This document shows, one piece after another, positions 1 through 64,000 of a stretch of DNA of 64,000 nucleotides; the first letter of the stretch is position 1; each line of letters starts with the position of its first letter. The notes under the pieces were generated by a model, which saw only the letters and a program-made list of their open reading frames with translations, was not told where the DNA came from and did no database searches. Source of the DNA: Evansella cellulosilytica DSM 2522 (lineage in GTDB: Bacteria > Bacillota > Bacilli > Bacillales > Salisediminibacteriaceae); assembly GCF_000177235.2 (NCBI RefSeq), contig NC_014829.1, positions 2,356,001 to 2,420,000 on the forward strand. Reading direction: 5' to 3'. The translations under genes and the position numbers were made by a program.

Positions 1-607
1 ATGTTGTACAAGCCCCTTCTGGTAAGGTAAAATCAGAAGTGACTTGGCGCATTTGTTTTAACAAGTTACCAGCTTCTTCGTGCTCAGCTTCAAGCTCATC
101 AATTTTGCTTAAAGCCGCACTCCGGTCAGTTTCCATATTGCTCTCATCATATTGGCGAATAGCAGGGAAAACAAATTGTTCTTCTTTCACCATGTGATGC
201 TCAAGCTCTGTTTTTAAGCTGTGATACAAACGGTGAAGCTCTGCTAATTCTGGGTGACTATCACCGTGAACTCTAAAAATCTTTGTTACATAAAAGCTTA
301 AGTCGGGCAACTCCTCCACGAGATAACGGTGGTGTCGGTGAATCACATGATCTATTAAAATCGAATAAGGGGCAGAAGTCCAATCTTCTTCATCTAGTGC
401 CTTCATATCAACTGCTTGATCATATAGGCTTTGCAGAGATGTCAAAATTGAAGCTTCATCTAGTCCTTTTTCTTCAATTGCTTCGTGGATGGGGCGATTA
501 CCGCCACAGCAAAAGTCAATTTTATGTGTTTTAAATAGTTCGTCTGAGCGTGGGACACGAATAACGATATCTCTTACTTTAGTGTCTCGTGTAAAAACTG
601 TTTCCAT
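1..607 (-). CDS. ric: Iron-sulfur cluster repair di-iron protein Ric/ScdA (3' end outside window)
   Basis: I read this gene by hand on the minus strand; it opens with ATG at 605-607 behind a GCCTCCTT complement (AAGGAGGC on the coding strand) at 615-622. The visible 202 residues begin METVFTRDTKVRDIV and contain the ScdA N-terminal motif DFCCGGNRPI. A hemerythrin-like four-helix domain follows, with scattered ligands (HVIHRHHRYL, HHMVKEEQF, EAEHEEAG). Ric proteins (ScdA/YtfE/DnrN) use a di-iron centre to repair iron-sulfur clusters damaged by nitric oxide or oxidants. The frame is open to base 1, so the C-terminus lies outside the window. The family assignment is firm. Confidence 0.9.
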   Translation of the reverse strand, partial: METVFTRDTKVRDIVIRVPRSDELFKTHKIDFCCGGNRPIHEAIEEKGLDEASILTSLQSLYDQAVDMKALDEEDWTSAPYSILIDHVIHRHHRYLVEELPDLSFYVTKIFRVHGDSHPELAELHRLYHSLKTELEHHMVKEEQFVFPAIRQYDESNMETDRSAALSKIDELEAEHEEAGNLLKQMRQVTSDFTLPEGACTT

Positions 608-736
608 TAAGAAAGCCTCCTTTAAATAAGTTATCTTTATCATAAAGGTTAGAGTCAAACTTGTCGGTGATATGGCTCACCTTGGAGAAGTTTGTATTAA
701 AAACATGAAATAATATATAAAATAGGAGAGATTAGT

Positions 737-1432
737 ATGAAAAAGACGGTATTTTTAATGTGTTTATGTATTAGTGTGATTGTTAGTGCGTGTGGTCGAG
801 AAGAGGAATTAGAACAAGGAGATAGTCTAGGTGAACTACCACAAATGAATGAAACGGTTGCTGATAATGAAATAGAGGCAATTATACATACGAACATGGG
901 AGAGATTCAGATCAAGTTATTTCCGGAGCATGCACCGAAAACGGTAGAAAACTTTGTCACTTTAAGTGAGGACGGCTATTATGACGGTGTTATTTTTCAC
1001 CGAGTCATTGATAATTTCATGATTCAAGGCGGAGACCCTACAGGCACTGGCGCTGGAGGAGAAAGCGCATTCGGTGGCACATTTGAAGACGAATTTTCAC
1101 CGGCATTAGCACACTTCCGCGGGGCTCTTTCAATGGCGAACATAGGGGAGCCAAATACAAATAGAAGTCAGTTCTTTATTGTCCAAGCGGATAACTCTGA
1201 AGTCGAAGAGTATTTAGATTATTTAAAAGGGCAAGGGGGAGTATTCCCTGAAGAAGTAGTGGACTTTTATACTGAAGTAGGAGGCACACCACATTTAGAC
1301 AATGGTCACACAGTTTTTGGTCACGTCATTGGGGGAATGGACATTGTTGATACAATTGCTGGGGTACCTACAGGAGTGAATAACCGTCCGTTAGAAGATG
1401 TAATAATAGAAATGATAGAAATAAATCAATAA
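737..1432 (+). CDS. Peptidyl-prolyl cis-trans isomerase lipoprotein, cyclophilin type
   Basis: The product has 231 residues. The N-terminus is a lipoprotein signal ([19 protein letters not shown]) with a VSAC lipobox, so it should be anchored on the outer face of the membrane. After a short acidic linker a complete cyclophilin domain runs from about residue 47 to the end, with [47 protein letters not shown] and NRSQFFI. These carry the catalytic Arg and Phe of the family. It would catalyse proline isomerisation in exported proteins, alongside PrsA-type foldases. GGAG at about 723-727 sets the start. It is monocistronic and closes with a very strong hairpin. Confidence 0.93.
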
Positions 1433-1441
1433 ATCTTTTAT

Positions 1442-1490
1442 AAGAAAAACGTTATAACAGTTTTCACGAAGCTGTTATAACGTTTTTCTT
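1442..1490 (+). terminator. Rho-independent terminator of the cyclophilin gene
   Basis: A perfect 19-bp stem (1442-1460 with 1472-1490) has an 11-base loop and a T-rich right arm. It lies 10 bases after the stop codon. Confidence 0.9.
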
Positions 1491-1512
1491 AAATAAATTA
1501 CCTTATAAAAAC

Positions 1513-1556
1513 AGAAAAACCAACTTTAAGAACCCCTTCTTAAGGTTGGTTTTTCT
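1513..1556 (-). terminator. Terminator between convergent genes, mainly for the small ORF at 1618-1803
   Basis: An 18-bp stem with one G-U pair (1513-1530 with 1539-1556) and an 8-base loop. The arms begin with A-runs and end with T-runs, so it can act in both directions. It lies between the convergent cyclophilin gene and the small membrane protein gene. Confidence 0.8.
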
Positions 1557-1617
1557 ATCATGTAATGTATGAGCAACGTAATATATGTTGACGCTCATCA
1601 TTAATAAGTAATTACTA

Positions 1618-1803
1618 TTAATCACGAATACAAAAATATGCCATTGCGACTAAAGTTGCGAAAGCTAATATGACAAATGGACCGTCCATTAATGTACCAC
1701 TAGCAGCACCGTTTTCTTCTGCTGTATCTGCAAGAGCAACTGCAAATGGTGTAAATAGAAGTAAAAGTGCAAGTACAGATGATGTGAAAAAACGTTTTAG
1801 CAT
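1618..1803 (-). CDS. Small secreted or membrane protein, unknown function
   Basis: The product has 61 residues with a Sec-type signal (MLKRFFTSSVLALLLLFTPF, cleavage likely after AVALA), a short polar stretch rich in E, N and G, then a second hydrophobic segment (FVILAFATLVAMAYFCI) ending in a charged tail RD. After processing this would leave a short single-span peptide. A GGGGG-rich ribosome binding site precedes the ATG (complement of 1809-1815). It stands alone between strong terminators. I do not recognise a family. Predicted membrane location is inference from hydrophobicity. Confidence 0.7.
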   Translation of the reverse strand: MLKRFFTSSVLALLLLFTPFAVALADTAEENGAASGTLMDGPFVILAFATLVAMAYFCIRD

Positions 1804-2029
1804 AATAAAGCCCCCCTATTTCCCTTTGAATCGTACTAGTTTATTATAGAGGGCATTTAGGAATCACGCAATTGAAATGTGAACAAATGGAGAAGTTATT
1901 ACAAAAACAGAAGAATATTTAAATATATATAGAAAGAAATGAAGGTTAATGGTATTCTTTTCTTACGAATACACATTGCAATATTTTGTCGAAATAGCAG
2001 ATTTTAAAAGCATATAGGGGGACTTACAT

Positions 2030-2920
2030 ATGGAAGATAGAAAAGGCATACTTCTAGAAAGTGGTACAAATGAACTGGAAATTATATTATTTCATATTGC
2101 TCACGGTACATTCGGAATAAATGTATTAAAAGTGAAAGAAATTATCAAACCTCTTGCATTGACAACGATGCCACATTCACACCCGAATGTAGAAGGGATT
2201 ATTCGTTTGAGAAATGAAGTGATTCCTGTTATCGATTTAGCAAAAGCGGTAGGTTATCCTAAATCAGAAGATCCAGAACAAGATAAGCTCATCATAACTG
2301 AACTAAATAAAATGAAAGTTGCTTTCCACGTTCATGCGGTCTCCAATATTAAACGTGTTTCTTGGGAAGAAATTGAAAAGCCGACACAATTGAGCCAAGG
2401 ATTGAAAGAAGACACAATCGGAATTATTAAAATGAAAGACGAAGAGACAGTTTTACTTTTAGATTATGAGAAAATTATTTATGACATAATTCCGGGTTCA
2501 AGAATGTCTTCTGCTAAGCTTGCTGGACTTGAAAAGAAGGATCGTTCTAAGAAGAATGTTTTAATAGCAGAGGATTCTGCAGTATTGCGTGAGCTATTAA
2601 AGAATACGCTAGAGGAAGCAGGCTTCGAAAAGTTAAACTTTACCGAAAATGGCGAAGATGCTTGGGAATTTTTAACGAGCGAAGAAGGGAAAAACATAGA
2701 CATTTTAATCACCGATATTGAAATGCCGAAAATGGACGGACATCACCTGACTAAAAGAGTGAAAGAAGACACAACATTAGAAAATATGCCCGTCATTATC
2801 TTTTCTTCACTTATTACTGGTGACATTTTTCATAAAGGTGAAGTCGTTGGAGCAGATGCACAAATTAGTAAACCTGAAATCGGCGATCTCGTACGTAAAA
2901 TTGATACAATATTAAAATAA
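2030..2920 (+). CDS. cheV: Chemotaxis coupling protein CheV (CheW-REC)
   Basis: The product has 296 residues, the usual CheV length. A CheW-like domain (about residues 14-160) couples receptors to CheA. A receiver domain (about residues 174-296) follows, with the acidic pair in LIAEDSAVLREL, the phospho-acceptor Asp229 in TDIEMPKMDG, the conserved Ser in VIIFSS and the Lys in ISKPE. Phosphorylation of the receiver domain is known to support adaptation in Bacillus. AGGGGG at 2016-2022 fixes the ATG. The gene is monocistronic and ends in a hairpin. Confidence 0.95.
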   Translation: MEDRKGILLESGTNELEIILFHIAHGTFGINVLKVKEIIKPLALTTMPHSHPNVEGIIRLRNEVIPVIDLAKAVGYPKSEDPEQDKLIITELNKMKVAFHVHAVSNIKRVSWEEIEKPTQLSQGLKEDTIGIIKMKDEETVLLLDYEKIIYDIIPGSRMSSAKLAGLEKKDRSKKNVLIAEDSAVLRELLKNTLEEAGFEKLNFTENGEDAWEFLTSEEGKNIDILITDIEMPKMDGHHLTKRVKEDTTLENMPVIIFSSLITGDIFHKGEVVGADAQISKPEIGDLVRKIDTILK

Positions 2921-2934
2921 AACGAATATAAGTG

Positions 2935-2960
2935 AAGGAGATGGGGAAACCCATCTTTTT
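2935..2960 (+). terminator. Terminator of cheV
   Basis: The stem AGATGGG/CCCATCT with a GAAA loop runs straight into six Ts (2955-2960). Extra A-T and G-U pairs lengthen the base. Confidence 0.85.
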
Positions 2961-3123
2961 TGCTATATTGAATTGTTTAAATTTTGTGAACAATCATAAA
3001 AATCGATGACAATGCATACACTCTGTTATATAATAAATGAAAGTACATTCTTTCTGTTTATCACACAATTTATGTTAATAACATAAAAAAAGTATTAATA
3101 GTGGTAAACTTGTTAATGTATCA

Positions 3124-3198
3124 TTGTGTAATGTTTCACATAATGTTCAAATTGTTTTATGATAGGTCGTTGTTTGTTGGTAGTTGTTATATTACAAT
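3124..3198 (+). promoter_or_regulatory. SigA-type promoter with an upstream Rex/FNR-like palindrome for the YhfH-like gene
   Basis: TTGTTT (3170-3175), a 17-base spacer and TACAAT (3193-3198) form a good SigA promoter. Upstream at 3124-3141 is TTGTGTAATGTTTCACAT. This matches the known Rex consensus TTGTGAA-N4-TTCACAA at 12 of 14 informative positions, and the FNR/Crp palindrome TGTGA-N6-TCACA at 9 of 10. The operator centre is about 72 bases before the likely transcription start, a spacing suited to activation. The match is seen in the sequence; the regulator is inferred. Confidence 0.5.
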
Positions 3199-3233
3199 AA
3201 AAGTGAACTTACAGAGGGATGGGGGGATTGGCG

Positions 3234-3365
3234 ATGATCATGTCTAGTACTGAATTCTTTAGAAACTTACCACCAAAAGAATGCGCAAAATGTGGAGATA
3301 ACATCGAAGAAATGGCTGATTGCTATAACCATGAATGTGAAGATTGTGAAGCTGAAATTCATTAA
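3234..3365 (+). CDS. YhfH-like small zinc-ribbon protein
   Basis: This 43-residue ORF is too short for routine ORF calling. It begins MIMSSTEFFRNLPPKECAKC and closely resembles the Bacillus YhfH family (STEFFRNLPPK signature). Two cysteine pairs, CAKC and CEDC, plus further Cys and His residues between them, suggest one bound zinc. A purine-rich GGGGGGATTGG site at about 3221-3231 precedes the ATG; the second ATG (3240) is an alternative start. The function of YhfH is not known. It has its own promoter with a redox-type palindrome and two downstream hairpins. Confidence 0.85.
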   Translation: MIMSSTEFFRNLPPKECAKCGDNIEEMADCYNHECEDCEAEIH

Positions 3366-3370
3366 ATAGA

Positions 3371-3401
3371 AGTACCCGTTTTCATAGTGAGAACGGGTAC
3401 T
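3371..3401 (+). terminator. Terminator of the YhfH-like gene
   Basis: A perfect 10-bp stem AGTACCCGTT/AACGGGTACT with an 11-base loop lies 5 bases after the stop and is followed by ATTTTATAT. Confidence 0.75.
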
Positions 3402-3429
3402 ATTTTATATAGTGTATATAGTGTGTATC

Positions 3430-3464
3430 AATAACCGTCATTCTCAATTGACGGTTATTTTTTT
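3430..3464 (+). terminator. Second hairpin with T-run before the DUF3891 gene
   Basis: A perfect 11-bp stem (3430-3440 with 3449-3459) with an 8-base loop, then a run of Ts. It ends about 16 bases before the ribosome binding site of the next gene, so it may be a backup terminator or a leader attenuator. Confidence 0.65.
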
Positions 3465-3495
3465 AACAGTATAAAATAAAAAGGGGGGATATAAA

Positions 3496-4269
3496 ATGAT
3501 TATTACTGAAACCGAATCTCATTACACCTTCATTCAGCAGCATGATCATGCAGTTATTTCTGGAAAGCTATCTAAAGAGTGGAATGATACATATTTATTA
3601 GGAAGAGAGAAAAGAATGTCGGTAGAGTTAGCGATTCAGCAACATGACGCTTGTTGGAAAACATTAGATTTAGAGCCACTATTTTCTGAAGAAATACAGG
3701 AGCCTCTCTCGTTTATCAATTATCCGCTTGAAGTGAAAATTGCAGCATATAGAAAAGGGATTGATGAAATGTATGGAGAGGACAAGTATGCCGCTTTGTT
3801 AATAAGTAAGCACTATAGTAGCTTTTTCACTGGAAATTTAAGCAACAGTGGGCGTGAATTCAAAAATCATGAACTTAGAAGACAAAAGCTGTTGTGTAAT
3901 GAACTTCAAATTCATGAGCCCAAAGTATTAGATGAGCATTTTCGTTTACTTCAGCTATGTGACAATTTATCACTCTATTTATGTATGAATGAATGGGGAG
4001 TGGAAAAGGAAAAAGAAATAAGCTGGTTTAAAGAGGGGTTTCCTCAGCGAATTCCCCCTGCAAAGAAGGAAAAAATGAGAGCCCGTTGGATAAACAAAAC
4101 TACAGTAGTTATTTCCCCTTTCCCGTTTAAGAAAGAGTGTATAACGGTTGTAATACCTTATAAAAAAATCCCAAAATCAAACTACTCAAAAGCTCATTTT
4201 AAGGAAATATATATCAATAATAAACTGGAGTATCATACAGTAAAGATTATTGCATATAACAACATATAA
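3496..4269 (+). CDS. DUF3891-like protein
   Basis: The product has 257 residues with no signal peptide or membrane segments. The opening resembles the DUF3891 family: an N-terminal FIQQHDHAVISGKLSKEW motif, then AIQQHDACW, KIAAYRKGI, LISKHYSSFFTG and a C-terminal beta-rich region. The repeated His and Asp residues (QHDHA, QHDACW, SKHYS) could be a metal site as in HD-type helical bundles, but I infer that only from spacing. AAGGGGGGATATAAA precedes the ATG. No operon partner. Function unknown. Confidence 0.75.
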   Translation: MIITETESHYTFIQQHDHAVISGKLSKEWNDTYLLGREKRMSVELAIQQHDACWKTLDLEPLFSEEIQEPLSFINYPLEVKIAAYRKGIDEMYGEDKYAALLISKHYSSFFTGNLSNSGREFKNHELRRQKLLCNELQIHEPKVLDEHFRLLQLCDNLSLYLCMNEWGVEKEKEISWFKEGFPQRIPPAKKEKMRARWINKTTVVISPFPFKKECITVVIPYKKIPKSNYSKAHFKEIYINNKLEYHTVKIIAYNNI

Positions 4270-4296
4270 TATCTCTTTTAATAACAATCGCATAAA

Positions 4297-4353
4297 AAAA
4301 GAGATTGTCTTTAAGGATAGTCATCTCTATCCTTTAACAATCTCTTTAATAAT
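4297..4353. terminator. Bidirectional terminator between the DUF3891 and PFOR genes
   Basis: A long hairpin with outer arms AAAGAGATTGT/ACAATCTCTTT and inner arms AGGATAG/CTATCCT, separated by a small bulge. It lies between convergent genes. Confidence 0.75.
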
Positions 4354-4393
4354 TAACACCGAAGTTTAACAAAGCTCATCATTTACATGTTCA

Positions 4394-6694
4394 TTATACA
4401 AATGGAGTTTCATGTTTTACTTTTAAAATGTTCCAGCGGCGTTCTACTTCTTTTTCGAACTCTTCAAGAAGAGGTTTGTTTTCTTCTTTTAACATATGCT
4501 TTGATTTACCCATATATTTTAACCACTCTGAGAGATCAACTCGCTTTTTTTTCGTTTCTGGGTTATACGTTATATTAGTTTCCCCTTGCTCAATCTCATA
4601 GAGAGGGAAGAAGCAGGAATCAACAGCTGCTTTCATAATTGTTTCTCCATGGCGGTCTTCAGATTTCCAGTTTAGTGGACATGTAATTAAAATTTTCCCA
4701 TATACAAGTCCAACATTTTGGGCATACCATTGTGCTTTAGCAGCTTTCTTTACTAAGTCCTGAGGGAACGCCTCGGTACCTGTAAATACATAAGGAATGT
4801 TTGTAGCTGCCATAATTTGCGCAGTATCTTTATGGTGAAACGTTTTTCCTTGTTTTTCTTTACCAACCATCGTTGTACTTGTCATATGACCAATTGGTGT
4901 TGAATAAGACATTTGAGATCCAGTGTTCATGTAGCCTTCGTTATCATATTCAAGAATAATCATCTTATGACCGCGAAGGGCAGTACCGATAGCAGAACCC
5001 ATTCCGATGTCCATACCACCATCACCCGTAACCATGACGAATGTAAAATCATCATCAATATTAATTTCACCACGACGTTTCATTTCAAAGAAAGCTTCTA
5101 CAGTCCCTGATAATGTAGCAGGACCGTTTTGGAACAAGTTATGGATAAACGATTGCTTATGCGATGTATAAGGATATCCTGTCGTAACTACATAACCACA
5201 GCCAGTATGGAAAAGGATAACCGCATCACCTTCAATGCCTTTAAAGAATAGCTCTAATCCAGGGAAGATACCACACCCAGGACAAGCACCATGACCAGAA
5301 GCAAATCGCTTTGGCTTTTGTGTTAACTGACGAAGAGGAGGGATACGAACTTTTAGCTTGCCAGACTCTTCATCCTCAGTCACTTTAATGAGTCCTGTTT
5401 TATACGCGTCTCCAGTCATCGGTGCAATTACTTGCTCAAGCTTTTTCTCAGGATCTCCAGGTGTTTGACCGTAATAGTCAAATGGTTTAAAAGCATAACC
5501 TAGTTCTGCAGCATCTATAGCTAATTGAAAAAAGTTCTCTGCATCATCAGCATAAAAGTCTTTCCCACCTAAACCGAAGACTCTGCTTAATACGATTGTT
5601 TGATTATCTTTATCTTCTTGAAGGGCAGATTTTACTTCGTGAGTTAAATTAGCACCGTTACCACCGTAAGAATCTGCACGCTCACCTACAAGGACTGCTT
5701 TCACATTTTTTAATGCTTTACGAATCTCTTCAGCAGGGAAAGGACGAATGATATTTGGGCTAATTACGCCAGCTTTAATACCTTTTGCACGAAGGCGATC
5801 TACAACATCCTTAGATGATTCAGCTGCCGAGTTTAGTAGGAAGAGGGCAACTTCTGCATCTTCCATGCCGTAAAGATCTAAAATGTCATAGTTACGACCA
5901 GATAACTCCTCGTATTCTGCCGCTACTTCTTTATATACATCATACGCGCGATAAAGTGCTTCAGATTGTTGGTAGCTGTTATTTAATAGGTCATCACCGT
6001 TCATATGAGCACCTATCGTTACTGGATGTTGTTTATCAATAGAAATAGGATAACCTTTAGGTGTTTCCCCGACAAACTCTTGAACTACTTTGTTATCTTT
6101 AAAGTAGTCTACTTTACGCTTTTGATGAGAAGTATAAAATCCATCATAAGCAACAATAACTGGAAGACGAACATCAGAATGCTCAGCAATTTTCAAAGCC
6201 ATAATGTTCATGTCATAAACGGCTTGAGGGGTGCGAGCTGTTAAAATAACCCATCCTGTATTTAATGCATAATACAAGTCAGAGTGGTCACCACGTATAT
6301 CTAATGGGCCACTTACAGCACGTGTAACGAGGTTCATCACCATAGGAAAACGGAGTCCAGATTGGGCAGGAAGTTGCTCTAACATATATAGTAATCCGTT
6401 TGCACTCGTTGCGTTAAAGACACGAGCACCTGTCGTAGCAGCTCCAAAACAAATACCAGCCGATCCGTGTTCACCATCTGCTGCGATTAACTCAATATCA
6501 TGTAGGCCTTTCGTTTTCATAATATCTAAATATTGTGCTACTTCAGTAGAAGGGGTAATAGGAAAATAACCCATTACATGATAATTAATTTGTGCAGCTG
6601 CAGTAGCCGCCATTTCATTGCCAGATTCAAATGTTGTTATTTGTTCACCAGCACCGGTATTTTTCTTATTAATATCGTTTTCTGTCATTGCCAT
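4394..6694 (-). CDS. Pyruvate:ferredoxin oxidoreductase-like fused alpha-beta subunit
   Basis: The product has 766 residues. The N-terminal part (about 1-430) is the alpha region (domains I-II): GNEMAATAAAQINYHVMGYF, PITPSTEVAQYL and a late pyrimidine-like domain ending in VGERADSYGGNGANL. The C-terminal part (about 470-766) is the thiamine-diphosphate beta subunit, with GHGACPGCGIFPG (cluster cysteines), HTGCGYVVTTGYPYT, VTGDGGMDIG and NEGYMNTGSQMS. These last motifs bind TPP and magnesium. The YPYTSHKQS stretch favours pyruvate over 2-oxoglutarate as substrate, but this cannot be settled here. With the next gene it would convert a 2-oxoacid and CoA to acyl-CoA, CO2 and reduced ferredoxin. 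Its start overlaps the upstream stop by one base (TAATG), indicating translational coupling. Confidence 0.9.
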   Translation of the reverse strand: MAMTENDINKKNTGAGEQITTFESGNEMAATAAAQINYHVMGYFPITPSTEVAQYLDIMKTKGLHDIELIAADGEHGSAGICFGAATTGARVFNATSANGLLYMLEQLPAQSGLRFPMVMNLVTRAVSGPLDIRGDHSDLYYALNTGWVILTARTPQAVYDMNIMALKIAEHSDVRLPVIVAYDGFYTSHQKRKVDYFKDNKVVQEFVGETPKGYPISIDKQHPVTIGAHMNGDDLLNNSYQQSEALYRAYDVYKEVAAEYEELSGRNYDILDLYGMEDAEVALFLLNSAAESSKDVVDRLRAKGIKAGVISPNIIRPFPAEEIRKALKNVKAVLVGERADSYGGNGANLTHEVKSALQEDKDNQTIVLSRVFGLGGKDFYADDAENFFQLAIDAAELGYAFKPFDYYGQTPGDPEKKLEQVIAPMTGDAYKTGLIKVTEDEESGKLKVRIPPLRQLTQKPKRFASGHGACPGCGIFPGLELFFKGIEGDAVILFHTGCGYVVTTGYPYTSHKQSFIHNLFQNGPATLSGTVEAFFEMKRRGEINIDDDFTFVMVTGDGGMDIGMGSAIGTALRGHKMIILEYDNEGYMNTGSQMSYSTPIGHMTSTTMVGKEKQGKTFHHKDTAQIMAATNIPYVFTGTEAFPQDLVKKAAKAQWYAQNVGLVYGKILITCPLNWKSEDRHGETIMKAAVDSCFFPLYEIEQGETNITYNPETKKKRVDLSEWLKYMGKSKHMLKEENKPLLEEFEKEVERRWNILKVKHETPFV

Positions 6695-7707
6695 TATTGA
6701 GTCCCTCCCGTTACGAGTGGAAAGCTATGTTTCACACGATTTTCTTCCGCATATCCAAGCTCTTCGATCATATCTTGTAATGCTTCAGTAGGGCATGCAT
6801 CTACACATTTTAAGCACCCTTTACAATATTGATAATCAATTCCTTTTAAGAACATTTGCTTTCTGCCTCGTTTGTCTTCGCCTTCTTCCCAAACGAAGCA
6901 ATAGTCAGGGCAAACCGTGTCGCATGCTGCACAGTGAATACAAGTATTTGAATCGTATGCAGGCAAAAATCCAATACGTGAACCACTTAAATCCTTCTCA
7001 ATACTGTTAGCTTGTGAGGTGATAATTCCGCCAATCACTTGCGTTTCATAACCTAATCTAGGTTGAACTCTCGTAAACTCTTTACTCTTGGCTCCTTCAG
7101 GAACTTCATATTTTTTAAAGGTTACTTCATTGTAGCCACGCTCGAACGTACGAATATTAGGTTCAACTAAATGTGGATATTTTTTCTCGAACGTACGACG
7201 AATGACATTTTTCATTTCTTCAGGGTCTAAAAATTCCAATACTCGATAAAGGGCACCGAGCATTGCTGTATTTACTTTTGTTTTTTCTTCGTTCGCGATT
7301 GTTAGCGCGTCTACCGTCGCTAATGTTCCATAGTCGAGCTTTAAATCTTCTTTTACAGAATCGAAATCACGCTTAGTATTAACTAATACGATACCATCAG
7401 CATCTAATCCACTTACTACATCGACCATTTTGTACAATGCTTCATGGAAAACACCGATAACATGTGGCTGTTCGATTGGTGAATGATCTCTAATTTCCGT
7501 CTCAGGATCACAATAACGGACGAAAGATTTTACAGGTGAACCTTTTTTTTCAGAACCATATGAAGAGAAGTTGGAGCCATTTAGTCCTAATCCTAATACT
7601 CCAGCTTCAGCTAACATTTTTCCAGCTAAGTTTGCACCTAATCCACCAATAGACTCAAGGCGAATTTCAAAGAAACCTAGTTCGTTCTTTTTTGGTAAAA
7701 TAGACAT
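6694..7707 (-). CDS. Pyruvate:ferredoxin oxidoreductase-like fused gamma-delta subunit
   Basis: From the ATG at 7705-7707 (behind GAGGGG at 7714-7720) the product has 337 residues; a start 15 bases further upstream would place the ribosome binding site inside the gene. Residues 1-210 form the gamma domain (FFEIRLESIGGLGANLAGKM, GSEKKGSPVKSFVR). The C-terminal region carries two [4Fe-4S] ferredoxin motifs, CIHCAACDTVCP and CKGCLKCVDACP, of the delta subunit. Classical PFORs are one chain of about 1170 residues or four separate subunits; here two fused chains total about 1100. It is the first gene of a two-gene operon with an FNR/Rex-like palindrome upstream. Confidence 0.9.
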   Translation of the reverse strand: MSILPKKNELGFFEIRLESIGGLGANLAGKMLAEAGVLGLGLNGSNFSSYGSEKKGSPVKSFVRYCDPETEIRDHSPIEQPHVIGVFHEALYKMVDVVSGLDADGIVLVNTKRDFDSVKEDLKLDYGTLATVDALTIANEEKTKVNTAMLGALYRVLEFLDPEEMKNVIRRTFEKKYPHLVEPNIRTFERGYNEVTFKKYEVPEGAKSKEFTRVQPRLGYETQVIGGIITSQANSIEKDLSGSRIGFLPAYDSNTCIHCAACDTVCPDYCFVWEEGEDKRGRKQMFLKGIDYQYCKGCLKCVDACPTEALQDMIEELGYAEENRVKHSFPLVTGGTQ

Positions 7708-7775
7708 GTATATCCCCCTCAATAAGATGTCTTAACTCCTTATTAGGCATTATAAATTATCTAAACAATGAATGG

Positions 7776-7791
7776 GGTGAATTTTCTCACA
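7776..7791 (-). promoter_or_regulatory. FNR/Rex-like operator upstream of the PFOR operon
   Basis: On the coding strand the sequence is TGTGAGAAAATTCACC. It fits the FNR/Crp palindrome TGTGA-N6-TCACA at 9 of 10 positions and the Rex palindrome less well (10 of 14). It lies about 70 bases before the start codon. Redox control of an oxygen-sensitive enzyme makes biological sense. Which regulator binds is inference. Confidence 0.45.
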
Positions 7792-7981
7792 CTTTCACAG
7801 AATGTTAACATTTTGACATTAATACACTTTTACAAAATTATAAAAAAACCTTAGTGTAATTAGCTTTTTATTTGTCTAATCAATGTGATACAGAGGTTAT
7901 TGTAGTATAACACAGCTGATTCAACTTCATTTTAAATATTGAACGGGATGTATATTAATACATATATTGGAGGGTTTTATC

Positions 7982-8623
7982 ATGAATGAATCAATAAGTA
8001 GAACAGAAAAAATGGTGAAGGAAGTATTTCGTGATGATTCTACAGGTCATGATTGGTTTCATACTGAGAGGGTGAGAAATGTTGCAGTTCAATTAGCTGA
8101 AATGGAGGGCGGTAATGCTTTTGTATGTGAAATGGCTGCATTATTACATGATGTTGCAGATGAAAAATTTAATGAAAACGAGGAAGCAGGAATAAACAGA
8201 GTGAAAGAGTGGCTATTGGATTTACATATAGAAGAAGAATTAATACGAGAAATAATGAATTGTATATCAACGGTGTCATATAAAGGGGGCAACAATAAAG
8301 CTCCTACATCACTTGAAGGGAAGATAGTACAAGATGCAGATCGTTTAGATGCAATCGGTGCTATTGGTGTGGCAAGGTGTTTTATGTATGCGGGGGCAAC
8401 AAAAGGGAAGATGCATGACCCTGAAATGAAGCCAAGGGAGAGTATGACTAAAGAGGAGTATCGAAAGAAGGAAGGTACTGCGATTAACCATTTTTATGAA
8501 AAGCTATTAAAATTGAAGAAATTGATGAATACAAGCAGTGGAAAAAAATTAGCAGATGAACGCCATGAATATATGAATACGTTTTTAGAACAATTTTTTC
8601 AAGAATGGGAAGGAAAAAGATAA
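7982..8623 (+). CDS. HD-domain phosphohydrolase, YpgQ/YedJ-like
   Basis: From the ATG at 7982 (GGAGG at 7970-7974) the product has 213 residues; the longer TTG start at 7967 lies inside the ribosome binding site. The HD signature is complete: HDWFHTERVRNVA (first His), AALLHDVADEK (HD pair) and VQDADRLDAIGAIGVAR (distal Asp). This matches the YpgQ/YedJ group; B. subtilis YpgQ is a metal-dependent nucleotide pyrophosphohydrolase. The C-terminal helical region (INHFYEKLLKLKKLM) is typical of the group. The gene stands alone and is followed by an intergenic repeat. The exact substrate cannot be read from sequence. Confidence 0.85.
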   Translation: MNESISRTEKMVKEVFRDDSTGHDWFHTERVRNVAVQLAEMEGGNAFVCEMAALLHDVADEKFNENEEAGINRVKEWLLDLHIEEELIREIMNCISTVSYKGGNNKAPTSLEGKIVQDADRLDAIGAIGVARCFMYAGATKGKMHDPEMKPRESMTKEEYRKKEGTAINHFYEKLLKLKKLMNTSSGKKLADERHEYMNTFLEQFFQEWEGKR

Positions 8624-8655
8624 AAAGCATTAGGAGGAACTGAAAAGGTCGATTT

Positions 8656-8840
8656 TTAAGGGCACTGAAAAAGTGGCGTTCTTTCACTTCTTCAGTGCCT
8701 TAAGCAATGAAGCGTAGTCGTTGCAATCTTTCAAAAGACTACTATGAGTGGGTTTCTCATAGTAGTCGCGCAACGAACGAAGCCATTGCCTTGAATTTGT
8801 GGGTAACGAAAAAGTTGCTCTGTACTTTTTCAGTCCGCCC
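8656..8840. repeat. Composite intergenic palindrome bounded by ACTGAAAAAG repeats
   Basis: The left part is a hairpin of GGCACTGAAAAAGTG and its near-complement (8656-8704). The right part is a second small hairpin, CGAAAAAGT/ACTTTTTCAG (8807-8833). Between them is an 86-base inverted repeat (8704-8709 GCAATG with 8784-8789 CATTGC). Its core is the perfect 12-bp stem GACTACTATGAG/CTCATAGTAGTC (8737-8748 with 8756-8767). Related ends occur near 18.7-19.0, 33.5-33.8 and 43.6 kb. The whole could end transcripts of the HD gene and the wall hydrolase gene. It looks like a non-autonomous mobile element. Confidence 0.75.
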
Positions 8841-8903
8841 TAAAGAGCTATCAAAATTACTTTAAGAGATAAAGCTTCATTCCATCGTTTTATGTTTTTC
8901 TCA

Positions 8904-10316
8904 TTAAAAACGCTTTGCACCTAAGTATCTATTCTTCCAATACGATTCATCTAAATGAGAGATTGTGACTCCCGTTGAAGTACCTGTATGAAGAAATGCA
9001 CCATTTCCTAAGTAAATCCCTGCGTGTGATGGCCCCTTTTTATACGTTTCAAAGAAAACTAAGTCTCCTCTTGAAGGCTCTGAAACGGAAGAAGAGGCAT
9101 TCCATATATCGACAATACTTCTAGGAAGGGACAGCCCTTCTTGTTTAAATACATAAAGCAAAAAACCGCTGCAATCAAATCCTGATGGGGAAGTCCCACC
9201 CCAGAGATACGGAGTTCCAATAAGCTGCTCTCCACGGGCAATAATATTCTCCATAGAATTACTTGATTTTTCAATAGTTTCTTTACTGTTGTTTTCGTTT
9301 TTTGTCGATTCTACCTGACTCTTTTCTAGATTATCTGCAATTTTCTTTAAGTCGCTTGACTTAAGAAAGTCGAAAACTTGATCGCCAGCTAACCCATCAA
9401 CCATTAAGTCATTGTCTCTTTGAAGCATTCTAACAGCTTGTTGTGTATTGCTACCGTAAATGCCATCAATAGTCCCGTTATAATATCCTGCTTTATTTAA
9501 TAATTCCTGTAGTTCTTTAATATCTTCATGCTCATCTCCATATTGAAAATAGCTAGGAGTAATGTCATCATCATCTTTCATGCCATGTGTAGTTGCTTTT
9601 GTATACACTTTGTTCTCATTATCATCTTGGTTTGGATAATATATCGTATTTAAATCTTCTCCAGTTTCTTCATCAGAAATATCTCTAGTGACAATCTGTT
9701 TTATTCCAACTAAGTAAATAATCGTTTCATGATCAACTTTTCCTGTTATGTTTAAACCATGCTCTTTTTGATATCGCTCAACCGCTTTCTCCGTCTTTTC
9801 CCCATATAATCCATCTATCTCTTGAACGTAGTAGCCAATTTCACTCAGGTGCTCTTGAATAATTTTTACTTTTGGACCATGATCTCCTATTGATAAAACG
9901 GTATCAACTGGCCAAACATTTTTGTTCGTGTCCGTCTTAATTTCAAATTCTTCATTGGCTAACTGGTTGATAATGAGCCGTAGTGATTTTTCAGTAGGGA
10001 CATTTTTTGCTTTCACTGCACTCGTCCTCTCAGCTAGAGAGGAAGTTGTTAAAAAGTTTTGATTTTTTGATTGGTCAAATAAATTGTTATTTAATGTATT
10101 AGAATGTTGAAACACTGGTAATGATTGTGCATATGGCGATTGGACATCAATTTGTGCAGAAGAGGAGAGAGGTTGTGGAAAGGCCACTAGTTTTTCATCA
10201 TGTTCGACATTACTCTCGTTTGGCATACTAGTAATAATAGGCGCTAAAGCAGCTCCAGCTACAACGGATGAAAATAAAATAGTACCTTTATGATCTCTCA
10301 ACCGGAACCTAGACAT
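8904..10316 (-). CDS. Cell-wall hydrolase: two peptidoglycan-binding domains plus NlpC/P60
   Basis: The product has 470 residues from the ATG at 10314-10316, preceded by GGGAGG at 10326-10331; an earlier in-frame start at 10349 has no such site. A membrane-spanning or uncleaved signal segment (TILFSSVVAGAALAPIITS) is followed by a variable linker. Two PG_binding_1 repeats come next (around IGDHGPKVKIIQEHLSEIGY and YGDEHEDIKELQELLNKAGY), then the C-terminal NlpC/P60 domain. Catalytic residues are visible: Cys in FDCSGFLLYVF, His in PSHAGIYLG, and a third polar residue near FLHTGTS. It is expected to act as a D,L-endopeptidase cutting muropeptide stems during growth or sporulation. It is monocistronic. 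Confidence 0.9.
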   Translation of the reverse strand: MSRFRLRDHKGTILFSSVVAGAALAPIITSMPNESNVEHDEKLVAFPQPLSSSAQIDVQSPYAQSLPVFQHSNTLNNNLFDQSKNQNFLTTSSLAERTSAVKAKNVPTEKSLRLIINQLANEEFEIKTDTNKNVWPVDTVLSIGDHGPKVKIIQEHLSEIGYYVQEIDGLYGEKTEKAVERYQKEHGLNITGKVDHETIIYLVGIKQIVTRDISDEETGEDLNTIYYPNQDDNENKVYTKATTHGMKDDDDITPSYFQYGDEHEDIKELQELLNKAGYYNGTIDGIYGSNTQQAVRMLQRDNDLMVDGLAGDQVFDFLKSSDLKKIADNLEKSQVESTKNENNSKETIEKSSNSMENIIARGEQLIGTPYLWGGTSPSGFDCSGFLLYVFKQEGLSLPRSIVDIWNASSSVSEPSRGDLVFFETYKKGPSHAGIYLGNGAFLHTGTSTGVTISHLDESYWKNRYLGAKRF

Positions 10317-10586
10317 AAATCTGAACCTCCCATTCTTTCTTACATACAAAGAATTAAATTTAGTAGTGTGTTAATACATCTACCTTTGACCATAGTATGT
10401 ATCACCGATATCGATTAGAACATGAATCAATTATAAGATTGGAAACATGGAAAAAGGGAACAATATTCACAAATAGAAGACATGCTATTTTTACTATTTT
10501 TTTAAAATAAGCCTTATTCATTTTTATGAGAAGGGTATTATGCTAACGTTATAGATAGCGTTTATAAAATATATATGGGGGAAAGG

Positions 10587-11123
10587 ATGAGTAAAATGAG
10601 ATTAGTTGACAAGAAGGTATTAACAGTAGTTGATGATGAATTTGAGGATTTAGAACTGTTATATCCCCATTATCGTATGCAGGAAGAAGGGGCAGTTTGC
10701 CACATTGCAGGAAAAGAAGCTAAAAAATATATAGGTAAGTACGGTGTTCCTGTACAAGCACATTATCGTTTTGAGGATATAAATATCGAAGAATATGATG
10801 CCATACTTATTCCTGGGGGATGGGCGCCAGATAAACTACGGCGTTATGAAGAAGTGTTAAAAATGGTGAAATATATGGATGAACAAAAACGGGTGATAGG
10901 TCAAATCTGTCATGCTGGTTGGGTTCTCATTTCTGCAAATATTTTAAAGGGAAAAAACGTTACAAGTACTCCCGGGATAAAAGATGATATGCAAAATGCT
11001 GGTGCAATTTGGCATGATAAAGAAGTGGTTGCAGATGGGCACATTATTTCGAGTCGTAGACCACCCGATTTACCTGCTTACGGTAAATTACTTGCTGACA
11101 CGATTGTACATTTGTCAAAATAA
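10587..11123 (+). CDS. DJ-1/PfpI family protein
   Basis: The product has about 178 residues; I prefer the ATG at 10587 behind GGGGGAAAGG over the one at 10575, while ATG 10596 is also possible. The DJ-1/PfpI fold is clear: VLTVVDDEFEDLELLYP, DAILIPGGWAPDKLRR, the nucleophile elbow GQICHAGWVL with Cys followed by His, and SRRPPDLPAY at the end. Members include proteases, deglycases and chaperones, so substrate cannot be assigned. GVYGP-type oligomer motifs are not obvious. It is monocistronic and ends at a strong hairpin. Confidence 0.85.
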   Translation: MSKMRLVDKKVLTVVDDEFEDLELLYPHYRMQEEGAVCHIAGKEAKKYIGKYGVPVQAHYRFEDINIEEYDAILIPGGWAPDKLRRYEEVLKMVKYMDEQKRVIGQICHAGWVLISANILKGKNVTSTPGIKDDMQNAGAIWHDKEVVADGHIISSRRPPDLPAYGKLLADTIVHLSK

Positions 11124-11134
11124 TAATAATCAAA

Positions 11135-11171
11135 TAAGTATCCCAAAGGCTATGTAAATTTGGGATACTTA
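11135..11171 (+). terminator. Terminator of the PfpI gene
   Basis: A perfect 12-bp stem TAAGTATCCCAA/TTGGGATACTTA (11135-11146 with 11160-11171) with a 13-base loop. Confidence 0.75.
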
Positions 11172-11208
11172 ATATGTATATATGCACCATAATTGGAGGT
11201 AGCGATCT

Positions 11209-12162
11209 ATGAATGAGAATGACGATTATATATGGGTGCAAAAAATAAAACATACAGATTTTAACTTAAGGGAAAAAAATCCACATGTATTAAATCATGC
11301 ATTACAACAATATTTGTCTTTTTATCATTTTCAGATTGAATTAATAGATGAGTACCGTTGTGGGTTTGAAAAAGTAAATGAGAAAAAACTATTTATACAG
11401 TTTTTTTTAAGGCAGCAAGCTAAAGGGGTAGTATATTTAGTTCACGGATATTTAGATCATAGTGGTGGTTTGAGTAAAACAGTGAATACATTATTACAGA
11501 ACAATTATCAAGTTGTCGTTTTAGACTTACCAGGTCACGGATTTTCTAATGGTGAGAAGGGAATGATTACAAGTTTCGAACATTATGTGGATGCAGTTGA
11601 GGTTGGCTACAAAATGATTAAAAGGTATCTTGCTGATGATCGAGTGTACGCATTAGGTCACAGTACTGGTGCAGCTATATTATTTCACGCACTGGCAGAA
11701 GAAAAAATTGAAACGGAAGGATTACTTTTAGTTGCACCGTTATATCTTCCGTTTCAATGGAGTTTACTAAAGAGGTTGTTATTTTTTTCAGGTAAACTCT
11801 TTCCTCAGAAAAAACGTGGCTTTAAGAGAAATTCAAACGATGTCATGTATCGCCAATTTGTTAAGCATGATCCATTGCAAGTCAAAGTTTTAAAGGCACA
11901 ATGGATTGAAGCTTTAAGTGAATGGCAAATGCAATTTACAGATTGCCCACTAGTCGATCGTCCAGTATATATATTACAAGGAACAAAAGATACTACGGTT
12001 GATTGGAGGAAAAATATTCGTTTTTATCAAACGAAGTGTAAAGACTTTCAAGTAGCGTTATTTCATCGTGCTAGACATCAACTGCTAAATGAGCATCGGG
12101 AAATTCGCCTACATGTATATCGTCAACTCAATTCATTTCTGGATTCATTGCACAATGCTTAA
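11209..12162 (+). CDS. Alpha/beta hydrolase, monoglyceride lipase-like
   Basis: The product has 317 residues. It has the serine hydrolase plan of the Hydrolase_4 (lysophospholipase/monoacylglycerol lipase) group: oxyanion motif YLVHGYLDHSGG, VLDLPGHGFSNGEKG, nucleophile elbow ALGHSTGAA (Ser), acid in LQGTKDTTVDW (Asp) and the catalytic His in HRARHQLLNE. There is no signal peptide, so it is cytosolic. TTGGAGG precedes the ATG. The last 35 bases overlap the 3' end of the convergent MFS gene, so opposing transcripts share antisense ends. The natural ester substrate is unknown. Confidence 0.88.
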   Translation: MNENDDYIWVQKIKHTDFNLREKNPHVLNHALQQYLSFYHFQIELIDEYRCGFEKVNEKKLFIQFFLRQQAKGVVYLVHGYLDHSGGLSKTVNTLLQNNYQVVVLDLPGHGFSNGEKGMITSFEHYVDAVEVGYKMIKRYLADDRVYALGHSTGAAILFHALAEEKIETEGLLLVAPLYLPFQWSLLKRLLFFSGKLFPQKKRGFKRNSNDVMYRQFVKHDPLQVKVLKAQWIEALSEWQMQFTDCPLVDRPVYILQGTKDTTVDWRKNIRFYQTKCKDFQVALFHRARHQLLNEHREIRLHVYRQLNSFLDSLHNA

Positions 12163-13285
12163 CATGAATGGAGAATACTGCAACAATAAAGAGCATAAAA
12201 ATTCCACTTACTAGAAACGGTTTCCCAAAGGCTTCAGCCATCGTTCCTGCGAAAATAGAGCCGAAAACGACTCCAAGTGAGAATGCACCATAAAAAAGAC
12301 CGAAAGCTTTCCCACGATCATGGTTGCTTGAAATATCGACAACGATACGATTCATAGATGGGAATACAAATGCAAAGCCAATACCGTATATGACCATAGT
12401 AATAGAAATAAAAATAATACTATCTAGAAAGCTTAAGCTAATGAGGGCAAAACTTATAAGCAGTAAGCCTGTACGGATAAATGATTGCGGCTTGAAAATA
12501 TCAAATGAACGGTTAATTGGTGTCAAAAATATTATTAATGCTACAATGCCAAATGTACTGAGTAATATACCTGTGACTGTTGAACTTAAGGAAAGTGATT
12601 GAACCTTTAACGGAAGAGCATATGTGAGAATCCCCATACTACACATTAAAGCAAAAGCCCCTATCATTGCTTGTATCATAAAAGAGTTCTTTATTAAAAC
12701 AATGAAGTCAGCTAGTTCTACTTTCTTATGCTGCCTTGGATCTTTATGAAAAGACTCCTTTAACCATAGACTCACTACTATTACTGTAATTAGAAAAATA
12801 ACACCTACAAAAATGAATACAGCCGACACAGAAAGCCGACTTGAAATAATCCCCCCCAGTGCTGGACCAACAATTGCAGCGGTACCAATACATCCTCCTG
12901 AAAAGGCCATTGCCTTACCCCTATTTTTCGATGGAGCTAAGTCCCCTAAATAAGCAAAGGCTGCTGGGATTAATGCTCCTCCTGCAAGCCCATGAATAAA
13001 CCTGACTAGTAAAAGTTGATTGCCAGAGGTTACGAACGGATATAGAAATAATATGAAGGTAACAGCAATCATACCGATTAATAATATTTTTTTCCGTCCA
13101 TATCGATCAATCCAGTGACCACTTATTGCGTTGCCAATCATATTAGAGAAAGAATATATAGCGATAATCATGCCAGATAAAAAACTTGATGCTCCCAATT
13201 CTTTAGCAAAAGGTGAGATGATTGGAAGTTGGATAAATGTATCTAAAAATGCTACGATGATGATGGAATATAAAAAGACTAGCAT
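12128..13285 (-). CDS. MFS transporter, drug:H+ antiporter-like (DHA1 type)
   Basis: The product has 385 residues and about 12 predicted membrane spans. MFS landmarks: the motif between spans 2 and 3 (GHWIDRYGRKKILLIGM) and, near the start of the C-terminal half, NRGKAMAFSGGCIGTAAIVGPALGG, which resembles motif C of the drug antiporters. GGAGG lies just upstream of the ATG. Substrate is not predictable. It converges on the hydrolase gene with a 35-base tail overlap and diverges from the cobalamin-binding sensor gene across about 140 bases. Confidence 0.88.
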   Translation of the reverse strand: MLVFLYSIIIVAFLDTFIQLPIISPFAKELGASSFLSGMIIAIYSFSNMIGNAISGHWIDRYGRKKILLIGMIAVTFILFLYPFVTSGNQLLLVRFIHGLAGGALIPAAFAYLGDLAPSKNRGKAMAFSGGCIGTAAIVGPALGGIISSRLSVSAVFIFVGVIFLITVIVVSLWLKESFHKDPRQHKKVELADFIVLIKNSFMIQAMIGAFALMCSMGILTYALPLKVQSLSLSSTVTGILLSTFGIVALIIFLTPINRSFDIFKPQSFIRTGLLLISFALISLSFLDSIIFISITMVIYGIGFAFVFPSMNRIVVDISSNHDRGKAFGLFYGAFSLGVVFGSIFAGTMAEAFGKPFLVSGIFMLFIVAVFSIHVKHCAMNPEMN

Positions 13286-13429
13286 AAACCTTCCTCCTTC
13301 TTAGATTAATATACACGAACAAGCTAATGTATCCAAGTGAACAAAAAATGAATAGTAGATTATGGAAGGCTCATTAGCATAAAACGAGGTAGTCATGATG
13401 CATGATTCAAAATGGAAAGGGGTATTCAT

Positions 13430-14068
13430 TTGACGATAAAATCCTCTTCTGAATTTGCAAAAGTTCTTTTGGAAGGTGATCAATGGGAAGCATTAAAAAT
13501 ATTACATGCGTGGCAAGAATGTAAATCGAGGTTTAACATTTATAATGAATTAATTACTCCTGCAATGTACACGGTCGGAGAATTGTGGGAAAAGAATGAA
13601 ATAACAGTTGCTGATGAGCACTTAGCTACTGCAGTGTGTGATTTCGTCATCACACAGACGGAACAACAATTTAAATTTGAAAAAAATAATGATCTACGAA
13701 AAGCGTTATTTCCTTCCATTGTTAAAGAACACCATTATTTAGGCTTAAAAATGGTATCTATCCTTTTTAACGAATGGAACTGGGACGTAAGGTTTTTGCA
13801 ATCGCCGCTCCCAATAGAACATCTCATCATATATGTTAATAAATGGAAGCCAGATTTAATAGGCTTATCATTTTCAAATGTTACGCAAATAGAAGTACTA
13901 AAACAATACTTAGAACAATTACATAGTCATGTTTGCTATAACCCGGAAATCATTATCGGTGGTAGATTAATAGGCAAATATGACTTTACATCTCTTATCT
14001 TAAATGACAATATGAGATTAATTCCAAACTTATATGATTTACAAAGCTTGTATAAAAATAATGGCTAA
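13430..14068 (+). CDS. Stand-alone cobalamin-binding protein with CarH-like motif
   Basis: I take the TTG at 13430 as start, because GGAAAGGGG (13415-13422) lies 7 bases before it and the ATG at 13412 sits inside that site; the product has 212 residues. Residues 1-80 form the helical cap of B12-binding proteins and include W53-x9-E63-H64 (WEKNEITVADEH), the motif that covers the upper face of adenosylcobalamin in the CarH photoreceptors. The Rossmann part has E100-x-H102-x-x-G105, the base-off ligand motif with Glu in place of Asp, then GLSFSN and IIIGGRLIG. There is no DNA-binding or methyltransferase domain. It forms an operon with the STAS gene 11 bases downstream. Light or cobalamin sensing is inference. 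Confidence 0.85.
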   Translation: MTIKSSSEFAKVLLEGDQWEALKILHAWQECKSRFNIYNELITPAMYTVGELWEKNEITVADEHLATAVCDFVITQTEQQFKFEKNNDLRKALFPSIVKEHHYLGLKMVSILFNEWNWDVRFLQSPLPIEHLIIYVNKWKPDLIGLSFSNVTQIEVLKQYLEQLHSHVCYNPEIIIGGRLIGKYDFTSLILNDNMRLIPNLYDLQSLYKNNG

Positions 14069-14079
14069 AGGGGATGACG

Positions 14080-14814
14080 ATGTTGGACCAACTTCCATTA
14101 CCTTACTTTAAAATAAATAGCTCGTATGAAGTTATTCATTACTCTGATCTCGCAACAAAAGAATTTCATACAGTCTCATCCTTTTTATCCCTTTTAGATG
14201 ATGAAAGTGTAAAAAAGTTTACCTGCTTTGTCCAACCACAAAATAGTATTAAAAAAATTGAAATTAATATGAAAAATAAAAGCAATGAGATTAGATTGTG
14301 TGATATACATATACGTTGGAGTGATAATATAGCCACTTTGCTTGTTCATAGTCTTGATAAAAAATATGATATCGTAGAGGATCAGTTAATTCAGCTAAGA
14401 ACGAGGTTAAGTGAGACTAACTTTGAATTATATGAAAGAAAAGAACAATTAAATCAATTATTGCAAAGAGTGAACAGTTTATCAGCACCCATTATTCCGT
14501 TAAGTAGTTCTATATGTCTTATACCAGTCTTTGGTGATTTAGATAGTGAAAAACTAAATGTCATTAGTCAAAATTTTGCTACTATTTATGCAAAGGATTA
14601 CGAAAAAGTGCTAATAGACATTACTGGTGTTGATATAATTAATCAAAATTGCACGTCAGAATATTATGATCTTTTACTAACGTTAAAAACAATGGGGAAA
14701 GAAGTTTTTATAATGGGCTTTCATCCGAGGCATGTGAAGGGGCTTCCTTTTCGGGATATTCCTGTTATAAAGTCATTAGAAGAGGCTATAAATAGGTGGT
14801 TAATAACTAAATAA
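14080..14814 (+). CDS. RsbR-like PAS/STAS sensor protein
   Basis: From the ATG at 14080 (AAAGGGG at 14067-14073) the product has 244 residues; ATG 14074 would abut the ribosome binding site. The N-terminal ~110 residues look like a PAS-type fold (PLPYFKINSSYEVIHYSDLA). A coiled coil (QLIQLRTRLSETNFELYERK) follows, and then a STAS domain of the RsbR type, starting PIIPLSSSICLIPVFGDLD. The STAS domain keeps the DITGV motif whose Thr is phosphorylated in RsbR proteins, but the second phosphosite region is replaced (IMGFHPRHVKG). RsbR paralogues sense through their N-terminal domain within stressosomes. Coupled to the cobalamin-binding gene, it may transmit that signal; this is inference. Confidence 0.82.
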   Translation: MLDQLPLPYFKINSSYEVIHYSDLATKEFHTVSSFLSLLDDESVKKFTCFVQPQNSIKKIEINMKNKSNEIRLCDIHIRWSDNIATLLVHSLDKKYDIVEDQLIQLRTRLSETNFELYERKEQLNQLLQRVNSLSAPIIPLSSSICLIPVFGDLDSEKLNVISQNFATIYAKDYEKVLIDITGVDIINQNCTSEYYDLLLTLKTMGKEVFIMGFHPRHVKGLPFRDIPVIKSLEEAINRWLITK

Positions 14815-14881
14815 TATATACATCGAAAATGAGGTCATTCCGCTATCTATTGTATGTGTCATACACGACAAATTTAAAAAT

Positions 14882-14922
14882 AAGGGTTACTCAAAGGTTG
14901 TTTTTCCGTTTGAGTAACCCTT
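14882..14922 (-). terminator. Terminator shared by the STAS and OFA transporter genes
   Basis: A perfect 14-bp stem AAGGGTTACTCAAA/TTTGAGTAACCCTT (14882-14895 with 14909-14922). It is flanked by A-rich and T-rich arms, between convergent genes, so it can act both ways. Confidence 0.8.
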
Positions 14923-14930
14923 TTAAGTTA

Positions 14931-16202
14931 TTAGCTTGCTAAACCATCTTTTGCTTGAACAGCTTCTTGCTGCTCTTTAATCTTTTTAATATCAAAACGT
15001 ACAAGTATCGATACGATAAAAGCAACAGTAAACATACCAACGAAAATGTACATTAAGCTTTGATAACTTCCTGTAGATTCACGTAGCCAAGCTGTTAATA
15101 TTGGTCCAACTAGTCCAGCAGCAGCCCAAGCCGTTAACATATAGCCGTGAATAGCACTTAATTGCTTTGTACCGAATAAGTCCCCAATGTATGCTGGAAT
15201 AGAAGCAAACCCACCACCATAACAAGTTATAGCGACGAATAAAACTACTTGGAATAATAATACATGAGAAATACTAGGTAATAACAAGTATGCTACGATT
15301 TGTATTAAGAAAAATGCAGTATACGTATTTGGTCTACCGATATAATCAGATAATGATGCCCACGCGATACGTCCACCACCATTAAATACACCTAATAAAC
15401 CAACGATAGCAGCTGCAGCAACTGTAGTAATACCAACAGTTTCAACTGCTAATGGAGAAGCAACCGATATAATTGCAATACCGCACGTAATATTAATAAA
15501 TAACATGATCCATAAGTACCAGAAACGCTTCGTTTTAATTGCTTCGTTAGCGGTAAGCTGTGCTAAATCTTTTTTCACTTGTTTGCTGCTATTATCAGCG
15601 TTTTCTTTGAAGCCTTTTGGTGCCCAGCCTTGCTTAGGGGGCTCTAAATATTGCGCTGATGCAAGTATAACGACAAAGTAAATTGCACCTAAAACGAAGA
15701 ATGTTTCTGCTAAACCAACTGAACCGATTAATCTTTCCATAACAGGGCTACTAATCATTGCGGCAAAACCAAATCCCATAATAGCGAGCCCAGTAGCAAG
15801 TCCTCTACGGTCTGGAAACCATTTTACGAGTGTCGAAACAGGTGTAATATATCCAACACCTAATCCTATCCCACCGAAAACACCATAAAAGATATATAGT
15901 AAATAAATATTTTCTAAATTTATCGCCAAACCAGATCCAGCAATACCAATTCCAAAGAATATAGCAGATAAAATTCCAGCTTTTCTAGGACCATATTTTT
16001 CTACAAAATGTCCAAGAAATGCAGCAGATAATCCTAAAAATAAAATAGCAATACTAAAAGTTAGCTGTACATCTGTTAAGCTCCAACCAAATTCACTCAC
16101 GATAGGTGTTGTAAAAACGCTCCAAGCATACACTGAACCGATTGAAATGTGGATACCAACTGCTGATAGTGCAATTAGCCAGCGGTTTTTTGTTTTGTCC
16201 AT
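14931..16202 (-). CDS. MFS transporter of the oxalate/formate antiporter (OFA) family
   Basis: The product has 423 residues and 12 predicted spans. The opening NRWLIALSAVGIHISIGSVYAWSVF is diagnostic of the OFA family, as are WFPDRRGLATGLAIMGFGF and the GGIGLGVGYITPVSTLVKWF stretch in span 4. The family moves small carboxylates (oxalate, formate, lactate, pyruvate). The link to the PFOR operon in this window is suggestive only. AAAAGGAG precedes the ATG. A charged C-terminal tail (IKKIKEQQEAVQAKDG) is cytosolic. Confidence 0.88.
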   Translation of the reverse strand: MDKTKNRWLIALSAVGIHISIGSVYAWSVFTTPIVSEFGWSLTDVQLTFSIAILFLGLSAAFLGHFVEKYGPRKAGILSAIFFGIGIAGSGLAINLENIYLLYIFYGVFGGIGLGVGYITPVSTLVKWFPDRRGLATGLAIMGFGFAAMISSPVMERLIGSVGLAETFFVLGAIYFVVILASAQYLEPPKQGWAPKGFKENADNSSKQVKKDLAQLTANEAIKTKRFWYLWIMLFINITCGIAIISVASPLAVETVGITTVAAAAIVGLLGVFNGGGRIAWASLSDYIGRPNTYTAFFLIQIVAYLLLPSISHVLLFQVVLFVAITCYGGGFASIPAYIGDLFGTKQLSAIHGYMLTAWAAAGLVGPILTAWLRESTGSYQSLMYIFVGMFTVAFIVSILVRFDIKKIKEQQEAVQAKDGLAS

Positions 16203-16547
16203 GTCAATTCTCCTTTTACATGTTGATTAAACTTGAGATTCATTCATTTTAGAACGAGATGATAGACACTCTCTCAAGATTAAATTTTTATAATATAGTT
16301 ATTTCTACAAGATAATTGTACACCAATTCACAAAGGGAAAAGTAAGTAAACAATGGAGATTTAATGAACATATAAGAAGAAATGATGCCACATCCCTTTA
16401 AAGTAGTAGTGAGTGATCTTCACGCTACTACGCGTGGCGGAAAATGCAACTGCCAAGTTATATTATTTCTTAGTTGAATCAATTTCATAATTATTGGCCC
16501 TTATGGGCCAAGGGTTTCAGAACATGAAAAAAGGAGTACCTCCCCAA

Positions 16548-17966
16548 ATGTCGAATTTAGTAAGTGACGAACAAACCAATTCGAATGGGAGGAAGCCCCT
16601 TATGTCTATTGTACGACAAGAGAGCCTTTTTAGCATGCAAATTTTATTTGACTTAGAACCTACCCAACGTTATGATGAGATTTTTTCAGCGATTGATATT
16701 CATCCCATCCTCACTATCGTAGTGAAAAGATCTAATTTAGGTAGACCTGTAGAATTAAACTATCCTGCAATGATTCAAGCACTCGTGGTGAGGCTTGTTG
16801 AGAGAATTCCCGAGATGCAACTCCTAGTTGAACGTTTAAACACCGACCTTAAGTTTAAGCTGGACTGTGGCTTTTTGATATCTGATCCAGTCCCTTCTGA
16901 AGCTTCATTTTCAAGGATGATTACAAAAATTAAAGATACAGACATTCTTGAAGAGGTAAACTCTCAAATAATAACTGATGCAATCAACGAAGAATATATT
17001 ACAGATCCTAATATTGCGATTGACTCTGGTCACTTCGAGGCGAGAGATCAGGCTCCTTCAAAAAAAGAAGAGAAACCAAAGTCTGAGCCAAAGAAACGTG
17101 GGCGTAAATCAAAGGCCGAACATGAACAATGGTTAAAAGAGAAAGAAGCTAAGGAAGCATCCTTGTCTATTTTTGAAAAGAAAATTGAAGATCAACTAGA
17201 CGTTTCTTACGATGAACTTCATGATCAAATGCCACTTCATCCTACATGGGGCGTGAAGAAAAATAGTGAAGGGAAAAATGTGTTTTGGTTTGGTTATAAA
17301 GGTCATTTAGCTGTTGATACCAAAACTCAGTTTATTCTTCATTCAATGATTTCCTCAGGTAGGCTAAACGATGGTAAAGCTGCTATACCTTTATTAAAAG
17401 GAATAGAGAGAAACTTTTCGGAACTTAGGATGATCTATGCACTAATGGATGCAGGATATGATTACGATGCAATCTATGAACAAGTCCATCGAATGAAAGG
17501 ATATTCCATCATTGCTTATAACAAAAAAAATGAATCAGAGCCAATTGGGTTTGATGAAAATTTCGCTCCAACGTGTGTAAGGGAACATTCCTATCGATAC
17601 GATAGCTTTGATAAAAAATACCAAACCTTAAAATACACACGTCCAAAAGAGTGTAGGGATTGTCCTCTAGCTGAAGATACATTATGCCAAAAGGTCTACA
17701 AGATAAAAATAGAGTCGGATTTACGCCGGTACAGTGCACCCGCACGCGGTTCAGTTGCCTGGAAAGATAGATTTAAGGAACGGAGTTCCGTTGAAAGGGT
17801 CATTGGATACCTAAAAGAATTCTTTCAGTTGAACAATGTAAGATATCGAACAGGAAAACGAGCTAAAGTCCATTTTGATTTGGTTACCATGGTGTACAAT
17901 GGAATGAAATTAGCTAGCATGAGACTTGCTCAAAAACAATATTCAATGAATTCAGTAGCAGCTTAA
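16548..17966 (+). CDS. IS1182-like DDE transposase
   Basis: From the ATG at 16548 (AAAGGAG at 16530-16536) the product has 472 residues; the open frame extends upstream to a TTG at 16494. The N-terminal half is a DUF772-type region (RYDEIFSAIDIHPIL, AMIQALVVRLVERIPEMQLL, PSEASFSRMI). The DDE catalytic core shows the first Asp in IAIDSGHFEARD, the second in YALMDAGYDYDAIY, and the Glu in RSSVERVIGYLKEFF. A Lys-rich insert (KSEPKKRGRKSKAEHEQW) and a CRDCPLAEDTLC cysteine cluster are typical of the family. No frameshift is seen, so it may be active. Confidence 0.9.
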   Translation: MSNLVSDEQTNSNGRKPLMSIVRQESLFSMQILFDLEPTQRYDEIFSAIDIHPILTIVVKRSNLGRPVELNYPAMIQALVVRLVERIPEMQLLVERLNTDLKFKLDCGFLISDPVPSEASFSRMITKIKDTDILEEVNSQIITDAINEEYITDPNIAIDSGHFEARDQAPSKKEEKPKSEPKKRGRKSKAEHEQWLKEKEAKEASLSIFEKKIEDQLDVSYDELHDQMPLHPTWGVKKNSEGKNVFWFGYKGHLAVDTKTQFILHSMISSGRLNDGKAAIPLLKGIERNFSELRMIYALMDAGYDYDAIYEQVHRMKGYSIIAYNKKNESEPIGFDENFAPTCVREHSYRYDSFDKKYQTLKYTRPKECRDCPLAEDTLCQKVYKIKIESDLRRYSAPARGSVAWKDRFKERSSVERVIGYLKEFFQLNNVRYRTGKRAKVHFDLVTMVYNGMKLASMRLAQKQYSMNSVAA

Positions 17967-18002
17967 TTCTTTTGTAAAAGGACCAATGTTATTTTAAAAC
18001 AG

Positions 18003-18130
18003 CGTTGATTGGAGCTGAAGGTACGAGACGCCTGCGGGAAAAGCAACAGCTGAAGATCCCGCAGGGTGGGTTTCCCGAGGAAGCTGAAGCGTTGCCCGCG
18101 GCAAGCGAGTATCCTTAAGAGGAAATCAAC
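18003..18130. repeat. Palindromic repeat (GTTGATT...AATCAAC family) inside IS copy 1
   Basis: A GC-rich stretch in AT-rich surroundings, bounded by GTTGATT and AAATCAAC. Its inside holds GCCTGCGGGAAAAGCA, AGCTGAAGATCCCGCAGG and GCAAGCGAG blocks. Near-identical blocks occur at about 18.66/19.03, 33.42, 39.54 and 61.69 kb. In both IS copies it sits about 30-37 bases after the transposase stop, so it was present before the IS duplicated. Confidence 0.8.
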
Positions 18131-18240
18131 ACAAATTTAAAGTAACTGATTTAAAAAACGATATAACTATTAATTCTGAAAGTGTTGGCTTTTTTATAAA
18201 AGTGAATTATGAAATTGATTCAGTTGAATGAATTTCATAA

Positions 18241-18637
18241 ATCTCGCCCTAGAATTCCTGAAATACAACTCCTAGTTGTTCGATTAAATACGAATATTAG
18301 GTTTAAGGTAAACTGTGGTTTCTTGATATCTGATCCAGTTCCTTCCGAAGCATCGTTCTCAAGGATGATTACAAAGATTAAGGATACAAACGTACTTGAA
18401 GAGATTAACTCTCAAATTGTGCTTGGTGCGATCAATGAAAAATTTATAACGGATCCCAATATTGCCATTGATTCAGGTCATTTTGAAGCGAGAGATAAAG
18501 TCCCTTCTAATAAAGAAGAGAAACCAACGTCTGAGCCAAAGTGCATTTTGATTTAGTTACCATGGTACAACGGCATGAAATTAGCTAGCATGAGACTTGC
18601 TCAAAAACAATCTTCATTGAATTCAGTAGCTGCATAA
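18241..18637 (+). pseudogene. Transposase remnant of IS copy 2
   Basis: It aligns with the transposase of copy 1 from RIPEIQLLVVRLNTN onward. About 300 bases at the 5' end are missing. After SEPK (18540) the sequence jumps directly to the region encoding the C-terminal HFDLVTMV, deleting roughly 770 bases and shifting the frame into an early stop. The ending SLNSVAA and its stop at 18635-18637 survive out of frame. Non-functional. Confidence 0.85.
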
Positions 18638-18654
18638 TTACTACGTTTTGTACA

Positions 18655-18734
18655 AAGTAGTGTTGATTGTAATGAAAGGGTACGAGACGCCTTCGGAAAA
18701 AGCAAGAGCTGAAGATCCATCGGGGGTATGTTGC
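18655..18734. repeat. Left half of a GTTGATT-family repeat, split by an insertion
   Basis: GTTGATTGTAATGAAAGGGT, then GAGACGCCTTCGG and AGCTGAAGATCC blocks match the repeat at 18003-18130. The match breaks off near 18734 and resumes at about 19028 (CTTGCCCGCGGC... AAATCAACACC, to about 19160). The 290-base element lies between the halves. Confidence 0.7.
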
Positions 18735-18737
18735 ATT

Positions 18738-19027
18738 GAGGTACTGAAAAAGGTAAATTTCAGAGACCGCTGAAAAAGTGAAAAACTTGATATTTTGTTG
18801 CATTTATATTCAAAATACCTAATTATAGAAAGTGTTGATGAGACCGGAGCAAGCGAGACTCCTGTGGAAAAGGAAGTCAGGGTGAGACCCTGCAGAGCGA
18901 AGCTCGAAGCGGCTTGCCGACTTCTCCACGGAAAGCGAGTTTGCGCAGGTCTCATCAACTTCTACATTTAAATGATCTTATATTTATTAGTCTACCCTTT
19001 AAATCAAAGTACTTTTTCAGTGCCCTC
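18738..19027. repeat. MITE-like element bounded by ACTGAAAAAG inverted repeats
   Basis: The left end is GAGGTACTGAAAAAGG (18738-18753) and the right end ACTTTTTCAGTGCCCTC (19011-19027). The element interrupts a GTTGATT-family repeat. It contains a different long palindrome at 18833-18964. It has no open frame of its own. Architecture matches the element at 33484-33800. Confidence 0.75.
18833..18964. repeat. Long GC-rich palindrome with GTTGATGAGACC ends
   Basis: Terminal inverted repeats GTTGATGAGACC and GGTCTCATCAAC enclose GAGCAAGCGAGACTCCTGTG, GAGACCCTGCAGAGCGAAGC and GGAAAGCGAG. A diverged copy lies reversed at about 33577-33706 (GCTCGCTTTCCGTGG, TCTCACCCCTG, AGGAGTCTCGCTTGCTCC). The folded form would be a long branched hairpin. 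Confidence 0.75.
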
Positions 19028-19250
19028 TTAAAGCCTTGCCCGCGGCACCGAGCATATACTTCATGAATACGCTCCGAGATGTCTCGACGGATGCAGCTTC
19101 AGAGCGAAACTGGAAGAGGAAGAGACAAGCGAGTATCCTGAAGTGAAAATCAACACCAAAGTTTAGAAGAGCAAATTTTTTAAATGGATAACTGTTATTC
19201 TGAGAGTGTCTGCTTTTAAAAAAAGTAAATTATGAAATTGATTCAGTTAA

Positions 19251-19572
19251 AAAAAATCTTAATATCATGGATTGATGACATTAAGATTTATCGTATTATG
19301 TAGTGTTGAATCCCACTTTGTCGTTACTCGAAGTGTCTTAAAACCCGCTCTCGCAGGTGGGCATTTTCACGTAACCTTTCAATGTCCCTTCGTAGTGGAG
19401 GGCTTATTGTCTAGAAACGATTATTAAATTCCCTTTAAAACATTATAGGTTTAAGACATCATGAGCTGACGAGCATCGTAGGTTCATGTTTATTAGTAAT
19501 TCATTTCTTGTATATTAATATAACATTACTCATGCAAAGAAAGCTATTGGGAAATGATGGTTTTTGCATCGA
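19251..19572. other. Gene-free stretch after the IS cluster
   Basis: It holds a hairpin at 19254-19289 (AAATCTTAAT/ATTAAGATTT), probably an old terminator, and otherwise no open frame with a ribosome binding site. A GC-richer patch near 19340-19410 (CCCGCTCTCGCAGGTGGGC) has short self-complementarity, but I recognise no RNA family. Confidence 0.5.
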
Positions 19573-19698
19573 TCATTTCTTCTTATGCGTGTCTTTATTC
19601 TGTTTATTTCCACTAGTGTATTCATAAGTCGCATTTCTACCACTTTCTTTACTTGACCCAGAGGTTACCTTGTATTGCTGTTTGTCTCTGTATGGCAT
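19573..19698 (-). CDS. Small hydrophilic protein, unknown function
   Basis: A 41-residue ORF begins MPYRDKQQYKVTSGSSKESG and ends KDTHKKK. The start is supported by an ideal TAAGGAGG site 7 bases upstream on the coding strand. It is rich in Lys, Ser, Gln and Asn with no hydrophobic core, like many small sporulation proteins. It sits next to the YjcA-like cluster but in the opposite direction. I do not recognise the family. Confidence 0.6.
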   Translation of the reverse strand: MPYRDKQQYKVTSGSSKESGRNATYEYTSGNKQNKDTHKKK

Positions 19699-19824
19699 TT
19701 AATTACCTCCTTATACTATTTTGATATATATTAGTTTTCTTCAATTCGACATCAATTCATTCATTTTCTAATGAAACTTAGGACATACTAAAATTACTAA
19801 AAAGAAGAAGGAGTTGAAAGCGGA

Positions 19825-20052
19825 ATGGGTAAATGGAACGAAGAAGCCGCACCAAATCTAAATCAATCGACACAAGAAATAAAAAACTCTAAATTTCTTA
19901 AGAAAAAAGAAGTAAAAGATCATGAGTTCACTGCTGAACTATTTGATGATGCTAATCCTAATCAAAATCGAGGTATTGAAAATAACATAACTATTAATAT
20001 GCATACTCGTTCAAAAGGAAGAACAGGTAAACTGGAATACGACGAACAATAG
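19825..20052 (+). CDS. Small hydrophilic protein upstream of yjcA
   Basis: The product has 75 residues and starts MGKWNEEAAPNLNQSTQEIK after AAGAAGGAG. It is very polar (many Asn, Lys, Glu) and without cysteines or membrane segments. Composition and the position 26 bases before the YjcA-like gene point to a sporulation role, possibly a coat- or forespore-associated peptide. This is inference; no family recognised. Confidence 0.65.
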   Translation: MGKWNEEAAPNLNQSTQEIKNSKFLKKKEVKDHEFTAELFDDANPNQNRGIENNITINMHTRSKGRTGKLEYDEQ

Positions 20053-20078
20053 TGCTTGTATAAAAAGGGGGAAGGTCA

Positions 20079-20459
20079 TTGATTAGTACGGAAAATGAGT
20101 GGTTAGTATTAACGATGTTAATATTAGCTAGCTATCGATTCACCCACCTCATCGTATTTGATAAAATAACAGAGTTTATTCGGAATCCATTTATGGAAGA
20201 AAAACTTGTCACTGATAGCTCAGGACATACGAAACGAAAGAAGTTACCAACTTCTAAGTTTGGATATTTACTTAATTGCTACTGGTGTGCTGGAGTATGG
20301 AGTGCCATCATCCTCGGTGGAGGTTATTTGTTATTTCCTGATGTATTCCTTATTATCATTTTCGTTTTTTCTATTGCAGGAGCACAAGCTATTATAGAGA
20401 CATTTGTCGGTGTTGGGACAAAAGCGATCCATGCTTTAGATAAATATGGAGATAAATGA
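20079..20459 (+). CDS. yjcA: DUF1360/YjcA-like sporulation membrane protein
   Basis: The product has 126 residues and starts at TTG (20079) behind AAAGGGGGAAGG. It matches the DUF1360 family: an N-terminal helix WLVLTMLILASYRFTHLIVFD, a polar middle, the signature LLNCYWCAGVWSAI with two cysteines, and two further hydrophobic segments. B. subtilis YjcA belongs here and is linked to sporulation. It is probably an integral membrane protein of the forespore or mother cell. It is cotranscribed with the small gene before it. Confidence 0.8.
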   Translation: MISTENEWLVLTMLILASYRFTHLIVFDKITEFIRNPFMEEKLVTDSSGHTKRKKLPTSKFGYLLNCYWCAGVWSAIILGGGYLLFPDVFLIIIFVFSIAGAQAIIETFVGVGTKAIHALDKYGDK

Positions 20460-20531
20460 TGTATATTTCGTTGAAAAATACGAAATATATACGTTGTGTT
20501 AGAAAAAAATTTTTAAAAATGGAGGACCATC

Positions 20532-21599
20532 ATGAATAAACAAAAGAAAAGTAGCTTTCGGTCAAAAGTCGTTAGCTTATTTGTGCTTATTTTCGTTTTT
20601 AATGCATTAGTTGTAGGACAAGCTTCAGCTTATGAACAAGTACCTACAGCAGGAGTTGCAGTAAATGGGGAAATGGTTGATGGGATCGATCCTATCAAAC
20701 TAAATGGAGAATATTATGTACCTTTAATAAATATGGCAAAAATTCTTGGCTATAACCATATTCAATTTGAAAGTAATACAAAGACATATGAAATGACGGA
20801 TGGATCGACTGTTGTTCGTACTACTATGGGAGGTACGCGAGCTAGAAGAGGAGATGAATTTATGAATATTGATGCTCCTCGTTGGTTAAATGAAACAGCC
20901 TACGTATCTCTAGATGCTGCTAGTGCTTTATTCAACTCGTATATTTACTTTAAAGCAGAAAATGGATCTGTCCAGGTTGAAAAGCCAGCGCAAAAGTACG
21001 AAGTACATGCTGGTGATAGCTTATGGAGAATTGCACAAGCACATCATACGACTATACAAGCGATCAAAGATGCAAATAACTTAACATCAAACATCATTTA
21101 TCCTGGTCAGCTTTTAAAACTGCCAGCACGTGACAAAGTGAAAGAAACCGAGCCTGTCAAAGAAAAGCAACCGGTAGAAGTAAAAGACCCAGCACCTACA
21201 AAAGATATTCGAACCCAAATTTTAAATGAAGCGCAACAATATATAGGAGCTGGCTATAAATTTGGCGCAACATTAAATGAGGCACCAAACTTATTCGATT
21301 GTTCCTCTTATACACAATTTGTTTTCGGTAACCTAGGCATACAGCTACCTAGAACATCAAGAGAACAAGCTCAGTTAGGTACAACAGTATCGCTAAATAA
21401 TTTACAACCAGGTGATTTAGTATTCTTTACAAATCATGACTTATATTCAGACGGACGTGTTGGACATTTAGGAATTTATATGGGTAATGGAGATATGATT
21501 CACGCTTCCTCTTCAAGAGGGGTCCATATTGCTACTAATTTTATGGATATTAATTACTGGAAAAATAATTATGTATTTTCTAAGCGAATCATTGATTAA
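20532..21599 (+). CDS. Secreted LysM-NlpC/P60 endopeptidase with copper-amine-oxidase-like N-domain
   Basis: The product has 355 residues. A signal peptide (VVSLFVLIFVFNALVVGQASA) is followed by three domains. First is a copper-amine-oxidase-like stalk domain (about 37-150: VAVNGEMVDG, GEYYVPLINMAKILGY). Then a LysM repeat (about 156-200: YEVHAGDSLWRIAQAHHTTI, YPGQLLKLP), a charged linker, and a C-terminal NlpC/P60 domain (about 228-355). Catalytic Cys is in FDCSSYTQFVF and His in GHLGIYMGNG. It would bind and cut peptidoglycan outside the cell. GGAGG lies 7 bases before the ATG. Monocistronic. Confidence 0.92.
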   Translation: MNKQKKSSFRSKVVSLFVLIFVFNALVVGQASAYEQVPTAGVAVNGEMVDGIDPIKLNGEYYVPLINMAKILGYNHIQFESNTKTYEMTDGSTVVRTTMGGTRARRGDEFMNIDAPRWLNETAYVSLDAASALFNSYIYFKAENGSVQVEKPAQKYEVHAGDSLWRIAQAHHTTIQAIKDANNLTSNIIYPGQLLKLPARDKVKETEPVKEKQPVEVKDPAPTKDIRTQILNEAQQYIGAGYKFGATLNEAPNLFDCSSYTQFVFGNLGIQLPRTSREQAQLGTTVSLNNLQPGDLVFFTNHDLYSDGRVGHLGIYMGNGDMIHASSSRGVHIATNFMDINYWKNNYVFSKRIID

Positions 21600-21611
21600 T
21601 ATTTAAAAGAT

Positions 21612-21656
21612 AAAAGATTAACACATAAGGTTAAAAAACTTTTGTGTTAATCTTTT
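21612..21656 (+). terminator. Terminator of the LysM-NlpC/P60 gene
   Basis: A 14-bp stem AAAAGATTAACACA/TGTGTTAATCTTTT (21612-21625 with 21643-21656), followed by Ts. Confidence 0.85.
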
Positions 21657-21659
21657 TCT

Positions 21660-22018
21660 TTTTATCCTAAGAAGTAACGCAATACTACCTACTTTTTAAA
21701 ACAAGGTTACTGACGAAATTGCTACCCGATTATTGTAGGGCGCGTTAAAAACTTTTTGTTGTTGCTTCTGGCCACTTTCTTCCTACCGACGACGTGAGCT
21801 TCAAACTGTATTCTATTTCATGAAACAAATTATTAAATGACGGATTAGGCTAACAGACCTGTCAATATATGTCGACTCTTTATATAATTATAAACATTAT
21901 GTCTAATGTGGAGTAGTTTTGCCGTATTGATAGAATTGTCGAAATAAGTATAGTAGAATTGTAAACAGTATTGCATTTATATATACAATAATAGGTAAAA
22001 ACAATATAAATTGTTGGG
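21660..22018 (+). other. Gene-free upstream region of the signalling operon
   Basis: About 360 bases without a supported gene. The only motif I can point to is CTAA (21903-21906), a 14-base gap and GCCGTATT (21921-21928). It loosely resembles a SigD (motility sigma) promoter TAAA-N15-GCCGATAT. That is weak evidence. No riboswitch recognised. Confidence 0.3.
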
Positions 22019-22027
22019 ATGGTTCAT

Positions 22028-24751
22028 ATGAAAATTAAAACAAAGTTACTATTAGGTTTTGCCTCGATTATTACAATCGTTTTATTTATTGGGGTTTACG
22101 TCCTATTCTCGCTTAACGAACAGCGGAACGAACTAACAAATATTGTAAACGAGAATTATGAAAGAGTAAGCTACGCCAATGATATAAAGTTTTTAAACGA
22201 AAGTATTGCTACTAATTTGAGGGAAATGCTTTTGTTTGAAGAAACCGTTGAAGAAAGTATTCTCTACGATATTAAGCAGAGTCGCTCTGGAATTTCGGTT
22301 GCCTTTGATAGCTTACGAGATATTACTACAAATGAGGAAACGAGAAGCAATATTTCTCATTTATCAATATTAAACGAGCAATATGATACTCGAATTAACG
22401 ATATGATCTCGTTATATAATAATGGAGATACACAAGAAGCGATTGCACTGTTAGAAAAGAACAATGAACTAAGAGCAGAATTAATAGCCGGTATTTTGGA
22501 ATTGAATGAAAATGAAGAACTAACGATGCAAGAGGCGATTGCACAATCTGATGAAGCATACGAGCGTTCTCTCATAATATTATCTAGCTTGCTTGCGATT
22601 AGTATTATTATCGTATCTAGCATTTCAGTTTCCGTTATAAAAAGTGTTAATAAAAGCATACATAAAGTGCGTAGCGTGATGACAGCTGTTTCGACTAACT
22701 CAAAAGAGAAGCTTCCTCGTATTCAAGTAAAAAATAACGATGAAATAGCTGATATAGCAAACGCCTATAACGATATGGCAGCATCTCTTGAACAATCAAC
22801 AGAAAACGAAAAGAAATTGAACCAATCATTGATTGAGGATAACTGGATTAAGACAAGCTATGCGCAATTAGCAGAAGATTTACAAGGATATCATGAAGTA
22901 CATAAATTTGGTGAGACATTTTTACGACATTTAGCTCCACTAGTAAAGGCAACATATGGTGTCTTTTACTTAATAGAGGACGGCAAGTACTTATATAAAC
23001 AAGCAGCATATGCTACTGACAATACTGATATTGGAAAAGAAAGAATTGCCATAGGTCAAGGATTAGCCGGACAATGTGCTGCTGATAAAACGGTAATGGT
23101 AGTAGATCCTGTACCAGACGGCTATGCAACGACAGAATCTGGTATTGGACAAGCTTCAACAAGAGCTCTCGTTATACTACCGATTGTATTTGAAAAACGC
23201 GTCATTGGTGTTTTAGAGCTTGCTAAATTTGAATCATTTACACAGTTGCAAATGAACCTTTTAGAACAAGTGTGCAATTCTCTAGGAACAAGTATTCAGC
23301 AAATATTAGATCATATAAAAATAAGTGATCTATTAACGGAATCGCAAACAACTACAGAGGAGCTACAAACACAATCAGAGGAGTTGCAGCAACAGCAAGA
23401 AGAATTAAGAATGATTAATGAGAAGCTTCATGAACAATATAAGGAATCTGATCAAAAAACGAAAGAATTAGAAAAAATAAAGGAAGATTTAGAAGAAAAA
23501 AATAAGAGTATACAACTTAGCTCGAGATATAAATCAGAGTTTTTAGCAAATATGTCACATGAGCTTCGAACACCTTTAAACAGTATATTAATTTTGTCAC
23601 AAATGCTTAGCGAAAATGCGAATGGCAATTTATCAAAAAAGCAAATTGAACATGCAGAAACAATATATTCTTCTGGGAAAGATTTGTTAGATTTAATTAA
23701 CGATATATTAGATTTATCCAAAATTGAATCTGGGAAAGTGGAAGTTTATCCTGAAGAATTATTTATAGAAGACATGAGAGCTTTCGTGGAAAGACAATTC
23801 CATCCTATTGCGGAACAGAAGGGGCTACAATTTAATTGTTATATTCACCAAGAAACGCCATCCATCTTATATACAGATGATCAACGGCTTAAACAAATAT
23901 TGAAAAACTTGTTAAGTAACGCTTTCAAATTTACTGCACAAGGAACGGTGAGGTTTGAAGTGCATCCTAGTTATAGTGAGTCTACTAAAGTTGTATTTTC
24001 TATTATTGATACTGGCATAGGCATTCCGCCGGAGAAGCAAGAAAGTGTTTTCGAAGCATTCCATCAAGGAGATGGTACGACTACAAGAGAATATGGCGGT
24101 ACAGGACTAGGGCTATCAATTAGTAGAGAGCTAGCAAATTTATTAGGGGGAAGAATCGAGGTAGTGAGTGAGGATGGTAAAGGCAGTACATTCTCCTTGT
24201 ATCTGCCAGACTATGATAAAATGTCCGATGCTGATTTTGTCATTGCTGAGTCTGAGGTTGCTTCAACTAACGAAGATATAGTCACAATTACTAATCCTGA
24301 AATAGTTGAAAAAGTACCATCAATAGTAGGAGAAGAGAACGTCGAAAAGACGAAAGCAGTTTTAGAAAATAAAGTAGTTTTAATTGTAGACGATGATATG
24401 CGAAATGTTTTCGCCTTAACAGCAGCCCTTGAATCACAAAACATGGAAGTAGTTTTTGCTGAAAATGGAAGTGATGCAATTGAGATGTTAGAGGGCAACA
24501 AAACAATAGACATTGTATTAATGGATATTATGATGCCCGTGATGGATGGCTATGAAGCGATGAAAGCAATTCGAACATACGAACAATTTAAAGAACTGCC
24601 TATTATAGCCTTAACAGCAAAAGCGATGAAAAATGATCGAGAAAAATGTATTCAAGCTGGTGCATCCGACTATATAAGCAAGCCAGTTGATATGGAACAG
24701 CTACTATCTTTAATGAAAGTGTGGCTCTATGAGGATAGAAAAAGGGGCTGA
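22028..24751 (+). CDS. Hybrid sensor histidine kinase (4HB-HAMP-GAF-HisKA-HATPase-REC)
   Basis: The product has 907 residues from the ATG at 22028 (a near-cognate GGGATGG precedes it; ATG 22019 is possible). Order: a membrane span, an extracellular four-helix sensor, a second span (SLIILSSLLAISIIIVSSI), HAMP, GAF (about 270-430), and a Gln/Glu-rich coiled coil. Then HisKA with the phospho-His in SHELRTPLNS (about H511), HATPase with DTGIGIPPE and GGTGLGLSIS, and a C-terminal receiver (Asp in LMDIMMPVMDG, about D833). Such coiled-coil GAF hybrid kinases form operons with CheR/CheB and REC-kinase genes, as here. The ligand is unknown. Confidence 0.92.
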   Translation: MKIKTKLLLGFASIITIVLFIGVYVLFSLNEQRNELTNIVNENYERVSYANDIKFLNESIATNLREMLLFEETVEESILYDIKQSRSGISVAFDSLRDITTNEETRSNISHLSILNEQYDTRINDMISLYNNGDTQEAIALLEKNNELRAELIAGILELNENEELTMQEAIAQSDEAYERSLIILSSLLAISIIIVSSISVSVIKSVNKSIHKVRSVMTAVSTNSKEKLPRIQVKNNDEIADIANAYNDMAASLEQSTENEKKLNQSLIEDNWIKTSYAQLAEDLQGYHEVHKFGETFLRHLAPLVKATYGVFYLIEDGKYLYKQAAYATDNTDIGKERIAIGQGLAGQCAADKTVMVVDPVPDGYATTESGIGQASTRALVILPIVFEKRVIGVLELAKFESFTQLQMNLLEQVCNSLGTSIQQILDHIKISDLLTESQTTTEELQTQSEELQQQQEELRMINEKLHEQYKESDQKTKELEKIKEDLEEKNKSIQLSSRYKSEFLANMSHELRTPLNSILILSQMLSENANGNLSKKQIEHAETIYSSGKDLLDLINDILDLSKIESGKVEVYPEELFIEDMRAFVERQFHPIAEQKGLQFNCYIHQETPSILYTDDQRLKQILKNLLSNAFKFTAQGTVRFEVHPSYSESTKVVFSIIDTGIGIPPEKQESVFEAFHQGDGTTTREYGGTGLGLSISRELANLLGGRIEVVSEDGKGSTFSLYLPDYDKMSDADFVIAESEVASTNEDIVTITNPEIVEKVPSIVGEENVEKTKAVLENKVVLIVDDDMRNVFALTAALESQNMEVVFAENGSDAIEMLEGNKTIDIVLMDIMMPVMDGYEAMKAIRTYEQFKELPIIALTAKAMKNDREKCIQAGASDYISKPVDMEQLLSLMKVWLYEDRKRG

Positions 24752-24762
24752 TAAACATAAAT

Positions 24763-25626
24763 ATGCTCAACAATAATTCAGATGAACAAATTAATGCCAT
24801 CGAAGAAGTCGAGACAAAGCTTCTATTAGAAGGTATCTACCAGCATTACGGTTATGATTTTCGGAATTATTCTTACTCTTCGATAAACCGTAGGATAAAG
24901 CATCGGGTTAACGTAGAAGAGGTGAATACGATTTCTGAGCTTCAAGCAAAAGTACTGTATGATCCTAAAGTAATGAATAGGCTTTTAGGAGATTTTTCGA
25001 TTAATGTAACAGAAATGTTCCGCGATCCAAGTTTCTTTAAATTATTTAGAGATTTGGTTATTCCTAAGCTTGCAAAATTGCCGGTTATTCGTATTTGGCA
25101 CGCTGGCTGTTCTACAGGGGAGGAGGTTTACTCTATGGCCATCCTCCTATATGAAACAGGGCTTTATAAAAGGGCTCGCATATATGCTACAGACATGAAT
25201 GAAGACATTTTAGAAAAAGCTTCCTTAGGGAAAATTCCGTTGGACTATATGCAAAAGTATACAAAAAACTACCAACAAGCAGGGGGCGAAAAAGAGTTTT
25301 CTGAGTACTATACTGTTCATCATGACCATGTCGCGATTCGTTCGATGTTGAAAGAAAATTTAGTTTTTGCACATCATAATTTAGTTACTGATCATTCTTT
25401 TAATGAATTCCATGTCATCTTGTGTAGAAATGTTTTGATATATTTTAATAATCAGCTAAAGACGAGGGTATATCAGCTTTTTAATCAAAGTTTAAGTGAA
25501 AATGGTATTATATGCTTTGGTAATAAAGAAACAATAACCGATCATACTGCGTTATCTTTCTTTAATGAACTAGATTCAAGTGAAAAAATCTATGTGAAAA
25601 CTACAAAGGAAAAAACTAAAACTTAG
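24763..25626 (+). CDS. CheR-type protein-glutamate O-methyltransferase
   Basis: The product has 287 residues. The N-terminal helical CheR_N domain (LLLEGIYQHYGYDFRNYSYS) is followed by the SAM-binding Rossmann domain. It shows RIWHAGCSTGEEVYSMAILL (motif I), IYATDMNEDILEKA (motif II, acidic residue) and ILCRNVLIYF (motif IV). NVTEMFRDPSFF is a CheR hallmark. It starts 11 bases after the hybrid kinase stop. The usual CheB methylesterase partner is absent from the operon, and there is no obvious chemoreceptor nearby. The target may be the kinase sensor itself; that is inference. Confidence 0.9.
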   Translation: MLNNNSDEQINAIEEVETKLLLEGIYQHYGYDFRNYSYSSINRRIKHRVNVEEVNTISELQAKVLYDPKVMNRLLGDFSINVTEMFRDPSFFKLFRDLVIPKLAKLPVIRIWHAGCSTGEEVYSMAILLYETGLYKRARIYATDMNEDILEKASLGKIPLDYMQKYTKNYQQAGGEKEFSEYYTVHHDHVAIRSMLKENLVFAHHNLVTDHSFNEFHVILCRNVLIYFNNQLKTRVYQLFNQSLSENGIICFGNKETITDHTALSFFNELDSSEKIYVKTTKEKTKT

Positions 25627-25645
25627 TTATTGAGGGTAATAAAAT

Positions 25646-27220
25646 ATGAAGAATAGTGATAATGTAAAAATTTTAATGGTTGATGACCGACCTGAAAACT
25701 TAATAGCTTTAAAAGCAGTGCTAGAATCGGAAAATTATGAGCTTTTCTCTGTAAAGTCTGGTGAAGAAGCTTTAAAATACGTCTTAAAACATGATTTTGC
25801 CGTCATTTTATTAGATGTTCAAATGCCTGGATTAAATGGATTTGAAACTGCAGAAATAATAAAAAAACGAGAACAATCAAGGCATGTACCTATTATTTTT
25901 ATTACTGCAATTAGTAAAGCAAATGAACATGTTTCAAAAGGTTACTCAAAAGGTGCCATAGATTATTTATTTAAACCATTTAATCCACATATTCTTAAAA
26001 GTAAAGTGAAAGCATTAGTTGATATATACAAAAAACAAAAAGAAATTGAAAATGATAGAAATGAATTAGAAAAGAAAACGACGCAATTAAATAACGATTA
26101 TAAAAATTTAGAACATATTATCGCTGACAAAACGAATGAGCTTGTCATGACGAATAAAGAGCTGCAAGCTTCTCAAGAGCATTTTCGTAAGATTTTTCAA
26201 TCGAGTCCTAATTTAATGGCTATACGTTCCAAAGAAGACCAACGTTATCTGAATGTGAATAAGAGTTGGACACAATTTACGGGGTACGACTTACGAGAAG
26301 TAGAAGGAAAAACAGGGGATTTCCTCCACATTTTACCTAATTGTGAAAATATGGAGAAAGTAAATAGCCCCTTAGACTTAGATGAAGGCAACTATAACGT
26401 TACAATTACATATAAGACAAAACATAATGAGGTACGCGAAGGTTTTTTATCGACGGAGTCGACAATTATTAATGGCGAAGCGTGTGTTATAAGTGTCATT
26501 ACAGATGTAACTGAGAATATAAAGCTAGAAAAAGAAATATCTAGATTAGATAGATTAAATTTAGTAGGTGAAATGGCGGCAGGGATTGCGCATGAAATTA
26601 GAAATCCGATGACTACTGTACTTGGCTTTTTACAACTATCTAAAAGTGAACAACATAAAACATCTCCAACAAATGATTACATTAATTTAATGATAGAGGA
26701 ATTAAATAGGGCAAATGGTATTATTACCGAATATTTATCATTAGCAAAAGACAAGATTTCACATAAAAAGGTACAAGACTTAAATACTGTTGTTCGTGCC
26801 CTGACCCCTTTACTCCAAGCAGAAGCATTAATGGAAAATAAAAACGTCAAGCTGAACTTGTCAGATTGTCCACACGTATATATTGACGAAAAAGAAATTA
26901 GGCAATTAATACTTAACATCGGCATGAATGGTTTGGAGGCAATGGAGGAAACAGGGGTTCTAACAATAAAGACATACACTGAAAATGAAGAGATAGTATT
27001 AGAAATTGAAGATGAAGGTGCCGGAATTAAAGAAGAAATTATAAGTGATATTGGGACGCCATTTTTTACGACGAAAGAAAATGGTACTGGATTAGGCTTA
27101 GCGATATGCTATAGTGTAGCACAAAGACATTCAGCAAATATAGATATAGAATCCAATAAAGATGGTACGACGTTTCTCATTAGATTTCCAAAATCATCAG
27201 TTTTAGAAGTGATTTCATAG
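25646..27220 (+). CDS. REC-PAS-histidine kinase, sporulation-kinase-like
   Basis: The product has 524 residues. The N-terminal receiver (1-125) has the DD pair in MVDDRPEN, Asp57 in LLDVQMPGLNG and Lys in LFKPF. A coiled coil leads to a PAS domain (about 185-295). HisKA follows with His316 in AAGIAHEIRNPMTTVLGFL, the form seen in Bacillus sporulation kinases (KinA/KinE type), then HATPase (DEGAGIKEE, GTGLGLAICY). The receiver could accept phosphate from the upstream hybrid kinase and tune the kinase output. No output regulator is in the operon, so a distant Spo0F or similar is likely; inference. Confidence 0.9.
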   Translation: MKNSDNVKILMVDDRPENLIALKAVLESENYELFSVKSGEEALKYVLKHDFAVILLDVQMPGLNGFETAEIIKKREQSRHVPIIFITAISKANEHVSKGYSKGAIDYLFKPFNPHILKSKVKALVDIYKKQKEIENDRNELEKKTTQLNNDYKNLEHIIADKTNELVMTNKELQASQEHFRKIFQSSPNLMAIRSKEDQRYLNVNKSWTQFTGYDLREVEGKTGDFLHILPNCENMEKVNSPLDLDEGNYNVTITYKTKHNEVREGFLSTESTIINGEACVISVITDVTENIKLEKEISRLDRLNLVGEMAAGIAHEIRNPMTTVLGFLQLSKSEQHKTSPTNDYINLMIEELNRANGIITEYLSLAKDKISHKKVQDLNTVVRALTPLLQAEALMENKNVKLNLSDCPHVYIDEKEIRQLILNIGMNGLEAMEETGVLTIKTYTENEEIVLEIEDEGAGIKEEIISDIGTPFFTTKENGTGLGLAICYSVAQRHSANIDIESNKDGTTFLIRFPKSSVLEVIS

Positions 27221-27221
27221 C

Positions 27222-27261
27222 AAAAAGGACAGACGCTAATCCAATGCGTTTAGTCCTTTTT
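27222..27261 (+). terminator. Terminator of the signalling operon
   Basis: Outer arms AAAAAGGAC/GTCCTTTTT (27222-27230 with 27253-27261) and inner ACGC/GCGT, placed 2 bases after the stop. Confidence 0.8.
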
Positions 27262-27369
27262 ACTTTTCCATAATTTTATTACACTTACAGTTTTTATGAT
27301 GTGTTTCTCGTGTGTATAAAGCAAACAATATAGAAGCAAGCATAAACAGTGGAAAAGAGGTGCCAATAA

Positions 27370-27918
27370 TTGAAGCACGTCGTAATGATATTTATCTTAT
27401 TTATACTTAATCTGAGAATAAAGACGCTATACAAATTTAAGTCAAACCTACCTACTTTATTATATGGTGTATTTGTAAATTTTATATACTATATATTATG
27501 TAATCATCATCTTCTTTGGGAATTTACCTCGCCTCAATTAAAAGTGAAAACATTGAGGAAAATGCATATTTTTTTAAGTACTCCTATGATCATACTGCTG
27601 TTCTTAACAAATATGCCTAAGAAAATGAGTATGAGAATCCTACATGTCATGAAGTTTACAATCGCTTCAACTATATTTGAATGGTTTGCGCTAAGAAAGC
27701 TTAACATGATTGTATTCCAACATGGATGGACAATTCTTTGGTCAGGAATCGTTTATTTAAAAATGTTTGTATATTGTTACCTTTTTACGAAAAATCGTAT
27801 AATTACTGGTTTTTTTAGTATTATGTCTGTTTGTTTCTTTCTTTTTCAATTTCGAGTTCCACTTAATGTAAATGATATAGGTCGAAATATACGACATGTT
27901 TCTGATCAATTAAAATAG
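27370..27918 (+). CDS. CBO0543-like membrane protein
   Basis: The product has 182 residues and four to five predicted spans, starting at TTG (27370) after AGAGGTG. The stretch FEWFALRKLNMIVFQHGWTILWSGIVYLKMFVYCYLF resembles the CBO0543 family of clostridial and bacillar membrane proteins (HGW...W motif). The family has no known function. Monocistronic. Start choice is uncertain. Confidence 0.65.
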   Translation: MKHVVMIFILFILNLRIKTLYKFKSNLPTLLYGVFVNFIYYILCNHHLLWEFTSPQLKVKTLRKMHIFLSTPMIILLFLTNMPKKMSMRILHVMKFTIASTIFEWFALRKLNMIVFQHGWTILWSGIVYLKMFVYCYLFTKNRIITGFFSIMSVCFFLFQFRVPLNVNDIGRNIRHVSDQLK

Positions 27919-27976
27919 TATGTTAAAATAAAACGAGTCGTTAATAGTTATATACTTTTATGAACGAAAAAGATAA

Positions 27977-28951
<975 letters not shown>

Positions 28952-28985
28952 AGGAACTCACATTTGACTGACCAATAGGAATAGC

Positions 28986-29024
28986 AAAGGGTGACCCAAC
29001 GTTTTACCTGTTGAGTCACCCTTT
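28986..29024 (+). terminator. Terminator of pfkA
   Basis: Stem AAAGGGTGAC/GTCACCCTTT (28986-28995 with 29015-29024) plus CAAC/GTTG. Its right arm ACCTGTTGAGTCACC is shared with the terminator that the IS110 element entered. Confidence 0.85.
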
Positions 29025-29126
29025 TCCTATGTTTAGAAACAAAAGTATTTACCCTCTTTTATAGCACATGATTCCTGAATAATGAATACGCTATTTAGGA
29101 ATTTGATAAAAAGTTAAAACTTTATA

Positions 29127-29276
29127 TTGACACAAATAATTTGTTTATTTTATACTTAAACAGAAATGTTGCACAAAGGAAACAAAAGTACCTTTAGACA
29201 AAAAAGTGAGCATTACACAAAATTGAAAAAGTAATAAAGATCATTTTTTTTAAGTAAAATGTTTCCTTAATGCAAA
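29127..29276 (+). promoter_or_regulatory. Promoter and MntR-like operators of the metal-binding lipoprotein gene
   Basis: TTGACA (29127-29132), an 18-base spacer and TATACT (29151-29156) give a strong SigA promoter. At 29261-29276 is GTTTCCTTAATGCAAA. Its reverse complement matches the MntR box TTTGCCTTAAGGAAAC at 15 of 16 positions. A weaker related site GTTGCACAAAGGAAA lies just after the expected transcription start (29168-29182). MntR is the manganese-responsive repressor of Bacillus uptake systems. Assignment rests on remembered consensus. Confidence 0.6.
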
Positions 29277-29349
29277 AAGGTTTAGTGCGGACAAAACACA
29301 TACCGGTTGTTACCGGTCATATACAAAAGGGAAAATAGGAGGAGAAGAT

Positions 29350-30261
29350 ATGTTTAAAAAGTTATTATTAAGCTTATTATTAGCAGGATCTTTCATGTTA
29401 GTAGCATGTGGGGAAAACGAAGAAGGTACGTCATCTGATGATACTGATACTGATGGACTTACGATTGCAACTAGTTTTTCCGTTTTAGGTGATATTATTT
29501 CACAAATTATCGGTGAACACGGTACTGTCGATTACATTGTACCGATAGGAGAAGAACCGCACGAGTATGAGCCAGTTCCAAGTGATTTTCAGAAAGTGAC
29601 GGATGCCGATGTATTTTACATTAACGGTCTTGATTTAGAGGAGTGGCTAGAAAAAATAGTATCAAACGTTTCTGATACGGACATTGTGGAAGTTTCAGAT
29701 GGGGTAACACCAATTCCTTTAGTTGGGGATGATGAAGCAGATCCTCACGCTTGGTTAAGTCCTAAAAATGTGATGACATACGTAGATAATATTGTTGAAG
29801 ATTTAGTAGAAAGAGATCCTGATGGTGAGTCAATTTATCGTGAAAATGCTGAAGCCTATAAGTCTGAGTTAGAGGAATTGGATGCTTGGATTGAAGAGCA
29901 AGTAGCAGATATTCCTGAACAACAACGTGTTATTATCGTAAGTGAAAATGCATTTAAGTATTTTGGTGAAGACTACGGGTTTGACACGGAAGGAGTTTGG
30001 GAAATCAATTCACATGAAGAGGGCACTCCTCAACAAGTCAACCGTATTATTGATATTGTAGAGGAAAGAGAACTACCAGCTGTCTTTGTTGAAACAACAG
30101 TTGATAAACGCTACATGGAAACAGTCTCTGAAAATACAGGCGTTCCAATTGCTGGAGAAGTGTATACAGATGCAGTTGGTCCTGAAGGTAGTGGAGCGGA
30201 AACGTATATTGGTATGATGAGAGAAAATGTGAATGTATTTGTTGAAGGTTTAAAGAACTAA
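29350..30261 (+). CDS. Metal ABC transporter substrate-binding lipoprotein, manganese type
   Basis: The product has 303 residues. The lipoprotein signal ends in LVAC (Cys20), followed by an acidic linker. It is a cluster A-I (ZnuA/PsaA) binding protein. Likely ligands are His in EEPHEYEPV, His in DPHAWLSPK, Glu in SHEEGTPQQ and Asp in YTDAVGPEG. The H-H-E-D set, and the lack of a His-rich loop, fit manganese or iron rather than zinc. The MntR-like box upstream agrees. No permease or ATPase gene is adjacent, so the rest of the transporter must lie elsewhere. Its terminator is split by an IS110 element. Confidence 0.88.
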   Translation: MFKKLLLSLLLAGSFMLVACGENEEGTSSDDTDTDGLTIATSFSVLGDIISQIIGEHGTVDYIVPIGEEPHEYEPVPSDFQKVTDADVFYINGLDLEEWLEKIVSNVSDTDIVEVSDGVTPIPLVGDDEADPHAWLSPKNVMTYVDNIVEDLVERDPDGESIYRENAEAYKSELEELDAWIEEQVADIPEQQRVIIVSENAFKYFGEDYGFDTEGVWEINSHEEGTPQQVNRIIDIVEERELPAVFVETTVDKRYMETVSENTGVPIAGEVYTDAVGPEGSGAETYIGMMRENVNVFVEGLKN

Positions 30262-30269
30262 AAAGATAG

Positions 30270-30284
30270 AAGAAGGTGACTCAA
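30270..30284 (+). terminator. Left arm of a terminator interrupted by IS110
   Basis: AAGAAGGTGACTCAA here is exactly complementary to TTGAGTCACCTTCTT at 31871-31885, on the far side of the IS. Without the element they would form a perfect 15-bp stem with a 9-base loop (ACTGACCTG), 8 bases after the lipoprotein stop. Confidence 0.8.
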
Positions 30285-30324
30285 ACTTTCATGGCTTAAT
30301 AGCCACCACTATGAATGAAAATGA

Positions 30325-30531
30325 CTTGCGACCTGTGCTTGCTAATTTTTATAATAAGATTAGCAGGTCACAGGTCGTCCCTTTATTGGTGGAATTTTTA
30401 CCCCGCGACTCAAACCGACCGAATACACCTACGAGCACCGCTAATTGTCGTTAAGAACACGTGTATAAAAATACCATGCTTACAGGTGTATGACCTGCAT
30501 CATTTCTATTTTTATTAAGGAGTGATGAGTT
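30325..30531 (+). ncRNA. Candidate bridge RNA of the IS110 element
   Basis: Two stem-loops are visible. The first is at 30329-30377: CGACCTGTG/CACAGGTCG, then GCTAAT/ATTAGC. The second is closed by TACACCT/AGGTGTA (30424-30430 with 30484-30490). At 30407-30420 is GACTCAAACCGACC, which equals the reconstructed insertion target GACTCAAA-CT-GACC at 13 of 14 bases. CAGGTCA at 30364-30370 is complementary to the right side of the target. These are the kinds of guide sequences expected of a bridge RNA. RNA ends are not determined. Confidence 0.6.
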
Positions 30532-31764
30532 ATGGATGCAGTATTGGAAAGATGTGCTGGACTAGATGTTCATCAGGAAGAGATTGTAGCTTGTGTTATG
30601 TATGGTCCATTGGAAAAACGACCTAAAAAAGAGACACAAACTTTTCTTACAACGACGAAAGGCTTACTTGCACTTCATGATTGGCTAGAAAGCTTTAAAT
30701 GTACCCATGTCGCAATGGAAAGTACTGGCGTTTATTGGAAACCAGTGTGGAATATTCTAGAGGGGAGCTTCGAATTAATTCTTGCCAATGCAAAGCGCAT
30801 TAAGAATGTTCCTGGTCGTAAGACCGATGTCAGTGATGCAGCCTGGATTACCCAGTTATTGAGATGTGGGTTGATCACACCTAGTTTTGTTCCACCTGAA
30901 AACTTCCGAGATCTACGGGATTATACTCGTTACCGTAGAAAGCTTGTTGGCAATGCATCTTCAGAAAAAAATCGTATCCATAAGATCTTACAAGATGCAA
31001 ACGTCAAGTTAACCACTTTTGTTAGTGATTTATTTGGTGTATCTGGACGAGCTCTTTTAGAGTCAATCATTAATGGTGAGGTGTTAACGGAGGAGCAGGT
31101 AAGAAGCTTGGTGAAAACTTCTTTAAAGAGAAAAGTACCTCAATTAGTTGATGCTTTAAATGGACGAGTACGCCAGCATCATCGAAAAATTATTCGCATG
31201 CATTATGATCATTTAATTTATCTTGAGAAACAAATTTCAGAATTGGAGGGCGAAATCGACCGTCTAATAACCCCCTATGACGAATATGTTGAATTACTCG
31301 ATACAATCCCTGGTGTAAGTTTTAATGCTATAGCGGTGATTATTGCAGAGATTGGCGTAGATATGTCTTGTTTCCCATCTGATAAGCACTTAGCTTCATG
31401 GGGTGGATTATGTCCTGGTAATAATGAGAGTGCTGGAAAGAAAAAAAACTCCCGGACCCAAAAAGGGAACAGGAGTTTAAAGGGTGTCCTTTGTCAAGCA
31501 GCATGGTCCGCATCCAAATCCAAAGGAACCCGCCTCTCCTCATTCTTCCATCGTGTGCAGAAGAGAAGAGGTCAATATAAAGCATCGATGGCTACAGCAC
31601 ATCTTATTTTAAGGATAATATATCATATTATTAAAGACAAGATCCCCTATGAAGAATTAGGGTGGGATTATGCAGAAAAAGATACGGAAAGGAAGATAAA
31701 CTACTGGATTAAGAATATTGAGTCAAAAGGCTTTAAAGTGACGGTAGAACAACCTACAGCCTAA
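30532..31764 (+). CDS. IS110-family recombinase (DEDD transposase)
   Basis: The product has 410 residues, full length. The N-terminal RuvC-like domain carries the acidic tetrad: Asp in CAGLDVHQEE, Glu in VAMESTGVYWKPV, and two Asp in GRKTDVSDAAWI. The middle is a long coiled coil (HLIYLEKQISELEGEIDRL). The C-terminal Transposase_20 domain starts at LLDTIPGVSFNAIAVIIAE and holds the conserved serine block CPGNNESAGK. Both domains act together with an RNA guide in this family. AAGGAG lies 9 bases before the ATG. No disruption is seen, so it could be active. Confidence 0.93.
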   Translation: MDAVLERCAGLDVHQEEIVACVMYGPLEKRPKKETQTFLTTTKGLLALHDWLESFKCTHVAMESTGVYWKPVWNILEGSFELILANAKRIKNVPGRKTDVSDAAWITQLLRCGLITPSFVPPENFRDLRDYTRYRRKLVGNASSEKNRIHKILQDANVKLTTFVSDLFGVSGRALLESIINGEVLTEEQVRSLVKTSLKRKVPQLVDALNGRVRQHHRKIIRMHYDHLIYLEKQISELEGEIDRLITPYDEYVELLDTIPGVSFNAIAVIIAEIGVDMSCFPSDKHLASWGGLCPGNNESAGKKKNSRTQKGNRSLKGVLCQAAWSASKSKGTRLSSFFHRVQKRRGQYKASMATAHLILRIIYHIIKDKIPYEELGWDYAEKDTERKINYWIKNIESKGFKVTVEQPTA

Positions 31765-31913
31765 AAGTAAAAAAATGGAAAAGAGTACCCGTAAGGATAC
31801 CCTCCCCCTTTTTTTGTTTTTTTGACCTACAAGGTATTCATTTTCGTATAAAAAAGGTTGAACTGACCTGTTGAGTCACCTTCTTATTGTTTATTTCAAG
31901 TAAAAACTTGTAT

Positions 31914-32261
31914 TTATGAACTTGTAATTTTAACAATTTCTACAGGTCCATGGTCATCACAATGATCACCATGGACGTGGTGCAATCTACCGTTAACTAA
32001 ATAATCCATATGATCTCCATGTGGAACCATTTCATGTCCACAGTCTTCGTCATGGTTACATCCACATGAAATTTCACTACAGTCTGCTGGATTATTCTCA
32101 TTTACAGGTATTGTACACTCATCCCAATGCCCATTATGCTCATGATGTAAATGCCCATTATGAACATAATCAATATGATCATCATGTCTAATTTTCGTAT
32201 GACCACATGCAATGCTATGTTTATGAGCGTGACCCTCATGTACGTCATGATTATTGTTCAT
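31914..32261 (-). CDS. His-rich metal-binding protein with two tandem repeats
   Basis: From the ATG at 32259-32261 (AAGGAGGG upstream) the product has 115 residues, of which about a quarter are His. Two repeats follow one plan: CGH-x4-H-x-DH-x-DY-x3-G-x-LHH-x-H. They are CGHTKIRHDDHIDY...NGHLHHEHNGHWDEC and CGHEMVPHGDHMDY...NGRLHHVHGDHCDDH. Between them is a Cys cluster (CSEISCGCNHDEDCGH). It is soluble with no signal peptide. It likely stores or hands over zinc or a similar metal. It converges on the manganese-type binding-protein gene across the IS110 element. Confidence 0.8.
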   Translation of the reverse strand: MNNNHDVHEGHAHKHSIACGHTKIRHDDHIDYVHNGHLHHEHNGHWDECTIPVNENNPADCSEISCGCNHDEDCGHEMVPHGDHMDYLVNGRLHHVHGDHCDDHGPVEIVKITSS

Positions 32262-32403
32262 TTTATCCCTCCTTATCTTCATTTTCCCCTTTTTTTACTA
32301 CTTCAACCAAAGAAATATGAAGAAAAGTATCATGTACATGGTAGAGGATTCAACCTTTGTAGCTTACATGAGGGAGAAATTAATATTGACCAATCAATTA
32401 TAG

Positions 32404-33228
32404 TTAGGAAATACTCTCCTTTTTTCCTATAAAGCTAACCATTCTTCCCGTTTTCCCCTTGTCTCTTCGGTGTGAAAAAAATAGAGATTCACTGCAGCTC
32501 GTGCAATAATGAGAAACGTCTATATTTTCTTTTAATATTCCAGACGCCACCATAAGCTGTAAATTTAATTGTTTTAAGTCCAATGCGTATTGTCCGGCAC
32601 TCACTTTTGAATATGGCTTATGCTCACCTTGAAGTACATCATTAACAAAATGAATAACATGATCGTCAACAACGTAACAGCAAGGACCAATGGATGGGCC
32701 GATAGCTGCTTTTATATTAGCTGGATCAACATTTTCATCTTTCGTCCACTTATGTACCATTTCACCTACTATATTTTTCACTGTTCCTTTCCAACCGGCA
32801 TGCGCGATACCAACGATTTCTTTTTTAGGTTCGTAAAAATATAGTGGGACACAATCAGCAAAGCAAAGTGCTAATAGTATATTTGTTTCTGTCGTATAAA
32901 CACCATCAGTAGATTTTATGCTATTTTGGTAATCATAAACGCCAGAACCAGCCATTTTATTTGTAACTTTAACAACTTTGTTTTCGTGTACTTGATCTGA
33001 ACAAGCCCACCTTGACGTAGGAAAATCGATTAGTTCGGAAAGCTTATTTCTATTCGTTGCAACAGTTTGAGCATCATCATTTACGTGTAACCCGAGATTA
33101 AACGAAGAAAAAGGAGATTCACTCAGCCCACCGTTTTTTGTTGTAAACCCTGTTATTAGCTTTGAATTGTTCCATGAATTTAACAATAGGATTTGTTCAT
33201 TTATTAACTGAAAAGGCTCTTTTAACAT
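32404..33228 (-). CDS. pgeF: Peptidoglycan editing factor PgeF / YlmD-YfiH family
   Basis: The product has 274 residues, full length. It was formerly called multicopper polyphenol oxidase (DUF152). Active-site motifs: ITGFTTKNGGLSESPFSSFN at the start, WACSDQVHENKV (first His), LALCFADCVPLYFYEP (Cys), GIAHAGWKGTV (second His) and IGPSIGPCCYVV. Members act as purine nucleoside phosphorylase/deaminase-like enzymes or remove wrong residues from peptidoglycan precursors. CAAGGAGG precedes the ATG. It is far from the division cluster where ylmD usually sits, so it may be a paralogue. Confidence 0.88.
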   Translation of the reverse strand: MLKEPFQLINEQILLLNSWNNSKLITGFTTKNGGLSESPFSSFNLGLHVNDDAQTVATNRNKLSELIDFPTSRWACSDQVHENKVVKVTNKMAGSGVYDYQNSIKSTDGVYTTETNILLALCFADCVPLYFYEPKKEIVGIAHAGWKGTVKNIVGEMVHKWTKDENVDPANIKAAIGPSIGPCCYVVDDHVIHFVNDVLQGEHKPYSKVSAGQYALDLKQLNLQLMVASGILKENIDVSHYCTSCSESLFFSHRRDKGKTGRMVSFIGKKESIS

Positions 33229-33414
33229 AGTTAGTCCTCCTTGACGTATTACGTTTCATTTTATCATATCAGTATAGTGTAGAAGTATGAGGAAGAAATA
33301 TGTATAAGGAAGTTTGGTTATGAAAGAAGTTTGATTTCTTTTTTGCGAAATCCATACCACATAGAAGAGCGCGTGCCAACAATCGTTGTTAGTACGCTTT
33401 TTTCATAGGCTTTG

Positions 33415-33483
33415 TTAAAATTTCACTAATGGTGCGCGATGCCTACGGGAATAGCATTATCTTAAGATTCCGGAGGGGAGTTG
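33415..33483. repeat. Partial GTTGATT-family repeat
   Basis: The flank GGCTTTGTTAAAATTTCAC and the blocks GGTGCGCGATGCCTACGGGA and TTAAGATTCCGGAGGGG match the left half of the repeat seen at 18003 and 61692. The right half is missing, probably displaced by the element that begins at 33484. Confidence 0.6.
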
Positions 33484-33800
33484 GAGACACTGAAAAAGTT
33501 GAAGAACACGAGGACACTGAAAAAGTACTTATTCATTAAATACCAGTTATTTTTATAAGTTACACTGTATATAGTGAATTGATGATCCCTGCACAAGCTC
33601 GCTTTCCGTGGGCGGCTGGTGAGCCTCCTCAACCTGCGGTCTGTGGGGTCTCACCCCTGCCTATAATCCCACAGGAGTCTCGCTTGCTCCAGGATCATCA
33701 ATTCGTTCTTAAATTATGGCTTATGAATATTAATACACGATACAATCATGATTTTCACTTTTTCAGTGTCCTCGAAGAACACCACTTTTTCAGTGTCCTT
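33484..33800. repeat. MITE-like composite with doubled ACTGAAAAAG ends and inner palindrome
   Basis: The left side has two copies of GACACTGAAAAAGT (33486 and 33512 region) and the right side two of ACTTTTTCAGTGTCC (33758 and 33785 region). The core at about 33577-33706 is a long palindrome with GAATTGATGATCC/GGATCATCAATTC ends, GCTCGCTTTCCGTGG and GGAGTCTCGCTTGCTCC. It is the same design as the element at 18738-19027. No coding potential. Confidence 0.78.
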
Positions 33801-33861
33801 CGATATTACTTTTTTCGGTTCACTGGTTAAGCTATTATAACGTTTTTCTTAGCTTAAAAAT

Positions 33862-35235
33862 TTATCGTTTATACTCTTTTACTTCATTCCAATAATGAAC
33901 AAGTACTTCCATGCCTTTATCATAGCTTTCTAAAGGGAAGCTTTCATTAGGAGAATGAAGGTTATCCTCTGGTGTCCCAAAACCTAATAAAACAACAGGA
34001 ATGTCAAACAATTGGTCAATCATTTCTACTACAGGAATTGAACCCCCTAGACGAACAAACACAGCTTCCTTACCAAATCCTTTTTGTAAGCTATTTGCTG
34101 CCTTTTGTAGGAGTGGATGGTGTGGATCCATTTTATATGCCCTTGCAGAAAGCGGTACTTTTGTAACGTTAACAGAGACACCTTTAGGTGCAACTTGTTC
34201 TAAGTGAGTTGCAATAAGTGATTGAATACGATTTGGATCTTGACCTGGAACGAGGCGGCACGTAATTTTAGCCGTACATGTTGAAGGAATAATCGTTTTC
34301 GATCCTTCGCCTTGATAACCACCATACATACCATTGATTTCAAGCGTCGGCCTGGCCATTGTATGTTCTTTTGCTGTATACCCAATTTCAGGTGTAGTTT
34401 CCGTAATACCGATCGTATTAACGTAATTTTCTCCTGGAGCCTCATTCATTAAACGGCGTTCGTCATCTGACAAAGCTTCAATGTCATCATAAAAACCATC
34501 TACTGTAACTTGTTCGTTCTCATTTTTTAACGAAGAGATCATATGGCTTAACGCCATAATTGGATTTTTTGCTGCGCCCCCATATATACCCGAGTGCAAA
34601 TCTCTTTTTGGACCAGTAACGGTGACTTCCAATCCTGTAAACCCTTTTAAACCGTAAAGAATCGTAGGCTGACCTTTTTCTACCATTCCAGAGTCAGAAA
34701 TTACTGCAAAGTCAGCTTCGTATTGTTGTTGTTTCTCTTTTAAGACCTCATATAAATGCTTGCTTCCAATTTCCTCTTCACCTTCAATGCAGACTTTTAC
34801 ATTAACAGGAAGCTTTCCTTCTGTTTTCATAAATGCTTCGAAAACGGCCAATTGCATAAATACTTGGCCTTTGTCATCGCTAGCCCCACGAGCAAATATA
34901 CGTTCGTTTCGGATGACAGGTGTAAACGGATCAGTTTCCCATAAATCAAATGGATCAGCAGGTTGTACATCATAGTGCCCATAAAAGAGTACAGTTGGGG
35001 CATTCGTTGCACCTAACCATTCTCCATAAACTATTGGATGACCGTTTGTTTCTTGTAGTTCTACTGAGTGAAAGCCAATTTCCTTTAAATATTGTAATAT
35101 GAATTCTCCTGCATGAACGACATCTGTTTTATGTTTACTATCGGTACTGACACTAGGAATGGATAAGAAAGTAGATAGTTTTTCGAGGAGTCCCTCTCTA
35201 TTTTCTTTTAAATATGTAATCACTTGTTCTGACAT
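33862..35235 (-). CDS. M20 family dipeptidase (metallopeptidase)
   Basis: The product has 457 residues. Zinc-site and catalytic motifs of M20 dipeptidases are present: VLFYGHYDVQPADP (His, catalytic Asp), FARGASDDKGQV (bridging Asp), CIEGEEEIGSKHL (catalytic Glu pair), ISDSGM (Asp), and LGFGTPEDNLHSPNESF (C-terminal His). The dimerisation domain holds DLHSGIYGGAAKNPI. It hydrolyses dipeptides or N-acyl amino acids in the cytoplasm. GGAGG precedes the ATG. An old terminator-like T-rich tail follows the stop. Confidence 0.92.
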   Translation of the reverse strand: MSEQVITYLKENREGLLEKLSTFLSIPSVSTDSKHKTDVVHAGEFILQYLKEIGFHSVELQETNGHPIVYGEWLGATNAPTVLFYGHYDVQPADPFDLWETDPFTPVIRNERIFARGASDDKGQVFMQLAVFEAFMKTEGKLPVNVKVCIEGEEEIGSKHLYEVLKEKQQQYEADFAVISDSGMVEKGQPTILYGLKGFTGLEVTVTGPKRDLHSGIYGGAAKNPIMALSHMISSLKNENEQVTVDGFYDDIEALSDDERRLMNEAPGENYVNTIGITETTPEIGYTAKEHTMARPTLEINGMYGGYQGEGSKTIIPSTCTAKITCRLVPGQDPNRIQSLIATHLEQVAPKGVSVNVTKVPLSARAYKMDPHHPLLQKAANSLQKGFGKEAVFVRLGGSIPVVEMIDQLFDIPVVLLGFGTPEDNLHSPNESFPLESYDKGMEVLVHYWNEVKEYKR

Positions 35236-35421
35236 CTTATTCCTCCTTAGTAATATTAGTATTATCTATTGTGCCACAATATAGTGAAAATAGCATATAT
35301 AACGAATCTAGTAAAAAAAAACTAAAGTTAACCATAATGACATTATGTAAAGAAGAAGATAATGTTTTTGTCAGGCAAACGTATATTCGCTATAATAGAA
35401 AGGAGAGAGTGAGGGGATAGG

Positions 35422-37704
35422 ATGTTTAGTCATAAATCATTGGCAAATATAATAGAAGAGTTACGTCTTGATAAACATGTCTCTTTTTGGCTAGAAATGG
35501 ATGAGCAAGCAGCCACGGTTGTACCGTATCCTCAAGCAATGGACGAGAGGATAAAAAAAGCACTGCATAGTCGTGGAATAGAAGGCTTGTATAGTCATCA
35601 AGCTAGTGCTTTTGAAAAGGTAATAGAAGGAGAAAATATTGTCGCTGTTACTCCTACAGCTTCAGGAAAGACATTTTGCTATAATTTACCTGTCATTCAA
35701 AGACATATTAACCGCCCAGATTCTAGAGCACTTTATATATTTCCAACAAAAGCATTAGCTCAGGATCAAAAAAGTGAGATTAATGAATTCATTGATGATA
35801 TGGATATGAATATAAATAGTTATACGTATGACGGTGACACGCCAGCAAACATTAGACAAGTCGTTCGAAAAGCAGGGCATATTGTCATCACAAACCCTGA
35901 TATGCTCCATTCTGCTATACTTCCACACCATACGAAATGGATATCATTATTTGAAAACTTAGAAACAATAGTTATTGATGAACTTCACACATATCGTGGT
36001 GTTTTTGGTTCACATGTTGCAAATGTCATAAGAAGATTAAAAAGAATTTGTCGTTATTATGGTAGTAATCCAAGCTTTATTTGTACATCTGCAACGATTG
36101 CAAATCCAAAAGAACTCAGTACTGAACTAATCGGTGACAAAGTAACTTTAATCGATAATAACGGCGCACCTCGTGGGAAAAAGCATTTTATATTATATAA
36201 TCCACCAATTGTTAATAAACAATTGAATATAAGAAAACCATCTACTAAAGTTGTGAATGAACTTGCTGCCACCTTTTTAAAAGAGAGAATACAGACAATC
36301 GTCTTTTCAAGAAGTCGAGTTAGCGTTGAGATTATTCTCAGTCACTTACAAGAACTTGTAAAACATGAAATACAACGAAAATCTATACGCGGTTATCGCG
36401 GTGGTTATTTACCAAATCAACGAAGAGAAATTGAACGAAGTTTACGCACAGGGGAAACTATTGGCGTAGTCAGTACAAATGCTCTCGAGTTAGGAGTAGA
36501 CATTGGTCAGCTCCAAGTATGTGTCATGAATGGTTATCCTGGTTCTATTGCATCTAGTTGGCAGCAGGCAGGAAGAGCAGGGAGAAGAATGGATGAATCA
36601 ATTGTCATCATGGTTGGTAACTCCAATCCTCTAGACCAGTATATATTTCAACACCCTGAATTTTTCTTTAAAGGTTCACCTGAAACAGCTCGCTTAAATA
36701 AAGACAATTTAATCATACTAGTGGACCATTTAAAGTGTGCCGCATATGAGCTTCCTTTCGAAAAAGGAGATAGCTTTGATGGTTTGGAGATAGAAGAGAT
36801 TCTTCACTATTTAGCAGAGGAAAGAGTTTTACATGAGCAGCAAAACAAATGGTATTGGATGAATGATGCCTTTCCAGCACATAACATTAGCTTACGGTCT
36901 GCAGCACAAGAAAACGTTGTTATTATTGATCAAACTTATGTAGAAAAACATCGAGTAATAGGAGAGATGGATACGTTTAGTGCGATGACGCTGTTACATG
37001 ATGAAGCGATTTACCTCCATGAAGGCACGCAGTATCAAGTAGAGTATTTGGATTGGCATGAAAAGAAAGCTTACGTTCGGGAAGTCGATGTTGAATACTT
37101 TACAGATGCAAATTTAGCTGTACAACTAAAGGTGTTAGATTTAGACAAAGAAATACAGTTAAATGAAAGTGTACTTCAGTACGGCGATGTGATGGTAACT
37201 GCAATGGCAACAATTTTTAAAAAATTAAAACTAGATACGTTTGAAAATATAGGTTCTGGACCGATCCATTTACCAGAGCAGGAGCTTCATACGAATGGCA
37301 TTGCATTATCTTTCACTTCCCCAGAAGTAAAGAATATGAATGAAGACAAACTTGAACATATGTTAATGGGCCTCGCACATGTACTTCAGCATGTCGCTTG
37401 TGTGAGGGTCATGTGTGACAAAAACGATTTGCACGCAGTACCTGAAGTAAAGGCAATCCATTCAGAATTACCTACTGTATTTTTATATGATCGTTATCCT
37501 GGAGGAATCGGTTTAAGTGATAGTGTTTTTAAACAAATAGATATGATAATCAACGATGCGGTTCTTTTTATTGCAAATTGCCCTTGCGATGGAGGCTGTC
37601 CATCATGTACTGGAATAGCGAACGTTGGGGGGAGTTCATCAAATAAGCAAAACGTTTTAACTATTTTAAGAAATACATTAAGACGAGGAGAGAATTTGAG
37701 TTGA
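35422..37704 (+). CDS. mrfA: DEXH-box helicase MrfA (YprA)
   Basis: The product has 760 residues, close to B. subtilis YprA. Helicase motifs: Walker A in VTPTASGKTFCYNLP, motif Ia FPTKALAQDQ, DEXH-box VIDELHTYRG, motif III CTSATIANP, and motifs V-VI STNALELGVDIG and QQAGRAGRR. The C-terminal MZB domain has the four-cysteine site CPCDGGCPSC. With MrfB it forms the known Bacillus mitomycin repair pathway, a UvrABC-independent excision route. GAGGGGATAGG precedes the ATG. Its stop overlaps the mrfB start (TTGA). Confidence 0.95.
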   Translation: MFSHKSLANIIEELRLDKHVSFWLEMDEQAATVVPYPQAMDERIKKALHSRGIEGLYSHQASAFEKVIEGENIVAVTPTASGKTFCYNLPVIQRHINRPDSRALYIFPTKALAQDQKSEINEFIDDMDMNINSYTYDGDTPANIRQVVRKAGHIVITNPDMLHSAILPHHTKWISLFENLETIVIDELHTYRGVFGSHVANVIRRLKRICRYYGSNPSFICTSATIANPKELSTELIGDKVTLIDNNGAPRGKKHFILYNPPIVNKQLNIRKPSTKVVNELAATFLKERIQTIVFSRSRVSVEIILSHLQELVKHEIQRKSIRGYRGGYLPNQRREIERSLRTGETIGVVSTNALELGVDIGQLQVCVMNGYPGSIASSWQQAGRAGRRMDESIVIMVGNSNPLDQYIFQHPEFFFKGSPETARLNKDNLIILVDHLKCAAYELPFEKGDSFDGLEIEEILHYLAEERVLHEQQNKWYWMNDAFPAHNISLRSAAQENVVIIDQTYVEKHRVIGEMDTFSAMTLLHDEAIYLHEGTQYQVEYLDWHEKKAYVREVDVEYFTDANLAVQLKVLDLDKEIQLNESVLQYGDVMVTAMATIFKKLKLDTFENIGSGPIHLPEQELHTNGIALSFTSPEVKNMNEDKLEHMLMGLAHVLQHVACVRVMCDKNDLHAVPEVKAIHSELPTVFLYDRYPGGIGLSDSVFKQIDMIINDAVLFIANCPCDGGCPSCTGIANVGGSSSNKQNVLTILRNTLRRGENLS

Positions 37705-38963
37705 ACTTAAAATCTAAACTAAATAGACTGAAAGGGCATATGCAGCTTGAAAAAGAATCACAGAGTCAAACAAGTTCTATAAAACAGGTGGAAACACCTA
37801 ATACTAAAATAAATCAGTTACAAGAGAAATGGTCTAAGCATGGCTTTAATCCCTTTCATTTTGAGGAGCAAACATCATATCAAAAAAAAGTATTATATCG
37901 TTGGGAAAAAAACGAATCATTGTCTTACTATGAAGTAGAAGAAATTCATCGAATGTGGAACGAAGCTACATACGATCACCCGTTATCTTGCAAAAGCGTT
38001 CCGCTTGAAAATATGTTGTTTTTTGATACTGAAACGACTGGTTTATCAACGGGAGCTGGAAATTCCATTTTTTTAATTGGTTATGCTAGAGTTCTAAAAG
38101 AAGGGATCGAAGTGACGCAACACTTGCTACCAGATCCGGCCTCAGAAGTTGCTTTTATGCTTGGATTCTTAAAAGACTTTGAAGAGGACGATATTCTAGT
38201 AAGTTACAACGGTAAGGCGTTTGATTGGCCACAAGTAAAATCACGTCATGCTTTTGTCAGAGATCGCGTTCCAAAGCTCCCAAAGTTTGGTCACATCGAC
38301 CTATTACATGCTGCGAGAAGATTATGGAAGCATGATCTCCCGTCTTGTCGCCTTTCTATCGTGGAGGCAAATAAGTTAGGCGTTGTTCGAAGAAATGATA
38401 CACCAGGAAGCATGGCTCCATTATTATATTTTGACTATGTACATGATAAAAATCCTGATCATTTAACAGGTATCATCAAGCACCACGATCAAGATGTTCG
38501 CTCTCTAGTTCATTTATATGTGGCAATCTGTAATCGCCTATTTCTTAAGCAAGATCAACCAATACGTCCGAAAGAACACGTACAAATAGGACTTTGGTTT
38601 GAACAACAAAATTGGGAAGAAAAAGCGATAGCTCATTACAATAAAGCGATAGAACTGCGTGGAAATGGTACGGAAGACGCTCTTTACAACTTAGCACTTC
38701 TTCTTAAAAAGCGCCGACAGTATGCTAAAGCAAAGGAGTATTTAAAACAATCGTTATCGATTTCCTCTTCTCCAAAGATAGAATCATTCATTGAACTAGC
38801 GAAAATTGCGGAGCACCAAGAAAAAGATTTACATCTAGCAATGACGTATGTCATGCGTGTAAAAGAACAATTAAAACAAATCACGAGGCCTTCTCCGAGA
38901 GAGAAAAGAACGATTATAGACGTCGAAAAGCGTTTATTAAGGTTAAAAAGAAAATTAGGTTAA
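37701..38963 (+). CDS. mrfB: DEDD exonuclease MrfB (YprB) with TPR repeats
   Basis: The product has 420 residues, beginning at TTG (37701) overlapping the mrfA stop, with GAGGAGAG upstream. The exonuclease domain (about 100-270) has Asp-Glu in LFFDTETTGLSTGAGNSIF, an Asp in SYNGKAFDWPQVKSRH, and the end motif HHDQDVRSLVHLY. The C-terminal third carries tetratricopeptide-like helices (IAHYNKAIELRGNGTEDALY). It acts with MrfA to remove mitomycin-damaged DNA. The pair is translationally coupled. Confidence 0.95.
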   Translation: MNLKSKLNRLKGHMQLEKESQSQTSSIKQVETPNTKINQLQEKWSKHGFNPFHFEEQTSYQKKVLYRWEKNESLSYYEVEEIHRMWNEATYDHPLSCKSVPLENMLFFDTETTGLSTGAGNSIFLIGYARVLKEGIEVTQHLLPDPASEVAFMLGFLKDFEEDDILVSYNGKAFDWPQVKSRHAFVRDRVPKLPKFGHIDLLHAARRLWKHDLPSCRLSIVEANKLGVVRRNDTPGSMAPLLYFDYVHDKNPDHLTGIIKHHDQDVRSLVHLYVAICNRLFLKQDQPIRPKEHVQIGLWFEQQNWEEKAIAHYNKAIELRGNGTEDALYNLALLLKKRRQYAKAKEYLKQSLSISSSPKIESFIELAKIAEHQEKDLHLAMTYVMRVKEQLKQITRPSPREKRTIIDVEKRLLRLKRKLG

Positions 38964-38975
38964 ATACAAGAAAAA

Positions 38976-39012
38976 GGCGTTCCAATTTGTGTGGCAAATG
39001 GAACGCGTTTCT
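38976..39012. terminator. Terminator between mrfB and ferredoxin gene
   Basis: Hairpin with GCGTTCCA/TGGAACGC and ATTTG/CAAAT arms, flanked by AAAAA and TTTCTC, between convergent genes. Confidence 0.75.
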
Positions 39013-39028
39013 CTTTAGCGTCGTATCA

Positions 39029-39349
39029 TTATTCTTCTGGACGTGGACCTACATCCATGTTTGTTGATGACTCAGTCATGATTGGTCTTACTGTAACATC
39101 TTCTGTAACATAGACTTGACAAGATAATCTATACGTATCTTCTATTCCTTTCCTTTCAAATGCTTCTTTCTCAATATTTGTTAAAGGTCCGAAATTTCCT
39201 TGAAGTACTTCCACTCTACACGTCGTGCATTTCGCTTTTCCTCCACAGCGATGTAGAATATCAATACCGTTGTCTTCTAAAGCTAAAACTAGCTTTTTAT
39301 CTTCTTCTACAGTAAATGTTTTACTTCCTTGTACCGTTACGTTAGGCAT
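39029..39349 (-). CDS. 2Fe-2S plant-type ferredoxin
   Basis: The product has 106 residues. Cluster ligands are in the pattern C-x5-C-x2-C-x(31)-C: HRCGGKAKCTTC and LSCQVYV, the plant/adrenodoxin-type fold. A short acidic C-terminal tail ends GPRPEE. AAGGAGG lies 8 bases before the ATG. It would carry single electrons in the cytoplasm; the partner is unknown. Monocistronic. Confidence 0.9.
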   Translation of the reverse strand: MPNVTVQGSKTFTVEEDKKLVLALEDNGIDILHRCGGKAKCTTCRVEVLQGNFGPLTNIEKEAFERKGIEDTYRLSCQVYVTEDVTVRPIMTESSTNMDVGPRPEE

Positions 39350-39529
39350 AATAAAAACCTCCTTTTTATTTTTAATTATTTCCTTTCACTTTCTACCTAT
39401 AAACATTTTATTTCCTAGGGAAGCGCAAAATCGTGGTTTGTTCGAGTTTTTTATATTAAATGGGAGAGGAAACCTGTGTAAAATTGTAGAAAATTGCCGA
39501 AGAAAACCTTAATATTATTTTATGAAAAG

Positions 39530-39665
39530 GCTATGTTAAACTTTGTTGTTGATTTCCGCTTCAGGACGCTCGCTTGCCTCGGGCACCACACCCTGCAGGA
39601 TCTTCAGCTAATGCTCCCGCAAGCGACTAGCACCTTTCGTGAGCATCAACAATTGTCTATAACAG
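39530..39665. repeat. GTTGATT-family palindromic repeat (reverse orientation)
   Basis: Bounded by GTTGTTGATTTCCGCTTCAG and GAGCATCAAC, it contains CGCTCGCTTGCCTCGGG, CCCTGCAGGATCTTCAGC and GCTCCCGCAAGCGAC. These match 18003-18130 in reverse complement. The flank CTATGTTAAACTTTG also recurs (reversed) at 61.79 kb. The open frame through it (39494-39688) is a by-product of the palindrome. Confidence 0.75.
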
Positions 39666-39767
39666 ATCCTATGAAAAAAAGGAAATAAAACACACCTTGT
39701 CAATGTGACATAAAGTCACTAAACTAATAGCGATGAAGATTGTTTCTAGGAAAGGGATGAACATTCT

Positions 39768-39848
39768 ATGGTAAAATTATGTTTAGTCTTATTCTTTTTC
39801 GTTATAGGTGCTACATTTTGGACTTTTAGTTCCGGAATATTACATTAA
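39768..39848 (+). CDS. Possible 26-residue membrane peptide
   Basis: MVKLCLVLFFFVIGATFWTF, then SSGILH and a stop, behind AGGAAAGGG (39748-39756). Entirely hydrophobic, a single span. It lies between the ferredoxin and cotD-like genes. Small size makes this uncertain, but the ribosome binding site is good. Confidence 0.35.
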   Translation: MVKLCLVLFFFVIGATFWTFSSGILH

Positions 39849-39927
39849 AAATGAAATTATTCTCATTTTGATCTAATCAAATGTTTGATTATACATTTTA
39901 AACAGAAAATTAGGTACTAATACTAGT

Positions 39928-39955
39928 ACGTTCTGGTCTCCCTAAACATAGTTTG
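39928..39955 (+). promoter_or_regulatory. Candidate SigK promoter of the cotD-like gene
   Basis: AC (39928-39929), 17 bases, then CATAGTTTG (39947-39955) approximates the late mother-cell sigma consensus AC-N16-CATANNNTA. Coat genes are expected to use SigK. Confidence 0.5.
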
Positions 39956-39988
39956 TTATTGAATACAAATTAAAGGAGGAGACTAATA

Positions 39989-40222
39989 ATGTTTTACCCA
40001 AGACGTCAAGTGAATTTACCACCTAGATATACACCAACAAGACAAAATGTAAGACAATTTGATACAGACTATGTTGTACCTGTAGTACACCCAAGTCATA
40101 CTACTAATGTTATGAGACACAACTGGAAATATTTCCACAATTATCCTCATACGGAGTCTACAGTTCACCAAACGACTTGCCAAGAATTCCACTGCCCTCC
40201 AACATGTGGATGCAGACGATAG
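39989..40222 (+). CDS. cotD: Inner spore coat protein CotD-like
   Basis: The product has 77 residues. It is rich in His, Pro, Arg and Tyr, opening MFYPRRQVNLPPRYTPTRQN and ending with a Cys cluster (CQEFHCPPTCGCRR). This composition, the VVPVVHPSHTT motif and its place between yprB and ypsA, the position of cotD in B. subtilis, support CotD. It would be deposited in the inner spore coat late in sporulation. AAAGGAGGAG precedes the ATG. Confidence 0.85.
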   Translation: MFYPRRQVNLPPRYTPTRQNVRQFDTDYVVPVVHPSHTTNVMRHNWKYFHNYPHTESTVHQTTCQEFHCPPTCGCRR

Positions 40223-40259
40223 TAAATAGTTTGGCGAATCAGTCAAGAAGGCTGGTTCG

Positions 40260-40305
40260 CTCCCTCTCCAAAAATTAAACAACTGTTTAAATTTTGGAGA
40301 GGGAG
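40260..40305 (+). promoter_or_regulatory. Hairpin that ends cotD and occludes the ypsA ribosome binding site
   Basis: Arms at 40260-40280 and 40285-40305 pair at 20 of 21 positions around a 4-base loop. The right arm ends GGAGAGGGAG, which is the ribosome binding site of ypsA (ATG at 40313). Read-through RNA from cotD would hide the site; RNA starting inside the hairpin would not. It has no T-run. Confidence 0.7.
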
Positions 40306-40312
40306 TGATTAC

Positions 40313-40879
40313 ATGTATCAAGTTTTAGCAATAACAGGTTATAAACCACATGAATTAGGAATCTTTAATGAGAAGCATGCGCACCTTTCTTTTTTAAAGT
40401 ATGCATTAAAAAAGAAAATGCAACAACTAATTGAAGAATACGATATTGAATGGATTATGACAAGTGGACAGGCCGGTGTTGAACTCTGGGCTGCTGAGGC
40501 AGCCATTGAACTAAAAGAAACGTACGATCACTTAAAAATTGCTACGATAGCTCCGTTCCAGAATCAAGAGGAACGTTTAGGTGATGCAACGAAGGAACTA
40601 TACTTCCACGTTTGGAATAATAGTGATTATAGCGACTTCGTAACAAAACGAACATATGATAACCCTATGCAATTACGTCTGAAGAATCAGTTTATTGTCG
40701 AAAAGAGTCATGCACTTCTCGTCCTTTTTGATGAATATACTGAGGGTACTCCTACATATTATTTAACAAATGCGAAAAAGAAGGCAGAGACTAATGATTA
40801 TCCTATCTTTTTCTTGACTCCGGATGAAATCGAAGATGTAACACGTGAATTACAGGACGAGGACAATAGTTGGAATTGA
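40313..40879 (+). CDS. ypsA: YpsA, SLOG-family protein
   Basis: The product has 188 residues. The SLOG (DprA/LOG-like Rossmann) features are present: an opening ITGYKPHELGIF, TSGQAGVELWAAEAAI (Gly-rich loop), IATIAPFQNQEERL and LVLFDEYTEGTPTYYLTNA. YpsA proteins of Firmicutes associate with the divisome and influence cell division; ypsA adjoins gpsB here as in B. subtilis. Probably binds a nucleotide-type ligand. Start is fixed by GAGGGAG. Confidence 0.92.
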   Translation: MYQVLAITGYKPHELGIFNEKHAHLSFLKYALKKKMQQLIEEYDIEWIMTSGQAGVELWAAEAAIELKETYDHLKIATIAPFQNQEERLGDATKELYFHVWNNSDYSDFVTKRTYDNPMQLRLKNQFIVEKSHALLVLFDEYTEGTPTYYLTNAKKKAETNDYPIFFLTPDEIEDVTRELQDEDNSWN

Positions 40880-40930
40880 CAACAGCGCAGCTTTTTGAAA
40901 AAATAAAGAAGTAAAGATGGAGGAGTAGAG

Positions 40931-41269
40931 GTGAGTATAAAGGTGGTTCAAAAACGAATTTCTCGGTTAACCCAAAAAGATATACTTGAAAAGGACTTTA
41001 AAACAGGTTTAAGAGGTTATAGTCAAGAAGAGGTCGATCAATTTTTAGATGTCATTATTAAAGACTATGATGCATTTGAGAATCGCGTTGATTGGTTGGA
41101 GAAGGAAGTGGAACGATTAAAGAAAGAGGCGGTAACGTTAAGTGAGCATACGAAGCGTCAACCGCAACAAACTCAACAACAAACACAATCTGGTAATACG
41201 AATTATGATATTTTAAGAAGGTTATCAAATCTTGAAAAGCATGTATTCGGCAGTAAACTTTATGAGTAA
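40931..41269 (+). CDS. gpsB: Cell division coordinator GpsB
   Basis: The product has 112 residues from a GTG start behind GGAGGAGTAGAG. The DivIVA-like N-domain has [28 protein letters not shown], followed by a coiled coil ([13 protein letters not shown]). A Gln/Thr-rich linker then leads to the C-terminal trimerisation segment ([14 protein letters not shown]). GpsB shuttles penicillin-binding proteins between septum and side wall. Order ypsA-gpsB is that of B. subtilis. Confidence 0.96.
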
Positions 41270-41299
41270 TCATCACAGTGTTTAAAGGAACGATGAAAA

Positions 41300-41707
41300 T
41301 TGATTGAAGTGTACATTGATGGAGGGAGCGCTGGAAATCCTGGTCCTTCCGGTGCAGGCGTTTTTATTAATAATAATGGACAACTCATTCGTAAAGCTTT
41401 CCCGTTACATGTGATGTCAAACCATGAAGCGGAATTTCAAGCTATTATTAAAGCATTAACTTTATGTAAAGAGTTAGGATTTCGGGTTATTTCCATTAGA
41501 ACTGATTCGCAAGTTTTAGAAAATGCGTTAGAAAAGAAATATGTAAAAAGTGAAAAATTTCGCTTTTTATTAGATGAAGCGCTTAAACAAATGGATCATG
41601 ACTTTGACCATGTATTCGTTAAATGGATACCGAGTAAACAAAATAAGGAAGCAGATCAATTAGCGAAAAAAGCGATTTTAATGGCAAAGGAAAAATTTAG
41701 TCATTGA
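41300..41707 (+). CDS. RNase HI-like protein
   Basis: The product has 135 residues from TTG (41300) after AAAGGAAC. The RNase H fold has the acidic set: Asp in EVYIDGGSAGNPG, Glu in SNHEAEFQAI, Asp in IRTDSQVLENA and a terminal Asp in QNKEADQLAKKA. The basic handle region is absent, as in the short YpeP/YpdQ-type Bacillus proteins. It should cut RNA in RNA-DNA hybrids, if active. Located between gpsB and rnpB. Confidence 0.87.
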   Translation: MIEVYIDGGSAGNPGPSGAGVFINNNGQLIRKAFPLHVMSNHEAEFQAIIKALTLCKELGFRVISIRTDSQVLENALEKKYVKSEKFRFLLDEALKQMDHDFDHVFVKWIPSKQNKEADQLAKKAILMAKEKFSH

Positions 41708-41754
41708 TTCATACGTTATATTTCTGTTAAAATAATATTTGTCGCTCAAGACAA

Positions 41755-42160
41755 CCATTTATGTTTGAGTAATCGCTGCATCTTTGATGTAGAGGAAAGT
41801 CCATGCTCGCACAATCTGAGATGATTGTAGTGTTCGTGCCTAGCGAAGTCATAAGCTAGGGTAGTTTGGTTACGACTGGACTAACGGCAGGGAACACACC
41901 TAAGTTTACAATTGTAAATATGGTGTAAATACCTTGAAAGTGCCACAGTGACGGAGTCTTTATAGAAATATAAAGAGTGGAACGGGGTAAACCCCACGAG
42001 CGAGAAACCCAAAATTAGGTAGGGGCATCCTTAGGAAGGAATTGAACGGACTAAGGAACAAGCAATATGCTTGTAGACAGATGATTACTGCCTTTTGTAT
42101 GAGGGCTGACACCCGTTTGTAGTACGAAGGTACAGAACATGGCTTACAAAACATAAATGG
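41755..42160 (+). ncRNA. rnpB: RNase P RNA, class B
   Basis: The outer P1 helix pairs CCATTTATGTTT (41755-41766) with AAACATAAATGG (42149-42160). Conserved core blocks follow the B. subtilis RNA: GAGGAAAGTCCATGCTCGCA, GTTCGTGCCTAGCGAAGTCA, CTTGAAAGTGCCACAGTGAC, GAGCGAGAAACCC and ACATGGCTTAC. It is the catalytic RNA that trims tRNA 5' ends. It lies between gpsB and ypsC as in B. subtilis. Ends are taken from P1 and may be off by a few bases. Confidence 0.97.
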
Positions 42161-42180
42161 CGTCCATGATAAAGCAGGCT

Positions 42181-42211
42181 AACTCTACGATTGATCGTAG
42201 AGTTTTTTTTA
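42181..42211 (+). terminator. Terminator of rnpB
   Basis: Perfect stem AACTCTACGAT/ATCGTAGAGTT (42181-42191 with 42194-42204) with a 2-base apex (realistically a 4-base loop), running into a T-run. Confidence 0.92.
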
Positions 42212-42341
42212 CTTTTCAGCAGCATTTCTTACCTGCTTTGTTTTATCGTTCTTATAATAGGTAAAGCTAATGAATGATATTTTCTTGAAAGTATACTGTA
42301 GGCAAGGTATAGTATAAATGGTTTAGAAAGGGGGCATTGTA

Positions 42342-43478
42342 ATGGATTCCATTACATTAATCGCAACAGCTGCTATGGGATTGGAAGCTATTGTAGCTGA
42401 TGAAGTACGGGCATTAGGTTATACAGATGTAAAAGTAGAAAATGGCAAAGTCATTTTTGAAGCGGATCCATCTGGTATCGCACGTGCTAATCTTTGGCTA
42501 AGAACAGCTGATCGAGTAAAACTGTTAGTAGGCGAATTTAAAGCGACAAGCTTTGAAGAATTATTTGAACAAACTAAAGCTTTACCATGGTCAGAATATG
42601 TTTCTAAAGATGCTGAATTTCCAGTTATAGGGAAGTCCGTGAAATCAACTTTATATAGTGTTCCAGATTGTCAGGCAATTGTGAAAAAGGCCGTAGTAGA
42701 AAGCTTAAAGCAAAGTCACCATATTGAATGGTTCGAGGAAAAAGGACCTTTACAACGTATTGAAGTAGCAATTTTAAAGGATATTGTCACTTTGACGATC
42801 GATACGAGTGGTACAGGGCTACATAAACGTGGATACCGATATTTACATAATGAAGCACCGTTGAAAGAAACGTTAGCAGCAGCGATGATCAAATTAACGA
42901 ATTGGCATCCAGATCGTCCTTTTGTTGATCCATTTTGTGGTTCAGGTACATTACCAATCGAAGCTGCTATGATAGGGCAGAACATTGCCCCTGGGATTAA
43001 CCGGGAATTTGCATATGAAAAATGGGCTTGGTTTAAACCGCAATGGCATGATCTTGCTTTGCAAGAAGCGGAGGACTTAGCTAAATATGATCAGCCTTTA
43101 ACGATATTAGGTACGGATATTGATCACAAAATGATTGAGCTTGCATCAAACAATGCCACGGAAGCTGGTTTTCCTGACCAAATCAAATTCAAGCAGATGC
43201 AAGCGAAAGATTTTACAACAAAGAAGGAATATGGAGTAATAGTAGGAAATCCTCCTTACGGGGAGAGGATGAATGAAAAGAAATATGTTGAAAACTTATA
43301 TCGCGATTTAGGTGAAACATATCGTCCATTAGAAACATGGTCGGTATACATGATCACTTCTTATGAAGATTTTGAAAAAGCTTATGGTAAGAAAGCTACA
43401 AAAAAGAGAAAATTATATAATGGGAATATTCGTACTGATTTTTATCAGTTTTGGGGAAAACGTCCACCACGTAAGTAG
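42342..43478 (+). CDS. ypsC: YpsC, THUMP-domain RNA methyltransferase (RlmL/TrmN-like)
   Basis: The product has 378 residues. A THUMP domain (about 1-160; LIATAAMGLEAIVADEVRAL) binds RNA. The methyltransferase domain shows DPFCGSGTLPIEAAMI (SAM motif I), ILGTDIDHKMIELASNNA (motif II) and the catalytic VGNPPYGERM (N-P-P-Y, target amino group of guanine). It is predicted to make N2-methylguanosine in 23S rRNA. AAAGGGGGCATTG precedes the ATG. It follows rnpB as in B. subtilis. Confidence 0.94.
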   Translation: MDSITLIATAAMGLEAIVADEVRALGYTDVKVENGKVIFEADPSGIARANLWLRTADRVKLLVGEFKATSFEELFEQTKALPWSEYVSKDAEFPVIGKSVKSTLYSVPDCQAIVKKAVVESLKQSHHIEWFEEKGPLQRIEVAILKDIVTLTIDTSGTGLHKRGYRYLHNEAPLKETLAAAMIKLTNWHPDRPFVDPFCGSGTLPIEAAMIGQNIAPGINREFAYEKWAWFKPQWHDLALQEAEDLAKYDQPLTILGTDIDHKMIELASNNATEAGFPDQIKFKQMQAKDFTTKKEYGVIVGNPPYGERMNEKKYVENLYRDLGETYRPLETWSVYMITSYEDFEKAYGKKATKKRKLYNGNIRTDFYQFWGKRPPRK

Positions 43479-43604
43479 GTTGTCTTCAAGTAGAGAAATT
43501 TGGACAAGCAATACGATAAGATATAGGGAACTTACTTTTAATGGGAATACAATTGACTACGTTCGGTCCGCACATCGCTTAGAGGTAATTCAAAAGGAAA
43601 AAAC

Positions 43605-43680
43605 AAGGGCACTGAAAAAGTGAGAGAAACACCACTTTTTCAGTGCCCTTGAAAAATCATCTTTTTCAGTTAACCTCTTT
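43605..43680. repeat. Solo ACTGAAAAAG hairpin repeat
   Basis: AAGGGCACTGAAAAAGTG (43605-43622) pairs perfectly over 18 bp with 43633-43650, leaving a 10-base loop. A third partial copy (CTTTTTCAGTTAAC) ends near 43674. The same sequence forms the ends of the composite elements at 8.7, 18.7 and 33.5 kb. It may act as the ypsC terminator, but lies about 130 bases after the stop. Confidence 0.75.
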
Positions 43681-43787
43681 TTTTCATGCATTGTTTTCGT
43701 ATTTAAATGAAATAATAATGAACACACCGTTTTATGTAATGGTGATGAAAAAACTCTCTAAACAAGTATGAGAAAGGCGGATGAACA

Positions 43788-44030
43788 ATGTCTAAGCCAT
43801 TTGATGAGATTCACCAAGTTGAAATGGCAATCAAAGCTGCACAAAGAACTGTTGGTAATGCAACAATGAATATGGATCCAGATCAGTTAGAAACTGCGAC
43901 GAAAGCAATAGAAGCTGCTAAAGATCAATTAAATTCAGCATACAAGCACGAAATGTCAAAAGAGTTTATTGATTATTCTTCAGGACTCATTCAAAAGCTT
44001 GAGCATCAAGTGGAGGAAGCTAAAGACTAA
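43788..44030 (+). CDS. DUF2564-like small protein
   Basis: The product has 80 residues, all helical and acidic: MSKPFDEIHQVEMAIKAAQR, then NATMNMDPDQLETATKAIEA and a terminal helix. It resembles the small Bacillus DUF2564 proteins, which have no known function. GAAAGGCGG precedes the ATG and a strong hairpin follows. Soluble, no cysteines. Confidence 0.7.
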   Translation: MSKPFDEIHQVEMAIKAAQRTVGNATMNMDPDQLETATKAIEAAKDQLNSAYKHEMSKEFIDYSSGLIQKLEHQVEEAKD

Positions 44031-44081
44031 AATAATGGAACCCCCACACTCCCTATATATTTGTTCAGTGGATTGCTTAAA

Positions 44082-44127
44082 GGTTGACTCAAAAGGTGAA
44101 AATCACCAGTGAGTCAATCTCTTTTTT
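44082..44127 (+). terminator. Terminator of the DUF2564-like gene
   Basis: Outer stem GGTTGACTCA/TGAGTCAATC (44082-44091 with 44110-44119), inner GGTGA/TCACC, then CTCTTTTTT. The left arm shares GACTCAAA with the IS110 target. Confidence 0.85.
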
Positions 44128-44366
44128 ATTCGAATAATATTCCTATACTTAAAATTTGATTATTTAAAAACCCATCTCATTATGTGAAATGCGTCTATTT
44201 CAATCGTTTCGTATAGGTTGAAGCATCACTGTAGTCAAGCAATATTTCTATAGTTAATAATCAAAACAATACTATAAATGTAATAATTCTATGAAACTTA
44301 TCCTTAATCACTTGTTTACGTAAAAACATTCAACGTATAATAAGTGTAATTGAGGGGTGGATATGA
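44128..44366 (+). other. Gene-free upstream region of moaA
   Basis: Part of a 336-base gap. After the terminator I see only AT-rich sequence. No molybdenum-cofactor riboswitch is recognisable. A SigA-like promoter is plausible but not distinct. Confidence 0.3.
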
Positions 44367-45386
44367 ATGAGTATAAAGATAACAGATAAATTAGGGAGAC
44401 CACTTCGGGATTTACGATTATCAGTGACCGATCGCTGTAACTTTAGATGTAGATATTGTATGCCACCTGAAATATTTGATAAAAATTTTCAATTCCTACC
44501 AAAAAATGAAGTGTTGACGCTTGAGGAAATGGCATATATAACGAAGCTATTTGTAAAGGCTGCTAGTATTAAAAAGGTGAGAATTACTGGTGGTGAGCCA
44601 TTAATGAGACAAAATGTTTCTCATCTAATAGCGTTAATACGTGAAATAGAAGCGATTGAGGATATTGCAATGACGACCAACGGTTCATTACTTCCAAAAT
44701 ATGCCAAGGAGTTGAAGGAAAACGGCCTTGATAGAGTTACAATAAGCCTTGACTGTTTAGACGATGAAAAATTCCGCTATATAAATGGACGTGACATAAG
44801 TGTAAACACAGTATTAGAAGGGATCAAAGCTGCAAAAAAGGCTGGTTTACATGTTAAAATCAATATGGTTGTTAAACGTGGAATGAATGATAAGGATATA
44901 TTACCAATGGCACATTATTTTAAAGAGACTGGAATTGTTCTCCGCTTTATTGAATATATGGATGTCGGAAATTCTAACGGGTGGAAGTTAGATCACGTTG
45001 TGAGTAAAAAAGAAATTCTGTCTATTATCAATGAGGAATTACCACTTGAGGAAGTAGAGCCTCATTATGATGGTGAAGTGGCGACACGTTATAAATATAA
45101 AGATAATGAAAATGAGATAGGGATAATATCTTCTGTAACAGATACATTTTGTTCTACCTGTTCACGAATTCGATTATCAGCCGAAGGGAAGCTAGTAACT
45201 TGTTTATTTTCTAATTCTGGTCATGATATTCGAGATATGTTACGAAGTGGGGCCTCTGACAATGATTTAATAAATAGAATTGTAAATATTTGGAATGCGC
45301 GCGATGACAAATATTCAGAAGAAAGGCTGTACAATACAGATAAGCAAAAGATAAAAAAAATCGAGATGTCACATATAGGTGGTTAA
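44367..45386 (+). CDS. moaA: GTP 3',8-cyclase MoaA
   Basis: The product has 339 residues, full length. Radical-SAM motif CNFRCRYC is near the N-terminus, with [12 protein letters not shown]. The second [4Fe-4S] site at the C-terminus is [21 protein letters not shown]. The family's C-terminal GG ends SHIGG. It converts GTP to the 3',8-cyclo intermediate, the first step of molybdenum cofactor synthesis. No other moa genes are nearby. GAGGGGTGG precedes the ATG. Confidence 0.96.
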
Positions 45387-45389
45387 AAT

Positions 45390-45435
45390 AAAACGGAGTC
45401 ATCGAGGAGGGGATTCCCTCTCATGCTCCGTTTTT
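45390..45435. terminator. Bidirectional terminator between moaA and the HesB-like gene
   Basis: Outer arms AAAACGGAG/CTCCGTTTT (45390-45398 with 45426-45434) with additional GAGG/CCTC pairing inside. Convergent genes. Confidence 0.8.
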
Positions 45436-45436
45436 A

Positions 45437-45739
45437 CTATTTAGGATTTGTAACATTATCAATTTTTTCATTAGTAAAGATCATTTCATCAAAATCATCA
45501 TCATAGTCAATTTTCATTCCATCAAAATACCACCTTTCATCAGTATGTATACAAAAGTAAACATTATTAAATAGTAGCGTTTCGAAATCAAGATCAGGTT
45601 TACCTCGTTTCATACCAACAGAAAAACCTCCTGAACCAATCCCACCAACACGTACGAATAATGTCACATAAGCACCATCTTCAAGTTTCATCTCATTTTT
45701 ATAAAAGTTAACTGCTTTATCGGTTATGTAAATATCCAT
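45437..45739 (-). CDS. HesB/YneR-like protein
   Basis: From the ATG at 45737-45739, with GGAGG 9 bases upstream, the product has 100 residues; an in-frame TTG at 45748 would touch the ribosome binding site. It matches the Bacillus YneR/HesB-like family: YITDKAVNFYKNEMKL, LFVRVGGIGSGGFSVGM and WYFDGMKIDYDDDFDEM. Unlike true IscA/HesB it lacks the three cluster-binding cysteines. Function unknown. The nearby yneT-like, parE and parC genes give the same neighbourhood as in B. subtilis. Confidence 0.85.
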   Translation of the reverse strand: MDIYITDKAVNFYKNEMKLEDGAYVTLFVRVGGIGSGGFSVGMKRGKPDLDFETLLFNNVYFCIHTDERWYFDGMKIDYDDDFDEMIFTNEKIDNVTNPK

Positions 45740-45884
45740 TATCTTCAACCTCCACTTTAATAATTTAAATACATGTAAATAATCGTTTATTTAGCTTTTT
45801 TTCAAAAGGTTATAACTTTTCATAAAGAGCATGTATAATAATGGTGTATTTTATTATCATTACATATTTGAAAGGGGATTATCA

Positions 45885-47393
45885 ATGAGTAAAGATGTAG
45901 AACAACAATTCCGCGAACTAATAAAAAAGATCTCAAACTATAATGAGGCAATTGGCGTTTTAGCATGGGATTTAAGAACGGGAGCACCAAAAAAAGGCGT
46001 CGACCAACGTTCAGAGGTACTTGGTACACTTTCTTCAGAAGTATTCCGGTTAAGTACATCTCAGGAAATGAAGCAATACATTAAAGAGTTAAGAGCAGAA
46101 ACGGTTTGGGGTAGCTTAGACGATGTGACACAAGGTGCTGTGCTGGAATGTGAAAAGGACTTATTGAAGCTAGAAAAAATTCCAGAAAAGGAATATAGCG
46201 AGTATGTCATTTTAACTGCAAAAGCTGAATCGATATGGGCTGAAGCGAAGGATGCAGCAGACTTCACTTTATTTCAACCATATTTAGAAAAAATTGTGGA
46301 ATTTAACCGTAAGTACGTAGAATGGGTAGGTTATGAAACGAACAAATATAATACTTTATTAGATGATTACGAACCAGGTTTAACTGTTGATATTATAGAT
46401 GATGTTTTTGGTCAGCTTAAAGATGAAATTGTGCCCCTTTTAAAAGAAGTGACATCCTCTTCATACCAACCAAAAACCGATTTTTTATTTGAACATTTTC
46501 CAAAAGAAAATCAGGAGAAGCTAAGTATAGATATATTAAAAAGTATGCAATATGACTTTGAAGCAGGACGTTTAGATACTACTGTACACCCATTTGCAAT
46601 AGGCTTAAATCCTGGTGACGTACGTGTAACAACTAAGTATGACGAAAAAGATTTCAGAACAGCAGTTTTTGGGACAATACACGAAGGTGGCCATGCACTT
46701 TATGAGCAAAATATTGATAAAAAGTATGTCGGAACACCTCTTTGTACTGGAACGTCGATGGGAATTCATGAATCACAATCACTTTTCTGGGAAAATTTTG
46801 TAGGAAGAAATAAAGCCTTCTGGGAAAAACATTACGATAAACTAAAAAGCTTTTCTTCAGGCCAATTTGATCGCGTCACACTTGAGGAGTTTTATGATGG
46901 TATTAACGTAGCTGGACCTTCTTTCATAAGAATTGAAGCAGATGAAATGACTTACTCTTTACATATCATCTTACGCTATGAGTTAGAAAAAGCACTAATT
47001 AATGGGGAATTAGAAGTAAAAGACTTACCGAAAGCATGGAATGATAAGATGGAAGAGCTTTTAGGGATACGTCCGTCAAACGATGCTGAAGGTGTACTTC
47101 AAGACGTACATTGGTCAGGCGGCTCTTTCGGCTATTTTCCATCATATGCATTAGGATATGTGTATGCAGCACAATTAAAGTCAGCGATGGACAAAGATAT
47201 TCCTCATTTCGAGCAACTATTAAGTGAAGGGAACTTGACTCCGATCAAAGAATGGCTCACAGAAAAAGTACACAAACACGGTAAAAGTAAAAAACCTTTG
47301 CAAATATTAAAAGACGTGACAAGTGAAGGTGTAAATGCAAAGCATTTAATACAGTACTTAAAAACAAAATATCATTCGGTATATAAACTATAA
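45885..47393 (+). CDS. Carboxypeptidase Taq, M32 family
   Basis: From the ATG at 45885 (AAAGGGG upstream) the product has 502 residues, the usual length. Zinc motif TIHEGGHALYEQ (HExxH) with the downstream Glu in GIHESQSLFWEN; further family signatures HPFAIGLNPGDVRVTT and VHWSGGSFGYFPSYALGY. It removes C-terminal residues from peptides in the cytoplasm with broad specificity. Monocistronic with a hairpin terminator. Confidence 0.94.
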   Translation: MSKDVEQQFRELIKKISNYNEAIGVLAWDLRTGAPKKGVDQRSEVLGTLSSEVFRLSTSQEMKQYIKELRAETVWGSLDDVTQGAVLECEKDLLKLEKIPEKEYSEYVILTAKAESIWAEAKDAADFTLFQPYLEKIVEFNRKYVEWVGYETNKYNTLLDDYEPGLTVDIIDDVFGQLKDEIVPLLKEVTSSSYQPKTDFLFEHFPKENQEKLSIDILKSMQYDFEAGRLDTTVHPFAIGLNPGDVRVTTKYDEKDFRTAVFGTIHEGGHALYEQNIDKKYVGTPLCTGTSMGIHESQSLFWENFVGRNKAFWEKHYDKLKSFSSGQFDRVTLEEFYDGINVAGPSFIRIEADEMTYSLHIILRYELEKALINGELEVKDLPKAWNDKMEELLGIRPSNDAEGVLQDVHWSGGSFGYFPSYALGYVYAAQLKSAMDKDIPHFEQLLSEGNLTPIKEWLTEKVHKHGKSKKPLQILKDVTSEGVNAKHLIQYLKTKYHSVYKL

Positions 47394-47399
47394 AATTTC

Positions 47400-47434
47400 A
47401 AGAGATCGACGATTTTTTTCATCGATCTCTTTTT
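47400..47434 (+). terminator. Terminator of the carboxypeptidase gene
   Basis: AAGAGATCGA and TCGATCTCTT arms with a T-rich loop, followed by TTTTC. Confidence 0.8.
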
Positions 47435-47683
47435 CTACGTTTCGATCAAGTTATAATGACTTTTAGTTGTATTATTTCAACACCGTTATTAAAATAAAAT
47501 TAATTTCGATAATAACAAAGAAAATCGTTCACAATTTATACACCGTTCTCAAACTAAAATATACAAAAAAACAGTTTATTAAAGGAAGCAAACAGATATA
47601 TATAGAATATTAATAAGGAGAGAGGCTTTAAAATTATTCAGTCACTTCCTGGTTCATTATTTATTATGTGAGGGGGAAATCAC

Positions 47684-48112
47684 ATGTTTAAAAATATTTT
47701 GTTAGCTGCCGATGGTTCGGTACATTCTAAGCGGGCTGCTAGTAAAGCAATTTATTTAGCACAAAATGTAAGCGGTTCAAAAATAACACTTATTAATGTA
47801 TTAGATGACTTACGCAATAGAAAAGATATATTACATGAGACGATGGAAATAGAATATGATACATCTACATCTATTCAGAAAGAGCAAACGAAAGAAATTG
47901 AAGAAACAATTAAGGAAGCTGGTGTATCACTCGAAGTAAAGCATGTTATAGGAGAGCCCGGACCTACAATTGTGGAAGAGGCGAATGAAGGGGAGTATGA
48001 TATCGTTATTATAGGCAGCAGAGGACTAAATCCATTCCAGAGAATGGTTTTAGGAAGTGTTAGTCATAAAGTATCAAAAAGAGTAAAATGTCCCGTATTA
48101 ATAATTAAGTAG
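47684..48112 (+). CDS. Universal stress protein (UspA family)
   Basis: The product has 142 residues: opening FKNILLAADGSVHSKRAASK and the ATP-binding loop GSRGLNPFQRMVLGSVSHKV (G-x2-G-x9-G-S type), ending CPVLIIK. It probably binds ATP and acts in stress survival. GAGGGGG precedes the ATG. The CoA-binding gene follows 29 bases later, so the two are likely cotranscribed. Confidence 0.92.
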   Translation: MFKNILLAADGSVHSKRAASKAIYLAQNVSGSKITLINVLDDLRNRKDILHETMEIEYDTSTSIQKEQTKEIEETIKEAGVSLEVKHVIGEPGPTIVEEANEGEYDIVIIGSRGLNPFQRMVLGSVSHKVSKRVKCPVLIIK

Positions 48113-48141
48113 TAACGAATGCATTAATAGGAGGAGTAGCT

Positions 48142-48549
48142 ATGAAAAACCCAAGTCGAGAGGAAATTAAAACAATACTTGATGAAGCAACAACGATTGC
48201 AGTAGTAGGATTATCTGACAATGAAATGCGGACATCACATCAAATTGCTTTTGCGTTGTTACAATCAGGGTATGACATTATCCCAGTTAACCCAACAATT
48301 AAAGAAGTTTTTGGTATAAAAGCACTTAATTTTTTAAAGGAATTAGATAGGCCAGTTGATATTATCAATGTTTTTAGGAGAGAAGAGTTCCTTCCTGAAA
48401 TTGCAGAGGAAGCTTCACATGTCGATGCTAAAGTATTTTGGTGTCAACAAGGTTTAGTGAGTGAGGAAGCTTATAAAATAGCTCAAAATGCAGGGATGAA
48501 GGTAATCATGGATCGGTGTATAAAAGTTGAACACGCTTTGACACGTTAG
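48142..48549 (+). CDS. yneT: CoA-binding domain protein, YneT/YccU-like
   Basis: The product has 135 residues: a Rossmann CoA-binding fold with IAVVGLSDNEMRTSHQIAFA, YDIIPVNPTI, VDIINVFRREEFLPEI, VFWCQQGLVSEEA and a terminal VMDRCIKVEH. B. subtilis yneT sits just before the topoisomerase IV genes, as here. The ligand role is unknown. AGGAGGAG precedes the ATG. Confidence 0.9.
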   Translation: MKNPSREEIKTILDEATTIAVVGLSDNEMRTSHQIAFALLQSGYDIIPVNPTIKEVFGIKALNFLKELDRPVDIINVFRREEFLPEIAEEASHVDAKVFWCQQGLVSEEAYKIAQNAGMKVIMDRCIKVEHALTR

Positions 48550-48616
48550 CGAAGTTTTGGCTATGAGATCAATCTTCGTATTTCCGTTTATAATGGGCTT
48601 TTGAAGTTAAGAGTAT

Positions 48617-48663
48617 AAAAAGACTTAAAACTAGCTTCACAATGGCTAGTTTTAAGTCTTTTT
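48617..48663 (+). terminator. Terminator of the usp-yneT operon
   Basis: Perfect 19-bp stem (48617-48635 with 48645-48663) with a 9-base loop and T-rich right arm. Confidence 0.9.
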
Positions 48664-48962
48664 ATTGTATATAATGGCTATTTGGATCACTAAAATAGAT
48701 CAAAAATGACTAACCGATCATACTCTAAATATTAATCATTATTGACCTCTATTTTTGTAAATTTTACTGTCATTATTTTCGATGAAATAAAATGATAAAT
48801 TGACAAATACAACTACTATTCTTTATTGTTAGGAGTATTAAGGGAACATTATTGGAATAAAAGTGTCACCATATTCCTTTTTATAGTTCAATTTTTATTT
48901 ATTATTTGGTATGTTATATAGTATCTGTTTGTTAGCTCGGATCGAGAAAGGGGAAGAAATCA
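48664..48962 (+). other. Upstream region of parE
   Basis: About 300 AT-rich bases. No gene, riboswitch or clear operator is seen. The promoter of the parEC operon must lie here but no single hexamer pair stands out. Confidence 0.35.
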
Positions 48963-50939
48963 TTGTCAATGAAGCAGCCATATGAATACAATGATGATTC
49001 AATACAAGTATTAGAAGGATTAGAAGCAGTAAGAAAACGTCCTGGTATGTATATAGGAAGTACAGATCATCGTGGATTACATCATCTTGTTTTTGAAATT
49101 GTAGATAATTCAGTCGACGAAGCACTTGCTGGTTATGGTGATGAAATCACTGTTACAATACATAAAGACGAAAGTATAAGTGTAAAAGATAATGGTCGTG
49201 GGTATCCAACTGGCATGCATAGTACGGGTAAACCTACTCCAGAAGTTATTTTAACCGTTTTGCACGCTGGAGGTAAATTTGGTCAAGGCGGATATAAAAC
49301 GAGTGGTGGATTACATGGTGTAGGGGCATCAGTCGTAAATGCTTTGTCTGAATGGTTAGAAGTAACTATCCATCGTGACGGTAAAATTTATCAACAACGT
49401 TTTGAAGATGGAGGCAAGCCAGTAACGACTCTTGAAGTTATCGGATCTACTAAGAAAACCGGTACAACAGTTCACTTTAAGCCCGACCCATCCATTTTTA
49501 GTACAACAACATATCAATACGATACGTTAGCTGAACGATTAAGAGAAGCCGCATTTTTATTAAAAGGGTTAAAAATTGAGCTCGTTGATGCAAGACCTAA
49601 TAAAGATAACGATAAGGAAGTATTCCAATACGATACTGGTCTCGAGGCTTTCGTTGAATATTTAAATGAAGAAAAGGAAGTATTACATCCGGTCGTGTCC
49701 TTTCAAGGAACTCAGGATGATATCGAAGTTGATTTCGCTTTTCAGTATAACGATGCCTTTACAGAAAACATGCTATCCTTCGTTAACAACGTGAGAACAA
49801 AAGATGGTGGTACACATGAACTCGGTGCTAAAACAGCTGTTACACGAATCATTAATGAACATGGACGTAAACTTCAGCTATTAAAGGAGCGAGATAAGAA
49901 TTTAGACGGAAACGATATTCGAGAAGGTTTTACAGCAATTGTTTCTGTTAGAGTACCAGAGGATAAGCTCCAATTTGAAGGACAGACAAAAGGGAAGCTA
50001 GGAACACCAGTGGCCCGTTCTGCCGTAGATAGCATCGTTTCAGAAAAGCTCAGCTTTTTTCTAGAAGAAAATCCTGATTTAAGCAACCGTTTAATCAAAA
50101 AGGCGGTTAAAGCAGCACAAGCACGAGAAGCTGCAAGGAAAGCACGAGAAGATGCAAGAAGTGGGAAAAAAAATAAACGTAAAGATGCCATGTTAAGCGG
50201 GAAATTAACACCGGCTCAATCGAAAAATCCAAAGCGGAATGAATTGTATTTAGTTGAGGGTGATTCGGCGGGTGGTTCTGCTAAACAAGGAAGAGACCGA
50301 AAATTCCAAGCAGTGCTTCCTCTTCGTGGTAAAGTAATTAATACAGAGAAAGCTAAGCTTGCTGACATCATGAAAAATGAAGAAATACGTACAATTATTT
50401 ACGCTATTGGTGGCGATGTCGGTGCTGATTTTCAGCTTGAAGATATCAACTACGATAAAGTTATTATCATGACCGATGCAGATACAGACGGTGCACATAT
50501 CCAAGTACTTTTATTAACATTCTTTTATCGTTATATGCGACCGCTCGTAGAAGCTGGCCGAGTGTATATCGCTTTACCGCCTCTATACAAGGTGAGTAAG
50601 GGGTCTGGAAAAAAAGAAAAAATAGAATATGCTTGGGATGAAGATGGTTTACAAGAAGCGATTCAAAAAATTGGTAAAGGTTATACAATTCAACGATATA
50701 AAGGACTCGGTGAGATGGATGCTACCCAGCTTTGGGAAACTACGATGGATCCAGAAACTCGTACACTTGTTAGAGTGAAGATAGATGATATAACCCGTGC
50801 AGAACGTCGTGTTGCTACGCTAATGGGAGATAAAGTAGAGCCACGCCGTAAATGGATAGAAAGAAACGTACAATTTGGACTAAACGAAGAAACAAATATA
50901 CTAGAAAACGAAAATTTGTTAGTTACAGAGGAGGAGTAA
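48963..50939 (+). CDS. parE: DNA topoisomerase IV subunit B ParE
   Basis: The product has 658 residues from TTG (48963), 9 bases after AAAGGGG. GHKL ATPase motifs: EIVDNSVDEALAG, DNGRGYPTG and GGKFGQGGYKTSGGLHGVG. The TOPRIM domain has LVEGDSAGGSAKQGRDRKFQ and IMTDADTDGAHI. The PLRGK QRDR-type region is wild-type in appearance. With ParC it unlinks replicated chromosomes. The ParC start follows 3 bases after the stop. Confidence 0.97.
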   Translation: MSMKQPYEYNDDSIQVLEGLEAVRKRPGMYIGSTDHRGLHHLVFEIVDNSVDEALAGYGDEITVTIHKDESISVKDNGRGYPTGMHSTGKPTPEVILTVLHAGGKFGQGGYKTSGGLHGVGASVVNALSEWLEVTIHRDGKIYQQRFEDGGKPVTTLEVIGSTKKTGTTVHFKPDPSIFSTTTYQYDTLAERLREAAFLLKGLKIELVDARPNKDNDKEVFQYDTGLEAFVEYLNEEKEVLHPVVSFQGTQDDIEVDFAFQYNDAFTENMLSFVNNVRTKDGGTHELGAKTAVTRIINEHGRKLQLLKERDKNLDGNDIREGFTAIVSVRVPEDKLQFEGQTKGKLGTPVARSAVDSIVSEKLSFFLEENPDLSNRLIKKAVKAAQAREAARKAREDARSGKKNKRKDAMLSGKLTPAQSKNPKRNELYLVEGDSAGGSAKQGRDRKFQAVLPLRGKVINTEKAKLADIMKNEEIRTIIYAIGGDVGADFQLEDINYDKVIIMTDADTDGAHIQVLLLTFFYRYMRPLVEAGRVYIALPPLYKVSKGSGKKEKIEYAWDEDGLQEAIQKIGKGYTIQRYKGLGEMDATQLWETTMDPETRTLVRVKIDDITRAERRVATLMGDKVEPRRKWIERNVQFGLNEETNILENENLLVTEEE

Positions 50940-50942
50940 TCC

Positions 50943-53447
50943 TTGCAGGAGAAAGAACGCTATTTAGACCTGCCTCTGGAGGATGTCATCGGAGATAGGT
51001 TTGGTCGATACAGTAAATATATTATTCAAGATAGGGCTTTACCAGACGCGAGGGATGGTTTAAAGCCAGTTCAACGCCGTATTTTATATGCGATGTATAC
51101 CGATCGAAATACCTCGGATAAGCCATTCCGAAAGGCAGCCAAAACTGTTGGTAATGTTATCGGTAACTACCATCCTCATGGAGATTCATCTGTTTATGAT
51201 GCGATGATAAGACAAAGCCAAGATTGGAAAATGAGACACCTTCTCGTGCAAATGCACGGGAATAATGGTTCGATTGATGGAGACCCACCTGCTGCAATGC
51301 GTTATACAGAAGCAAGGCTTTCCGCTATTTCCGCTGAATTATTAAAAGACATAGAAAAAGATACTGTTGATTTCATGTTAAACTTTGATGATTCACTTGA
51401 AGAGCCAGTTGTACTTCCATCCCGTTTTCCCAATTTACTTGTAAATGGCTCAACTGGTATTTCTAGTGGTTATGCGACTGATATACCGCCACATCACTTA
51501 GGTGAAGTAATTGATGCGGCGATACACCATATGGAGCATCCTGACTCTACTGTCGATGACCTTATGAAGCATATTAAAGGACCTGACTTTCCAACTGGAG
51601 GAACTATACAGGGCGTTGATGGGCTTAAAAAAGCTTATGAAACTGGAAAAGGCAAAATTGTTTTAAGAGGAAAAGCAGAGATTGAAGATGTACGTGGCGG
51701 GAAACAGCAAATAGTGATTACAGAAATTCCTTATGAGGTGAATAAAGCTAACTTAGTGAAGCGTATGGACGAGCTTCGTATCGATAAAAAAGTCGACGGT
51801 ATTGCTGAAGTTCGTGATGATACAGACCGTACGGGACTTCGTATTGTCGTGGAATTAAAGAAAGAGGCTGATTCAAAAGGAATTCTACATTATTTATACA
51901 AAAATACCGATTTACAAGTTTCGTATAATTTCAATATGGTCGCTATCTTTAATAAAACACCGAAGCTTCTTGGCTTAAAGCATATGCTTGAAGCATATAT
52001 TAACCATCAAAAAGAAGTAGTGACGAGACGTACAAAATTTGATTTAAATAAAGCGAAAGAAAGAGCTCATATTGTTGAAGGCTTAATAAAAGCGATATCT
52101 ATTTTGGATGAAGTTATCCAAACAATTAGAGCATCTAAAGATAAAAAAGATGCAAAAGACCGTCTTCAAGACATGTATCAATTTACAGAGCCACAAGCTG
52201 AAGCAATTGTAACATTACAGCTATACAGATTAACAAATACTGATGTTACTACACTCGAGGAGGAAGCGAGTGAGCTAAAAAAACTTATTGAAAAGCTTGA
52301 GGCAATTTTATCATCAGAGAAAAATTTGATTAATGAAATTAAACGAGAACTAAAAGAAATTAAAAAGAAATATGCAGAAGCTCGAAGAACTGTTATTGAG
52401 CAAGAAATAGAAGATTTAAAAATAAATCTAGAAGTTGTTATTCCTTCAGAAGATGTGAGAGTAACGGTTACGAAGGAAGGATATGTAAAGCGTTCTAGCC
52501 TTCGATCGTATGCAGCCTCTAACGGGGAGCCACCAGGAATGAAGGAGACGGATCGATTATTGTACTCCTTGGAAATAAATACGACAGACACTTTATTATT
52601 GTTTACTAGAAAAGGATCATTTTTATTTTTACCAGTACACCAGCTTCCTGAAATTAGATGGAAGGATAGTGGCCAACACGTAGCAAATTTAGTAGCAATG
52701 GATAATGATGATGATATATTAACAGCTATTCCTGTAAAGGAATTTAATGACAGTGAGTATGTCCTATTTGCTACAAAGCTAGGAATGGTGAAAAAAACCG
52801 TATTGTCTGAGTATAAGGCTCAGCGAAATTCTAAAGCGTTAATGGCAGTAAAGCTTAAAAAAGATGATGAAGTTATATCTGTAACTTTATCTGATGGTAC
52901 ACACGATATTTTCTTTGCTACACATACAGGCTACGGACTATGGTTTACTGAGGAAGAAGTTAGTGCTACAGGGCAAAGAACTGCTGGTGTTAAAGCGATA
53001 AACTTAAAAAAGGATGACTTTGTAGTTAGTTGTATGAGTTTTAAAGAAGAAAGTCCTCCTGATTTATTTTTAGTTACACAAAGAGCAGCTTATAAAAAGA
53101 TGAAGCTAAACGTATTTGAAAAAACATCTAGAGCAAAGCGCGGATTAGTGATGCTAAAGGAACTAAAACGTTATCCTCATAGAGTGGCTTCATTATTACC
53201 TATTACAAAGTATGGAAGCATTTTCGTTCAGACTAAGAACGGAAATACGGATACTATTGAAGTAGCATCTATTAGATCTAATGACCGATATACAAATGGA
53301 TCGTTCTTATTTGATACTGGAGATACTGGTGAAGTAATTGATGTTTGGTTTGAAGAAGGAGATGCTCCGAATACCGATCTTGACGATGAAGGCTCTTCTC
53401 GAAATGCGATAAATAATGCAGATGATGATCAAACACAGTTATTTTAG
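50943..53447 (+). CDS. parC: DNA topoisomerase IV subunit A ParC
   Basis: The product has 834 residues from a TTG start behind GGAGGAG. The winged-helix cleavage domain contains NYHPHGDSSVYDAMIRQSQ, the quinolone region, with the usual Ser and Asp, and the catalytic Tyr121 in AAMRYTEAR. The C-terminal beta-pinwheel repeats run from about residue 500, and the tail is acidic. It cuts and religates DNA. Coupled to parE by 3-base spacing. Confidence 0.97.
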   Translation: MQEKERYLDLPLEDVIGDRFGRYSKYIIQDRALPDARDGLKPVQRRILYAMYTDRNTSDKPFRKAAKTVGNVIGNYHPHGDSSVYDAMIRQSQDWKMRHLLVQMHGNNGSIDGDPPAAMRYTEARLSAISAELLKDIEKDTVDFMLNFDDSLEEPVVLPSRFPNLLVNGSTGISSGYATDIPPHHLGEVIDAAIHHMEHPDSTVDDLMKHIKGPDFPTGGTIQGVDGLKKAYETGKGKIVLRGKAEIEDVRGGKQQIVITEIPYEVNKANLVKRMDELRIDKKVDGIAEVRDDTDRTGLRIVVELKKEADSKGILHYLYKNTDLQVSYNFNMVAIFNKTPKLLGLKHMLEAYINHQKEVVTRRTKFDLNKAKERAHIVEGLIKAISILDEVIQTIRASKDKKDAKDRLQDMYQFTEPQAEAIVTLQLYRLTNTDVTTLEEEASELKKLIEKLEAILSSEKNLINEIKRELKEIKKKYAEARRTVIEQEIEDLKINLEVVIPSEDVRVTVTKEGYVKRSSLRSYAASNGEPPGMKETDRLLYSLEINTTDTLLLFTRKGSFLFLPVHQLPEIRWKDSGQHVANLVAMDNDDDILTAIPVKEFNDSEYVLFATKLGMVKKTVLSEYKAQRNSKALMAVKLKKDDEVISVTLSDGTHDIFFATHTGYGLWFTEEEVSATGQRTAGVKAINLKKDDFVVSCMSFKEESPPDLFLVTQRAAYKKMKLNVFEKTSRAKRGLVMLKELKRYPHRVASLLPITKYGSIFVQTKNGNTDTIEVASIRSNDRYTNGSFLFDTGDTGEVIDVWFEEGDAPNTDLDDEGSSRNAINNADDDQTQLF

Positions 53448-53482
53448 TAGAAATGATTACATTTAAATTTAATATTGACTTG

Positions 53483-53515
53483 GACTTGGTTGAAAGATAC
53501 CAAGTCTTTTTTTAT
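53483..53515 (+). terminator. Terminator of parEC
   Basis: GACTTGGT/ACCAAGTC stem (53483-53490 with 53499-53506) followed by TTTTTTT. Confidence 0.88.
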
Positions 53516-53612
53516 TTAAAAATTATTTACCATAATCTTATTATGTAAACTAATTAGTAGGGTGCTGTTATCTGTTTATTTACACATTTTATTTATTTAC
53601 TTAGATTGTTTT

Positions 53613-53641
53613 GTATAAGTTTCCAATAAAAATAAATAATA
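53613..53641 (+). promoter_or_regulatory. Candidate SigG promoter of the ger operon
   Basis: GTATA (53613-53617), a 17-base spacer and AATAATA (53635-53641) resemble the forespore SigG consensus gHATR-N17/18-CATWMTA, with one mismatch in the -10 box. Germinant receptor genes are SigG-dependent in Bacillus. Confidence 0.45.
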
Positions 53642-53667
53642 ACTATATATGAAAGGGGAGGATACTC

Positions 53668-55140
53668 ATGTTTAATATGCTCTTTAAGAAAAAGCAACAA
53701 CAACCTATTAAAAACCTTTCTTTTGATCACTATATATCCTCCTATGTCAATAAGGATGCAGCTTTACCAGTTTCATCGATTGTTGTTAAACAACAGTTTA
53801 ACGAAATATTTAAGGATAGCGTTGATTTTTCAGAGAGAGATTTTCAATTAGAAACAGGTAGATCTGTCTATATATGTTATATTGCAGGACTTATTAATAA
53901 CGATCAATTAGAAGAAACAGTGATTAAACCGTTATTAATGAATGCGCAAAATTTATCTAACGTTCATGATCTCGGTAACGTATTTACTGTAACGAAATAT
54001 AAAACTGCAACGAGCTGGAAAGAAGCGATCGACAATATATTAGAAGGTTGCATTGTTCTTCATATTGATCAGCAAGAGCCAATCATTATTTATTTGCCAC
54101 ATAAAAATGAAAGAAGTCCACAAGATCCAACAACAGAATATCAAGTGTACGGAGCTAAATTAGGGTTTGTAGAAAGTAGCCGAAAAAATATAGGGATCGT
54201 TAGACAATTTATTAAAGATCCACGTTTACGTTGCAAAGAATATCAGCTCGGTCAAGTGAGTGGTACACATGTATCGGTTATGTATTTTGATGGATATTGT
54301 CAGCCTGAAGTTATTCAGCATTTAGATTCTCTATTAAGTAGTTATAATAATGAACATCTTCTAGGAACAGGACAATTAACAAAATATATATCGAAGCATC
54401 CGTATTCACTTTTCCCGCAAACACAAAAAACAGAGAGGCCCGATTTAGTTGCTTTCTCTCTCGTACAAGGGAAAGCCATTATATTTATGGATAATTCAAC
54501 ATTTGCGATTATCTCACCAGTTACTTTGATGGATATGATTGAAACGAGTGAGGATCGAGCGTTTTTTGTACCTTGGAATTTATTTTTCATAAGAATTTTA
54601 CGTCTCATTAGCTTGTTTATCGGGACTATTTTACCTGCATTATATGTATCGTTAGTTGCATTTCAACCAGAATTGATTCCTACGAACTTAACAATCAGTG
54701 TTGCACAAGCGAGAATTAACATTCCTTTACCGGCAACTGCTGAGGCTTATTTAATGATGTTTGCCCTCGATGTATTAGTAGAAGCTAGTATTCGATTACC
54801 GAGTTTCGTTGGACAAACAATTGGTATTGTAGGTGGTCTAGTTATCGGTCAAGCTGCCGTAGAGGCTGGGTTAGTGAGTAATACAATGGTTATTGTCATA
54901 GCATTTACGGCAATTGCAACATTTACTTTACCATCGTGGGAATTTGTTAACTCGTGGAGAATTACTCGTTACTTATTAGTAACAGCTGCAGCATTTTTAG
55001 GTCTTTATGGATTAGTGTTAGCAGTAGGATTTTTACTCGTTCATTTATGTAAACTAGATTCGATGAATAAACCATTTATGTATCCTTTTGCACCATTCGA
55101 TGCTAAAGGCATTGCACACTTTTTTATGCCGAAAAGATAA
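53668..55140 (+). CDS. Spore germinant receptor A subunit (GerA/GerKA family)
   Basis: The product has 490 residues. A large soluble N-terminal domain (to about residue 290) contains SFDHYISSYVNKDAALPVSS and LKAVFIENS-type elements (AIIFMDNSTFAIISPVTLMD). A membrane part of about five spans follows, including RIRLPSFVGQTIGIVGGLV-like IRLPSFVGQTIGIVGGLVIG. It forms the receptor in the spore inner membrane with the next two products. GAAAGGGGAGG precedes the ATG. The N-terminus is short compared with GerAA proteins that carry long tails. Confidence 0.94.
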   Translation: MFNMLFKKKQQQPIKNLSFDHYISSYVNKDAALPVSSIVVKQQFNEIFKDSVDFSERDFQLETGRSVYICYIAGLINNDQLEETVIKPLLMNAQNLSNVHDLGNVFTVTKYKTATSWKEAIDNILEGCIVLHIDQQEPIIIYLPHKNERSPQDPTTEYQVYGAKLGFVESSRKNIGIVRQFIKDPRLRCKEYQLGQVSGTHVSVMYFDGYCQPEVIQHLDSLLSSYNNEHLLGTGQLTKYISKHPYSLFPQTQKTERPDLVAFSLVQGKAIIFMDNSTFAIISPVTLMDMIETSEDRAFFVPWNLFFIRILRLISLFIGTILPALYVSLVAFQPELIPTNLTISVAQARINIPLPATAEAYLMMFALDVLVEASIRLPSFVGQTIGIVGGLVIGQAAVEAGLVSNTMVIVIAFTAIATFTLPSWEFVNSWRITRYLLVTAAAFLGLYGLVLAVGFLLVHLCKLDSMNKPFMYPFAPFDAKGIAHFFMPKR

Positions 55141-55179
55141 GGGACGATTGATTCTTCTAGACACGTTAGGGTGAAGGCT

Positions 55180-56290
55180 ATGGATATTAAAAATAAATAT
55201 AACAAGCTAGGGAGTGTAGAGCTATTTGTTTTCACTTACTGCTCAACGGTGACAATTGGCTTTATATTTCTTCCTTATATATCAAATGAAGAAATAAGAA
55301 GTGCTTGGTTAAAAGTCATTGTTGCCGTTTTTCCATTTTTATTATTTATATATTTATTTAAGAAAGTAACAGTTAAGCATGACACTACTGATATTTTCGG
55401 TTTATTTAAGAAATTGTCACCATCCTGGATTTTTTACATCGTCATAGCTTATTTCTTTATTAGCAGTGTTTATAGTATTTTTTTTGGTACAAAAAGCTTA
55501 ATTATTATCGTCCAAACGTATTTAATGCAAGATACACTTCAATGGAAAATTGGTATTTCTTTTTTATTTGTAGTAGCATTATCCGTATTCTATGGCATTC
55601 ATTCGATATCAAGAATGCTTGTTGTTATTTTCTTTCATGAAATCATTTTGTTGATGAGTCTTTTTTTATTTTTATTCTCTGATGACTTTCGTTGGATAAA
55701 CGTCCCACCAACATTCGGAGTTGATGCATGGACATTCATGAAAAGTAGTTTGTCGGATTTGACTCGCTATGGTGGTATTGTTGCTCTACTAGCGTATGTG
55801 CCTTATGTGAATAAAGACGTGAAGATCTTTCGACCCATTACATTTAGCTTAATTATGGTAATGATCACATACGCCCTCATCTGTATCGTTACTCTAGGTG
55901 TGTTTGGTTTTGAACAGGCACTCACATTGCTCTCACCTGTTACAGCACTGATGCAAACGACAACTTCGCCGACAGGATTATTTGAACGGCTAGACTTATT
56001 TTTCTTAACCGTCTGGGTGATGTCTTTTTTCAAAATTGGTATGATTTACTTATGGTTTTCAAGTAAATTGCTAGTCAAGATCATTCCAGTTAAACCAAAA
56101 TGGGAATGGATACACATTTCTATCATTTCGATTGCAGTAATGGTGTTAGTTGTTTTAACACCAAGTATTACCAATTTAGATTGGCGCCCATATAACATGA
56201 ACATGCTTATATATAGTTTAACGTTACCAATCATGCTATTTCTGTACTTACTTATGCGTAGGAAAAAAAATAGTCAAGGGAATGAGCAAA

Positions 56291-56298
<8 letters not shown>
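55180..56298 (+). CDS. Spore germinant receptor B subunit (GerAB family)
   Basis: From the ATG at 55180 (AGGGTGAAGG upstream) the product has 372 residues; a GTG at 55171 falls within the site. About ten membrane spans of the amino-acid/polyamine permease (APC) type. Family features: LGSVELFVFTYCSTVTIGFIF, then ARYGGIV-like TRYGGIVALLAYVPYV. In this family it binds the germinant. Overlaps the C-subunit gene by several bases. Confidence 0.92.
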
Positions 56299-57573
<1,275 letters not shown>

Positions 57574-57644
57574 AATAAAAGAAGTTATTTAAGTGGTTAT
57601 TCATTTCATCATTATTATAACGTCCTCTATTACATCACATCATA

Positions 57645-57672
57645 TAAAAAAGACCGTCGCAATGACAGCCTT
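57645..57672 (-). terminator. Terminator of the PilZ/GGDEF operon
   Basis: On the minus strand AAGGCTGTC/GACGGTCTT forms a 9-bp stem with two G-U pairs and a 5-base loop, then six Ts. Confidence 0.75.
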
Positions 57673-57685
57673 CATATTTTCTAAA

Positions 57686-58045
57686 TTAGTTGTTCTGTGA
57701 ATAAAGTTTTATTTCTTTAATTAATAGTTGTTCAATTTGTTCATCATGAAATAATTCAACTCCATACGAGAAATCATTGAATTCTGCTTTTTGCCACATT
57801 AATTTACCATCTAATTTCAACTCATCGTTAGCCAGTTTAAATTGTAACTGTACTTCTATATCGTTGTTATTAGCAGCTAGGTCAAGTGTACTCTTTAGTT
57901 TAATGCCTTTAGGACTAATATCCATGATTTCAGCATTTCCTTTCGTACTTGAAATCTTTTTATCGTTTATGCTTGTAATATGCATGTGACAAGTAACCGG
58001 TTTACCAAATTCGTAACGAAATGGTTCTTCTCGTTTATACCTCAC
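57686..58045 (-). CDS. PilZ domain protein
   Basis: The product has 119 residues, a single PilZ domain. Motifs: an N-terminal basic element KREEPFRYEFG, the Bacillus variant with one extra residue between the two Arg compared with RxxxR, and DISPKGIKL (DxSxxG). These bind cyclic di-GMP in the family. It starts immediately after the stop of the GGDEF-EAL kinase gene, so it is translated from the same mRNA. It is the likely receptor for the nucleotide that protein makes or degrades. Downstream target unknown. Confidence 0.88.
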   Translation of the reverse strand: MRYKREEPFRYEFGKPVTCHMHITSINDKKISSTKGNAEIMDISPKGIKLKSTLDLAANNNDIEVQLQFKLANDELKLDGKLMWQKAEFNDFSYGVELFHDEQIEQLLIKEIKLYSQNN

Positions 58046-58046
58046 T

Positions 58047-61000
58047 TCACTGCTCTCCTTTTACAAGTTCTATTTTATTTATTTTTGGAATTTTGATTTC
58101 TACATTTGTTCCAACATTTTCTTTACTTTTAACATTAATTGTACCATTATGCTCTCTTATTATTTGATAACAAAGCATTAAACCTAGTCCTATTCCCTTT
58201 TCTTTAATACTAAAATAAGGTTCTCCTAACTTTTGAACACGCTCCTGTGACATCCCTACTCCATTATCAATAACTGTAAATACAGTAAACGTGTTATCTT
58301 CAATCACTTGTAATAATATCTTTCCCCCATTTTGTAAGGCATCAAAGCTATTTTGAATTAAATGAATTAATACACGTTTTATTTGCTCTATATCACAATA
58401 AATTGTAGAAACGTTATCGGCTACTTCAATTGTTAATGTAATGTTTCTTATTTTAGCTAGTTTTGAAAAAGAGTTTTCTAAATTAAAGAGAACTTGATTG
58501 ACGTTTGCGTGTAACATCACGTTCGATTTTGGTTTAGTTAAAGAGATAAAGTCTCTCGTTATAGATTCAACATGCTCAAACTCTTGAATAATAATATCAT
58601 AATACTTTTGCTTTATTGTTTTATTCTTTAATAGCTGAATAAAACCTTTAATAGTAGTGAGAGGATTTCTTATCTCATGTGCAAAACCTGCAGCAAGTTC
58701 ACTAACGACCACTTGTTTATGATTTTTTTGCAATAGTTCTTCTGTTTTTCTTTTTTCTGTTATGTCTCTTCCAACTACTACTATGTGTTCGACATAGCCA
58801 TCTTTACCAATAATCGGTGTACCAGTTGCTTCGATGATTCTCCAATTACGTGTTTCATCCCAACAACGAAACTCAACTTGAGATGTTTCTTTAGACTGCA
58901 TAATCACTACTAAGTTTTCTTTTAGCTTCATTATATCCTCAGGGTGACAATACTCAAAAGATAGTTTCCCAAGGAGATTTTCATACTTAGGACCGATATA
59001 TTTTTTGTGGGAAGGAGAAACATATTTCACTCTTCCTTCAACATTTAACAGCAAAATTAAATCCGACATATTTTCTGCAATTAAGCGGTACTTTTCTTCA
59101 CTTTTTTGAAGCGCATCCTCTGCTTTTTTCCGGTCCGTAATATCAATACACGATCCAATCACTTCGATAATTTCCATTCCAACACGTACAGGCCTTAATG
59201 TAGTTAAAAAATGAATGCCATTAGCTTCGCCTTCATAAGTAACATTTTCTTCACCATACCAAGCTCTTTCATAATAAACTGTTATTTCATCAGCGAGGCT
59301 TGGTGCAAAGTCTTTAAACTCTTTTCCTACAATTTCGCTTGGTATGAAGCCAAGCTTATAAACAAGCTCTCCGTCACATAGTGTATGAATATATTTGCCA
59401 TTAATCTTTTTAAATTTTTTTATCATCCCTTGTTGGAGCCTAATCGTTTCCTGTAAATCTTTTTTCGCAAGATGGACAAGCTCTTCAGCCCACATCTTTT
59501 CATTATAGTCTTTGGTTAAACCAAATTGTTTTACTGACTTTTGAATGGTCGGAAATTTTTCCTCTAATACACTAGGAGGCAGTGGCTTACTAAATAAAAA
59601 ACCTTGCCCTTCATGACATAAATGCTGTTGTAAAAATGCGAGCTGTTCTTTTGTTTCAATCCCTTCAGCGACAACATTTAAATTTAAATTTCGTGCCATT
59701 GAAATAATTGTCTTTACAATCGTCTCTTCATCCGGGTTATTATGAAGCTCACTAACAAACGAACGATCAATTTTTAAAGTATTGACCGGGAATTTTTTCA
59801 AGTAATATAAAGAGCTAAAGCCTGTACCAAAATCATCGATACTTACTTGTATACCTAGCTTCTTTATTTCCTCTAATGTAGCAACAGTTCGAGTGATGTC
59901 AGCAGTCATACTTTCTGTTATTTCTATTTCTAATAAATGTGGATCTAAGCCTGTATTAAATAATGTATTTTTTATAACTGAAGCTAAATTTGTATGTGCA
60001 AATTGTTTTGGTGAGAGGTTAACTGACACTACACAGGACATCCCACTTACCTGCCATATTTTGTTTTGTTTACATGCTTCCTCTAATACCCAGTTCCCAA
60101 TTGGGACGATAAGTCCTGAATCCTCTGCTATCGGAATAAACGATGCTGGTGAAATAAGTCCCCACTTTGGATGTTCCCACCGAATGAGTGCTTCTACTCC
60201 AATAAGTTCTCCAGTTGATAAGTTTATTCTTGGCTGATAATGTAGTGTGAATTGTTTTTGTTCAATTGCTTTCCTAAGCTCAACTTCAATTGTATATGGA
60301 TTCATATCGCCATTAAATTCTGCAGAGGAGAAAAAGTGATATTGACCATTTCCACTTTTCTTTGCTTGGTACATAGCGAACTCTGCGTGTTTATATAATA
60401 AATCCTTCGTCTTTCCATCTTCAGGAAAAATACTAACTCCAATACTAGGAGAAGTAAAAATATCATATGATTTAATTTTAAACGGTGATGTTAACAAATT
60501 AATTATATTGTCCACTACTTTTAATACTTGATCTTTCTTAATAGATGGAAGAACAATGACGAACTCATCACCTCCTTTTCTAACGAGTAGATCACTTTTA
60601 GATACGATAGACACTAACCTTTTACCTACTTCTTTCAATAATTGGTCCCCGATAGTATGGCCAATGCTATCATTGATAACTTTAAATCGATCTAAATCGA
60701 TAATTAACAAAGCAAGTCTTGTACATTCATATTTTGCTTTATAAATTTCTGATTCTAAAAAGCTATCAAGCATATATTGATTTGGTAAACCTGTTAAATT
60801 ATCGTGATATACAAGTTGGTGAATTTCTTCTTCATATAATTTTCTTTCAGTTATATCACGGTAGTTAACTATAATTCCTTTTATTTTTTTATCAAACAGG
60901 TGGTTTGTTGCTGTAACTTCACAAAATATCCAACTTCCATCAGCGTGTCTTAATCTCATTTCTTTCGTAACTTTAGAGATTTTATTATTTACTAGGTCAT

Positions 61001-61262
61001 CAAATAAGTTCCTAACTGTATGTAATTCATTAGGGTGAATAAGCTGAAAACTATTTAATCCTTTTATTTCATTTTGTGTGTAACCAAGAACTTTAGCGAG
61101 TGCTGGACTTTGGTAAATGATACCTCCATCTTTATTGATAATCCCGATAACATCTGTAGAGTATCGAAGTAGCGCTTCAAATTCTTGAACATTATTTTGA
61201 ACTGGACTTTTTTCTTGTTCAAAAACTGTGTTCTTATTGTTATTGCTAGATTGGTTAACCAT
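58047..61262 (-). CDS. PAS-GGDEF-EAL-PAS-PAS-histidine kinase multidomain protein
   Basis: From the ATG at 61260-61262 (AGGTG 6 bases upstream; GTG 61271 is possible) the product has 1071 residues. Order: PAS (about 28-140), GGDEF (145-310; GGDEF intact at 230-234), EAL (325-575; EALIRW at 357, NLSPKQF, EITES, DDFGTG, TLKID and AEGIET all present), PAS (610-715), PAS (720-842). HisKA (His862 in GFAHEIRNPLTTIKGFIQLL) and HATPase (NSFDAL, DNGVGM, GIGLGLMLCY) follow. Cytosolic. The usual RxxD inhibitory site before GGDEF is SKSD, so product feedback is probably lost. The kinase half is like KinA/KinE-type sporulation kinases. Operon with PilZ downstream. Confidence 0.92.
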   Translation of the reverse strand: MVNQSSNNNKNTVFEQEKSPVQNNVQEFEALLRYSTDVIGIINKDGGIIYQSPALAKVLGYTQNEIKGLNSFQLIHPNELHTVRNLFDDLVNNKISKVTKEMRLRHADGSWIFCEVTATNHLFDKKIKGIIVNYRDITERKLYEEEIHQLVYHDNLTGLPNQYMLDSFLESEIYKAKYECTRLALLIIDLDRFKVINDSIGHTIGDQLLKEVGKRLVSIVSKSDLLVRKGGDEFVIVLPSIKKDQVLKVVDNIINLLTSPFKIKSYDIFTSPSIGVSIFPEDGKTKDLLYKHAEFAMYQAKKSGNGQYHFFSSAEFNGDMNPYTIEVELRKAIEQKQFTLHYQPRINLSTGELIGVEALIRWEHPKWGLISPASFIPIAEDSGLIVPIGNWVLEEACKQNKIWQVSGMSCVVSVNLSPKQFAHTNLASVIKNTLFNTGLDPHLLEIEITESMTADITRTVATLEEIKKLGIQVSIDDFGTGFSSLYYLKKFPVNTLKIDRSFVSELHNNPDEETIVKTIISMARNLNLNVVAEGIETKEQLAFLQQHLCHEGQGFLFSKPLPPSVLEEKFPTIQKSVKQFGLTKDYNEKMWAEELVHLAKKDLQETIRLQQGMIKKFKKINGKYIHTLCDGELVYKLGFIPSEIVGKEFKDFAPSLADEITVYYERAWYGEENVTYEGEANGIHFLTTLRPVRVGMEIIEVIGSCIDITDRKKAEDALQKSEEKYRLIAENMSDLILLLNVEGRVKYVSPSHKKYIGPKYENLLGKLSFEYCHPEDIMKLKENLVVIMQSKETSQVEFRCWDETRNWRIIEATGTPIIGKDGYVEHIVVVGRDITEKRKTEELLQKNHKQVVVSELAAGFAHEIRNPLTTIKGFIQLLKNKTIKQKYYDIIIQEFEHVESITRDFISLTKPKSNVMLHANVNQVLFNLENSFSKLAKIRNITLTIEVADNVSTIYCDIEQIKRVLIHLIQNSFDALQNGGKILLQVIEDNTFTVFTVIDNGVGMSQERVQKLGEPYFSIKEKGIGLGLMLCYQIIREHNGTINVKSKENVGTNVEIKIPKINKIELVKGEQ

Positions 61263-61283
61263 CTTATTCACCTACTTATTTTT

Positions 61284-61505
61284 TTATTTGTTAGATAGTA
61301 AAATATTGGACACATTCGGTTCGTTATATATGAAATAAACTTCCCCATCTAATTCTATTTCTTGTAGAATTTTAAGCTCATGAAGTTGTTTAACATGGAA
61401 GTAATAGTCATTTATTTTAAATGTTGATAAATGAAAAGTATTCAACATCAGTATAAGCAAAATTCTCTTATTCAATAAATGCAATGAACGACTCGTATTC
61501 ATCAT
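61284..61505 (-). CDS. Small hypothetical protein upstream of the GGDEF-EAL kinase
   Basis: The product has 73 residues and starts MMNTSRSLHLLNKRILLILM behind GAGGGG with 7-base spacing. The first half is hydrophobic with a possible short span (RILLILMLNTFHL); the second half (LHELKILQEIELDGEVYFIY) reads like a beta-hairpin domain edge. It lies 21 bases before the large gene and probably in the same operon. No family recognised. Confidence 0.55.
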   Translation of the reverse strand: MMNTSRSLHLLNKRILLILMLNTFHLSTFKINDYYFHVKQLHELKILQEIELDGEVYFIYNEPNVSNILLSNK

Positions 61506-61637
61506 AGATTATCCCCTCTTAGTAATTTACTAACTACTTTTTAACATTTGGTTTATGTTTTCATTTTCTAGTAAATGTTAGTTAACGTAAATCACCATCA
61601 ACTCTTATTTTGTTAAAGGGATAATATAAAATAATAG

Positions 61638-61679
61638 GAATGTATTCCTAGTCCAAATAAGATGACTAGGAATACATTC
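61638..61679. terminator. Perfect hairpin in the 61.5-61.87 kb gap
   Basis: A 16-bp perfect stem GAATGTATTCCTAGTC/GACTAGGAATACATTC with a 10-base loop and no T-run. It may be a transcription end or an operator-like palindrome upstream of the kinase operon. Confidence 0.5.
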
Positions 61680-61691
61680 GCTTATTTAAAA

Positions 61692-61798
61692 AGGGTAATG
61701 TTGATTTACACGAAGGTGCGAGAGCATACGGGAATAGTATTTGCTGAATATCCCACAGAAAGCGAGCGTCATAAAGCGAAAATCATCAACAAAGTTTA
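61692..61798. repeat. GTTGATT-family palindromic repeat
   Basis: GTTGATTTACACGAAGGTGC, GAGCATACGGGAATAG, CTGAATATCCCACAG, then AAAGCGAGCGTC and AAATCATCAAC followed by AAAGTTTAACATAG. It matches the repeats at 18003 and 39530, with a short internal deletion around 61755. Confidence 0.7.
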
Positions 61799-61820
61799 AC
61801 ATAGTAACATAGGTAATAAA

Positions 61821-61857
61821 AAAGAAGGACTATAGATTCCACTATAGAGCCTTCTTT
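61821..61857 (-). terminator. Terminator of the LuxR-type regulator gene
   Basis: Arms AAAGAAGG/CCTTCTTT and CTATAG/CTATAG around a short loop; T-rich on the coding strand. Confidence 0.75.
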
Positions 61858-61866
61858 TTATTCATA

Positions 61867-63993
61867 CTATGAATTTGGTGAATATCCCATTTGATAGACC
61901 TTTGCGATGGCTTGTGAGCGATCTGTACAATCAAGCTTTTGCAATATTTTTGTCATATGATTCTTTACGGTATGGTCACTTATAAAAAGTGTATTAGCTA
62001 TATCACTATTACTATACCCCTTAAGAACTAAATCTAAAACATCCAACTCACGTTTAGATAGCTTTAAATCCTCTGTTATTTTTGATTTAGGTGATCGTTC
62101 CTCCATATTTATAGGAGATTTGTTTTCACTTGATATCATAATCTCGCTTTCAGTTATATTTACTTGACTAATAAATTGAATAAATGAACTTCTTTTACTT
62201 TCCGATATATGAGTTAGGTTGCGGATACTTTCTATGTTTTCATTATGGAGTACATAGTGTGATATTAGAGCTAGAATATCAGATTTTTCATTCAATGCAA
62301 CTTTTCTTTCTACTGCTTCCCAGTAGCCTTCTAATATTGATAATATGTTTTGGTCACTTATATACTCCTTTAGAAACTCTGGTCTATATGAAATCAGTTG
62401 ACTTGCTTTATCCATCGCATCATCAAGTGGCCTATTTGTATAAACTAAATATTCGAGGAGAATTTTCCTCACTTTCTCATTTAAGTGGAATTGTTCAAGG
62501 TTTGTATGCTGTAATGAGTAATAAAGCATTGTAATGGCTTTATTATCAGGCATATGACTTTTGTTGTTTAAACGGAGATGAATCGAGATACCACCTGCTA
62601 CTGCTAGTGAAGCTAAAAAGGAACGATAGCTATCACTTTTAGTTTGATCAGAAATGCCAACACATAAAACACCGTAGAGCTTTTGATTAAAGAATAGGGG
62701 AAACTCAAGTACTTCAGTTCCCCAACTAGTAGTACTACTAGTATAATTGAAATTTAATTTTTTTAATGCCTCTGCTGATAAAAACCTTGTAGCTACATGT
62801 TGACAGTAATCGTTTATTTCAATTTGTGACATACCTCTAGAAACGATATCAACTTTATTATGATCTTCTTCATTTATAAATAAAATACATGAAAATGGAC
62901 CTCTAACAATATTAATACTAATGTCTACAAGGATATACAGTACTCTCTTAATATCCTCTACTGATGTGATAACCTTGAATATTTCGTTAAATGTTGATAG
63001 CTTCATTAAGTGATTATGTTGATCTTCCTTTAATGTTTCCATTGTAGAAAGTGTACTTAATAGAGTAGCGTATATCTTGAAATTCTCGATATCATGTTCG
63101 TAAAGCATTTTGTCACTACTCAATCCAAATAAAACACCATAAACTTTGTTATTTACGTAAAATGGTGTACATATTAATGATTGAACCTCAATACCATTTC
63201 TAGTGAATAAGTTTACCCTAGGATCTGTACTAATATCTCTCCAAAACTGTGGTTTATTTGTTGCGAGCGCTTGACCTAAAAAGCCTTCTCCTATTTGAAA
63301 CGTATGTCCGTATAACTTATCACCATCTTTACCCGTCGTAGAAACAACAGAAAAAAGATCATTTTCTGTTTCTATTGCTGCACCAATGATATCAATATTC
63401 ATATTTGACACTTGAAGACTCTTAATAAATGAAGAAACGGTAACAGTTCCTTGTATAATACAATCTAAGCTCTCGTTAACTAATTTCAAATGCTCTTCCC
63501 CTTGCTTTTTTTCAAACAAGACTCTAGATTTATAAGTAACGATTTTTGAAAACTCATTTATTTGCTTGAACTTGTATTGAATTTCTTGTTGATCAAGGAT
63601 AGTGACATTATTCAAGGCTAATGTTAATTGCTCTGTTTCAGAAAAAAACTGTGAAACCCGTGTATAAAGATATTTTTTTGTAAATGCATCTACGATATAA
63701 CCAGCTATAATAAAATACCGATTACCACCACTTGGAATAATTGGAGAAACGATTACCTTCCCACCAAGTGGACTATCGACAAGGACAGTATGCTTAATAG
63801 CAAGAAGTGGTTGTAAAAACTGAGCAAAATACGACTTATGACCATATTTTTCATATACAAGCTCTGTAAATGAACAGTTTCCACTAACTGTAGTTAGTTC
63901 ATTACCAGTGCTATCGACAATAACGATATTTAAACCTGTTAAAGCTGAAAATGCATCTTGTACATGTTGATTAAATTTAAACATCTGATTCAT
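61867..63993 (-). CDS. PocR/GAF-domain transcriptional regulator with LuxR helix-turn-helix
   Basis: At least 708 residues. The frame stays open past the ATG at 63993 to the window edge and no ribosome binding site is visible, so the true start may lie outside. The N-terminal ~160 residues resemble the PocR sensory domain (ALTGLNIVIVDSTGNELTTV). A GAF domain (about 180-320) and a second GAF-like domain (about 330-490) follow, then a helical region. A LuxR-type DNA-binding domain ends the protein (LSKRELDVLDLVLKGYSNSD, HTVKNHMTKILQKLDCTDRSQAIA). Not a response regulator. Target genes unknown. Confidence 0.88.
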   Translation of the reverse strand: MNQMFKFNQHVQDAFSALTGLNIVIVDSTGNELTTVSGNCSFTELVYEKYGHKSYFAQFLQPLLAIKHTVLVDSPLGGKVIVSPIIPSGGNRYFIIAGYIVDAFTKKYLYTRVSQFFSETEQLTLALNNVTILDQQEIQYKFKQINEFSKIVTYKSRVLFEKKQGEEHLKLVNESLDCIIQGTVTVSSFIKSLQVSNMNIDIIGAAIETENDLFSVVSTTGKDGDKLYGHTFQIGEGFLGQALATNKPQFWRDISTDPRVNLFTRNGIEVQSLICTPFYVNNKVYGVLFGLSSDKMLYEHDIENFKIYATLLSTLSTMETLKEDQHNHLMKLSTFNEIFKVITSVEDIKRVLYILVDISINIVRGPFSCILFINEEDHNKVDIVSRGMSQIEINDYCQHVATRFLSAEALKKLNFNYTSSTTSWGTEVLEFPLFFNQKLYGVLCVGISDQTKSDSYRSFLASLAVAGGISIHLRLNNKSHMPDNKAITMLYYSLQHTNLEQFHLNEKVRKILLEYLVYTNRPLDDAMDKASQLISYRPEFLKEYISDQNILSILEGYWEAVERKVALNEKSDILALISHYVLHNENIESIRNLTHISESKRSSFIQFISQVNITESEIMISSENKSPINMEERSPKSKITEDLKLSKRELDVLDLVLKGYSNSDIANTLFISDHTVKNHMTKILQKLDCTDRSQAIAKVYQMGYSPNS

Positions 63994-64000
63994 ATTAACA

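What the first reader, a model, noticed from the sequence alone, without database searches (positions are those of the whole stretch)
30286..31862. IS110 element encodes its own target: a 14-base target-like guide in the 5' non-coding region
Removing the element between its two CT dinucleotides restores GACTCAAA-CT-GACC at the junction. The element's 5' non-coding region contains GACTCAAACCGACC at 30407-30420, matching at 13 of 14 bases, with the only mismatch in the core dinucleotide. CAGGTCA at 30364-30370 is complementary to the right side of the target, and two stem-loops (30329-30377, 30424-30490) frame these segments. IS110 elements are known to use a bridge RNA whose loops pair with target and donor. 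This looks like such an RNA with a readable target, here a transcription terminator loop.
Basis: partly seen in the sequence, partly recalled or inferred. Interest (0 to 1): 0.8.

Follow-up and report, generated by a model that had tools for sequence, protein, structure and literature searches.

The report
Transposon guide RNA with mirrored guides
A bacterial jumping gene carries an RNA that spells out where it lands, here a hairpin repeat scattered through its host's genome, and the two address labels in that RNA are in the opposite order to those of IS621, the best-studied relative.

Summary
The genome holds five copies. All five follow TGACTCAAA, but the right junction is an A-run then GGT; none of the other four copies has CT-GACC there. 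The element is about 1569 bp, ending near 31853, not 31862. The empty site is inferred, not observed: a hairpin (TGACTCAAAAGGT-loop-ACCTTTTGAGTCA) of a repeat matched 78 times in the genome. The left-target guide is GACTCAAA (30407-30414); GACC and CAGGTCA are stem strands. In 28 elements the 3' side of the target loop matches the left flank and the 5' side the reverse complement of the right flank (0 of 100,000 permutations each); the IS621 order gets no support, and IS621 itself shows the opposite order. The proposed 27-pair structure covaries. So an upstream RNA and 410-aa recombinase (IS110-like) go with the guide order reported for IS1111 and a 5-10 bp subterminal inverted repeat: a new variant of a known kind. 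Expression and activity are untested.

The parts
30285..31853 (+). IS110-type element, about 1569 bp including one 2-nt core; register uncertain by 1-2 nt within the A-run
   Evidence: junctions of five copies
30277..30285 (+). left target TGACTCAAA in the left arm of the target hairpin; core probably AA at 30283-30284
   Evidence: identical in 5 of 5 copies; agrees with the guide in relatives
31852..31885 (+). core AA, right target AAGGT, loop and right arm of the interrupted hairpin
   Evidence: right junctions of five copies; mirror arm in 4 of 5
30363..30369 (+). bridge RNA stem P1, 5' strand (GCAGGTC), pairs with 30492-30498
   Evidence: 7 of 7 pairs with changes on both sides, 88.1% of cells paired, 30 sequences; also in RNAalifold
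30373..30377 (+). stem P2, 5' strand of the target loop (GGTCG), pairs with 30416-30420
   Evidence: 89.9% of cells paired, 3 of 5 pairs with changes on both sides; not in the RNAalifold prediction, but in the fold of this element's 30363-30498 alone
30379..30384 (+). right-target guide (CCCTTT), 5' side of target loop; CCTTT is the reverse complement of AAAGG at the right junction
   Evidence: 5' side agrees with the reverse complement of the right flank over 28 elements and in the T-run-free test over 20
30406..30415 (+). left-target guide slot (CGACTCAAAC), 3' side of target loop; GACTCAAA equals the left flank
   Evidence: 18 of 19 further elements also fit
30423..30430 (+). stem P3, 5' strand, closes the donor loop, pairs with 30484-30491
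   Evidence: 79.1% of cells paired; 8 of 8 pairs have changes on both sides, but the outermost pair (columns 72-154) is unpaired in 24 of 30 sequences; 7 pairs also in RNAalifold
30446..30461 (+). apical hairpin of the donor loop (UGU..ACG)
   Evidence: 91.9% of cells paired, 3 of 5 pairs with changes on both sides, 2 never vary; not in the RNAalifold prediction
30463..30471 (+). left-donor guide GTATAAAAA, on the 3' side of the donor loop, equal to the element's right end
   Evidence: agrees with the right end over 26 elements, 0 of 20,000 permutations
30492..30498 (+). stem P1, 3' strand (GACCTGC)
30317..30324 (+). left half of a subterminal inverted repeat (GAAAATGA)
31838..31845 (+). right half of the subterminal inverted repeat (TCATTTTC)
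30532..31764 (+). 410-aa IS110-type DEDD recombinase
   Evidence: PF01548 and PF02371; NF033542

Best explanation
This is an IS110-type insertion sequence whose 5' end encodes a bridge RNA (about 30363-30498, sense to the transposase). Stem P1 closes a junction that carries a target hairpin (P2) and a donor hairpin (P3). The 3' side of the target loop (GACTCAAA) is identical to the left flank and so would pair with the bottom strand; [quoted passage not shown] the two meet at a core in the A-run, probably AA. The 3' side of the donor loop (GTATAAAAA) equals the element's right end. By analogy with IS621 the recombinase-RNA complex brings the circular element to the hairpin repeat TGACTCAAA|AGGT and joins them at the core. 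The order of the target guides is the reverse of IS621 and ISEc21 and is the order reported for IS1111 RNAs, although the RNA lies upstream of the gene as in IS110. Shown by sequence: insertion sites, guide-flank agreement, structure covariation, RNA strand. Inferred: transcription, binding, strand exchange, exact core.
For: 5 of 5 copies at TGACTCAAA. Over 28 elements, 3' guide against left flank 7.68 of 8 (other pairs 4.15) and 5' guide against the reverse complement of the right flank 5.36 of 8 (other pairs 3.74), 0 of 100,000 permutations each; in the 26 elements with both flanks the IS621-order tests are null (17,068 and 6,553 of 20,000). T-run-free trimer test: 20 elements, 7 exact against 0.37 expected, 0 of 100,000. 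Donor guide against right end: 8.12 against 5.87, 0 of 20,000. Structure: 27 pairs, 21 with changes on both sides, score 0.378 against 0.205 shuffled, slid controls 0.090-0.124; P1 and P3 also found by RNAalifold. 91 G.U against 17 A.C cells favour the sense strand. 18 of 19 further elements carry the left guide in the same slot. IS621 shows the opposite order.
Against: The right-target guide is short and T-rich, and in 15 further elements a crude test for it was null (4.13 against 4.02; 35,812 of 100,000). The right-donor guide was not found. L072 (4 of 8) and L106 (3 nt) do not fit the left guide. An element's own left flank is strictly better than all others for its guide in only 12 of 28, better or tied in 25. 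Permutations ignore relatedness. RNAalifold does not predict P2 or the apical hairpin. Folded whole, the 246-nt region prefers a 5' hairpin that takes up the 5' strands of P1 and P2. The structure tested was drawn by me from the alignment. No empty site was found. No expression data.
Confidence: 0.83

Rival explanations
1. One reading: one continuous 14-nt target copy (GACTCAAACCGACC) in the RNA, CT core, element 30286-31862, target GACTCAAACTGACC.
For: 13 of 14 letters match at the one site in the window.
Against: None of the other four copies has CT-GACC at its right junction; GACC lies in stem P2; GGT extends the hairpin stem in 4 of 5 copies.
Confidence: 0.03
2. Canonical IS621 order: the right guide lies 3' of the left guide, and the 5'-side matches to the right flank are coincidences of T-rich sequence.
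For: Guides of 5-6 nt in T-rich loops are weak one by one; the test on 15 further elements was null.
Against: IS621-order tests null, found order 0 of 20,000 on the same 26 elements; the T-run-free test holds; the left guide sits in the 3' slot in 45 of 47 elements (27 of 28 at 7 or 8 of 8, 18 of 19 at 6 nt or more).
Confidence: 0.09
3. The recombinase recognises the hairpin by structure or protein-DNA contact, and the RNA match is a relic of captured flanking DNA.
For: Some relatives also sit in palindromic sites (read by eye: L043, L060, L071).
Against: Guides differ between elements and follow the flank, including sites that do not look like hairpins (L091-L094).
Confidence: 0.04
4. The functional RNA is the antisense strand, which would turn the guide polarity round.
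For: None found.
Against: 704 of 807 cells pair on the sense strand against 630 on the antisense; 91 G.U against 17 A.C.
Confidence: 0.02

Closest known systems
IS621 (IS110 group) bridge RNA, PMC11208160
   Same: RNA upstream of the gene, two guide-bearing loops, target guides that meet at a 2-nt core, DEDD recombinase; target in a dispersed palindromic repeat (REP; recalled, not from a call)
   Different: Target guide order reversed (IS621: left guide at left-end position 73, right guide at 98); recombinase 410 aa against 326 aa; core probably AA, not CT
ISEc21 seekRNA (IS110 family), PMC11187229 section 12
   Same: Upstream non-coding region; both strands of the target matched
   Different: In ISEc21 the top-strand match lies 3' of the bottom-strand match; here it lies 5'
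IS1111-family seekRNAs (ISEc11, ISPa11, ISKpn4), PMC11187229 sections 6 and 9
   Same: Top-strand match 5' of bottom-strand match; a subterminal inverted repeat
   Different: IS1111 RNA is usually downstream of the gene and the transposase 330-350 aa; here upstream and 410 aa, with the repeat about 32 and 9 nt from the ends
IS110 founder subgroup (395-455 aa transposases, PMC11187229 section 6)
   Same: Length class; a 42%-identical Streptomyces element (L136) has the same left-guide slot
   Different: IS110 itself was not compared here

Membership tests
IS110 family (broad) | DEDD transposase domain with Transposase_20 domain | tested here: met
   PF01548 1.2e-27, PF02371 3e-21; NF033542 269.6 bits, cut-off 140
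IS110 group | long non-coding region with bridge RNA upstream of the transposase gene | tested here: met
   246 nt upstream; covarying structure there
IS110 group (IS621/ISEc21 type) | bottom-strand guide 5', top-strand guide 3' | tested here: not met
   IS621 compared; PMC11208160 passages, PMC11187229 section 12
IS110 group | subterminal inverted repeat absent, or short and imperfect | tested here: inconclusive
   7.25 bp mean in 28 elements against 5.04 with shuffled right ends; own against other pairs 7.25 and 6.59, 42 of 100,000 permutations; IS621 gives a 7-bp match in the same kind of scan
IS1111 group | RNA-bearing non-coding region downstream of the gene (usual, with exceptions) | tested here: not met
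   about 90 nt downstream, 246 nt upstream
IS1111 group | transposase 330-350 aa | tested here: not met
   410 aa
IS1111 group | top-strand guide 5' of bottom-strand guide | tested here: met
   compared with PMC11187229 section 9
IS1111 group | transposase phylogeny within IS1111 | not tested
   no IS1111 transposase was compared
Bridge RNA / seekRNA systems | RNA binds the recombinase and directs recombination | not testable with these tools
   needs biochemistry
Bridge RNA systems | donor guides matching both element ends | tested here: inconclusive
   left donor guide agrees with the right end; right donor guide not found

The most novel reading that the evidence does not exclude
These elements are a third architecture of RNA-guided recombinase, mirrored relative to IS621 in both loops (target guides in reverse order, left donor guide on the 3' side). 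They join an IS110-type upstream RNA and long recombinase with the IS1111-type guide order and subterminal inverted repeats, would be a link between the two groups, and would show that guide order is independent of where the RNA is encoded. The left-guide slot is found from Bacilli to Streptomyces, Planctomycetes, Acidobacteria, Myxococcota and Proteobacteria.
Probability: 0.5. Interest if true: 0.7.

Novelty: new variant of a known kind. Interest (0 to 1): 0.57.

Why it matters
Siddiquee et al. reported that guide order differs between IS1111 and IS110 seekRNAs and took it as a sign that mechanisms may differ (PMC11187229 discussion). An upstream-RNA element with the other order breaks that link and makes the evolution of the two groups testable. 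It also gives reading rules for predicting targets in a broad clade of programmable recombinases, where IS621 rules would assign the guides to the wrong sides.

Tried and rejected
GGAATTTTTACC (30392-30403) as the right-target guide: it is the reverse complement of the right flanks of L003 and L004 over 11-12 nt, but the 80%-identical relative L089 keeps ATTTTTACC while its right flank is GCCCC, so I treat it as chance or a shared feature of unknown role. CCATG (just 3' of the donor guide) as the right-donor guide: not kept in the relatives. Column scan for the right-donor guide: best association element position 158 with left-end position 2 (0.62 against 0.34 expected), which does not stand after several hundred comparisons.

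Orthologous empty site: 8 of 9 same-genus genomes, own included, have the left-hand gene. One search showed the wrong side of the gene for the loci on the minus strand; one search read the right side of all nine sister loci: GACTCAAA is absent from the first 260 bases after the match in 9 of 9, and 5 of 9 (L122-L125, L128) have other 8-bp inverted repeats there. So no empty site was obtained.

Rfam: 0 matches at E up to 1 in 29500-32500. Promoter-like sites: 4 against 4.8 in shuffles. Right-guide test in 15 further elements: null.

Rows dropped or adjusted: of the 80 loci, 29 were aligned with the window element, picked by me as one per element type with a usable left end. In one search the left test lacks L052 and L062 (contig breaks), the right test lacks L057 and L120 (no right end). 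Right flanks of L054 and L059 and the last slot base of L058 were entered by hand from earlier listings. The T-run-free test skipped 8 further elements without a clear T-run. Further set: 25 candidates, 19 used, 6 dropped (L113, L118, L103, L137, L098, L074); it holds three close Acidobacteria (L091, L093, L094) and one Peribacillus element (L139). L138, L092, L111, L112 and L142 were seen but not entered. In one search four of the 19 (L110, L139, L140, L090) gave no right end. Identical left guides removed: 19 elements, 7.63 against 3.95, means only; identical 5' guides removed: 18 elements, 0 of 100,000.

Full report
The element. Window 30532-31764 encodes a 410-aa transposase with PF01548 and PF02371; NCBIfam model NF033542, IS110 family RNA-guided transposase, scores 269.6 bits. 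The two solved sequences found at E up to 0.01 are IS621 (52 bits) and ISCro4 (35.5 bits), so it is distant from them. The genome (one contig, 4,681,672 bp, unnamed) has five copies, 99-100% identical, each with an open frame without internal stops.

Boundaries and target. All five copies have TGACTCAAA to the left of CTTTCATGG. To the right they read CGTAT, a run of 5 or 6 A, then GGT, then different sequences. In 4 of 5 copies the right flank carries the mirror arm of the left flank, and GGT extends that stem by pairing with ACC: exactly in L002 (GGATGACTCAAAAGGT...ACCTTTTGAGTCATCC) and L003, with one mismatch or bulge in the window copy and L005. The fifth copy (L004) has GGTAAAAATTCCAGG and no mirror arm. 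The segment shared by both junctions is an A-run, so the core is probably AA, uncertain by a base. The element is about 1569 bp, 30285-31853.

The target is a dispersed repeat. TGACTCAAN{6,30}TTGAGTCA matches 78 places in the genome, 0 for the reversed-pattern control; GTGACTCAAAAGG with up to one mismatch matches 119 and 126 times on the two strands against 3 and 0. Of eight other same-genus genomes, three have 12, 2 and 6 matches of the hairpin pattern and five have none. Of 15 hairpins inspected, 0 lie inside an ORF of 100 aa or more by my own ORF scan.

The RNA. From 80 relatives found in public genomes I aligned 29 left ends with this one. I read from the alignment a closing stem P1, a target hairpin P2 and a donor hairpin P3 with an apical hairpin. 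Counted on the alignment: 27 pairs, 21 with changes on both sides, 87.2% of 807 cells paired, covariation score 0.378 against 0.205 (sd 0.011) in shuffles; slid controls 0.090-0.124. One P3 pair is unpaired in 24 of 30 sequences. RNAalifold, which predicts on its own, finds P1, P3 and a 3-pair stem inside the target loop but neither P2 nor the apical donor hairpin. This element's 30363-30498 folded alone forms P1, P2 and P3, but the whole 246-nt region prefers a 5' hairpin that uses the 5' strands of P1 and P2. On the transposase-sense strand there are 91 G.U cells against 17 A.C, so the sense strand is the likely RNA.

Guides. The 10-nt slot between the conserved ACCCCG-like motif and the P2 strand equals the left flank: 22 of 28 elements match 8 of 8, five match 7, one (L072) matches 4; mean 7.68 against 4.15 for mismatched pairs, 0 of 100,000 permutations; own flank best or tied in 25 of 28, strictly best in 12. 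The 5' side of the loop agrees with the reverse complement of the right flank: 5.36 of 8 against 3.74, 0 of 100,000. Without the T-run, 7 of 20 trimers are exact against 0.37 expected, 0 of 100,000. In the 26 elements with both flanks the opposite (IS621) assignment is null for both sides (17,068 and 6,553 of 20,000), while the found assignment gives 0 of 20,000 for both. The donor guide on the 3' side of the donor loop agrees with the element's right end (8.12 against 5.87, 0 of 20,000). The partner donor guide was not found. The permutations do not correct for relatedness.

Control and breadth. IS621, in four copies from E. coli plasmid records, shows the left guide ATCGGGCCT (8 of 9 letters of the left flank ATCAGGCCT; longest exact match 5 nt) at left-end position 73 and the right guide around GCGTAG (9, 6, 9 and 7 nt exact in the four copies) at 98. 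Durrant et al. (PMC11208160; [quoted passage not shown] Siddiquee et al. (PMC11187229; outline with abstract, and sections 6, 9, 12, 13, 14) report the same for ISEc21 and the reverse for IS1111 elements, whose RNA is usually downstream. Here the reverse order occurs with an upstream RNA. In 19 further elements (Streptomyces, Planctomycetes, Acidobacteria, Myxococcota, Proteobacteria, and one Peribacillus) the slot matches the left flank in 18 (longest match 6-9 nt; mean over all 19 8.0 against 4.15; 0 of 100,000). The right guide could not be confirmed there.

Inverted repeat. GAAAATG(A) near the left end and (T)CATTTTC near the right end form a subterminal inverted repeat; over 28 elements the longest repeat is 5-10 bp, mean 7.25 against 5.04 with shuffled right ends, 7 bp or more in 22, at a similar register in most. 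Own pairs exceed other pairs (7.25 against 6.59, 42 of 100,000 permutations). A like scan gives 7 bp in IS621, so length alone is weak evidence. Such repeats define IS1111 (PMC11187229 section 6).

Verdict. The unusual point is the mirrored order. Literature searches for a prior description listed 4, 20 of 451, 20 of 30, 3, 10 and 2 papers. Those on the mechanism were the two papers above, the IS621 structure paper (PMC11208158, search listing only) and TIGR-Tas (PMC12045711, passages); I judged the rest by title and abstract start and did not open them. Figures and supplements were not read and bioRxiv is not held, so Durrant Extended Data Fig. 10 or later preprints may already show such an order.

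Noticed in passing
whole genome, for example L026-L040: A near-identical hairpin (TGACTCAAAAGGT-loop-ACCTTTTGAGTCA) matches 78 places in this genome and 0-12 places in eight sister species; 15 of 15 inspected lie outside ORFs of 100 aa. How it spread or stays uniform is unexplained.
   Followed up: partly
window 30328-30378: A strong hairpin (-32.8 kcal/mol) pairs CGACCTGTG with CACAGGTCG and competes with the 5' strands of P1 and P2; similar upstream copies are seen by eye in some relatives (L042, L060, L089) but not in others (L045). It could be a switch or a processing signal.
   Followed up: no
window 30392-30403: GGAATTTTTACC is the reverse complement of the right flank of L004 over 12 nt, outside the guide position; probably chance.
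   Followed up: partly
L004: One copy's right flank (GGTAAAAATTCCAGGCC) lacks the hairpin's mirror arm, unlike the other four.
   Followed up: no
L148, L149: Two further, different IS110-type genes in the same genome.
   Followed up: no
L071, also L061 and L070: Paenibacillus relatives sit in palindromic repeats (L071: TGTAATCGAAAAACCGATTACA, with an uninterrupted copy downstream; L061 and L070 similar with other letters).
   Followed up: partly
L091-L094: Acidobacterial relatives have TACGAGTA at the left junction, by eye the 3' end of a coding sequence.
   Followed up: no
window 31914-32282 (-) and 29350-30261 (+): The interrupted hairpin lies between a gene like metal ABC transporter binding lipoproteins and a His-rich 122-aa ORF with no NCBIfam match.
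   Followed up: no
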